Part shown: one piece after another, positions 1 through 36,795 of the stretch
Position numbering within the stretch: the stretch's first letter is position 1
Layout of the letters: every line of letters begins with the position of its first letter
Source: Subtercola boreus
GTDB lineage: Bacteria > Actinomycetota > Actinomycetes > Actinomycetales > Microbacteriaceae
Direction: 5' to 3'
DNA length: 36,795 bases
Assembly: GCF_003399645.1 (NCBI RefSeq)
Contig: NZ_NBXD01000006.1
Location: 1-36,795 of the forward strand
Notes under the pieces: model-generated
Databases searched by the model: none
What the model was told of the DNA's origin: nothing
The model's input: the letters and a program-made list of their open reading frames with translations, nothing else
Translations under genes and position numbers: made by a program

Positions 1-1
1 C

Positions 2-64
2 CGCAACCACACCGCAGCATCCGACGAACTACGCCGCATCACCACCGGCACAAACCTGCGCTAA
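2..64 (+). CDS. C-terminal tail of an unrecognised ORF (partial)
   Basis: An open frame enters from the left edge and ends at TAA 62-64, giving about 20 residues that finish in TTGTNLR. The piece is too short to name. Because IS21-like end repeats follow at once, it may be the end of an IS-encoded protein such as an IstB-type ATPase, but no motif proves this. Bases 128-253 beyond the repeats hold no convincing gene. Confidence 0.3.
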   Translation, partial: RNHTAASDELRRITTGTNLR

Positions 65-79
65 CCTAACCCCGCGACC

Positions 80-127
80 TGGGGAGTTTCAACGAGCAGG
101 ACTGGGGAAATTCGCTGAGCGCCGTCA
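80..127. repeat. Two direct repeats resembling the end of an IS21-type element
   Basis: Two 18-base copies start at 80 (TGGGGAGTTTCAACGAGC) and 103 (TGGGGAAATTCGCTGAGC), 23 bases apart and matching at 13 of 18 positions. The segment then ends in GTCA at 124-127. IS21-family elements carry several short direct repeats at each end for IstA binding and finish in CA. The match is structural and from memory of related ends; the other end lies outside the window. Confidence 0.35.
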
Positions 128-253
128 GTGCCTCGACGACCGACGCCATCCGTCTCGTCAGATGATCAAGGAAGCGCTACCGTTTCGGCATTGGAGTGCT
201 GTGTTGGTCAGTCGGCGCGGCTTGAGCTTTCCCGGGCACGGAATGTTGCACGT

Positions 254-1339
254 CTACAGACGCTGCGGAGTTGTTGCGTCTGTGCTGGCGATACGCCCGT
301 AGGCCAGACGGGCCAATTCTGGCGATTGGGATTTTGCGTAGAGGCGTGCGGATGATCGACGCATGAGTTTGAGGGCAAGTTCTCGCATTGGTTCGAGAAG
401 GTCGACAGCTTCGAAGTCTGCGCTGAGGGTTCCGATGGGCATCACTATCTGGTCTGTGCGGGTACCGATGGCGCGGGCTCCTGATCGTGAAACGTCTAGC
501 CACGACAGGCACTCCCCCGTGGGCCATTCAAACGCGTAACCGTCGTCCGGTTCACCGTCCGCCTATCCCATGGTTCCGACCGGGAGGCTCAGCACCGCTG
601 CATGCTCGACAACGGCGACTCGGTCCTCGAGCACCATCTCAAGGGGGTACCGCGGGAAGTACAACAGCTCGAGATAGCCAACATTCAAGGTTGCGTACCG
701 ACCTCCCGATGTGGAAGGGAAATCGGACAGTGTCCAGTAGTCACCTTCCAGCTGCAGAGCGTTCGGGATGACGTTCGCAATAGCGACGGCGAGGTCATCA
801 AGAACCGCATCAGCCACCGTTCGACCATCAAAGATGGTCGCTTTACTCTTTCGGCTCGCGGCCAGCCTGGTCGGGGTTTCGGACGATGATCGATCGGCCG
901 CTTGAATGAATGACACGTGGTCAAAAGAGCCATGGCCTGTTGCCCAATGTTGTTGCTCTCGCACCGGGATTTCTGCGTCGAGCGCGCTTGGTAGGTCGTT
1001 GTCGATGTTGTAGACCCGGTTACGAATGTGATGGCCGGTGCGGCGTTCCCGGTCGATGATGGCTCGTTCCGCATCGGAGAGTTGGTTGGCGCGAACGTCT
1101 ACAACCTGAACCGCGACAATGTCTTCCCAAGGTGAGTGGTGGGTGCCTCCGTGACGGTGCTGGGCAAAACGCCTCACAACGTTGATTGCCTGGCCGACGT
1201 ACCGGTCACCGTTCTTGAATTCGAGAATGTAGATGACCGGACCGCGATCACGCAAAAGAGGCGCGACACTTTCGATGTCATCGACTTGATAGCGGTCAAA
1301 AATCAGACTCGCATAGTCGTCGGTTGAATCCCTTAACAT
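254..1339 (-). pseudogene. GIY-YIG nuclease-like gene interrupted by an in-frame amber codon
   Basis: From ATG 1339-1337, with a G-rich stretch just upstream, 258 codons lead to TAG at 565-563. The same frame then continues for 102 sense codons to TAG at 256-254. Residues about 25-45 carry the GIY-YIG signature in diverged form (VIYILEFKNGDRYVGQA), followed by RRFAQHRHGG and an ERAIID segment, as in GIY-YIG endonuclease domains that cut DNA with one metal ion. The part beyond the stop (start ADGEPDDGYAFEW, then MPIGTLSADFEAVDLLEP) reads as ordinary protein, so the gene was probably one protein of about 361 residues. The nuclease domain lies before the stop and could still be made. The gene follows the EcsC/TerB gene on the same strand after 164 bases. 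The family assignment is fairly sure; the substrate is unknown. Confidence 0.7.
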
Positions 1340-1503
1340 CACACCCCCAAATGCTGTGCCGACCAGAGGCTTGAATGCTGTCCCAGCCCGGTACACGCTG
1401 TTGCACCCCACCGACACGGTTGTTGTTCAGTCTTGGAGCGGCTGCGTAGCGAAAGCAGTACCAGCATTCTCATTTTTTCTCAGCAGTTCGCGGAGGGAAT
1501 CTA

Positions 1504-2601
1504 CTACGCTGTCGATTCCGCGAACCGGTTGCGGAGTTCGGTGATAACTGCGCTCTCGAACTTGTTGACGTCACCGTCGATCTCAGCGGTTTTTTGGGCG
1601 ACGTCGATGAGGTCGGCGAGGTCACCGTTCTCGTCTCCGAGCCGTTGCCAGATCTCGTCCATGTCGATGTCAATGACCCGTTCGAGGTCGTCTTCGGTGA
1701 CGCCATGTTTCTCGTTAGCGAGTTTGGTGAGCTGCTTCATAAGCAGTGCCTCGTCGTCCGTCACCTTGCCATCGGCCATGATCAGCATCCACGCGACCCA
1801 AAGCAGCGATTGAGGATGCTCAGTGCGAGTCGAGAGCCGGTCTGCGACCTCGGTGACTCGTGCGTCGTTCCGGAAGACGGCTCTGGCGTGTCTCCCCGCA
1901 AGCAAGGTTGTGTAGAAATTGATCCCCACAGACAGTGGCACCCCGACAAGGGGAATGCCGACTTTAATGACATTTCGCTGCAAAAGATACTTACCAATTA
2001 CGGGGAGGGCTTTGCCCGCCTCGATCGTCGCCCCCTTATAGAAGGCTCTAACCATGGGTTTGACGATTGCCGGGACAGCTTTCAGGAGTCCCTCGCTCGC
2101 AGCTTGGGTGGTTTTGATCGTGAAAGCGACGCGAAGGAGTTTGAAGAGGTCATCCGGGTCATCAAGATTCAGGGGAACCCTATAAAGCACTGCGATGTCG
2201 TAGGCGAGGAGCATTTGCAGCCGTGCGGTGTAAGCGACGTCCACGAGCAAGGTGACAGCCGCAGCGGGAATCATGACCGGCGCCGCCACCAACGAAGTCA
2301 TAGCCGCGGCGCTATAAGCGCTGGCAGAGAGGCCACCCTCGATCGCTGCGTAACGCGCAGCGATCTTGATCCGCTGATCAACAATCGCATCAGCCGGCAC
2401 CCCCGGATACTTTGCTTTGAACCAGGCTGCGTCTACCTTGGCCGTGTAAGCGTCCAGAGCGTGACCCAGGAGCTTCGTGAACCAGTTCCCCGAGGCGATA
2501 TCGCTCGGGTCGAGGGACTTAATAAAACCACGAAGTTCCTCCCGATCCCGATCTACTTCTTCGCGTTCGTCATCGGTTGATTCGATCGCGTTTGCATTCA
2601 T
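1504..2601 (-). CDS. EcsC-family protein with C-terminal TerB-like domain
   Basis: This is a 365-residue protein. Residues about 50-240 look like the EcsC family: a helical, alanine- and glycine-rich body with hydrophobic segments such as AAAMTSLVAAPVMIPAAAVT and a conserved TARLQMLLAYDIA stretch. Residues about 265-362 form an acidic helical domain of the tellurite-resistance TerB type (WVAWMLIMADGKVTDDE, then EIDGDVNKFESAV). EcsC relatives are membrane-associated proteins of unclear biochemical role, and TerB-type domains bind metal or mediate stress and defence assemblies. It starts at ATG 2601; the leader GGGGGCCTGGC offers only a weak ribosome site. The GIY-YIG gene lies downstream on the same strand, which could indicate a two-gene accessory unit. 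No signal peptide is evident. Confidence 0.7.
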   Translation of the reverse strand: MNANAIESTDDEREEVDRDREELRGFIKSLDPSDIASGNWFTKLLGHALDAYTAKVDAAWFKAKYPGVPADAIVDQRIKIAARYAAIEGGLSASAYSAAAMTSLVAAPVMIPAAAVTLLVDVAYTARLQMLLAYDIAVLYRVPLNLDDPDDLFKLLRVAFTIKTTQAASEGLLKAVPAIVKPMVRAFYKGATIEAGKALPVIGKYLLQRNVIKVGIPLVGVPLSVGINFYTTLLAGRHARAVFRNDARVTEVADRLSTRTEHPQSLLWVAWMLIMADGKVTDDEALLMKQLTKLANEKHGVTEDDLERVIDIDMDEIWQRLGDENGDLADLIDVAQKTAEIDGDVNKFESAVITELRNRFAESTA

Positions 2602-2711
2602 GCCAGGCCCCCAGTGTTCGCCTTCAGATTAACCTCTCGATCCTCGCACGAGCGGTCCTCAAAAACTTCAAGAGAAGTCCCTGGTTTTTGGCGATCCCTA
2701 TGCCGGCAGAT

Positions 2712-3006
2712 CTACCGCGGCACCCGAAGACTTGCGCCTCTCCCCCGGAGTTCGTTCAGTAAGGCGCGCATGTCTTGTATTGACCTCCCTAACCGGTCAA
2801 GAGTGGTCCCAACAAAACTGTCACCGTCGTAAAGAGCATCCAACGCCCGGTCAAACTCCGGCCGGCTTGCCCGCGCCCCGCTCTCCCCGCGATCGATGTG
2901 CAGGTCATCCCGGCGGACCCCAGCCGCAATGAAGATCTTTTCCCTTCCGGCCCGTGTGCTGGTTCTTCGTCACTACCCGCGCATACCCAATTAGCCGACT
3001 CGGCAC
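2712..3006 (-). pseudogene. Remnant of a serine recombinase (resolvase/invertase) N-terminal domain
   Basis: From GTG 3006 the minus strand reads VPSRLIGYARVVTKNQHTGR, the typical start of a resolvase catalytic domain, although the usual active-site Ser (YARVST) is Val here. That frame closes at a TGA after WGPPG. In another frame the protein continues as KIFIAAGVRRDDLHIDRGES, then RPEFDRALDALYDGDSF, TTLDRLGRSIQDMRALLNEL and LRVPR, ending at TAG 2714-2712. The DRLGRS motif and the order of blocks match Tn3-type resolvases and Pin invertases. The frameshift, the lost Ser and the missing C-terminal helix-turn-helix show that the gene is dead. Bases 2602-2711 hold nothing else I recognise. Confidence 0.75.
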
Positions 3007-3160
3007 ACACTCCCCACCCGTCTCACAACCATGCATGACTGCAGAAATTCTGTATCGAAGTCACGAGACATAGATGTGACAATCTGGTCGTTTCATCGGA
3101 GTCCTGTAACCTCGCGGAACCAGACCTATATAAGAAGAACGACTATGCGGCCGAAGAGAC

Positions 3161-3186
3161 GTCTCGCATCTCTAGGGATACGAGAC
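3161..3186 (-). terminator. Possible stem-loop downstream of the lactonase gene
   Basis: GTCTCG at 3161-3166 pairs with CGAGAC at 3181-3186 around a 14-base loop, about 70 bases past the lactonase stop. An overlapping palindrome GAGACGTCTC lies at 3156-3165. There is no clear U-run, so termination is only a possibility. The rest of 3007-3254 shows no coding pattern. Confidence 0.25.
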
Positions 3187-3254
3187 TGAGGGATTCATGT
3201 GACGAAGTGTATCCCGGCGACTCGGCAGGGCTCGTTGGAGGGTTGATTTGGCGG

Positions 3255-4115
3255 TCAGGCTCCGAATGCGGCTACAGGCACACCTCGGGTGCCTGTAGCG
3301 ATTCGGAACACGCTCCCCGCCAGCGGTTCTGCGCGTAGAGTCGCGGCGTCGAGACCTGCCCGTGCCGACGTCACATAGAGTGTGCCGTCGGGGGCGAAGG
3401 CACAGCTGGAAGGTTGACTGACCGGCATATCTATTGTGAGCATTAAGCGGCCAGCATGGTCGAATCGGTGGATGGCCGACCCGCCCCACGCTGCGACCCA
3501 GAGGCATCCGTCCATATCGACAGCGAGGCCGTCAGGTACGCCGGAGTCAATGGTAGCGAGGGGCCGGAACTCGCCGATCTCCCCGTGCTCTAGGTCAAAA
3601 TTTGCGTTCATGACCGTGCCTGCTTTGCTGTCAGCTAGATACATCGTGTTGGCTTCAGCGTTCCAACCTAATCCGTTCGGGAGGGTGAGGTTTTCGTACA
3701 TGAGTGTGCTGGGTGACACGCCGTCCCAACGGTGTAATGCGCCCCGACCTGGCACGAAGTCGAGTGTGGTGCTGCCGGCCCACATTCGTCCGAGCGGATC
3801 GCATTTCGCATCATTCATGCGGGTGTTGGAGGCAGGAAGCACGGGATCGACGACGTCGAGTACGCCGTCGACGACGAGTCCGAATCCTTCGGCAACAGCA
3901 ACCGCAAAACCTGGCTGGTTAGCCCGTGGTGCGGCGGCGCCAAGAACCGTCCCCAGACTCCACCGGCGTTCGACCCCGCGGGCTAGATCGCTTTGAAAGT
4001 GGTATCCGTTGGCTAGATCCACCCAGCACATTTGGCCGGTTCGTGAGTCAAAGACGGGGCCTTCACCGATTTCAGCCTCCACGCGGATGGCTACTTGCAG
4101 TTCGCCGATTCTCAT
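3255..4115 (-). CDS. SMP-30/gluconolactonase-family lactonase
   Basis: This 286-residue six-bladed beta-propeller enzyme of the SMP-30/LRE family hydrolyses sugar lactones to aldonic acids using one divalent metal. The expected ligands are visible: E18 in IGEGP, N147 in LPNGLGWN and D195 in PDGLAVD, with R99 and N101 (TRMNDAK) for substrate. The length is normal and there is no signal peptide, so it should be cytoplasmic. It is the last gene of the minus arm, six bases after the KDG-type kinase. Together with the SDR dehydrogenase in the same operon it fits dehydrogenation of an aldose or uronate to a lactone followed by ring opening. The actual sugar cannot be read from sequence. Confidence 0.85.
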   Translation of the reverse strand: MRIGELQVAIRVEAEIGEGPVFDSRTGQMCWVDLANGYHFQSDLARGVERRWSLGTVLGAAAPRANQPGFAVAVAEGFGLVVDGVLDVVDPVLPASNTRMNDAKCDPLGRMWAGSTTLDFVPGRGALHRWDGVSPSTLMYENLTLPNGLGWNAEANTMYLADSKAGTVMNANFDLEHGEIGEFRPLATIDSGVPDGLAVDMDGCLWVAAWGGSAIHRFDHAGRLMLTIDMPVSQPSSCAFAPDGTLYVTSARAGLDAATLRAEPLAGSVFRIATGTRGVPVAAFGA

Positions 4116-4121
4116 GTCTTC

Positions 4122-5069
4122 TTATCGGTTGACCGGGTCGGCGTGGACGCGCTCAAGCTCAGCCCAGGAGGGGGCTCCCTCCCAATCGCCGGGGTTGGAA
4201 CACGCGGCAGCGCCGGCAATGGTTGCCACACGGAGTCGTTGTTGGACGGCTTCACCTCGTAAAACCTCGGCCAAATATCCTGCGACAAAGGCGTCGCCCG
4301 CCCCGACGGTATCAACGACCTCCACCGGTTGGGCGGCGCACCGGCGCACGACGCCGTTCTCAAGCGCGATCGCGCCGAGAGCGCCAAGTTTGATCACAAC
4401 CTGGGATGGCCCTCTCAACTGAAGCGCTGCGGCGAGTTCTTCGGGGGTGCCTGTACCGCCGACTAAAAGCCGCGCCTCGTCATCACCGGCGAAGAGAATG
4501 TCCGCACCGGCCGTCAGTGCCAAATGCGAGGTGACCGCCTCAGCGGAATCGCTCCAAAGACGAGAACGATGGTTGACGTCAACGGACACGAGCACGTCGG
4601 CCCGGCGCGCACGCGCCATCAGTTCGGTGACGGCTGCGGCTGCGGATCGGGAGAGCGCCGGGGTGATACCGGTGACGTGGAGCACGCCATAGTCTCTGAT
4701 ATTTACAGCATCGAGGTCGGCCATCTCGAGGCGACTACCCGCGCTCCCGACACGTAGATTCACTACGTCCGTGCGACCGGGCGCGGGCGTCGATTTCAGG
4801 AGCACTCCGGTCGCTCCGGCAGGGTCGATCGGAGCGATCACGTCGACGCCCTCCGCGCGGAGCTCGCGGACCACGCGACGGCCGACCGCATCGTTTCCGA
4901 CCCGTCCGATCCAGGTGACGGCTGTGCCCAATCGAGCGAGGCCGATCGCGACGTTTACTTCGGCTCCTCCGGTACTCAAAACCATGTCGGACACCGTATC
5001 GAGGGTGCCGATGCCGCGAGCACGTACGATCCCAAGTCCCTCGCCGATGGTCAGGACGCGGGCGATAAT
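4122..5069 (-). CDS. kdgK: PfkB-family sugar kinase, probably 2-keto-3-deoxygluconate kinase
   Basis: PfkB/ribokinase fold: the glycine-rich STGGAEVNVAIGLARLG near the N-terminus, VDVNHRSRLW in the middle, and the ATP-site/catalytic signature DTVGAGDAFVAGY near the end. It probably phosphorylates KDG to KDPG, the substrate of the aldolase encoded just upstream. The start is odd. The first GTG in frame is at 4994, but the 25 preceding codons (IIARVLTIGEGLGIVRARG and so on) are plainly the conserved first strand of the fold. No ATG, GTG or TTG exists in frame between them and a TGA further upstream. ATT 5069-5067 or the neighbouring ATC would be the start if the full domain is made, overlapping the aldolase end by 19 bases. 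KDG specificity is inferred from context. Confidence 0.75.
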   Translation of the reverse strand: MIARVLTIGEGLGIVRARGIGTLDTVSDMVLSTGGAEVNVAIGLARLGTAVTWIGRVGNDAVGRRVVRELRAEGVDVIAPIDPAGATGVLLKSTPAPGRTDVVNLRVGSAGSRLEMADLDAVNIRDYGVLHVTGITPALSRSAAAAVTELMARARRADVLVSVDVNHRSRLWSDSAEAVTSHLALTAGADILFAGDDEARLLVGGTGTPEELAAALQLRGPSQVVIKLGALGAIALENGVVRRCAAQPVEVVDTVGAGDAFVAGYLAEVLRGEAVQQRLRVATIAGAAACSNPGDWEGAPSWAELERVHADPVNR

Positions 5070-5695
5070 TGGGTCACCAGCTTCGTGGCCTCACGGCTGA
5101 GTTCGGCGATCGTCTCGAAATCGCCGTCTGCGATCATCCGTCGGCTAGCCATCCAACTACCACTCACGGCGAACACGGCATCCGAAGATGCGTAGCTTGC
5201 GACGTTCTCTCGCGAGACACCACCGCTCGGCAAGAACTGCACCGAGGGAAATGGACCGGCGAGCTGTTCGATTGCGGCACGGCCGCCCGATGCCTCTGCG
5301 GGGAAGAACTTAAGATATTCGAGCCCGGACCGGAGGGCTCGCTGTACTTCCGTGGCCGTCGCCACTCCTGGCACCAGCGGAACGCCGTGGTGCGCACACC
5401 GTTCGATCACCTCGTCATCAAGGCCAGGAGACACAACGAACTGCGCGCCAGCATCCACTGCGCGATCCACATCTTCTGCGCTCAGCACGGTTCCAGCGCC
5501 GATCCTGAACCCGGGAATACGAGCAGCGGATTCGATAGCCAGGAGCGCCCCCGGAGTCCGCAAGGCGATTTCGGCGCAACCGATTCCACCCGCCAGTAAA
5601 GCGGAGACTAGCTCTGCCGTGCGCGCTGCGTTGTCGATCACGACCACGGGCACAAGAAGGTCAGTGAAGGGCCGGGGAAGCGGGCGCCTAGTCAT
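5051..5695 (-). CDS. eda: 2-keto-3-deoxy-6-phosphogluconate (KDPG) aldolase
   Basis: This 214-residue class I aldolase splits KDPG into pyruvate and glyceraldehyde 3-phosphate, the last step of the Entner-Doudoroff route. The Schiff-base lysine is K129 in YLKFFPAE and the general acid/base is E42 in CAEIALRT. SGGV near residue 175 is the phosphate-binding turn. Start: ATG 5695-5693, chosen because MTRRPLPRPF begins the conserved region; it overlaps the stop of the dehydrogenase gene by eight bases. A longer in-frame extension upstream is only the antisense of that gene. The overlaps on both sides indicate one translationally coupled operon. Confidence 0.9.
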   Translation of the reverse strand: MTRRPLPRPFTDLLVPVVVIDNAARTAELVSALLAGGIGCAEIALRTPGALLAIESAARIPGFRIGAGTVLSAEDVDRAVDAGAQFVVSPGLDDEVIERCAHHGVPLVPGVATATEVQRALRSGLEYLKFFPAEASGGRAAIEQLAGPFPSVQFLPSGGVSRENVASYASSDAVFAVSGSWMASRRMIADGDFETIAELSREATKLVTQLSPAS

Positions 5696-6515
5696 GACCG
5701 GACCAGCCAAGAAGTTCGCGTGCGTTCCCGCAATCGAAGAAGCCCTCATCGCCAGTGAGCGAGTTACGCACTGGAACATGAGGAAAATGCTCAAAGGCGA
5801 GTTCCCGAGTCGGCAGGCGGAGCACGTTGCGGTCGGCGACGATGAAAAATCTTTCATGGCCGACGAAATCGACGGTGAGTGCCGCCAGAACTGCATCGAC
5901 CCACATCTGATGAGTGGTGTAGCCCCAAAGGCCACGGCGGGCATCATCGGCGTACTCGCCGAAACACCAGCCCGCGGCTTCCTGATGACTGGCCATGAAC
6001 ATGTGAAGACGCAGACTGGCGACGCTCAGCTCAGGATGCAGCCGCACGATGGAATCCGCCTGAATTTCTCCAACCCACTTCGAGAGACTGTAAGGGTCCT
6101 CATTCCTGGTCGCGTGACCTTCGTCAATAGGGAAGAAGTCGAAGGCGGGATCTCGGCTCCAGGTGAGTCCGATCGCATTCACGCTCGACGCCATCAGGAG
6201 GCGACTGATCCCGAGTTCGGCGGCGACGGTAAGCGCGTTGTAGCTCGCGACAACATTCGTGTTGTGCACGAGTTGAGGTGGTGTTCCGGCCGGCTTTGAT
6301 ATTCCAGCAAGATGCACGATGGAGTCCGCGCCGTCACAAGCTGCGAGCAGCTCGCCATAGTCAGTCGCGTCCGCCCTGACGAAAGAAATGCCAGGAGAAA
6401 GATCCTGTTTCGGCGGCGAGGTATCAAGAACGAGTACTTCGTGCCCTGCCCGTGCGAGGGCACGGACGGTCACTTCTCCGACAGTGCCTGTTCCTCCGGT
6501 GACAGCTATCCTCAT
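5688..6515 (-). CDS. NAD-dependent epimerase/dehydratase-family (extended SDR) oxidoreductase
   Basis: This 275-residue Rossmann enzyme has the cofactor motif TGGTGTVG at residues about 6-13 and an Asp (VLDTS) typical of NAD preference. The catalytic triad is ASSVN and YSLSK. Its size and the IVHLAGIS segment recall the uronate dehydrogenase group, which oxidises a sugar at C1 to a lactone. It sits between the importer and the aldolase, with a good ribosome site (GGAGG, eight bases before ATG 6515). In this operon it could make a lactone for the SMP-30 enzyme. Substrate candidates are mannose, glucuronate or galacturonate; none can be chosen from sequence alone. An epimerase role is the alternative. 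Confidence 0.75.
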   Translation of the reverse strand: MRIAVTGGTGTVGEVTVRALARAGHEVLVLDTSPPKQDLSPGISFVRADATDYGELLAACDGADSIVHLAGISKPAGTPPQLVHNTNVVASYNALTVAAELGISRLLMASSVNAIGLTWSRDPAFDFFPIDEGHATRNEDPYSLSKWVGEIQADSIVRLHPELSVASLRLHMFMASHQEAAGWCFGEYADDARRGLWGYTTHQMWVDAVLAALTVDFVGHERFFIVADRNVLRLPTRELAFEHFPHVPVRNSLTGDEGFFDCGNARELLGWSGHD

Positions 6516-6534
6516 GGGCTTGGCCTCCGTCTCG

Positions 6535-7362
6535 TCAGTCCTTGATGGCGCCGGCGGTGAGACCGACGGAAATGTAGCGTTGCGCTCCTACGAGGAGGAT
6601 CATCGCGGGCACCAGCGCGATCGTTGATGTCGCCATGATCCCGCCCCAGTTGGTCTGGAAGTTGCCGACGAATTGGAAGATGCTCAGCGATAGTGGCGTG
6701 ATGGTGCCGTTCGTATTCAGGGTGAGCGCCCAAAGAAAGTCGCCCCATGCGAAGAGGAAGCTGAACAGGGCCGCGGCCACTATGGCCGAGCGTGTAGTTG
6801 GCACAATTACCGAGAAGAGAGTGCGCCACTCACCGGCGCCGTCGAGGTGGGCAGCCTCGCGAAGCGATCCTGGGATGCCGCTCATGAACGCTGTCAGCAG
6901 CAGGATAGTGAACGGCACTCCCGCAGCGCTGTTCGCGATCACCAAGCCGACGATCGAATTCAGCAGTCCTAGGCGAGAGAAGGTCAGAAAGAGGGGTGTT
7001 GCCACCATCACACCCGGTACTACTTGGGTGATGAGGATGAGGAACATTGCAATTGCGACCCACCTCCAACGGAATACGGCGAGGGCGTAGGCCGCGGGAA
7101 TACCTATGGCCAGCGACAGCGCGGCTGTGAAGATCGCGATGACTAGCGTAGTGAGTAGCGGTCCGATCTGGGAACTTATCGATGAGTAATTCTCGAGGGT
7201 GAAGGTCTGTGGGATCAGCGACGCCACCGGCGCATAGAAGTCCGCCGTCGGCTGGAAGGACGAGAGAACGACCCACACCAAAGGGAAGAGCAGAACCAAC
7301 AGGATCGCGATCCCGATCAGCGTCAGGCCATAGCCGCGAGAGCGGCGCCAGAACTTATGCAT
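6535..7362 (-). CDS. Sugar ABC transporter permease (MalG type)
   Basis: A 275-residue inner-membrane subunit with about six hydrophobic segments, starting with LTLIGIAILLVLLFPLVWVV. The EAA loop that docks to the ATPase is EAAHLDGAGEWRTLFSVIVP. The start MHKFWRR at 7362-7360 overlaps the end of the upstream permease gene by eight bases and is preferred over a longer frame that only reads into that gene. No ATPase gene is present in either importer cluster, so a shared MsmX/MsiK-type ATPase elsewhere in the genome is expected, as is usual in actinobacteria. Confidence 0.9.
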   Translation of the reverse strand: MHKFWRRSRGYGLTLIGIAILLVLLFPLVWVVLSSFQPTADFYAPVASLIPQTFTLENYSSISSQIGPLLTTLVIAIFTAALSLAIGIPAAYALAVFRWRWVAIAMFLILITQVVPGVMVATPLFLTFSRLGLLNSIVGLVIANSAAGVPFTILLLTAFMSGIPGSLREAAHLDGAGEWRTLFSVIVPTTRSAIVAAALFSFLFAWGDFLWALTLNTNGTITPLSLSIFQFVGNFQTNWGGIMATSTIALVPAMILLVGAQRYISVGLTAGAIKD

Positions 7363-8314
7363 TGCTCTGCTTCCTCTGTACGAGCGTGTACACAACGATG
7401 ATGATTGCCGACGCGAGGAACAAGAAGTCCGCGACCGCAGCTCCTTGTCCGAAAGCATTGCTATTGAACGAGAGCGTGTACGACCAGGTTGAAAGCAGCT
7501 GCGAGGAGTTGCCTGGCCCGCCTTGGGTGAGTGTCCAGATGAGATCGAACTGCTTGAGCGTGTAGACGAAGCCGAGCACGAGAAGGACAGCGATGACCGG
7601 CCCGAGCGCCGGCAAGGTAACGTGCCGGAAACGCTGCCAATAGCCTGCGCCGTCGAGCTGGGCGGCCTCGTAGCGGTCGACTGGGACGCTCTGCAATCCC
7701 GAATGCAGTAGCACGAGGTTGAAGGCGATGCCGATCCAGATGTTAATAATGATGACCGACACGAGCGCGGTGTCCGAGGATGTCAACCAGTGAACCGGGG
7801 GGATTCCAACCACGCCAAGTAGCTGGTTGGCGAATCCGCTCGGATCTTTGAAGATGAATCTCCAGGCCGTGGTGGCGACAATCGAGGGAACCAGCCAGGG
7901 CAGCACCAGAAGCGCCCTGATGGCCTTGCTCAGTGGGAAAACATTGTAGAAGAACAGGGCCAAGGCCATACCGATGACGAACTGGATGGCAATCGAAGCG
8001 ACTGTGAAGATCGCGGTGTTCCTGGCGGCACTAGCGAAGTTGGGGTCAGCCAGTACAGCGGTTATGTTATCCAGACCAACAAACTCCGACACCCCCGAAA
8101 TCATCGACACGAGGTCGAAAGACTGAAACGTGAGCCAAAGGTTGAATCCGATTGGGTATCCAAAGACCAACGCGAGAAACACCGCCACCGGCACGATGAA
8201 CAACAGCCGCATGAGAGCGGCACGCCGCTGGTACGACGATCGGCGCGGACGCATCCGACGAGTCCCGGCGGCCTTTGATGGGGTACCGAGAGATGGCGCG
8301 AGAGTGTGAGTCAT
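7355..8314 (-). CDS. Sugar ABC transporter permease (MalF type)
   Basis: A 319-residue permease with a basic cytoplasmic N-terminus (RRMRPRRSSYQRR), a first membrane helix near residues 35-57 and the EAA loop EAAQLDGAGYWQRFRHVTLP. It is the partner of the next permease, with which it overlaps. It starts at ATG 8314 and has no clear ribosome site. The leader instead contains a 7-base tandem repeat and a GC hairpin separating it from the binding-protein gene, a place where expression of binding protein and permease is often uncoupled. Confidence 0.9.
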   Translation of the reverse strand: MTHTLAPSLGTPSKAAGTRRMRPRRSSYQRRAALMRLLFIVPVAVFLALVFGYPIGFNLWLTFQSFDLVSMISGVSEFVGLDNITAVLADPNFASAARNTAIFTVASIAIQFVIGMALALFFYNVFPLSKAIRALLVLPWLVPSIVATTAWRFIFKDPSGFANQLLGVVGIPPVHWLTSSDTALVSVIIINIWIGIAFNLVLLHSGLQSVPVDRYEAAQLDGAGYWQRFRHVTLPALGPVIAVLLVLGFVYTLKQFDLIWTLTQGGPGNSSQLLSTWSYTLSFNSNAFGQGAAVADFLFLASAIIIVVYTLVQRKQSNA

Positions 8315-8324
8315 AAAAGTTTCT

Positions 8325-8358
8325 GTCCGTGGTCCGTGGTCCGTGGTCCGTGGTCCGT
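8325..8358. repeat. Tandem repeat of GTCCGTG, nearly five copies
   Basis: Four perfect copies of the 7-mer GTCCGTG run from 8325 to 8352, followed by GTCCGT at 8353-8358. They end ten bases before the permease start codon on the minus strand. A 7-base unit is not a multiple of three and lies in the untranslated leader, so copy-number change would alter leader length but no protein. Confidence 0.9.
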
Positions 8359-8359
8359 A

Positions 8360-8388
8360 GGGCGGGCAGGGCGCAGACGGCCCCGCCC
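8360..8388 (-). other. GC-rich stem-loop between binding-protein and permease genes
   Basis: GGGCGGG at 8360-8366 pairs with CCCGCCC at 8382-8388 over a 15-base loop, 14 bases past the binding-protein stop. There is no U-run, so it is more likely an mRNA-stabilising or attenuating hairpin than a full terminator. It would favour excess binding protein over permease. Confidence 0.45.
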
Positions 8389-8401
8389 GCGGGTCGGTTT
8401 G

Positions 8402-9631
8402 CTACTTGTCGGCCGCGGCGGCGGAGGTCTGGGCCGTCTTCATGGCCTCCTCAGGAGTCGCTGCCCCCGTGGCGATCTGCTGGAGTGCAGTCGATACGGC
8501 GACCGTTCGAGACTGATAGTTCGGCCCGACCTCCTCCGTGCGACCGCGGGAGTCGGCCAGCTGGTCAGAGAGCACCTGCAGGTAAGGCGTCGCCTTTAGC
8601 ACTGCGGCCTGAGCAGGGATATACGAGGGTAGGTATCCGAGGAACTCATCTCGCTCGGCGAGCCCCGCGGTGTCGCTGGACCACGAGACGATGCAATCGT
8701 TGACGGCCTTTAGCGCGTCACCGGTGGCACTGGCACCCGCAGCCATCACCTCCCCGCCGAATGGCACGACGGGCGCGTCGCCGCTCTTGCTGACCTGGGT
8801 CGTGATGCCGATATCAACGCCCGCATCCTTCGCCTCGGAGAGAAGTTTGCTTAACGTCCAGGTACCGACCTGCGCCATTGCAAGACGCCCAGCGGCGACC
8901 TCACTGATGAGGTTGTCGGACTGCCACTGCAGGGACGCCTGAGGAGCCGTACCGTCTTTGAGGAAGGAGGCCCAGAAGGTTGCGGATTCAACCGCCGCGG
9001 GTGAGTCGAGCTTGGCGATCGAGCCGCCTGCCGACCATAGCTGAGCCCAGTAGTTCCATGACAACGTCTCACCACCCTGGAAGGTCTGGCCGAAACCGTA
9101 GCGGTCACTTGTAGTGAGCGCTTTGGCAGCGGCGGTGAGGGTGTCCCACGACGTGGGGACCGCGAGACCGGCATCGGCGAGAAGCTTCTTGTTGTAGACA
9201 ATCACTTCGCCGTTGTTGCCGACGGGGAGACCGTATTGTTTTCCGTCGAACTGTCCGGACTTCAGGGGTCCTTCGACGAAGTCGCTCGCGCTCAACGAAC
9301 CAAGGGTGATGGGCGCGAGCGCTTTTGCGTTCGCGAGCCCCGCAATCATCTGGTTGTCTGCAAGGATCACAGCCGGACCGCTGCCGCTGGCGGTGAGCTG
9401 CACCGCTTTGTTGAGCAAATCGTTGGCAGGCACCTGGAGTTGCTCGAAGGTATATCCGGTGTCAGCTGAGCACTGGTCGAAGAACTTTTTGTACATCGGC
9501 ACCTGATCACCCTGGGCGTAGGTGAGCACCTGGAGCGTTTTGGAACCGGAATCTCCGCCTGTGGCGCTACAGCCGGCCAAGACGAGCGCTGTCGCGGACA
9601 GTGCCGCTGCAATTGCTAGGACCTTCTTCAT
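8402..9631 (-). CDS. Sugar ABC transporter substrate-binding lipoprotein (family 1)
   Basis: A 409-residue extracellular solute-binding protein. The N-terminus is a lipoprotein signal (MKK, a hydrophobic run, lipobox LAGC with Cys at residue 21), so it should be lipid-anchored outside the membrane. Typical family-1 features follow: LPVGNNGEVIVYNKKLL, a WNYWAQLWSAGG segment and GTWTLSKLL. It binds an oligosaccharide or sugar for the two permeases encoded downstream. The ligand is not evident; the neighbouring GH5 enzyme and the mannonate dehydratase suggest a beta-glycan or uronate-containing oligosaccharide. It is the first gene of the minus operon. Confidence 0.9.
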   Translation of the reverse strand: MKKVLAIAAALSATALVLAGCSATGGDSGSKTLQVLTYAQGDQVPMYKKFFDQCSADTGYTFEQLQVPANDLLNKAVQLTASGSGPAVILADNQMIAGLANAKALAPITLGSLSASDFVEGPLKSGQFDGKQYGLPVGNNGEVIVYNKKLLADAGLAVPTSWDTLTAAAKALTTSDRYGFGQTFQGGETLSWNYWAQLWSAGGSIAKLDSPAAVESATFWASFLKDGTAPQASLQWQSDNLISEVAAGRLAMAQVGTWTLSKLLSEAKDAGVDIGITTQVSKSGDAPVVPFGGEVMAAGASATGDALKAVNDCIVSWSSDTAGLAERDEFLGYLPSYIPAQAAVLKATPYLQVLSDQLADSRGRTEEVGPNYQSRTVAVSTALQQIATGAATPEEAMKTAQTSAAAADK

Positions 9632-9647
9632 GTACTTCCATACCCCT

Positions 9648-9773
9648 TCGTATGAGACGACTCGTATGAGGTGCCGCCCGGACTCGGCGCGAATGTGCCG
9701 CTGTGTGGAGCCAAGCTAACACACTCGTAGCATTTATCACAACGGTGTTGTAGTATGTGAGACGACCTAGTAT
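9648..9773. promoter_or_regulatory. Divergent control region with phased GAGACGAC repeats and a dyad
   Basis: GAGACGAC occurs at 9654-9661 and 9759-9766, exactly 105 bases apart, each copy flanked by GTAT on both sides. TCGTATGAG is also repeated directly at 9648-9656 and 9662-9670. Between the two cores lies a perfect dyad, ACAAC-GGT-GTTGT, at 9739-9751. The region separates the binding-protein gene from the GH5/IclR genes, so these are plausible regulator sites, perhaps for the IclR protein. TAGTAT at 9768-9773 could be a -10 for the plus strand. Confidence 0.45.
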
Positions 9774-9775
9774 CA

Positions 9776-10891
9776 ATGTCGAATGGGGACTTTTCAGTGA
9801 AAAATCTTGTGAATGATCTGGGCGCGCCGTGGTACGGCTTCAACTTTCAATGGATTTTCCGGGAGGACTTCGAGGCTCCGCGCCCGATTCCTGCAGACGA
9901 GAAGGCTCTGGATGCAGTCGCCGACTGGGGATTTAATTTCGTACGGGTTCCGGCTGACTATCGCTTCTGGGCATCCAGTGAGACTTATGAGATCCGCGAC
10001 GAGGGTCCGCTTCAACTAATCGACGGTTACGTCGAGCAATGCCGCGCACGGGGCCTTCATCTTTCTTTGAACCTGCATCGCGTGCCCGGCTACTGCATCA
10101 ATGGCGCCCAGTTAGAGAGCCGCAATTTGTGGACCGATGAAGTGGCGCAGGATGCTGTGTGCGCTATGTGGCGCGGGTTCGCCGAACGATACCGTGATGT
10201 ACCGAGCGAAGTGCTCAGTTTCGATCTGATCAACGAACTCCCCAGCGTTGGCGCTAACGGCTTTACCCGAGATATCCATCAGAGCATCATCAGGAGAATC
10301 GCTGGTGAAATTCGTGATGTTACGCCGGATCGTACGATTGTGATCGACGGCATAGACGGCGGCCACACCGCCATTCCTGAGCTTGCCGATGTATCTGACG
10401 TGCAGAGTGGGCGCGGCTACGCGCCCACCGGGCTGAGTCACTTCGGAGCGGATTGGTGGGATATCGCCTCTGGGCTCGAGCCCGACGAAACCGTTCGCGC
10501 CCGGCTCGCGTCTGCACGCGACGAATGGTGGGCGCAGGCTACCGGTGGCGTAGGCCCCGAGTATCCGGGCGAGATCCGTGGAAAGTGGTGGGATAAGGAT
10601 GTCCTGCGCGAGCATTTCAATCAGTGGGATGCGGTCGAGCTGGGCGGGTCCCGCGTTCACATCGGCGAGATGGGCTGCTACCGCCGGCTCCCCAATGACA
10701 CCGCTCTGCGGTGGATGTCCGACATGCTGGAGGTATTCCGTGTACGGCGATGGGGCTGGGCTCTCTGGAATTTTGATGGCCCGTTCGGCATCGTCAACAG
10801 CGGTCGCGAAGGCACACGCAAAGATAGGCAGAACGGCTACGAGTTCGACGGCGACATGCTCGATCTCCTCAAAGAAAAGAGGGCTGACTAA
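9776..10891 (+). CDS. Glycoside hydrolase family 5-like enzyme, cytoplasmic
   Basis: A 371-residue TIM-barrel glycosidase of the cellulase/GH5 type. With Met at 9776 as residue 1, the likely acid/base is E154 in FDLINELPS and the nucleophile is E298 in HIGEMGCY. NFVRVPADYRFW and HLSLNLHRVPGYC match the first strands of GH5 enzymes. No signal peptide is present, so it should act inside the cell on imported oligosaccharides. A second start, GTG 9797, has GGGGAC eight bases upstream and fits a -10-like TAGTAT at 9768-9773; the 9776 ATG would lie almost at the transcription start. The IclR gene overlaps its stop (TAATG). The substrate is probably a beta-1,4-linked gluco- or mannoside, not decided. 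Confidence 0.8.
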   Translation: MSNGDFSVKNLVNDLGAPWYGFNFQWIFREDFEAPRPIPADEKALDAVADWGFNFVRVPADYRFWASSETYEIRDEGPLQLIDGYVEQCRARGLHLSLNLHRVPGYCINGAQLESRNLWTDEVAQDAVCAMWRGFAERYRDVPSEVLSFDLINELPSVGANGFTRDIHQSIIRRIAGEIRDVTPDRTIVIDGIDGGHTAIPELADVSDVQSGRGYAPTGLSHFGADWWDIASGLEPDETVRARLASARDEWWAQATGGVGPEYPGEIRGKWWDKDVLREHFNQWDAVELGGSRVHIGEMGCYRRLPNDTALRWMSDMLEVFRVRRWGWALWNFDGPFGIVNSGREGTRKDRQNGYEFDGDMLDLLKEKRAD

Positions 10892-11670
10892 TGCCAACTT
10901 CCCCACAAGACGACCTGGGTGCGGGAAGCGTACGAACCCGGGACAATTCGTCTTCTTTGACGATGCTGAAAGGATTGGCGATCCTCGAGTTCATCGCCAG
11001 CCACACTGAACCACTCGCGGTGGGAGACGTAGCCGTTGCGTTGGAAATGGACAAGTCCACGGTCTCGCGCATCCTGGCAGCGCTGCGCACGGCTGGCTAT
11101 GTTCGCCAGGACCGTGACCGTCGTTATCAGCTCACCTCCAAACTGTTGTTCCTCACTCGCAACTTCATTCCTGCTGTACATCTCCGGGATGTCGCGAGAG
11201 AGGCTGCCGCATCGGTACACGAGCAATTCCAAGAGGCCGTGCACGTGGCGGCGATCGACATGGGTGAGATCGTCTTCGTCGACTTCCTCGACTCCCCTCT
11301 CGCAGTACGCACTCAGCTACCCACCATTCCCTCGCCGCTGCACCTCACCGCTATCGGCCACGCAGCGCTCTCACAAATGAATGGCAATGCACTCACGACG
11401 GCACTGCGCGAATCGGCGATCTCCGCCGGGGTCGCGCTTGCCGATGTCGACACTCTGCAACTCAGGACCTCGCTGGCCGAAGCGCAGATGCGCGGTTACG
11501 CCGTTTACCGCAACGGGGATGACGTCACCAGGCTGGCGGCGGCGATCCTAAACGAAACCGGGGATCCTGTCGGTGGCATTAGCGTCTCGGGGCCCGCCTT
11601 CCGTGTTGATCCGTGCGTTGAGGAAATCGGCAGTCGCCTCCACGCTGCAGTGTCCGTAGTCCACGGCTAA
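10891..11670 (+). CDS. IclR-family transcriptional regulator
   Basis: A 259-residue regulator. The N-terminal winged helix (residues about 20-85) includes TMLKGLAILEFIA, LAVGDVAVALEMDKSTVSRIL as recognition region and RRYQLTSKLL as wing. The C-terminal effector domain follows (VHVAAIDMGEIVFVDFLDS, HLTAIGHAAL, GGISVSGPAFR). IclR proteins bind sugar-acid or aromatic intermediates. KDG or mannonate would fit here by analogy with the KdgR-type regulators of the family. Overlap with the GH5 stop and position beside the divergent promoter suggest it controls both arms. Confidence 0.9.
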   Translation: MPTSPQDDLGAGSVRTRDNSSSLTMLKGLAILEFIASHTEPLAVGDVAVALEMDKSTVSRILAALRTAGYVRQDRDRRYQLTSKLLFLTRNFIPAVHLRDVAREAAASVHEQFQEAVHVAAIDMGEIVFVDFLDSPLAVRTQLPTIPSPLHLTAIGHAALSQMNGNALTTALRESAISAGVALADVDTLQLRTSLAEAQMRGYAVYRNGDDVTRLAAAILNETGDPVGGISVSGPAFRVDPCVEEIGSRLHAAVSVVHG

Positions 11671-11734
11671 GCACTCTCGCCGGCCACCCAACTCACCCGA
11701 ACACCCGTCCGACACAACTGAAGGAACCAACCGT

Positions 11735-12712
11735 ATGCTCGAGCTCGCAGAGATGCTTCATCCGCAACTGGCAGGCACCCCCCTGTGGCCGTTAATGCGA
11801 CAGGCCGGGATTACGCGCGCCGTTGGTACGTTTTACGGACAGGACAGACTCGATGAGACAGAAAAGCCTTGGGATTTCCTGCCGATGGTCCGCCTCAAGC
11901 AGCAGTACAACGACTTCGGCTTTGGCTTAGACGTGATCGAAGATCGCCCGCCGTTAAATCTCACCAAGCGCGGGCTGCCCGGCCGCGACGAAGAAATTGA
12001 CCAGGTCATCACCCTGATCCAGAACATGGGTCGCCTTCAGATCCCGGTGTGGTGCTACCAGTGGATGGCAGACTTCAGCTGGCTTCGCACCTCGACGACG
12101 GTTCCGTCCCGGGGAGGTTCCACCGTGAGCGGCTTCGACCTCGCCCTAGTCGCCGACGCGCCACCAACGGAATTCGGGCCTCTCAGCGAGGAGCAGCTGT
12201 GGAGCAGCCTGAGCTATTTCCTCGACCGGGTCCTGCCCGTGGCAGAAGAAGCGGGTGTGACTCTGGCGATGCACCCGGATGACCCGCCCCGCACGCCAGT
12301 GCGCGGTGTCGGACGGATCATGAGCAGCATCGAAGGCTTCGACCGGCTCCTCACAATGAGCTCAAGTCCAGCCAACGCCATCACGTTCTGCCAGGGAAAC
12401 TTCCGCCTCATGACCGATGATCTGCCCACTACAATCCACCGGTTTGGGGACCAGGGCAAAATCGCTTTTGTCCACATGCGCGATGTTGACGGCACCCGCG
12501 ACCGATTCGTCGAGACCTGGCACGATGCGGGGCCAACCGACATGGCTGCATGCTTCGACGCGTACCGCGACATCGATTTCGACGGTGTAATGCGCGCGGA
12601 TCACGTCCCCTCGCTAATCGGTGAGGAGGACCAGGTAGCAGGGTACGCCACACTCGGGCGTCTCTTCGCGGTGGGATACCTCCGCGGCCTCCAGCACGCC
12701 GCCTACCGCTAA
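11735..12712 (+). CDS. uxuA: D-mannonate dehydratase
   Basis: A 325-residue TIM-barrel enzyme of the UxuA family that dehydrates D-mannonate to 2-keto-3-deoxygluconate with Fe(II) or Mn(II). Family segments visible are the metal-site block TLAMHPDDPP, ITFCQGNF, FVHMRDV and GVMRADHVPSL, plus WCYQWM earlier. Its length is slightly below the proteobacterial enzyme and normal for the Gram-positive branch. GAAGGAA ahead of ATG 11735 is a good ribosome site. Its product is the substrate of the kinase encoded in the minus arm. Neither uronate isomerase nor fructuronate reductase, the usual suppliers of mannonate, is in the window. Confidence 0.9.
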   Translation: MLELAEMLHPQLAGTPLWPLMRQAGITRAVGTFYGQDRLDETEKPWDFLPMVRLKQQYNDFGFGLDVIEDRPPLNLTKRGLPGRDEEIDQVITLIQNMGRLQIPVWCYQWMADFSWLRTSTTVPSRGGSTVSGFDLALVADAPPTEFGPLSEEQLWSSLSYFLDRVLPVAEEAGVTLAMHPDDPPRTPVRGVGRIMSSIEGFDRLLTMSSSPANAITFCQGNFRLMTDDLPTTIHRFGDQGKIAFVHMRDVDGTRDRFVETWHDAGPTDMAACFDAYRDIDFDGVMRADHVPSLIGEEDQVAGYATLGRLFAVGYLRGLQHAAYR

Positions 12713-12770
12713 ACGCTCCCCTCCATTTAGGAGCCCTGCCACCACCACATCTCACCCCGAAAGGCACGCA

Positions 12771-13592
12771 ATGCACATCCAACCGCCGTCCGACACCATG
12801 CTCGCCCTGACCTCAGAATGGACGGGCGAACGCTTCGACGACGGACGACCACGAGTCTCAGACGATGTACTCGAAGAGCTGCGAACCGCGACGACCGAGG
12901 CGATCTGGACGGTCCTTTGGGATGAAGGGTACGAACACCAATTTGAGGGCGGCTGGCTGATCACTCATCCCGCCAAGCGCCTCGTCGGCCGTGCGGTCAC
13001 CGCGCAGTTCCTACCGCGTAGACCCGACCTGGACACCATCATGGTGACCACCGCCAATGATGAAGGTCGACCTACTCGATCGGAGAACCAGAACTGGCTT
13101 GTCGTTGAATCGTTGGTTGAGGGTGACGTCATGGTCGTCGACATCTTCGGAAAGATTTACGAAGGCACGGTGATCGGCGATCAGCTCGGCACTGCCATCG
13201 ACAGCCGCACCAAGGCCGGGGCGGTCATCCACGGTGGAATCCGCGACCTTGAAGGGATATCCCAACTCTCCAACATCAACGTCTACTACCGCGGGACCGA
13301 CCCAACACCCATTAGAAACGTCACACTCGCAGGTCTGAACATCCCCGTGCGAATAGGTGGCGCGACGGCGATGCCAGGTGACGTGGTTCTGGGAACACCC
13401 TCCGGTGTCCTGTTCATTCCGCCGCACCTAGCGGAGAGGGCTGCCCGGCTGAGCGCTGAGACAAAGCGCCGCGACCACTTCGCGAAGACCCGGCTCAGCG
13501 AGGGGGTCTACTCAACCTCTCAAATAGACGTCGAGATCTGGGCCGAGGAGATCGAGAGTGACTACACGTCCTGGCAGTCTGCGGTGCGGTAG
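12771..13592 (+). CDS. RraA-like family protein
   Basis: A 273-residue protein with the RraA/HMG-CHA-aldolase fold. The core is GDQLGTAIDSRTKAGAVIHG followed by GIRDLEGI, which keeps the Gly-rich loop and the Arg-Asp pair that bind pyruvate-like substrate and divalent metal in the aldolase members. VVVDIFGK and GDVVLGTPSGVLFIPP are further family blocks. It is longer than RraA itself (about 160 residues), with an N-terminal extension of about 70 residues. The ribosome site is GAAAGG. Its place between mannonate dehydratase and aldose epimerase suggests a sugar-acid lyase, dehydratase or aldolase rather than an RNase E inhibitor. The reaction is unknown. Confidence 0.8.
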   Translation: MHIQPPSDTMLALTSEWTGERFDDGRPRVSDDVLEELRTATTEAIWTVLWDEGYEHQFEGGWLITHPAKRLVGRAVTAQFLPRRPDLDTIMVTTANDEGRPTRSENQNWLVVESLVEGDVMVVDIFGKIYEGTVIGDQLGTAIDSRTKAGAVIHGGIRDLEGISQLSNINVYYRGTDPTPIRNVTLAGLNIPVRIGGATAMPGDVVLGTPSGVLFIPPHLAERAARLSAETKRRDHFAKTRLSEGVYSTSQIDVEIWAEEIESDYTSWQSAVR

Positions 13593-13611
13593 CCCCCGCG
13601 AGAGGAACCCT

Positions 13612-14589
13612 ATGTCATTCACGATCACTGAGACCCACTTCGACAACCTTCCATCATTAACAGTCACGGACGGCTCCACCCGAGTGGTTCTGACCATGCG
13701 CGGGGCCACCGTTATCTCATGGGTGGTCAATGACGTCGACCTCATCGACGGCTACGCCGATGAGGTCGAATTCCTGGCTCAAGCCGGGATGCGCAGCGCC
13801 ATCATGATTCCGTTCAGTAACCGCATCGACAAAGGACGGTACGTCTTCGAAGGGCAAACGATTGACTTCCACACCGAGGATCGACGTCATGTCGGCGAGA
13901 CGGTCATGCACGGCCTACTACGGCTCGAAGATTTCACAATCACGGGCAACGAAGTAAGCGACGTATCGGCGATCATTCACCTCGCCTGCCGCGCCTTACG
14001 GTCTGGCGCGTTCGCCGGGTATCCGTTCTTCGTCGATGTCACAATCGATCTGACGATCACCCGGAGTAGCATCGACTTTGTCGTCACCGGCCACAATCTT
14101 GGGGACACCGCGGCACCATTCGCAACCGGCTGGCACCCCTATTTTACGATCGGCGCGGCCCCGATTTCCGAGCTGATCGTGACGGTCCCCGCCGAAACCC
14201 GCGTTATTCCGGATTCAAACCTCATCCCTCTAGAAGGCGACCGCGCTTTCGAGAGGGTATCGGGTGAGTGGGACTTTCGTAATGCGAGGCCCATTGGATC
14301 CCAGTTCATTGACATGGCCTTCAGTGATCTTGTTCCGGCAGCGGACGGACTAATCCACTCGACCATCTCCGATCCGGACACGGGTCGCGCCATCGACGTC
14401 TGGCAAGATCGCGGACTACTCCACCTGTTCACGGCAGACAGCGTTCCACGTCCACGCGGGTCGTTCGCGATGGAACCGGTCGAAGTGATGACGAACTCGG
14501 TCAATCGTCCCGACCAGGCCGACGCTGTGATGTTGGTTCCAGGCGGCCGCCGGGCATTCCGATTCGGCGCCAGGACCTTTTTCAACTGA
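13612..14589 (+). CDS. Aldose 1-epimerase (GalM-like)
   Basis: A 325-residue protein of the beta-sandwich aldose 1-epimerase family, which interconverts alpha and beta sugar anomers. Likely catalytic residues are the His in VMHGLLR, the His in GWHPYF and the Glu in MEPVEV. SAIMIPFSNRI is the typical Arg-bearing N-terminal block. ATG 13612 is preferred because GAGAGGAA lies just upstream and because the longer frame runs back through the end of the RraA-like gene. It is the last gene of the plus arm, 19 bases past that gene. Supplying the right anomer to a sugar C1-dehydrogenase would be a coherent role. Confidence 0.85.
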   Translation: MSFTITETHFDNLPSLTVTDGSTRVVLTMRGATVISWVVNDVDLIDGYADEVEFLAQAGMRSAIMIPFSNRIDKGRYVFEGQTIDFHTEDRRHVGETVMHGLLRLEDFTITGNEVSDVSAIIHLACRALRSGAFAGYPFFVDVTIDLTITRSSIDFVVTGHNLGDTAAPFATGWHPYFTIGAAPISELIVTVPAETRVIPDSNLIPLEGDRAFERVSGEWDFRNARPIGSQFIDMAFSDLVPAADGLIHSTISDPDTGRAIDVWQDRGLLHLFTADSVPRPRGSFAMEPVEVMTNSVNRPDQADAVMLVPGGRRAFRFGARTFFN

Positions 14590-14625
14590 TGAGAAGCAAT
14601 CGTCCACGAACAAGCGTTGCCGTGG

Positions 14626-14977
14626 CTCCTGCCACTGCTTCACGACCTCAGAATTGTGCGCTCCGTCGGACGGCCCAGAACCCGACCCGAGAAGCTTCGC
14701 GGCAATAAGGCCTACTCCTCACGCGCTATCCGAACCCACCTGTGATCACGAGACATCGTGTCGGTGATCCCCGAACCCCGCGACCAGCAAGGCCACCGCG
14801 TCCACATACGATCCAGTCGACTACCAGAGCCGCAACGTGATCGAGCGAGGCTTCTGCCGGCTCAAGCACGGGCGAAGCCTGGCAACCCGGTGCGACAAAC
14901 TCGCCGTCATCTACCGGGCAGCCGTCGCCCTCAACACCGTCATCGCCGGGCTAAGCCATTTAGGAGACACGCCCTAG
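14626..14977 (+). pseudogene. Decayed IS5-type transposase, 3' part, with its right end
   Basis: In frame from about 14626 the translation reads LLPLLHDLRIVRSVGRPRTR, then GNKAYSSRAIRTHL, a TGA at 14743-14745, and RDIVSVIPEPRDQQGHR. The frame then shifts near 14800 to TYDPVDYQSRNVIERGFCRL and KHGRSLATRCDKLAVIYRAA, ending at TAG 14975-14977. These blocks are the DDE core and C-terminus of actinobacterial IS5-family transposases: NVIER carries the last acidic residue. A stop, a frameshift with an apparent deletion and no N-terminal half show decay. TAGGAGACACGCCCTAG at 14961-14977 looks like the right terminal repeat of such elements. Confidence 0.8.
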
Positions 14978-14991
14978 TTCACTTGAGATCA

Positions 14992-15942
14992 TCATCTGGG
15001 TTTGACCTCGGCGGCATTAGTCCATACGAGTGCCGCGGCACCGATCAATGGCCCATCCTCGTTAAGGCCTGTCGGAATTATCTGCATGTCTTGCACGTAG
15101 TCAAGTGGTGCGTGACGAAGCACGCTCTGTCGAATAAGCGCAAAGAGGTCTGGGGTGACGCGTGAGGATCCTCCGCCGATGACTACCATCTCAAGGTCAA
15201 GGAGCGTGCTCACTGAGGCCAGCGCACGCCCAATGGCTGATGCGCTTCGTTGAACAGCACGCACTGCTACGGTTTCGCCTTCCGCGTAGGAGATAGCGAG
15301 ATCTTCACCAGTTCTGCCGTTCCATCCGAGCGTACGAGCCCACCTGACCGTGCTTGGCCCCGACGCGATTTCCTCTAGTGTGCATCCGCCAGTTGGCGCG
15401 GTATATCCAGCGACTTCAATCTGGCCGATATGTCCAGCATTGCCAGTTGCGCCGAGCGTCATTCGACCTCCGGTGATGATTCCGCCGCCTATTCCGGTTA
15501 AAACAATCATTCCGAGAACTGTGTCCCGTCCCATGGCCGCTCCGACCCAATGCTCGGCAAGAGCGATACATAGCCCATCGAGCCTGATCACCGCATTGGA
15601 TTCGTATCCCATCTCCGCTGCCGCGGCCTCAACGAGGGAACGGATATCGAAGTCCTGCCAGACAGCTAAATTGACAGGTGACACCGACCCGCGCTTGAGG
15701 TTGATCGGCCCCGCACTCCCGACGCCGATTCCGCGCAGTTTCGAATCTCCCGGCATCGACGCCAGAGAATCTTGCACAACTGATCGGACTTGCAGCGCCA
15801 ATGCCTCTGCAGTGCGTTGAGGGCCAGTCGGCTGCCGGTAGCGACTGGCCTCAAGCACCCGACCCTCGGCGTCGACGAGTGCAGCCTCCACTTTCGTACC
15901 GCCGCAATCGATTGAGAGAACGAGTTCGTCTGTTTGGGTCAA
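14992..15942 (-). CDS. ROK-family sugar kinase
   Basis: A 316-residue sugar kinase with the ATP-binding block LSIDCGGTKVEAALVD at residues about 8-23, a second phosphate loop VLTGIGGGIITGG, GHIGQIEV and MVVIGGGSS. It would phosphorylate a hexose released by the glycosidases of the operon; glucose or mannose are the likely choices. The usual ROK zinc motif CxCGxxGCxE is reduced to PTGGCTLEE with one Cys, so a zinc site of the normal kind is doubtful. It begins at TTG 15942, whose TTGA overlaps the stop of the ABC gene. It is the last gene of the mannan operon and stops 15 bases from the IS5 remnant. Confidence 0.85.
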   Translation of the reverse strand: MTQTDELVLSIDCGGTKVEAALVDAEGRVLEASRYRQPTGPQRTAEALALQVRSVVQDSLASMPGDSKLRGIGVGSAGPINLKRGSVSPVNLAVWQDFDIRSLVEAAAAEMGYESNAVIRLDGLCIALAEHWVGAAMGRDTVLGMIVLTGIGGGIITGGRMTLGATGNAGHIGQIEVAGYTAPTGGCTLEEIASGPSTVRWARTLGWNGRTGEDLAISYAEGETVAVRAVQRSASAIGRALASVSTLLDLEMVVIGGGSSRVTPDLFALIRQSVLRHAPLDYVQDMQIIPTGLNEDGPLIGAAALVWTNAAEVKPR

Positions 15943-17696
15943 GATGTCTGGGCCTTCACGAGTTCTCGGTAGCGACCGTTCCGGGCCAGTAGCTCATTGT
16001 GCGAACCGACCTCCGCGATGCGACCCTGATCGAGTACGACTATGCGATCTGCTGATGCGATCGTAGAAAGCCTGTGGGCAACAATCAGGGTGGTGCGTCC
16101 GCCGATGAGTCGCTGGAGGGCTTGACGGACGAGTAGCTCGGATTCGCTGTCCAGAGCGGAGGTGGCCTCATCGAGCAGCAGGATTCGTGGGTCGCGGATG
16201 AGTGCACGGGCGATCGCGAACCGTTGCCGTTGACCGCCCGAGAGTCGTGATCCTCGTTCGCCGATGATGGTATCCCAGCCGTCGGCCATCTCAGCGACGA
16301 CTTCTGTCGCGTTGGCATCTGCGAGAGCCTGGCGCACCTCGTCGTCGCTGGCGCCCACCAACCCGTGCGTGATGTTTTCGTGAACGGTGCCCTCGAAGAG
16401 CACAGACTCTTGGGGAACAACCGCGACGAAGGCCCGCAGGGTGCGCATGTCGAGTTCTGCCATATCCCGGCCGTCGAAAAGAATACGGCCTTCAGTCGGC
16501 CGCAGAAATCCCAGAACCAGATTGAGCAGCGTGGACTTACCAGACCCCGACGGGCCGACGAACGCGATTGTTTCACCGCGGCGGATGTGGAGGTCGATGC
16601 CGCAGAGTACCGGCCGAACGCCGTCTGAGTGCTCAAAGCCCACGTTTTCAAGACGCACATCGCCGTCTAGGGTCTTCACGACTGCTTTGCCGTTGTTCAA
16701 TTCGATGTCTGGCTCTTCAAGCACCTCACAGATCGACTTCACCGACTCGATACCCCGAGTGATGACCGGGGCCAGAGAGAGCAGCGCGACGATGCTTCCG
16801 GTGAGGATTGTGAAGTAGGTGCTGAGCAGGACGACCTCCCCGGGGGTGATCGCGATGAATCCGGTGAGGGAGGCCAAAGCGGCACCCGTGAGGCAGAGCA
16901 CGCCGAGGGATTGGTAGGAGATCCAGCTCAGAGCGCCGAAGGAGCCGTTGAGCCGGTCGAGTTTGAGGCCGGCGTCGCGCACTCCTTCTGCACTTCGACC
17001 GACGCGTTCAGCTGCGTCGGTTTCGAGACCGTGGGCCCGAGTGATGGGCATCAGTGTCGACATCTCCCCCACCCGCGCAGAGAGGTGCTCGATCGTGTGA
17101 CGAAACTGTTCGTTGCGGGCGTTCGACCTGCGCCGAAGCCCTCTCACCAGGAGTGCGGCGACCGGAACCGCGATGAAGAAGACTGGCACGAAAGCAGGTA
17201 CCCGGAGTGCAGTGACAACGATCGCCCCGGCGAGGACGAAGAAGGCAGAGAATCCGGTTTGGGCGGTCTGCTGCATCATCAGTTCGATGTTCTCCACATC
17301 ACGGATGATTTTGGTCTGGATGATCGAGGAACTCGCCCGGGAGTGATACCCAATCGTGAGCTCCTGGAGTTGGTGGGTTAAACGGTTGCGGATATCCACA
17401 GCGAGCTGGCGCACGCTGCCCATGTACAGGGTCACGAAAACTATGTTGGTGGGAAAGTTCTGAATAAGGATGATCAGCGCGGCTCCCAGGAGCCACAACA
17501 GCTGCTGGGGAGAACCGTGCGTCACAACAATGTCGATCACCGAGGCGGTGATGACCGGGAGCACCCACTGCGGGCTGTCTTTGATACCGAAGACGAGCAT
17601 GGATAAAACGATGCGCCTTCGGAACGGCCGCAACCACCCGATGAGGGTGCGGCCCGGATGTGCGGAGTCTGCTCCGGGGCTACGCCTTTCGGTCAC
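15939..17696 (-). CDS. ABC half-transporter, fused permease and ATPase (exporter type)
   Basis: A 585-residue protein. The N-terminal half holds about six membrane helices (for example ASVIDIVVTHG, LLWLLGAALIILIQ, AFFVLAGAIVVTAL). The C-terminal ATPase has Walker A GPSGSGKST, Q-loop VVPQES, signature LSGGQRQ, Walker B ILLLDEATSALD and the switch His in IVAHRLSTI, all intact. It would work as a homodimer, since no partner half is nearby. GTG 17696 is chosen as start: it gives the normal family length and lies 13 bases after the mannanase stop, whereas the longer frame is the antisense of that gene. An exporter inside a glycan-uptake operon is unusual; the cargo is unknown. Confidence 0.85.
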   Translation of the reverse strand: MTERRSPGADSAHPGRTLIGWLRPFRRRIVLSMLVFGIKDSPQWVLPVITASVIDIVVTHGSPQQLLWLLGAALIILIQNFPTNIVFVTLYMGSVRQLAVDIRNRLTHQLQELTIGYHSRASSSIIQTKIIRDVENIELMMQQTAQTGFSAFFVLAGAIVVTALRVPAFVPVFFIAVPVAALLVRGLRRRSNARNEQFRHTIEHLSARVGEMSTLMPITRAHGLETDAAERVGRSAEGVRDAGLKLDRLNGSFGALSWISYQSLGVLCLTGAALASLTGFIAITPGEVVLLSTYFTILTGSIVALLSLAPVITRGIESVKSICEVLEEPDIELNNGKAVVKTLDGDVRLENVGFEHSDGVRPVLCGIDLHIRRGETIAFVGPSGSGKSTLLNLVLGFLRPTEGRILFDGRDMAELDMRTLRAFVAVVPQESVLFEGTVHENITHGLVGASDDEVRQALADANATEVVAEMADGWDTIIGERGSRLSGGQRQRFAIARALIRDPRILLLDEATSALDSESELLVRQALQRLIGGRTTLIVAHRLSTIASADRIVVLDQGRIAEVGSHNELLARNGRYRELVKAQTS

Positions 17697-17709
17697 ACCG
17701 ACGACCGGA

Positions 17710-18663
17710 TCATCGACGTTGCCTCGCCGCGTAGTGACGCCGCACGATGTCTTCCGCCGGCTTACCGTAGATGCAGTAGTCGTCGTCAGCGCCCGCCGCC
17801 TCACGCACGTACAGTAGCGGTGGCCAGTCCCAGAGCATGAAGCCCTGCACCCAGCTCCGTTTCGCGCAGGTCTCGAACGCATCTTTGTACCATTCGGCCT
17901 GTTCCGCACCCGACACGGCGCCCTGCAGCGTCCAATCGTTTGGACGCGCAGCTGAGCCGGTACGGCTCGGACATCCCGACTCCATGAAGAAGAACGGTTT
18001 GTTCTCTCGGACCACAACGGCACCGATCCGCTCGAGCTGGGTGTCCCACTCCCCCAGCGGGTAATAGCCGCTGGACGAGATGACGTCGACCGCATCCCAC
18101 CAGGTGACGCGGTCTTCCTGGTATTTGTCGCAGTTGTAAGTGATCAGACCGGTGAAGACTTCCCGCACTTCAGCGATCAGAGCGCGCCATTCAGTATCCC
18201 GCTTGTCTGTCTGGACCATCTCGCAGCCGACGCAGAGCATCTCGCAGCCCTCTTCCTCGGCGATGCGGGCATAGTGGATCATGAAGCGGGCAAAGGAAGA
18301 GAACCATTCGGCCCAGCTCGGCTCCCCCGGTACTTCTTCGTCGAAGAAGCCGATGAAGGCGCGCCATGTTCCGTCCGCGACGTTGACCACCGGCTTCAAA
18401 CAGACCTTCAGACCCAACGCCTTCGACTCCCGAATCGCCCACCGTACCTCGTCATCGGTGACCGTGGGCTCATCGCCGAAGCGGATGTCGGTGGACTGCG
18501 CCGTCGCCTGCAACGCCCCGAGGGCAATCCCGACCCAGTTCACGTTGAGGTCAACCAATTTGGACAACGAGTCTGCCGCCTCAGCGGTGTTCCAGGTGCC
18601 CCTTACACCGGTCCAGCCCCACGTCATACCGCAGAACTGTTCGGTGGCCAGCTCCACCGTCAT
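17710..18663 (-). CDS. GH113-like beta-mannanase, cytoplasmic
   Basis: A 317-residue TIM-barrel glycosidase resembling GH113 endo-beta-1,4-mannanases. The likely acid/base is E148 in CVGCEMVQ and the nucleophile is E228 in FFFMESGCPS. Their 80-residue spacing equals that reported, as I recall, for the Alicyclobacillus enzyme (E151/E231). Other family-like blocks are the N-terminal GMTWGWTGVRGTW, WVGIALGALQ, SSSGYYPLGEWD and WVQGFMLWDWPP. No signal peptide is present, so it should cut imported manno-oligosaccharides. It starts at ATG 18663, overlapping the beta-mannosidase stop (ATGA). The pairing with beta-mannosidase supports mannan specificity. Confidence 0.85.
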   Translation of the reverse strand: MTVELATEQFCGMTWGWTGVRGTWNTAEAADSLSKLVDLNVNWVGIALGALQATAQSTDIRFGDEPTVTDDEVRWAIRESKALGLKVCLKPVVNVADGTWRAFIGFFDEEVPGEPSWAEWFSSFARFMIHYARIAEEEGCEMLCVGCEMVQTDKRDTEWRALIAEVREVFTGLITYNCDKYQEDRVTWWDAVDVISSSGYYPLGEWDTQLERIGAVVVRENKPFFFMESGCPSRTGSAARPNDWTLQGAVSGAEQAEWYKDAFETCAKRSWVQGFMLWDWPPLLYVREAAGADDDYCIYGKPAEDIVRRHYAARQRR

Positions 18664-21158
18664 GCTGTGACCACGAGCTGGTTCGCGCTTCGCAGCACCG
18701 TCGATTTAGACCAGTCGGAGTGTTCGATCTGGGCATCGGATGTCACGGTGAACGTGATACTTTCCCCGGGCAGAAGTGTCACGATCTGATCATCGATGTG
18801 AGCCCGGACGTCGAGCTTGTCGACGAGGAGCGCAATGTCCCTGACGAGGTTGCCAGCGGTCACGGTGACGGCATATCCTCCCTCGACCGAGGATGAGCGG
18901 ACGTTCAGCTCCGGCGCTTGAAGCTTCGATTCGCGATATTCGGTGAAGAACCAGAGCGCGCGCTGGCCACCGAGAGTGACCTCGAGCAGCTCGGACGAGG
19001 CATCATCTGGGGTCGCCGCAGCCAAGTCGATACGAATCGTCGCCGTTGTGCGCGCCGGAACCTCGCATTCCACCGCAGATGTTGCGAGCTCGGTACCGTC
19101 AAAGCGCAGTCGCCGCACAGTCGCCGTTCCCGACCAGGAACTCCCAGTGTCGTTGGAGGCGCTGGCGATCAATTCGTCGCCTCGGGGTTGCAGGGTGAGC
19201 ATCCGATCGGAGTAGGCATGCTTGATCGCGTACAAAAGCGGTTTGGCTCTTCCGTCCCCGTCGATAGCAGCCCACGAGGTCACGGGCCAGCAGTCGTTGA
19301 GCTGCCAGACAATGGACCCCATGCAGTGCGGGGCGAGAGAGCGGAAGTGTTCGATCCCTGTCTGTACCGCAGTCGCCTGGTTCAAAGACATGGCCCAGTG
19401 CCAGTCGTCGATGTCATCGGGTAGCTCCAGATGCGCGACGAGACCGTCGATGAGTTTAACGTTTCCGTCTTGAGCCTTCTGGTGCACCAGCATGCCGGGA
19501 GATTCCGGGGTCAGCGGTGAGTCGGTAATCGAACGGGTCATCGTTGACCAGGTCGGTGGTCCCTGCCATCCGAATTCCCCGACGAACCTGGGGTTGTGGT
19601 CTCGGTAGTGCGGGTAGTCCTGCCTGTTCCAGAGCTCCCAGAGGTGCACGGAGCCATGGTTTGGATCGTTTGGGTGGTGCTCATCCGTGGGTGAGAACGG
19701 GCTGCTCGGGGTGTACCCCCGGGTGGGGTCGAGCTCGGCAAGGAGATTGGGCAGCAGGTCAAGGTAGTAGCCGAGTCCCCAGCTGCGCTCACCGAGACGC
19801 TTCTCCCATCCCCACTCCTGATAGCCCCAGATGTTCTCGTTGCTGCCGTTCCAGATCACCAGGCTGGGGTGCGGCATCAGCCGCACGATGTTGTCCCGCG
19901 CCTCAGCTTCGACTTCGGAACGCATGGGTTCTTCTTCGGAGTACGCGGCGCACGCGAAGAGGAAGTCCTGCCAGGTGAGCATGCCGAGCTCGTCGCAGAC
20001 ATCGTAGAAGTCGTCGCTTTCGTAGATCCCGCCGCCCCAGACCCGCAAGAGGTTGATGTTCGCATGGGTGGCCTGCACGATTCTCCGCTCATACCGTGCC
20101 CTATCGACCCGGTGCGGGAAAGCATCGTCGGGAATCCAATTGGCGCCCTTGATATAGATGGGCCGATCGTTGACGAGAATTGTGAAGGGGGTGCCCGACT
20201 CGTCAGGTTCAGTATCGATGCGGACGGTGCGGAACCCAATCCGGCCGCGCCACGAGTCGAGCTCGGCCTCACCGTCCGTGAGCACCACGTCAATGTCGTA
20301 CAGGGGGTGCTCGCCGTGCCCGATCGGCCACCAGAGCTCAGCATCGTTGACAACGATTCTCGCTTCGGCCACGATTTCTCCCGGCTCGAGAGCCACGATT
20401 GCAGACATGTCGCCTACTGTGATGTGGGCTGACAGCGCGGATGCTGCGGGCGCAGTGGTTTCACCGCGTTCGATCTCCACCCGAACTGTCGCCACGCCGT
20501 CAGTCCCGTTCACCGTCACCGTCGGGCGCACCGATTGCAGACGCGCGCGCGACCAGCTCTGCAGGGTCACGCCACGCCAGAGACCGACCGTTGCGGTATC
20601 GGGTCCCCAGTCCCAGCCGAAGCTGCAGGCCATCTTGCGGATGGAGTTGTAGGGATGATGGTTCACGTGGGGGCGATACCCCTGCCGGAGGCTCTCACTG
20701 TCGGCGTACCTGACGGCAGAGTCGAACCGAACGGTCAACTCGTTCTTCCCCTTGTGAAGCAACGGCAAAACGTCGAATCGGTAGGTTCGGTGCATGTTCC
20801 GCGTCTCTGCGACCAGCGACCCGTTCAACGTGATCGATGCCACCGTGTCCAGGCCCTCGAAAACCAATTCGACGTTTTCTGCCCCGTCGTCGTCCCAGTC
20901 GAAGCTCGTGCGGTATTCCCAGTCGCAGGCGCCGATCCATGCCTGCAAGCGCTCGTGATCATCGAGATAGGGGTCTGTGATGAGCCCGGCGGCGAGGAGG
21001 TCAGTGTGTACGCTGCCCGGGACGCTCGCGCTGATCGATCGTCCCGCGACCGATGCCTCCACCGGACCCCCGACAGCTTCAACGCTCCAGCCGTCGTGAA
21101 GGCGACGGCTGGTCTTCGACTCGGTCACGGTTGGGTTGCGCGTCGTGGTGGTGTTCAT
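18660..21158 (-). CDS. Beta-mannosidase, glycoside hydrolase family 2
   Basis: An 832-residue GH2 enzyme releasing mannose from the non-reducing end of beta-manno-oligosaccharides. An N-terminal jelly roll (WSVEAVG to LWRGVTLQSW), immunoglobulin-like domains and the TIM barrel follow in the usual order. Acid/base E441 is in IWNGSNENIWG and nucleophile E528 in RFVGEFGWQG. YIKGANWIPDD and LLRVWGGGIYE are strong beta-mannosidase signatures that separate it from beta-galactosidases. The C-terminal part ends in sandwich domains. It starts at ATG 21158, overlapping the permease stop by four bases. No signal peptide is seen, so it acts in the cytoplasm. Confidence 0.92.
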   Translation of the reverse strand: MNTTTTRNPTVTESKTSRRLHDGWSVEAVGGPVEASVAGRSISASVPGSVHTDLLAAGLITDPYLDDHERLQAWIGACDWEYRTSFDWDDDGAENVELVFEGLDTVASITLNGSLVAETRNMHRTYRFDVLPLLHKGKNELTVRFDSAVRYADSESLRQGYRPHVNHHPYNSIRKMACSFGWDWGPDTATVGLWRGVTLQSWSRARLQSVRPTVTVNGTDGVATVRVEIERGETTAPAASALSAHITVGDMSAIVALEPGEIVAEARIVVNDAELWWPIGHGEHPLYDIDVVLTDGEAELDSWRGRIGFRTVRIDTEPDESGTPFTILVNDRPIYIKGANWIPDDAFPHRVDRARYERRIVQATHANINLLRVWGGGIYESDDFYDVCDELGMLTWQDFLFACAAYSEEEPMRSEVEAEARDNIVRLMPHPSLVIWNGSNENIWGYQEWGWEKRLGERSWGLGYYLDLLPNLLAELDPTRGYTPSSPFSPTDEHHPNDPNHGSVHLWELWNRQDYPHYRDHNPRFVGEFGWQGPPTWSTMTRSITDSPLTPESPGMLVHQKAQDGNVKLIDGLVAHLELPDDIDDWHWAMSLNQATAVQTGIEHFRSLAPHCMGSIVWQLNDCWPVTSWAAIDGDGRAKPLLYAIKHAYSDRMLTLQPRGDELIASASNDTGSSWSGTATVRRLRFDGTELATSAVECEVPARTTATIRIDLAAATPDDASSELLEVTLGGQRALWFFTEYRESKLQAPELNVRSSSVEGGYAVTVTAGNLVRDIALLVDKLDVRAHIDDQIVTLLPGESITFTVTSDAQIEHSDWSKSTVLRSANQLVVTA

Positions 21159-22051
21159 TTGGTTGCCCCCTGGGTGAAGCCGTTGTAGATGAAGCGTTGG
21201 AGTACGAGAAAGATGATGAGTGTCGGGATGATCACGAGCAGCGCCCCGGCCGAGATGATCTCCCACTGCGATCCGTACGGTCCCTTGAAGGCGAACAACG
21301 CTGTGGAGATCACCGCGTTTTCCGGTGACGGAGCGTAGAGGAACGGTTGGTAGAACTCGTTGTAGATGGCGATGCCCTTGATGATGACGACTGTTGCGAT
21401 CGCCGGCTTCAGCAGGGGAAGAATGACTCGCCAGTAGATGGTGAACTTGTTCGCGCCGTCAAGCATGGCGGCCTCATCGACATCTTTCGGGATCGACTGC
21501 ATGAACTGCACGAAGATGTAGATCGAGATGATGTCAGTGCCCAGGTTCAGTGCGATCAGCGACAAGAGGGTGTCGTAGAGTCCGAGCCCATTGACGATCT
21601 GGAACGTTGCGACCTGCGTTGTCACGCTCGGCACGAGGGTCGCGACGAGGAAGAGGCCGATTACCACCTTCTTGAAACGGAAGTCGAACCTGTCGACCGC
21701 GTACGCCGTCATCGACCCGATGAGGATGGTGCCGACGAGTGAGACGACGAGGACGATGGTGGTGTTGGCGAAACCGACCGCCATGTTTCCGTCGGTGAAG
21801 GCGGTCGCGAAGTTGTCGAAGTTGAACCAGTTCTGAGGCAACTGCAGTGGCCCGGTCGTTGCGTACTCTGTTTTGGTTTTGAAAGCGGTGATGACCAGAA
21901 CGATGAGCGGGAGAAGGGTCACCGCACTCGCTACCGTGAGGATGACGTATTTGGAGACAGTGCCGCCCAGCATGCCCGCTCGGCCCTGCCGCGATCGACG
22001 CGGATCGGCAGTCCGCTCCCGCGATGCGGGGCGGCGTGTGATGGTTGTCAT
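21155..22051 (-). CDS. Sugar ABC transporter permease (MalG type), mannan operon
   Basis: A 298-residue membrane subunit with about six helices; the first is YVILTVASAVTLLPLIVLVI. The EAA loop is DEAAMLDGANKFTIYWRVIL. ATG 22051 was chosen because MTTITRRPASRER follows the partner gene with an ATGA overlap; the longer frame reads back through that partner. It should form the translocation pore with the MalF-type subunit for oligosaccharides captured by the binding protein. No ATPase gene is nearby. Confidence 0.9.
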   Translation of the reverse strand: MTTITRRPASRERTADPRRSRQGRAGMLGGTVSKYVILTVASAVTLLPLIVLVITAFKTKTEYATTGPLQLPQNWFNFDNFATAFTDGNMAVGFANTTIVLVVSLVGTILIGSMTAYAVDRFDFRFKKVVIGLFLVATLVPSVTTQVATFQIVNGLGLYDTLLSLIALNLGTDIISIYIFVQFMQSIPKDVDEAAMLDGANKFTIYWRVILPLLKPAIATVVIIKGIAIYNEFYQPFLYAPSPENAVISTALFAFKGPYGSQWEIISAGALLVIIPTLIIFLVLQRFIYNGFTQGATK

Positions 22052-23010
22052 GTGAGGTTGACCTCCTCGTCTGGAACCAGTTTTCGCTGGATGTAGGTAA
22101 CGATCAGCACGATGATCAAGAGCACGACGGCCATTGCCGAGGCGAGTCCGACCTGCCGGTAGGTGAATGCCTGCTGGATGGTCTTGATGACGAAGGTGGT
22201 GCTGCCGTTCGTGCCCCCGGTGATGATGAAGGGGATCTCGAACACTGACAGGCTCCCGGAGATAGCGAGGATGAAAGAGAGGCTGATGATGCGTTTGATT
22301 CCGGGAATGATGATGAACCGGAACTGTTGGAACTTGTTCGCACCGTCCAGGTCGGCTGCCTCGTAGAGGGTCGCGGGAATGGACTGGATCGCCCCGAGGA
22401 ACAGGATGAAGCTGAGACCGGTGTACCGCCAGATCGATGTCGAGGCGAGCGAGATGTTCACGATGTCCGGATTCCCGAGCCACTGCACCGTGAGTTGCTG
22501 CAGGCCGACGATCTTCAGCACACTGTCGAGCGTGCCGTTTGGCTGGAAGAAGTACAGGAACATGAGGCCGATGGCGACACCGTTGAGCAGGGTCGGGAAG
22601 AACAAGATCCCTTTGAACAAGTTCCGGAACCGTGTGCTGAAACTCAACACGGTGGCGAAATACAGGGCAAATCCCATCTGCAGGAACGACGCCACAATGT
22701 AGTACAGGCTGACCACGAATACGCGAAGGAATTCGGGCTTCGTGAAGATGTCGATGTAGTTCTGCAGACCGATGACGTTCTTGCTGAGATCGATTCCATC
22801 CCAGTCCGTGATGCTGTACCAGAACAGGTTCACGGCCGGAACATAAGTGAACACGAGCAGAAACGCGAGCGGAATGAGGAGAAAGAGATACGGCGTGATT
22901 CTGCGCTGCCGCACTCCCTTGCGTGGTGGGCGCTTTTTTCCCTCCACCACATCAAGGGATGCGCCAGCACCGGGGAGGATTCCCGCGTCAGTGCCAGTCA
23001 CTTGAGACAT
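22048..23010 (-). CDS. Sugar ABC transporter permease (MalF type), mannan operon
   Basis: A 320-residue membrane subunit. A charged N-terminal tail (EGKKRPPRKGVRQRR) precedes the first helix LFLLIPLAFLLVFTYVP. The EAA loop is YEAADLDGANKFQQFRFIII. It lies 125 bases after the binding-protein gene, with a strong hairpin between them, and shares four bases with the next permease gene. The C-terminus ends in a cytoplasmic tail after VVLLIIVLIVTYIQRK. Confidence 0.9.
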   Translation of the reverse strand: MSQVTGTDAGILPGAGASLDVVEGKKRPPRKGVRQRRITPYLFLLIPLAFLLVFTYVPAVNLFWYSITDWDGIDLSKNVIGLQNYIDIFTKPEFLRVFVVSLYYIVASFLQMGFALYFATVLSFSTRFRNLFKGILFFPTLLNGVAIGLMFLYFFQPNGTLDSVLKIVGLQQLTVQWLGNPDIVNISLASTSIWRYTGLSFILFLGAIQSIPATLYEAADLDGANKFQQFRFIIIPGIKRIISLSFILAISGSLSVFEIPFIITGGTNGSTTFVIKTIQQAFTYRQVGLASAMAVVLLIIVLIVTYIQRKLVPDEEVNLT

Positions 23011-23074
23011 CGTGCCTGTCCTTCCGGGGGGATCCCCCCCAACTGCATTGTCGGTTGACTGAACATGTCACCCC

Positions 23075-23103
23075 ATTGCCCGGGTACGTGTCACCCGGGC
23101 AAT
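23075..23103 (-). other. Perfect 11-bp hairpin between binding-protein and permease genes
   Basis: ATTGCCCGGGT at 23075-23085 pairs perfectly with ACCCGGGCAAT at 23093-23103 around a 7-base loop. It lies about 30 bases past the binding-protein stop and has no U-run. This is the position where sugar-importer operons often have a hairpin that protects the upstream binding-protein mRNA or lowers read-through to the permeases. Confidence 0.65.
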
Positions 23104-23135
23104 ACGATGCGTACGGGCTATCGGGATTGTGAGCC

Positions 23136-24425
23136 CTAGGACTTCACACTGTCGATGGCGTCGGCCCACTGTTTGTTCAGATCGGCGAAATACGAATTCA
23201 TGTCGCCGTCGGCGGCACCACGAGCAATGTCGATCAGTTTCTGGCGGTAGAGCATGCCGAACAGATCGATCTGGGCCTTGTTGTAGATGTCTGAGTCCAG
23301 GCTCGGCTTGTCTGCGGCGTTCAGCTCGACGTACTGTACGTCAGCGTCGGTGAAGTCCTGCAGCGTGGAAGGGTTCGGTGAACCGACAACTGACGAAAGC
23401 GCCCCCGAGTCCGCCGCGAAGGTGGACTGCGTTGTGAACCAGTCGACCCAGGCGCGAGCTGCAGGCTTGTTCTTAGAGTTGACGTTCACCGCGACGTTGA
23501 TGTCGCCGCCGATGGTGGAGTGAAATTTTCCGTCGACCTGGTACGGCATCGGCATGAAGCCGATGTCAGCCGGGTCTGCTCCCGCGTCTTTCGCCGCCTG
23601 CTGGAACTGCACGATCGCCCACGATCCCAGAACCGCTGACGCAACCTGGCCTGTGGCGAGCATGCCCTTGGAACCTTCCCACGCGGTCGTGGTCGGGTCG
23701 GGTTCACTCAGACCGTCGTGCACCACGTTGTAGAGCAACGCATCGGTGGTGTACTGCTCACTGCCGGCGCTCCAGGGCGCACGGTTCGTGTCTCTGTCGG
23801 ATACGACGTTCGCGTCGTTGCTGAATCCCTGCTGACCCTGCCAGCTGCCAAGAGGCCAGCCGTCTTTGTAATTGGTGTAGTAGGGAATGGCGTCGGTCTT
23901 GCTCTTGATGAGCTTGAGGTCGGCGATAAATTCGTCTGGCGTCGTTGGGAGGCTGGTGACGCCGGCTTCCTTCCAGACGCGTTTGTTGTACACGATGCCG
24001 TTCGCGTTGCCGAAAGTGGGAAGCCCGTACTGCTTTCCATCAAAGGACTTATCGTTCAAAAAGCGGTACTTGTCTTTGAGTTGCGCCGTATCGCCGAGAG
24101 GTTCGAAGAACTGAGGCAATTGATCCGGCGTCACGGATGCCGGGATACCCAGCACGTCACCATAATTCTTGGTACTCAGCCGGGTGGTCACCTCATTCTC
24201 ATAGTCGGTGATGCCCTGAACCTTGACGGTCACATCCGGGTAGAGCTTCTCGAAAGCCGCTGTGTACCCATCAAAGGTCTTGTCTTTGATGAGGTCGGTG
24301 CGATTCGTGAGCACCGTGATCTCTCCCGAAGGCTTCCCGTCGGTTGACTGGTTGTTCGCCGAACATCCGGCAAGCAAGAGGGCAGATATTGCCACTCCCG
24401 CGATTGCGATGTGCTTCTTTGCCAT
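23136..24425 (-). CDS. Sugar ABC transporter substrate-binding lipoprotein, mannan operon
   Basis: A 429-residue family-1 binding protein. The signal is MAKKHIAIAGVAISALLLAGC, with lipobox LAGC and Cys at residue 21. GEITVLTNRTDL begins the mature domain; YGLPTFGNANGIVYNKRVW and GGDINVAVNVNS are typical of the family. The ligand is probably a beta-manno-oligosaccharide, judged from the two mannan enzymes in the operon. ATG 24425 is preferred because AGGAGA lies eight to ten bases upstream; a longer frame would put sequence ahead of a perfect signal peptide. First gene of the operon, divergent from lacI. Confidence 0.9.
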   Translation of the reverse strand: MAKKHIAIAGVAISALLLAGCSANNQSTDGKPSGEITVLTNRTDLIKDKTFDGYTAAFEKLYPDVTVKVQGITDYENEVTTRLSTKNYGDVLGIPASVTPDQLPQFFEPLGDTAQLKDKYRFLNDKSFDGKQYGLPTFGNANGIVYNKRVWKEAGVTSLPTTPDEFIADLKLIKSKTDAIPYYTNYKDGWPLGSWQGQQGFSNDANVVSDRDTNRAPWSAGSEQYTTDALLYNVVHDGLSEPDPTTTAWEGSKGMLATGQVASAVLGSWAIVQFQQAAKDAGADPADIGFMPMPYQVDGKFHSTIGGDINVAVNVNSKNKPAARAWVDWFTTQSTFAADSGALSSVVGSPNPSTLQDFTDADVQYVELNAADKPSLDSDIYNKAQIDLFGMLYRQKLIDIARGAADGDMNSYFADLNKQWADAIDSVKS

Positions 24426-24514
24426 CTCTTGATCTCCTGATCTGTGTCGCCCTTGACGAGACAGCGTCATCGCCAAGTTGCGCTGCGTTCTTGCACTACC
24501 CGCCGTCCGACCTG

Positions 24515-24543
24515 ACGCTAAGCCAAGAAACACCCGTCGTCAA
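24515..24543 (-). promoter_or_regulatory. Candidate promoter of the mannan operon
   Basis: On the minus strand TTGACG (24543-24538), a 17-base spacer and TAGCGT (24520-24515) form a sigma-70-like promoter about 90 bases ahead of the binding-protein start. The LacI-type operator lies only five bases upstream of its -35 box. This is a pattern match only. Confidence 0.4.
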
Positions 24544-24548
24544 GTCTC

Positions 24549-24566
24549 AATGTCAACGTAGACATT
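24549..24566. promoter_or_regulatory. Candidate LacI-family operator, palindromic
   Basis: AATGTC-AACGTA-GACATT is a perfect 6+6 dyad at 24549-24566, with central ACGT off the strict LacI CG core by only the outer bases. It stands between the divergent lacI-type gene and the mannan operon, next to the -35 of the latter. A LacI dimer at this site would be expected to repress the operon until sugar is present. Confidence 0.6.
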
Positions 24567-24627
24567 ACGAATAATCCCGGGCACTAGGTGAATCAGGCAC
24601 CAGGTTCGTGTGACTTTGACCCGATTT

Positions 24628-24655
24628 TTGCTAGATGGGATCACAGGGGTAGATA
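24628..24655 (+). promoter_or_regulatory. Candidate promoter of the lacI-type gene
   Basis: TTGCTA (24628-24633), a 16-base spacer and TAGATA (24650-24655), followed by TAAAAT, make a plausible promoter about 95 bases ahead of the regulator start. The remaining part of 24426-24746 shows no coding pattern. Confidence 0.3.
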
Positions 24656-24749
24656 TAAAATCCTGCAGCTCACCGCACTGGTGTCCACGATGTCATGTTG
24701 CGGCCTCAATGTGCTGCGGTGTTACTGTTGGCGAATGCAGGACTCGATG

Positions 24750-25817
24750 ATGACCAGTCAGACTGAGCTTCAGCCCGCGCCCGAGCGCCTTCAAGTCACC
24801 ACCCTCCAGCCTCAGTCGCGGGCCACCCTTGCCGATGTTGGACGGTTAGCGGGAGTGAGTTCGAAGACGGTCTCCCGAGTGGTGCTCGACAGCGGCAATG
24901 TGTCGAAGGACACTCGAGATAAAGTGTTGGCTGCTGCACGCTCGCTACGATTCCGGCCAAACCATCTCGCCCGCAATCTGCGCCACGGCAGCGTAACGAA
25001 CACCGTCGCATTCATCATTGGTGACCTCACAAACCCGTTTTACTTTCTGGTCGCGGCCGGAATCGAACGGGAGCTTGCCCGTCACGGACTCATGATGATC
25101 CTCGCCGCGACCGACGATGATCCGGCCAGCGAAGAGCGTGTGGTGCAGAATCTCCTTGACCAGCGCGTGCGGGCACTTTTGATGGTGCCGATCGCGGCAG
25201 ATCAGGGATACCTCGAAGGCGAACGCCAGCTCGGCACCCCGGTGGTCTGCATCGACCGTCCCGCGCGTAACCTGATTGCAGATTCTGTGGTGTTGGGAAG
25301 TTTTGAGGCCACTGCAGAGGCAGTACGAGGGCTGATCCGTGCCGGACATCGCCGCATCGCATTTGTCTGCAGTCCGGCCGCCCTTTATACACACCAGGAA
25401 CGTCTGCGCGGGTATCGGCAGGCTCTTCGCGAAGCGGGTGTTTTGGACTCTTCCCCATGGGAGCGACTAGAGAATCCGGGCGGACCGACGGCTGAGGAGT
25501 CTGTGCGAGACCTCCTCGCGATGTCCGAGCCGCCAACCGCCATCATCGCAGGCAATAACCATGCCAGCTTGGGTGTCGTTCGAGCGCTCGGGAACCATTT
25601 CGATCGTCTCGCCTTTATCGGCTTCGACGACTTCGAGCTGGCAGACGCCTTGGGCATCAGCGTGATCGCCTACGACCCCGCCGAACTCGGCCGTCGGGCC
25701 GCCCAGCTCGTCATCGCACGACTCAACGACTTAATCGGTCCTCCTCAACAGATCGAGATCGCTACCCACCTCATCCATCGCGGATCAGGAGAACTCCTCG
25801 TACCGCGCGACCAATAA
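24750..25817 (+). CDS. LacI-family transcriptional regulator
   Basis: A 355-residue repressor. The N-terminal helix-turn-helix is [20 protein letters not shown], with the hinge [15 protein letters not shown]; the periplasmic-binding-like sensor domain follows ([28 protein letters not shown]-type [24 protein letters not shown]). The start is uncertain among ATG 24735, 24747 and 24750. GCAGGA at 24738-24743 favours the last two, and the long upstream frame has no coding character. It likely controls the divergent mannan operon through the palindrome at 24549-24566 and perhaps its own downstream genes, which follow on the same strand after 31 bases. Confidence 0.9.
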
Positions 25818-25848
25818 TTCACCGTCTCCGCGGAAAGGACTTTTCAGT

Positions 25849-26649
25849 ATGCCCATTTTTCACGGCCCTGCCCCCATCTCAGTCATCGTCTGGGGGGAAA
25901 ACCGCCACGAAACGACCGACGCGTCAATTGCCGCGCGCTATCCGCGCGGCATGCACGGCGCCATTCAAGAAGGAATCCAGGAGCACCTCGGCTCAGGCGC
26001 GACGGTATCAACAGTCACTCTCGACGATCCAGAGCACGGCCTGACCGAGGAACGTCTTGCTGCAACCGATGTTCTGGTCTGGTGGGGGCACGCAGCGCAC
26101 GGGGAAGTCTCTGATGAGATCGTGGAACGTGTTCACCGTCATGTGCTCGCAGGTCTGGGACTCATCGTGTTGCACTCCGGTCACTTCTCCAAGATCTTTC
26201 AGAAGCTCATGGGCACATCCTGTTCCCTCCGTTGGCGGGCGGAAATCGATCGCGAGTTGGTTTGGACGGTGGATCCCACCCACCCGATCGCTCAGGGAAT
26301 CTCTCACCCGATCATCATCGAGCAACAGGAGATGTACGGAGAGTTCTTCGACATCCCCACTCCCGACGAGCTGATCTTCATCAGTTCGTTCAGCGGCGGC
26401 GAAGTGTTCCGCAGCGGATGCACGTGGAAACGAGGCCACGGCCGTATCTTCTTCTTCAGCCCCGGCGATCAGGAATACCCGGTGTACTTCCAACCCGATG
26501 TTCGCCGCGTGATCGCGAACGGTGTCGAGTGGGCCAAAACGAACCGCCCCGACCGTGAGCCTCCTCGGCTCAGCCGCGTCTACAGCGGCGAATTCTTCCC
26601 CGAATACGGTCTCGACGGCAATGCAATCAAAGGTTCGGTCACGAAGTGA
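25849..26649 (+). CDS. ThuA-domain protein
   Basis: A 266-residue protein with the ThuA (class I glutamine-amidotransferase-like) fold: [12 protein letters not shown] at the start, [14 protein letters not shown] and [14 protein letters not shown] in the middle, and [17 protein letters not shown] near the end. ThuA of rhizobia works with the oxidoreductase ThuB in breakdown of trehalose, sucrose and related sugars through 3-keto derivatives; the chemistry of ThuA itself is unsettled. The ribosome site GGAAAGG precedes ATG 25849. The next gene, an oxidoreductase, overlaps its stop (GTGA), matching the ThuA/ThuB arrangement. Confidence 0.85.
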
Positions 26650-27791
26650 CTACATTCAAAACCCTCACGGACCCCACCGCACCCGTTCGGATCATTCAAG
26701 TCGGGGCCGGGGGCATGGGGCGAGTCTGGCTACAACTTCTCCTCGAATCTCCTGACGTTGACCTGGTTGGCCTCGTCGACCTCGATACCGAAGCTGCTCG
26801 CCGCGTATTGACAGAACTCGGCCGATCCGATGTTCTGGTCGGGTCGAGCATCTCCGAGGTCGCCGAAGCTGCCTCAGCGCACGCTGTCGTGAACGTGACC
26901 GTTCCGGTGGCCCACCACCCGGTCAATATAGAAGCCATGTTCGCCGGCCTTCCAGTGCTCTGCGAAAAACCCATTGCGCCGACAGTCAGCCAGGCTTTCT
27001 CGCTCGCAGCGGCCTCCGAAGCCACCGGACAGCTGCTGATGACGAGCCAGTCCCGCCGGTACTATCCCGTACTCACTGACTTCAAAACCTCGCTCCAGTC
27101 GCTGGGAGAGGTGGGCATCGCGACCACCGAATTCTTCATGGCGCCTCACTTCGGCGGATTCCGCGACTCGATGGATCAACCCCTGCTGATCGACATGTCG
27201 ATCCACGCCTTCGATGTCGCCCGCTATCTGCTCGACGCCGACCCTGTCTCCGTGTATTGCGACAGCTACAACCCGTCATGGAGCTGGTACGCCGGAGATG
27301 CTGCCACGACGGCGCTCTTCGAATTCGATGGCGGCATCCGCTACACCTTTGTTGGAAGCTGGTGCAGCCCGGGCCTGGAAACGTCGTGGAACGGCAGCTG
27401 GCGAGTCAGCGGATCAGCAGGATCGGCATCCTGGGACGGCGAGACGAAGCCGTCGGTGGATATCGGGGCCGCACCCTCCCACCCCACGGCTACCGCAGTG
27501 AATTCGACACCCGAGACCATCGCAGGTTCTCTCGCCGAATTCATTGACTCGATCCGAACCGGCCGCGTCCCGTCCGGTGAAGTGCATTCGAATGTGCTCA
27601 GCCTGGCGATGGTCGAAGCCGCGGTCGAGTCCTCGTCGTCCGGCCAGCGAGTATTCATCGAGTCCCTGCTCGAGACCTCGTATCATCACGCAGTGGCCGC
27701 AGAACAGCGACCAGAGGTATTGACGTCACTGCTCGGGTGGGGTTCCGCCCGTGCCGGACTCCAAATTTCAAACATCGACACAGCACCATGA
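26646..27791 (+). CDS. Gfo/Idh/MocA-family oxidoreductase
   Basis: A 381-residue NAD(P)-dependent sugar oxidoreductase. The Rossmann motif is [10 protein letters not shown] at residues about 19-28, and the family motif CEKPIAP lies near residue 100. [14 protein letters not shown] holds the likely catalytic His/Asp region. GTG 26646 overlaps the ThuA stop, so translation is coupled. It would oxidise a hydroxyl of a sugar or sugar derivative. Position beside ThuA makes a ThuB-like 3-dehydrogenase role attractive, although ThuB relatives are a broad group. The C-terminal 60 residues are longer than in many members. Confidence 0.85.
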
Positions 27792-27872
27792 CCGCGTCAT
27801 CGCGATCCGAACAGATTCTTGCTCAGCTACCGAGTCACCAACGCGATGGTCACGTTCGACGGGAGAGCGCTG

Positions 27873-29072
27873 GTGAGTGACAAGCCACAGCTCAGGATCG
27901 GGATGGTTGGTTACGGCTTCATGGGTGCGGCGCACTCGCAGGCCTGACGAGTGGCGCCGCGTTTTTTTGACCTGCCCTTCGAGCCGGTGATGCAGGTGCT
28001 CTCCGGGCGGTCGGGCGAGGCCCTGCGTTCGCGACGGGAGCAGCTCGGCTGGGCGGAGAGCGAGACGGACTGGCGGCGTCTAGTCGAACGCGACGACATT
28101 GACCTGATCGATATCTGCTCGCCCGGTGACACCCACGCCGAGGTCGCTCTCGCGGCGCTTGCGGCGGGCAAGCATGTGCTCTGCGAGAAACCGCTCGCGA
28201 ACACCGTGGCCGAAGCCTCCGAAATGGCGGTGGCGGCACAGAATGCCGCAAGCCGAGGTGTTTTCTCGATGGTGGGGTTCTCCTATCGACGCGTTCCCGC
28301 GATCGCGATGGCCCGCCGGCTTATCGCCGAGGGCCGTGTCGGTCAGATCCGTCAGGTACGCGTGTCGTACCTGCAGGATTGGCTGAGTGACCCTGAGGCG
28401 CCGATGACCTGGCGACTCGACAAGGCGAAGGCAGGGTTAGGAACTCTGGGTGATCTCGGCGCGCACGCAATCGATCTCGCGCAGTTCGTTTCGGGTGAGA
28501 CGGTCGACGCGGTGTCCGGGCTGCTGCACACCTTCGTGACCGAACGCCCCCTGCTCGGGAAGACGGTCGGTCTCAGCGGCACCGCTTCGGCCGAGCGCGG
28601 CACGGTGACGGTCGGTGATGTCGCCCTGGTCACCGGGCGGCTCAGCGGCGGCGGCCTCGCGTCATTCGAGGCGACCCGATACGCGACCGGACGAAAGAAC
28701 GCGCTGCGCCTCGAGATCAGCGGCTCGATCGGGGCTGTAGCCTTCGATCTCGAACGGATGAACGAGCTTGAGTTCTACGACGCAGAAGCGCCCCCAGCAA
28801 CTGCGGGCTTTACCCGCATTCTCGTCACCGAACCCGAGCATCCATACCTCTCCGCGTGGTGGCCAGCCGGGCACACGCTCGGCTACGAACACGGCTTCAC
28901 CCACCAGGTCGTCGACCTGCTCGAGGCGATCGCTGAAGGTCGCCAGCCGGAACCGTCATTCGACGCCGGGCTGCAGGTGCAGAGCGTTCTTGCGGCGGTC
29001 GAGGCGAGCTCCGAGGCAAGCGGCGCGTGGCTGACAACAGACAATCCGGCAAAACCGAGGGAAATGAGCTGA
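27873..29072 (+). pseudogene. Gfo/Idh/MocA oxidoreductase interrupted by an in-frame opal codon
   Basis: From GTG 27873, with GGGAGA seven bases upstream, the frame reads VSDKPQLRIGMVGYGFMGAA then HSQA and meets TGA at 27945-27947. It then continues unbroken as RVAPRFFDLPFEPVMQVLSG to the stop at 29072. Relatives have HSQAW at this point, so the TGA probably arose from TGG. The second part keeps CEKPLAN, a DLGAHAIDLAQF active-site block and normal length. A reinitiating GTG at 27951 would give 373 residues lacking the GxGxxG coenzyme loop, probably inactive as a dehydrogenase. The gene may be a recent pseudogene; a sequencing error or read-through cannot be excluded. Confidence 0.8.
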
Positions 29073-29075
29073 ACC

Positions 29076-30107
29076 ATGGCACGACCCATCACCTTGTTCA
29101 CTGGCCAGTGGGCCGATCTCCCTTTCGAAGAGGTTGCACGACTCGCCGGTAACTGGGGCTATGACGGCCTCGAGATTGCTTGTTGGGGTGATCACCTCGA
29201 CCCCGACCGTGCCGCCGTTGACGACGACTACGTCGCCGATCGGCTCGCCATTCTTGAGCGGAACGGGCTGCAGGTCTTCGCGATCTCCAACCATCTGAAA
29301 GGCCAAGCGGTCTGCGATGATCCAATCGACCAAAGACACCGCAACATCCTGCCTGACAGCATCTGGGGCGACGGAGAGCCAGAAGGGGTCAGGCAGCGGG
29401 CAGCTGAGGAGCTGAAAAACACGGCCAGGGCGGCGGCAAGGCTGGGCGCAAAAATAGTGACGGGGTTCACGGGCTCGGCGATCTGGAAATACTCGGCCAT
29501 GTTTCCACCAGTCAGCCAAGAACTCATCGACGCAGGCTACGACGACTTCGCCAGACGATGGACACCCATCCTTGACGTGTTCTCCGAAGTCGATGTCCGG
29601 TTTGCGCTCGAACCTCACCCTTCCGAGATTGCCTACGACTACTGGACGACGAAACGTACCCTCGAGGCGATAGGGGGACACCCCGCTTTCGGGCTGAACT
29701 GGGACCCGTCGCACATGGTCTGGCAGGACATCGACCCGGTCGGGTTTCTCCTCGATTTTCGAGAGCACATCATCCACGTGCACTGCAAAGACACAAAGAA
29801 GCGTCTCAACGGCCGGAATGGGCGGATCGGATCCCACCTCGCGTGGGCAGACCCGCGCCGCTGCTGGGACTTCATCAGCACAGGCCACGGCGATGTGCCA
29901 TGGGAAGATGCGTTTCGCATGCTGAATGCGATCAACTACACCGGTCCACTATCAGTGGAATGGGAAGACGGCGGAATGGACCGGCTGCGTGGAGCTCCCG
30001 AGGCACTCAACTTCGTGCGTTCCTTTGCCTTCGAGTCCCCCACCAAAGCCTTCGACGCCGCGTTCAGTTCCAGGGCAAACCACACCGCTTCGCGTTCGGT
30101 GGATTGA
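29076..30107 (+). CDS. Sugar phosphate isomerase/epimerase-family TIM-barrel protein
   Basis: A 343-residue protein of the xylose-isomerase-like (AP endonuclease 2) TIM barrel. Metal-ligand candidates are the Glu in [10 protein letters not shown], the His in WDPSHMVW, the HVHCKD block and the Glu in GPLSVEWED. Members include isomerases, epimerases, dehydratases and the C-glycoside-cleaving subunits that act on 3-keto-sugars. It follows the broken oxidoreductase after three bases and closes the LacI/ThuA operon. With ThuA and two Gfo/Idh/MocA genes it looks like part of a keto-sugar pathway. The exact reaction is not readable from sequence. Confidence 0.85.
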
Positions 30108-30514
30108 GCCTAACGTCGGTCGGATCCATCTCTGCCACAGGTTAATCCGATGGGACCGATTCGTCCGGCGAACATGACGGCGGTGAGGACGCAGAGCACG
30201 AAGGCCTTGAGTCTTTCGCTAAGGCCCCCGCTGAAGTTCACAGGCCGCGAACGCAAAGGTGCTTTCGCGGCGGATCCACTCCAGCGATTCGTCGGCGCCG
30301 CGATTAAGTAGCGCGGTCGCGACCAAGACAACCAGAGTGCTGGGCGTGATGCCACACTCGTGCTCCCCAACCCCTCGACCTCGACAAGGCTACCGTCCGG
30401 GTCGACGCCGATGTCGGCGTCGACCCACATGTGGCGGATCTGAGATTCGACGACCACGGGTGTGTGAAAAATGAGGTCTACTTGAGAAAGAACGCTACTA
30501 CTGCTGACCGGTCA
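30108..30514. other. Gene-poor stretch with coding-like fragments
   Basis: No intact gene was found. A plus-strand frame from 30350 to TAA 30542-30544, without a start codon, has GC-rich third positions and reads PLDLDKATVRVDADVGVDPH then VADLRFDDHG; I do not recognise it. On the minus strand near 30150-30210 the segment FVLCVLTAVMFAGRIGPIGL resembles the C-terminal part of TrkH/KtrB potassium-uptake subunits, but it is too short to call. Both may be debris of lost genes. Confidence 0.3.
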
Positions 30515-30688
30515 TCAGTCACGCAGGGTGTCGACCTTGTCTAATGGCACGTAGAATGTGACCTCGCCGGTTTCGATATCGACTCGCGCCTTCAGATCCA
30601 CTTTCTGCATCACGCGATGCCCATGCGATATTGCTACAGCGTACGACGATGCAGCGTATACGTCACAGTCTTCGATGTGTTCAGCCAT
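30515..30688 (-). CDS. Small hypothetical protein, 57 residues
   Basis: ATG 30688-30686 opens a frame ending at TGA 30517-30515. It reads MAEHIEDCDVYAASSYAVAI and later VDIETGEVTFYVPLDKVDTL. The C-terminal half looks like a natural beta-hairpin sequence, with GC-rich third positions. The leader shows only a weak GAG ribosome site. No family is recognised. It lies downstream of the winged-helix gene on the same strand, beyond a strong hairpin, so it probably has its own promoter or is a remnant. Bases 30689-30869 show nothing else. Confidence 0.4.
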   Translation of the reverse strand: MAEHIEDCDVYAASSYAVAISHGHRVMQKVDLKARVDIETGEVTFYVPLDKVDTLRD

Positions 30689-30869
30689 GTGTCGACTCTA
30701 ACCAGCCCTGCAGGGGTCTGCAGCATTGGCTGCTCTGATCGGGCTTGGGGGTTGGACTCGATCGTTGAGGTCTCATCCTCCGGCCTAGCTCTTCGTACGG
30801 CATCGACGCGCGTGCAGATCACCAAGAATCGCGCCGGAACGTCGATGACGGCGCCCTCTCTGTGAAGAA

Positions 30870-30899
30870 CCACTGCCAGCGGTCAGACGCTGGCAGTGG
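30870..30899 (-). terminator. Strong stem-loop after the winged-helix gene
   Basis: CCACTGCCAGCG at 30870-30881 pairs perfectly with CGCTGGCAGTGG at 30888-30899 around a 6-base loop. On the minus strand it is followed by TTCTTCAC, a weak U-rich tail. It lies 35 bases past the stop of the regulator and is the best terminator candidate in the window. Confidence 0.75.
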
Positions 30900-30933
30900 A
30901 TGTGCGATCGACCGGCTGTTGGTTCCAGTCGGC

Positions 30934-31215
30934 TTACCGGCGGTCGTTGGTGAACGTCGCGAGCAACTCACCGATCCGGTGGTCGCGATCGAGGGGATGC
31001 CGTAAGGGCATGTCGGGTTTGAGCCGGTAGATGTTGCGCCGACCGTCGCGTTCGCGCTCCAGATAGCCGGCTTCTTCAAGTTCGGCAACGATGCGCTGGG
31101 CTGCACGTTCGGTGATGCCCACGAGAGTGGCGACGTCCCGCAACCGCACGTTCGGGTTCTCGGCGACGCACAGCATTACGTGCGCATGATTCGTGAGAAA
31201 GGTCCAATGCGCCAT
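30934..31215 (-). CDS. Small winged-helix transcriptional regulator
   Basis: A 93-residue protein that is almost only a DNA-binding domain. MAHWTFLTNHAHVMLCVAEN starts it, NVRLRDVATLVGITERAAQR is the helix-turn-helix, and ELEEAGYLERERDGRRNIYR is the second helix and wing. This resembles ArsR/MarR-type winged helices and the regulators of this size found beside actinobacterial carbon-uptake genes. ATG 31215 fits the start of the domain; the longer frame overlaps the divergent operon. It is divergent from the DabB/DabA operon and is the natural candidate for its control. No sensor domain is present, so the signal may come through partner binding or oligomer state. Confidence 0.8.
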   Translation of the reverse strand: MAHWTFLTNHAHVMLCVAENPNVRLRDVATLVGITERAAQRIVAELEEAGYLERERDGRRNIYRLKPDMPLRHPLDRDHRIGELLATFTNDRR

Positions 31216-31321
31216 TTTCCCATTGTGCACCCACGAACCCGAATGCCCTCGATCATTTACGCGACTTTCATCATATGCTATATATTTCAGGTAATTGGTT
31301 TCTTGGTATGGAGGACGTGTG
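31216..31321. promoter_or_regulatory. Divergent promoter region of regulator and inorganic-carbon operon
   Basis: An AT-rich island at 31262-31290 stands out from the GC-rich surroundings and includes a small dyad, ATAT-GCT-ATAT, at 31273-31283. It may hold the promoters of both directions and the binding site of the winged-helix protein. GGAGG at 31310-31314 is a good ribosome site, seven bases ahead of ATG 31322. Confidence 0.45.
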
Positions 31322-32836
31322 ATGGATGAAGTCGTGCTGGCAGCGACGATCGTTGTGGCGTGGTCGACCACCGCGATCGCTGCAGCCCTGTGTTGGCTCA
31401 GGTTCTCGTCGCACATCACGGCCCGGATCGCCGCCGGGATGACGGGTGCGAACTTCGTGATCGCCGTTGCCTCCGCCGTGCTGACACTGGCTACTGGCCC
31501 GGTGACCCTCGCGCTCGGGCAGTCAAGCGTGCAGCTCGACCCGCTCTCCGTGCTGCTCTCAGTGCTCGTCCTCGGCCTGAGCGCCCTGATCCAGTCGTTC
31601 GCGGTGCGCTACCTCCGAGGCGACCGACGCCAGGGCTGGTTCGTTGTGGTGGCGACTACCCTGACGGCGGCGACCGTGCTGCTCGTCTGTGCGGCATCCG
31701 TTCTCGTTTTCGCCCTTGCATGGGTGGCCGCCGGGGCGGCCCTCATCGCAGCGCTGGCGACCTACCCCGACCTGCCTCAGGCGCACGAGGGGATCCGGCG
31801 CACCGCCCGTCGATTCGCTCTCGCGGATGCGGGCCTGCTCGTGGGTGTCGGGGTCCTCCTCGTCGCGGGCGGCGGTGACCGGTCCCTGCGGGAGCTCGGG
31901 TCGATCGCAGCTTCCCTAGGGGAGCCGCTGAGTCTGACCGTGGCGGCCCTGCTCGTGATCGCGGCGCTCGCCCGCTCCAGCCAGCTCCCCTTCCACGGCT
32001 GGCTGCCCTTCACCCTCGCCGCGCCGACCCCCGTATCCGCGCTCATGCACGCGGGCGTTGTGAACGCGGGGGCCATTCTGCTTGTGCGCTTCTCCCCCGT
32101 GATCTCGGTGCACGCATGGCTCATGACCACGATCGTGCTCCTCGGCGGTGCGACCCTGGTGTGGGCATCCGCCGCCCGCCTTGTGCGCCCCGATGTGAAA
32201 GGCCGGCTTGTCTATTCGACGATGGCGCAAATGGGTTTCATGATCATGGCCTGCGGACTCGGCGCCTACGCCGCTGCGATCTTCCACCTGATCGCGCACT
32301 CACTGTTCAAGTCATCCCTGTTCCTCGGTGCAGGCATGGGCGTGCGCCGGTTCGTCACCGAGCGGGATCGGCCGGCAGCGGAACCCGTAACGGGTGTCCG
32401 GCGGGCGCTCGCCCTGCTCATCGCAATCGTGGTCCCGGTCTCCGGGCTCATTGTCGCCGAGCTGCTGCTCACCCGCCCGATCGCGCCAGCGAACCTGACC
32501 TTGCTGGCATTCGTCGCAGCCACAGGCGTCATCACCCTGGCCGCGACTCTGACCGGCCGGTTCACTGTTGGAACGCTGCTGATCGGTGTCACCGGAATAC
32601 TGACGCTGATCCTCGCGTACATCGCGTTCCTCAACACCTTCTCCGCGGCGCTCGACCCCGTTCCCGCGTCGGCGTCGGCGCCGGCTTGGCTCGTCGCGAT
32701 CCCATTCGCGGCGCTCCTCACCCTCGATCTACTCACCCGCACCCGCACGACATCGCGGTTGCGTGATCGGGTCTACGGCCTGGCGCTCACCATCACAGAA
32801 CTCAACCCGTCCCTCGCGAAAGGCCTCCCCCGATGA
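31322..32836 (+). CDS. dabB: DabB-like proton-conducting membrane subunit (NuoL/MrpA type)
   Basis: A 504-residue polytopic protein of the NADH-quinone oxidoreductase chain 5 / Mrp antiporter family. About 13 hydrophobic segments are seen, with the family core SSQLPFHGWLPFTLAAPTPV followed by SALMHAGVVNAGAILLVRF, and KGRLVYSTMAQMGFM and HSLFKSSLFLGAG. The Lys and His residues in these helices form the proton path in relatives. Overlap with the DabA gene (ATGA) marks it as DabB, the partner that couples a cation gradient to inorganic-carbon uptake, rather than a complex I subunit. ATG 31322 was chosen over the adjacent GTG 31319 from ribosome-site spacing. Confidence 0.9.
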   Translation: MDEVVLAATIVVAWSTTAIAAALCWLRFSSHITARIAAGMTGANFVIAVASAVLTLATGPVTLALGQSSVQLDPLSVLLSVLVLGLSALIQSFAVRYLRGDRRQGWFVVVATTLTAATVLLVCAASVLVFALAWVAAGAALIAALATYPDLPQAHEGIRRTARRFALADAGLLVGVGVLLVAGGGDRSLRELGSIAASLGEPLSLTVAALLVIAALARSSQLPFHGWLPFTLAAPTPVSALMHAGVVNAGAILLVRFSPVISVHAWLMTTIVLLGGATLVWASAARLVRPDVKGRLVYSTMAQMGFMIMACGLGAYAAAIFHLIAHSLFKSSLFLGAGMGVRRFVTERDRPAAEPVTGVRRALALLIAIVVPVSGLIVAELLLTRPIAPANLTLLAFVAATGVITLAATLTGRFTVGTLLIGVTGILTLILAYIAFLNTFSAALDPVPASASAPAWLVAIPFAALLTLDLLTRTRTTSRLRDRVYGLALTITELNPSLAKGLPR

Positions 32837-35268
32837 GTCTCATTCTCCGCGCCCACGTCGCCGCTGCCGCTCATGACATCGTGCCATCATGGCCGCTCGA
32901 CTCGTTCATCGCCGTGAACCCCCTCGCAGGGGCCGAGAGCCGTCCGTTCGGGTCGGGTGCCGATCCTGATGTGGCCATCACCCGATCAACCGCCGACTTC
33001 GTCACCGACTTTCATCGCGGACGAATCCCTGTCGAAGCGCTTGAGCGGGCCCTTGTCGCCAGGATTCCAACGCTCGCGCAGACAGTACCGCTCGGTGAGA
33101 AAACGCTGCCGGCAGCCACCATCGCAGCTCTCGACATGATCGAATGGCCCGATAGCGAGGCCGGGACTGTACCCGCCGAGGACACCGCTCTCGACCGCTC
33201 GCTGTGCATATGGATCGCCGCCTATCTGAACCCCGACCCACTCTGGGCGATGCCTCATCGGGATCAGGGCTTCTACGCCGCATGGCGCCGGCTCGCCGCG
33301 GGCGACCTCGCTCTGCCCCGGCCGTCTCGGCGCCGGATCGCGGATGCGCCCGAGGATGCAGATGCTGCGCTCCAGAAAGCGGTCTCAGCTGTCGCGCCGA
33401 GCGAGCTGCACAACTACCTCCGCGCCCAGCTGGCCCCGCTGCCGGGGTGGGTGGCCCACATCAAGTGGCGGGCCGAGAAGGTGGGCGACATCGACCTCAC
33501 AAACTACCTCGCCGTGCGACTCACTCTCGGAACCACGCTCGAAAGCAATCTGGTGACCCCCGTGACTGCGGTACCCGCGCCCGTTGACACGACGTGGGAG
33601 CGGGCGGGCCGCATCGCGGTCTCCGTTACACGGGGAGCTGCAGGGCCGGAGGTTGTCGCGGCCGTCGCGCGGGTGCTCGCCGAGCATCCGCCAGCTGAGC
33701 ATCTCCTCACCTGGCAGGCCGCGTATGAGGAGGTCTATCGCACCGAACTGGTGGGGATGCTGCGCTCGATCGCTGAGCCGACCGAGCGCCCCGACGTGCA
33801 GGTAGTACTGTGCATCGACCCGCGATCAGAAGGCCTGAGACGGCACCTGGAACGCTATCGAGGAGTCGAGACACTGGGATTCGCCGGGTTCTTCGGCGTA
33901 CCGATTCGGTTCTCGCGCTACGCCGCGCAAGGCGCAATGAATGCCTTGCCTGCACTTCTCACCCCCCGGCACCGCGTCACTGAGCATCCCCTCGACACCC
34001 GCGCCGCCGCGCGCACCGTCGCCGCCGCGCGCCGGCGCGGGGCGTTCGGCCACGCGCTGCGCACCGCGGACGCCGCTACCCTCAGCCCGTTCGCGTTCGC
34101 CGAGACAGCGGGCTGGTTCTCCGGCGCGTTGACCGCGCTGCGCACGCTCGCACCCTCCACACATGCCCGCCTCGAGCGCGCCCTCTCATCGCGACCCGGC
34201 GACCTGCCCGCCCGGCTGACAACAGACGGGAGCTTCACGCTCGACGAACGTGTGTCCATGGCTGCGACAGCGATGCGAGTCATGGGGCTGACCCGGCCAG
34301 CCCCACTCGTCGTGCTCACTGGCCACGGCTCGCACTCCACCAACAACCTGTACCAGTCAGCATTGGACTGCGGCGCCTGCGGAGGCAACCCGGGTGGAGT
34401 CAACGCTCGTGCGGCGGCGGAGCTGTTCAACGACCCGGAAGTGCGAGCGGCTCTGGCCGGGAACGGCCTGAGGATCCCCGACGACACCGTGTTCGTCGCA
34501 GCGGAGCACGATACCGTGCGCGACACAGTCACCGTTCTCGATCGCCACAGCATCCCCCAATCGCACCTCAAGCAGGTTCGGGAATTCGAGGAGCTGCAGG
34601 CCGAGGCCGGCACCCGCCTCGTCACCGAACGTGCCCGCACCCTACCGGGGGCACGTTCGCGACGTGCGGTGGAACGGGTGCGGCAGCGGGCTGACGACTG
34701 GGCCGAGGTGTACCCGGAGCTCGGCCTCGCAGGAAACGCCGCAATGATCATCGGTCCACGCGAGCTGACCCGCGGCGTCGACCTCAGCCGTCGCGTGTTC
34801 CTACATTCCTACCGCACCGAACTCGATCCCGACGGCTCAGCACTGGAGACGATCATGACCGCGCCGCTCATCGTCGCCCAATGGATCAACCACCAGTACT
34901 ACTTCTCCACACTCAACCCGGGCACCCTGGGGGCCGGGACAAAGACGATCCATAACGCGGTCGGCACCCTCGGGGTGCTAGCCGGACACCGCGGCGACCT
35001 CCGACGCGGACTGCCGTGGCAGTCGGTCGGTTTCGGCAGTGAACTGCTCCACGAACCGATGCGTCTCACCGTCGTGATCGAAGCCGCGCTCGATCGGATC
35101 GGCCAAATAATCTCCGCCAACCAGGTCTTGCGCAACCTCCTCGACAACGAATGGATCACCCTCACTGCCCGCGACAACATCCACCACCCATGGCACCGCT
35201 ACACCCGCTACGGGTGGACGCCCACGATCACCCTCACCGCCCGCCAGAACCAGGAGACCCCGGTATGA
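32833..35268 (+). CDS. dabA: DabA (DUF2309) inorganic-carbon transporter subunit
   Basis: An 811-residue soluble subunit of the DAB system, which captures CO2 and converts it to bicarbonate vectorially in complex with DabB. The beta-carbonic-anhydrase-like site is intact: C327 and D329 in VVLCIDPRSE, H498 in LTGHGSHSTNN and C513 in DCGACGGNPGG. The 15-residue step from His to Cys equals that of the Halothiobacillus protein (H524/C539), and the Cys-to-His distance is within two residues. WPLDSFIAVNPL at the start and HHPWHRYTRYGWTP near the end are further family marks. It should sit at the inner face of the membrane. In a heterotroph it would supply bicarbonate for anaplerotic carboxylations. 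Confidence 0.93.
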   Translation: MSLILRAHVAAAAHDIVPSWPLDSFIAVNPLAGAESRPFGSGADPDVAITRSTADFVTDFHRGRIPVEALERALVARIPTLAQTVPLGEKTLPAATIAALDMIEWPDSEAGTVPAEDTALDRSLCIWIAAYLNPDPLWAMPHRDQGFYAAWRRLAAGDLALPRPSRRRIADAPEDADAALQKAVSAVAPSELHNYLRAQLAPLPGWVAHIKWRAEKVGDIDLTNYLAVRLTLGTTLESNLVTPVTAVPAPVDTTWERAGRIAVSVTRGAAGPEVVAAVARVLAEHPPAEHLLTWQAAYEEVYRTELVGMLRSIAEPTERPDVQVVLCIDPRSEGLRRHLERYRGVETLGFAGFFGVPIRFSRYAAQGAMNALPALLTPRHRVTEHPLDTRAAARTVAAARRRGAFGHALRTADAATLSPFAFAETAGWFSGALTALRTLAPSTHARLERALSSRPGDLPARLTTDGSFTLDERVSMAATAMRVMGLTRPAPLVVLTGHGSHSTNNLYQSALDCGACGGNPGGVNARAAAELFNDPEVRAALAGNGLRIPDDTVFVAAEHDTVRDTVTVLDRHSIPQSHLKQVREFEELQAEAGTRLVTERARTLPGARSRRAVERVRQRADDWAEVYPELGLAGNAAMIIGPRELTRGVDLSRRVFLHSYRTELDPDGSALETIMTAPLIVAQWINHQYYFSTLNPGTLGAGTKTIHNAVGTLGVLAGHRGDLRRGLPWQSVGFGSELLHEPMRLTVVIEAALDRIGQIISANQVLRNLLDNEWITLTARDNIHHPWHRYTRYGWTPTITLTARQNQETPV

Positions 35269-35582
35269 ACAACCTCACCCGCATGACTCGACTCGAAATC
35301 ATCGTGCCCGCCCGGGATGCTCCGGCGATCCGCGAACTCATCAGCTCCGCCGGAGCCACCGGATATACCTCAGTCACGGGCGTGTCCGGAATCGGCCACC
35401 ACGGACAACACTCTGGATCGCTGCTCTTCAACGAATACGACACCCTGACGATGCTCATCACTGTGATGCCCGAAGGCAAAGCGGGTGAGCTCATCGACGC
35501 CGTGCGCGAACTGCTCAACGCCTCCAGCGGGGTGATGTTCGTCGCCGAGACCTACGTGAGCAGACCCGAATACTTCCAATGA
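35265..35582 (+). CDS. PII-like signalling protein
   Basis: A 105-residue protein with the PII ferredoxin-like pattern: MTRLEIIVPARDAPAIRELI (first strand and helix), GATGYTSVTGVSGIGHHGQH leading to the T-loop region, LTMLITVMPEGKAGELIDAV (third strand and second helix) and GVMFVAETYVSRPEYFQ at the end. The classical GlnB T-loop Tyr motif is absent. It resembles the carbon-related PII-like proteins (SbtB, CPII) that bind adenine nucleotides and sometimes bicarbonate. ATG 35265 overlaps the DabA stop (ATGA). The likely role is to gate DabA/DabB according to energy state or inorganic carbon; this is inference from position. Confidence 0.8.
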   Translation: MNNLTRMTRLEIIVPARDAPAIRELISSAGATGYTSVTGVSGIGHHGQHSGSLLFNEYDTLTMLITVMPEGKAGELIDAVRELLNASSGVMFVAETYVSRPEYFQ

Positions 35583-36418
35583 CGAATACACCCTCCCCGT
35601 ACACCGGAAATACAATCGTGTTCGCGACGATGCACGGTAAGGAAAACCTCGCCGCTCCAGCGTTCGCCGAACAACTTGGCGCCATCGTGATCGCACCCGA
35701 CCACCTCGACACCGACCAGTTCGGGACCTTCGCCGGCGACATCCCCCGCACGCTCAGCCCGCTCGCCGCTGCCACGGAAAAGGCGCGACTGGGTATGCAG
35801 CTCACGGGACTGCCCCGTGGCCTCGCCTCCGAAGGAAGTTTCCGCTCGAGTCTGATCGGTGTTGGAACAACCGAAATCCTCCTCTTCGTCGACACAGAAC
35901 GCGGTATCGAGCTCCTCGAGCGCGCATCCGGCAGTTCACCTCTGCCCGCGGCTGGTCGGGTGAAGACGCTCAACGAGGCCCTCACCGCGGCAGACGCACT
36001 AGGATTCCCGGAACAAGGACTGCTACTGCACGCCGTCCGAGGCACGACAATCGACATCCACAAGACAATCAGCACCCGCACCGAGCTCGCAGAACTCGTC
36101 ACACGCTGCCTCGACAACGAAACGGCGCTCACCATCCTCCCCGACCACCGAGCACACCGGTCACCATCCCGCGCCAACCGCATCCAATTCCTCTGCGTCC
36201 GAATGGCGCTCCGCCTCGCAACCCCCTGCCCGACCTGCGCAACCCCCGGCTACGGACTCATCGACGTAGAAACCGGCTTGCCCTGTGTTGCCTGCGGAAC
36301 GCTCACCAGAGGTATCGCCGCCGACATCCACGGATGCGGGGCCTGCACCCAAAAACAACTACACCCACGTCGCGAAACGCACGCAGACCCAGCCACATGC
36401 GACCACTGCAACCCCTGA
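35579..36418 (+). CDS. Cysteine-rich protein resembling DUF6671
   Basis: A 279-residue protein of unknown function. The N-terminal part (residues about 10-200) is a globular alpha/beta domain beginning TIVFATMHGKENLAAPAF, with VIAPDHLDTDQFGTFAGD and ILPDHRAHRSPSRANRI. The C-terminal 80 residues carry four CxxC pairs (CPTC, CVAC, CGAC, CDHC), so two zinc ribbons are likely. No membrane segment or signal is seen. It overlaps the PII-like gene (ATGA) and so is tightly bound to the inorganic-carbon operon. The DUF6671 label is from memory of similar proteins and is moderately sure. A regulatory or assembly role is possible, but nothing in the sequence proves it. Confidence 0.65.
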   Translation: MTNTPSPYTGNTIVFATMHGKENLAAPAFAEQLGAIVIAPDHLDTDQFGTFAGDIPRTLSPLAAATEKARLGMQLTGLPRGLASEGSFRSSLIGVGTTEILLFVDTERGIELLERASGSSPLPAAGRVKTLNEALTAADALGFPEQGLLLHAVRGTTIDIHKTISTRTELAELVTRCLDNETALTILPDHRAHRSPSRANRIQFLCVRMALRLATPCPTCATPGYGLIDVETGLPCVACGTLTRGIAADIHGCGACTQKQLHPRRETHADPATCDHCNP

Positions 36419-36600
36419 ATCGACCACCAGCCCGCCACTCGAAGCCCCTCTGGCAAGCCACCATCATCATCGTCATCCTCTACACACTCGCCGCTCTCGT
36501 TCTCCGCCTAGCCGTCACACTCCTCCGCTACGGATCAATCGAATACCCCAGAAAAGTCAACTTCCGAGACGTTCTCAACCGAAAGTCGGTAACCCCCTAA
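36397..36600 (+). CDS. Small single-helix membrane protein
   Basis: A 67-residue protein starting at ATG 36397, overlapping the end of the cysteine-rich gene by 22 bases. One membrane helix (ATIIIVILYTLAALVLRLAV) is flanked by Arg- and Lys-rich ends; the C-terminus is SIEYPRKVNFRDVLNRK. An in-frame start at 36334 would add 21 residues of low-complexity, Arg-rich sequence that is only the shadow of the other gene. No family is recognised. It is the last gene of the operon and could anchor a partner to the DabA/DabB membrane complex. Confidence 0.55.
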   Translation: MRPLQPLNRPPARHSKPLWQATIIIVILYTLAALVLRLAVTLLRYGSIEYPRKVNFRDVLNRKSVTP

Positions 36601-36687
36601 CAACCCCCGGACACCACCTTCAACCCGGACCTCTAAACCTCGATCCACCGATGCGGGGTGGGTTGGGCTCGGCGCGTTAAACGGAGA

Positions 36688-36751
36688 ATGCCTTTCTCAT
36701 CAGGGAAAATGGAGTTTGTCTAGAACAACACTCGCCTGAAACGAAAGGCAT
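36688..36751 (+). repeat. Inverted repeat covering the ribosome site of an IS1380-type transposase
   Basis: ATGCCTTTC (36688-36696) pairs with GAAAGGCAT (36743-36751), and CAGG (36701-36704) with CCTG (36735-36738), across a 30-base loop. The right arm contains AAAGG, the probable ribosome site of the following start codon. The IS end itself probably lies a little to the left, near 36655. Bases 36601-36655 show nothing else. Confidence 0.5.
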
Positions 36752-36758
36752 CTCGCAG

Positions 36759-36795
36759 GTGCAAGTTTCTCACGCCTCCCGCACCGCTGTCGCGT
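36759..36795 (+). CDS. Start of an IS1380-family transposase (partial)
   Basis: GTG 36759 opens a frame reading VQVSHASRTAVA up to the window edge, matching the way actinobacterial IS1380-type transposases begin (MQ-SH...). The upstream leader with its inverted repeat also fits. Only 12 codons are visible, so the call rests on a short match. Confidence 0.5.
   Translation, partial: MQVSHASRTAVA

Follow-up and report, generated by a model that had tools for sequence, protein, structure and literature searches.

DUF6671, a conserved accessory of bacterial bicarbonate supply found with DAB and SbtA, may be a nucleotide-handling regulator

Which of the genes that follow a dabB-dabA pair in Subtercola boreus belong to the uptake of inorganic carbon, and what do they contribute to it? 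The window, that is, the whole stretch of DNA analysed here, is the complete contig NZ_NBXD01000006.1 of assembly GCF_003399645.1 (36,795 nt; the sequence ends at 36795). A sequence-only reading had described a run of five genes in which each start overlaps the previous stop. The first four, dabB, dabA, a PII-like gene and a DUF6671 gene, were all found as described, with 4-base ATGA overlaps at the three junctions (dabB/dabA, dabA/PII and PII/DUF6671) and a GGAGG upstream of dabB, and the operon formed by these four genes is real (Table 1). The last ORF did not fit the description, as its best ATG overlaps the DUF6671 stop by 22 bases and not by ATGA.

Table 1 Features of the dab operon region and the family matches on which they were named
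Feature	Coordinates	Strand	Evidence
Winged-helix (MarR-like) regulator, 93 aa, divergent from dabB	31215..30934	-	PF12802 MarR_2 31.6 bits
Candidate promoter/operator block TGCTATATATTTCAGGT, 5' of dabB	31276..31292	+	partly invariant in 9 aligned intergenic regions
dabB, antiporter-like membrane subunit, 504 aa	31322..32836	+	PF00361 123.5 bits
dabA, beta-carbonic-anhydrase-like subunit, 811 aa	32833..35268	+	PF10070 740.6 bits
CPII-type PII-like protein, 105 aa	35265..35582	+	PF00543 69.2 bits
DUF6671 protein, four-CxxC, 279 aa	35579..36418	+	PF20376 113.6 bits
Small one-helix ORF, 67 aa from ATG 36397; probably outside the system	36397..36600	+	no family match over cut-off

Membership of DabA and DabB in their families was assigned from the PF10070 and PF00361 matches of two adjacent genes with a 4-base overlap. 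The best solved match of DabB was the DabB2 chain 9rd0_B (E 4.8e-39), and that of DabA was 9rd0_A (E 9.4e-105). The zinc ligands and Asp-Arg dyad of DabA2 are given as C351, H524, C539, D353 and R355 in PMC13144422; they correspond to C327, H498, C513, D329 and R331 of the window's DabA, which means that both the Cys2His zinc site and the dyad are kept. DabB and DabA make an ordinary DAB pair with a retained zinc site, and by likeness to the solved family they would act as a one-way carbonic anhydrase powered by proton-motive force.

Profile matches of the PII-like protein placed CPII 5d4n (E 1.2e-27) before SbtB (3.4e-13) and before the best GlnB-named entry (2.3e-6), and comparison of its model with CPII 5d4n_A gave a TM of 0.87 at 39% identity. 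The earlier description of a DAB operon that includes a PII-like gene was borne out; by profile and model the protein is CPII-like, nearer to the inorganic-carbon PII-like proteins (CPII first, SbtB more distant) than to GlnB/GlnK. The CPII type is the one solved with ADP and bicarbonate. By analogy with CPII and SbtB, the window's protein may sense adenine nucleotides, possibly also bicarbonate, and tune the pump.

The divergent winged-helix gene of 93 residues that had been noted next to the operon is present and recurs in related loci, and its product scored over the cut-off for both PF12802 (27) and PF01047 (28 bits, cut-off 24.6). Homologues of it (alignment of 28 rows) were found in 26 of the 45 DUF6671 loci with DabA versus 6 of the 35 without DabA. 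A palindromic operator was sought at the TGCTATATATTTCAGGT block across the nine aligned intergenic regions, and the block was near-palindromic in two of them (L045 and L047) and not in the window. Its partial invariance makes the block a candidate promoter or operator, and the winged-helix protein may control the operon, perhaps via this conserved block about 30-45 bases 5' of dabB.

The sequence-only reading had taken the five genes, down to the terminal one-helix ORF, as parts of one system. The start of this ORF does lie within the end of DUF6671, and its product has a hydrophobic stretch, but phmmer (E 1e-3) found no relative of it among the ORFs of 97 fetched loci, nor was there one directly 3' of DUF6671 in the 15 related loci that were inspected. 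For this lack of relatives the ORF was rejected as an operon partner; a five-gene system is hardly credible, and the ORF probably lies outside the operon. One of the 15 inspected loci (L053) has an unrelated-looking hydrophobic ORF of 78 aa directly 3' of DUF6671.

Both uncharacterised genes had been taken as functional partners, and for DUF6671 this part of the claim stood, since it was linked to inorganic-carbon uptake in independent samples. In the phylum sample (396 genomes), DUF6671 was found in 8 genomes, DabA in 23 and SbtA in 18 over the cut-off, three SbtA matches below the family cut-off being left out of the count. All 8 DUF6671 genomes carried DabA or SbtA (hypergeometric P 6.8e-9, or 6.6e-8 without the window's genome), and the class and phylum samples together gave 12 DUF6671 genomes, of which 9 had DabA and 3 had SbtA. 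In the three SbtA genomes, sbtA was near DUF6671 in just one, and the two genes were on different contigs in the other two. Among 72,556 plasmids, 12 carry DUF6671 and 123 carry DabA. Both are present on at least 8 of those with DUF6671, and on another 3 an annotated SbtA-type permease is encoded next to DUF6671.

In the set of the 80 DUF6671 loci with the greatest likeness to that of the window, dabA was within 5 kb in 45, and 6 had sbtA, counts that have no background rate outside the window's phylum. The 45 dabA loci showed at least three gene arrangements. For the 28 DUF6671 genomes with neither transporter in the fetched locus, a genome-wide search left 7 without a match to DabA or SbtA. 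On the DUF6671 tree, 12 changes were needed for the dab label, 6 of them forced, and 6 for the sbt label, of which 5 were forced. The 80 loci are not fully independent, because L026 and L057 seem to come from one contig (both with a length of 37177 and an identical PII-like protein) and L063, L068 and L074 are over 90% alike, as are L084 and L089. L052, whose contig ends just before the PII-like gene, was left unclassed, and L069 was counted with DabA although its DabA is just a piece of some 120 residues. The DUF6671 frame of L081 is broken into two ORFs, and the 78-row alignment (A3) was made without L052, L057, L067, L071, L081, L085 and L097.

According to the sequence-only reading, absence of the partner genes from most related DAB loci would refute it. 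Such absence was seen from the side of DabA, as DUF6671 was found in 4 of the 17 DabA genomes of the class sample and 6 of the 23 of the phylum sample, but not from the side of DUF6671, which had DabA or SbtA in 12/12 genomes, at least 11/12 plasmids and 72 of the 79 checked loci of the ranked set. Since most DabA genomes are without DUF6671, it is an accessory and not a core subunit, and DAB works without it. By its associations, DUF6671 is a conserved accessory to bicarbonate supply in bacteria, employed alongside DAB as well as alongside SbtA, an unrelated transporter.

In 37 of the 45 DabA loci, DUF6671 lay 3' of dabA on the same strand, no more than 1.5 kb away, and in one genome of the Parachlamydiaceae the two form a single ORF. 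Both observations would suit a physical, structural subunit of the DAB complex, or an assembly factor for it. However, DUF6671 also goes with SbtA in genomes without DabA, and even stands beside sbtA, and the scarcity of DUF6671 among DabA genomes likewise argues against such a role, which we consider unlikely.

The DUF6671 score was far over the PF20376 cut-off (23.8), and 78/78 aligned members matched this family as well. The model was a confident one (pLDDT 94.3), and ranks 1-6 of its Foldseek search against the PDB were five YjjX chains and one Ham1 (probability 0.99-1.00, TM at most 0.46), just 2 matches of the search being at E <= 0.001. In the viral library (BFVD), where the top match was a Marseillevirus protein with an unrelated name, cassava brown streak virus polyproteins took ranks 2, 3 and 5, none at E <= 0.001; these viruses encode Ham1 (PMC6640186). 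When 38 E. coli proteins were ranked against the DUF6671 profile in local alignment mode, RdgB came first (P 4.4e-4, probability just 34%) and YjjX sixth (P 0.045, not above control scores). The profile was also compared with YjjX alone and with four YjjX-type sequences, and this comparison was not significant and was set aside as proof of homology. Matches of the 78 DUF6671 members to 60 Pfam families were obtained, and the 25 families listed include no ITPase family; the profile gave six matches to PDB sequences (best E 0.13), mostly zinc-binding pieces. The predicted fold of the N-terminal part (about residues 1-214) is most like the ITPase fold (YjjX/Ham1/Maf), though the likeness is moderate. 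House-cleaning ITPases have this kind of fold, and DUF6671 could be an ordinary house-cleaning nucleotide pyrophosphatase that was carried along with the operon and has no functional tie to it; but it goes with two unrelated bicarbonate systems on genomes and plasmids, in differing gene orders and with many context changes on its tree, and we regard this explanation as very unlikely.

The C-terminal part has four CxxC pairs (C217/C220, C236/C239, C253/C256 and C274/C277), probably zinc ribbons according to the model, and all eight cysteines are invariant in the alignment of 78 homologues. A zinc chaperone or maturation factor, whose cysteine tail would deliver zinc to DabA, beta-carbonic anhydrase and dihydroorotase, would account for these cysteines and for neighbours such as DabA, a beta-carbonic anhydrase cluster at 7 loci and a PyrC cluster at 8; each neighbour cluster (PyrC, isocitrate dehydrogenase, beta-carbonic anhydrase and LysR) took its name from a single tested representative, the other members being joined to it by single-linkage clustering. 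The presence of TerC-type metal proteins in the neighbourhood of DUF6671 on two plasmids also points in this direction. However, the other main partner is SbtA, which is not known to be a zinc enzyme, and many of the invariant polar residues belong to other parts of the protein than the cysteine tail. A zinc-starvation context was sought among 143 neighbours of 28 DUF6671 loci, and neither it nor CobW/COG0523, FolE2 or Znu was found among the 25 of 45 and 25 of 37 families listed. We judge zinc delivery improbable.

We prefer, as a fairly probable reading, a CO2/bicarbonate-supply operon that combines a DAB pump, a CPII-like sensor, DUF6671 as a nucleotide-related accessory and winged-helix control, with the one-helix ORF excluded. 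From its predicted fold, DUF6671 may bind or hydrolyse a nucleotide, either as a partner making or clearing the signal that the PII-like protein reads or as a switch acting on the transporter. We propose that it is a nucleotide-binding or nucleotide-hydrolysing regulator of bicarbonate supply, the direction of regulation being a guess. A wider idea, which is tentative and rather doubtful, is that DUF6671 is the central, nucleotide-handling element of a general response of bacteria to bicarbonate starvation: it would make, clear or read a nucleotide whose level mirrors the stalling of steps that depend on bicarbonate (PurK, threonylcarbamoyl-AMP synthase, carbamoyl phosphate/PyrC), and together with PII-like proteins it would set the activity of DAB or SbtA, whichever is present. 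Because DUF6671 accompanies two unrelated bicarbonate uptake systems in many bacterial groups and has a predicted likeness to nucleotide enzymes, it may belong to the means by which bacteria obtain bicarbonate and have escaped notice so far. Its tie to DAB and SbtA, often beside PII-like sensors, makes it a concrete and testable candidate for the control of bicarbonate supply. In the open library searched, no paper turned up under the Pfam names of the family, and the present association gives it a first functional context.

The CPII of Thiomonas intermedia is carboxysome-associated, whereas the window's PII-like gene is in an operon with dabAB and with no carboxysome gene. CPII is the nearest solved protein in sequence and fold (PDB 5d4n, 5d4o and 5d4p), but its loop is SGKGSHG and that of the window's protein is SGIGHHG. 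SbtA-SbtB is alike in having a PII-like partner of an inorganic-carbon transporter, and SbtB co-expression abolished SbtA uptake (PMC8438413); however, SbtA is of a different protein family (PF05982), and the window's genome has no match to it. The DAB/DAC complex (DabA2-DabB2 of Halothiobacillus neapolitanus and MpsAB of Staphylococcus) shares the DabA and DabB families, the adjacent genes, the zinc ligands and the Asp-Arg dyad, but the window's pair is tied to a CPII-like protein, DUF6671 and a winged-helix regulator. The mpsC gene of staphylococci was reported to be dispensable and, outside staphylococci, not collocated with mpsAB (PMC6689103). The ITPase-like pyrophosphatases (RdgB/Ham1, YjjX and Maf) gave the best fold matches of the DUF6671 model, and RdgB came first among the 38 E. 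coli proteins; DUF6671 differs from them in its extra cysteine tail, its own conserved motifs, its weak sequence similarity and its genomic tie to bicarbonate uptake.

The window spans a whole contig, one of 86 in a 3.67-Mb genome. We observed dabB, dabA, a PII-like gene and a gene of the DUF6671 family (Pfam PF20376) in this order, and three 4-base ATGA overlaps join them, so that each start overlaps the preceding stop, as the sequence-only reading had described. That reading also placed a one-helix ORF at the end of the operon, but its best ATG (36397) overlaps DUF6671 by 22 bases. It had no family match over the cut-off, and a search through the ORFs in 97 fetched loci gave no relatives. 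Nor did a similar ORF come after DUF6671 in the 15 related loci that were inspected, namely the 11 that ranked highest and four more from Microbacteriaceae; one of the 15 (L053) has a 78-aa hydrophobic ORF there that looks unrelated. The ORF was not counted as an operon member.

Features of the window and of fetched loci (L numbers)
Feature	Position	Strand	Remark
Winged-helix gene, 93 residues	31215..30934		divergent from dabB, window's right end
dabB	31322..32836	+	Pfam antiporter domain, 123.5 bits
dabA	32833..35268	+	Pfam DabA, 740.6 bits
PII-like gene	35265..35582	+	Pfam P-II, 69.2 bits
DUF6671 gene	35579..36418	+	Pfam DUF6671, 113.6 bits
Inverted repeat	36688-36751		17 bases, imperfect, 82% complementary, 30 bases apart, near contig end (36795)
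190-215 aa protein (approximate size)	L077:9360-9935, L094:10934-11524, L097:1562-2215		beta-carbonic-anhydrase-like by eye
72-82 aa proteobacterial protein	L063:10874-11092		directly after DUF6671
Bacteroidota small protein	L087:9615-9977, L090:9647-9967, L099:9705-9977, L104:9717-9995		before DUF6671

The G+C content of the operon (31322-36418) was 66.6% versus 60.3% for window positions 1-30000. The class sample (197 genomes of the window's own class) includes 8 genomes from the same family as the window's, none with a DabA match. Both observations hint that the operon was acquired horizontally. The inverted repeat near the contig end may mark the border of an insertion element. Much of positions 1-30107 seems to serve the catabolism of sugars (ABC sugar transporters, GFO/IDH/MocA dehydrogenases, xylose-isomerase-like TIM barrels, LacI- and IclR-like regulators), a reading for which two genes were tested and the remainder was judged by eye; one of the dehydrogenases has a distant likeness to levoglucosan dehydrogenase.

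DabA matched DabA2 from the structure of the DAB2 complex (9rd0_A, E 9.4e-105), and the best solved match of DabB was DabB2 (E 4.8e-39). The DAB2 paper gives Cys351, His524 and Cys539 as zinc ligands, together with an Asp353-Arg355 dyad (Nat Commun 2026, PMC13144422). We observed that these catalytic residues are conserved in the window's DabA as C327, H498, C513, D329 and R331 with the same within-motif spacing, so the two genes make, as far as sequence goes, an intact-looking DAB pair. The same genome has one beta-carbonic anhydrase match and no SbtA match, and the PII-like protein is its sole P-II family match. A profile built from the window's sequence and 25 relatives (26 in all) gave E 1.2e-27 for CPII of Thiomonas intermedia, 3.4e-13 for cyanobacterial SbtB and 2.3e-6 for the top entry bearing the name GlnB; the structural model (pLDDT 86) had TM 0.87 and 39% identity to CPII, and CPII entries with ADP and bicarbonate were among its fold matches. 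Co-expression of SbtB abolished SbtA uptake, according to PMC8438413, and by this analogy the PII-like protein may regulate DAB. Of the 16 non-window DabA loci in the class sample, some of them on short contigs, 4 showed a PII-like gene (L025, L026, L028, L029) and 5 the winged-helix gene.

Four tests agreed in linking DUF6671 to bicarbonate supply. DabA occurred in 17 and DUF6671 in 5 genomes of the class sample; four of these DUF6671 genes were about 3 kb or less from dabA, and the fifth adjoined sbtA and a winged-helix gene. In 396 genomes of the phylum, DUF6671 was found in 8, DabA in 23 and SbtA in 18 (over the cut-off, three weaker matches excluded), and all 8 DUF6671 genomes had DabA (6) or SbtA (2), with a hypergeometric P of 6.8e-9, or 6.6e-8 without the window's genome. 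When both samples were combined, the 12 DUF6671 genomes were divided into 9 with DabA, 3 with SbtA and 0 with neither; in all DabA genomes but one (8 of 9; the exception was genome G270) DUF6671 lay 4 kb or less from dabA. Of the 3 SbtA genomes, one has sbtA near DUF6671 and the other two have the genes on separate contigs. No DUF6671 was found in 14 control genomes, 2 with DabA and 3 with SbtA. In these samples the association ran in one direction, from DUF6671 to DabA or SbtA: most DabA genomes had no DUF6671 (it was present in 4/17 of the class sample and 6/23 of the phylum sample), which means that DUF6671 is dispensable for DAB.

Among 72,556 plasmids, whose selection did not depend on resemblance to the window, DUF6671 was on 12 and DabA on 123. 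The two occurred together on at least 8 of the 12, versus about 0.02 expected by chance, and 7 of these 8 had them 5 kb or less apart. The twelfth DUF6671 plasmid had the gene order TerC-DUF6671-PyrC. On three Arthrobacter plasmids (L138-L140) an annotated sodium-dependent bicarbonate permease (SbtA-type) adjoins DUF6671, and these plasmids carry a mobile bicarbonate-uptake module. They were typed as conjugative, their permease precedes a gene with the annotation "transcriptional regulator" or "hypothetical", divergent from DUF6671, and two of them additionally have an ilvD copy.

A scan of genome contigs gave 442 relatives, and the 80 most window-like were kept, a set that leans to actinobacteria and has no background rate to compare with. 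dabA was within 5 kb in 45 of the 80 loci: in 37 it shares the strand of DUF6671 and lies no more than 1.5 kb upstream, in 5 it is on the other strand, and in 3 it lies downstream. In 6 of the 80, sbtA was inside the locus, and one cut locus (L052) was left unclassed. The remaining 28 genomes, many of them metagenome bins, had DabA elsewhere in 13 and SbtA elsewhere in 11 (3 with both), and 7 had no genome-wide match to either. The "dab" label required 12 changes on a tree of 78 rows, 6 of them forced by well-supported branches (0/500 shuffles as low), and the "sbt" label required 6, 5 of them forced (82/500 as low), so the associations look repeatedly gained or lost and not inherited once. 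On a Parachlamydiaceae chromosome, in a record with ambiguous bases, DabA (residues 14-734) and DUF6671 (756-1034) read as a single 1,034-residue ORF. Together with the direct adjacency, this makes physical contact between DUF6671 and DabA possible, but DUF6671 accompanies two unrelated transporters, so that a function in their common physiology (sensing bicarbonate shortage or responding to it) is a better fit than the role of a DAB subunit.

Recurrent neighbours, each cluster named from one tested representative, included beta-carbonic anhydrase (7 loci, all with DabA), dihydroorotase PyrC (8), isocitrate dehydrogenase (7) and LysR regulators (20). PurK was matched in two tested neighbours, PurE in one and threonylcarbamoyl-AMP synthase in one, and the last enzyme is also encoded near DUF6671 on a Nocardia plasmid. 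PurK, threonylcarbamoyl-AMP synthase and carbamoyl-phosphate formation consume bicarbonate; neighbours without a bicarbonate link (acyl-CoA dehydrogenase, penicillin amidase, DAHP synthase and others) occur too. In L077 the 190-215 aa protein separates sbtA from DUF6671, and in two DAB loci it adjoins DUF6671; the one tested (L077) had no family match. The 72-82 aa protein occurs in seven proteobacterial loci (L063, L067, L068, L074, L084, L089, L120), with no NCBIfam match for the one tested (L084). In four Bacteroidota loci DUF6671 comes after a gene for isocitrate dehydrogenase and one for a small protein; the one small protein tested (L104) had no family match. L051 and L052, from Microbacterium and Tessaracoccus records, share an identical PII-like protein and 60 identical bases after DUF6671, which is recent transfer or contamination.

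In 78 DUF6671 sequences the invariant positions included H19, K21, T45, D46, G49, T50, F51, R57, K68, E85, E99, D105, D189, R191, A192, R198 and eight cysteines. The model of the protein (pLDDT 94.3, pTM 0.89) had five YjjX chains and Ham1 TM0159 at Foldseek PDB ranks 1-6, with Maf, YceF, a Pyrococcus NTPase and KomBC lower and weak RimK and LysX/ArgX matches interspersed; the scores were moderate (best E 4.1e-4, TM at most 0.46). A search of the viral library BFVD gave nothing at E 0.001; its top match was A0A481YYL1, a 588-residue "oxidoreductase" of Marseillevirus LCMAC202, and ranks 2, 3 and 5 were polyproteins of cassava brown streak virus; such viruses encode Ham1 (PMC6640186). When the DUF6671 profile was compared with 38 E. 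coli proteins, RdgB (Ham1) scored highest (31.2, next best 20.1; P 4.4e-4, probability 34%, RdgB residues 3-65), and YjjX (sixth) and two Maf proteins did not score above controls. The Pfam families listed for the 78 members included no ITPase family; weak zinc-ribbon matches, among them the NADH pyrophosphatase ribbon, were listed. Based on the model, DUF6671 likely has an ITPase-like (YjjX/Ham1/Maf) fold.

We propose that DabAB would work here as a proton-motive-force-driven carbonic anhydrase, which the CPII-like protein may gate by adenylate or bicarbonate state. DUF6671 may bind or hydrolyse nucleotide and so regulate or support bicarbonate supply, and the winged-helix protein may act on dabB via a conserved upstream block (TGCTATATATTTCAGGT in the window). 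A name-based search of one literature collection found no paper under DUF6671 or PF20376, and the accessible portions of PMC8438413, PMC7714395, PMC10880623, PMC6689103, PMC13144422 and PMC8552792 do not mention such a partner; staphylococcal mpsC is reported as dispensable (PMC6689103). DUF6671 is a family of many phyla with no paper found under its Pfam names, and our data tie it to inorganic-carbon uptake in general. The DAB pair with a PII-like gene is an already-known type of system, and the value of this operon sits in DUF6671.
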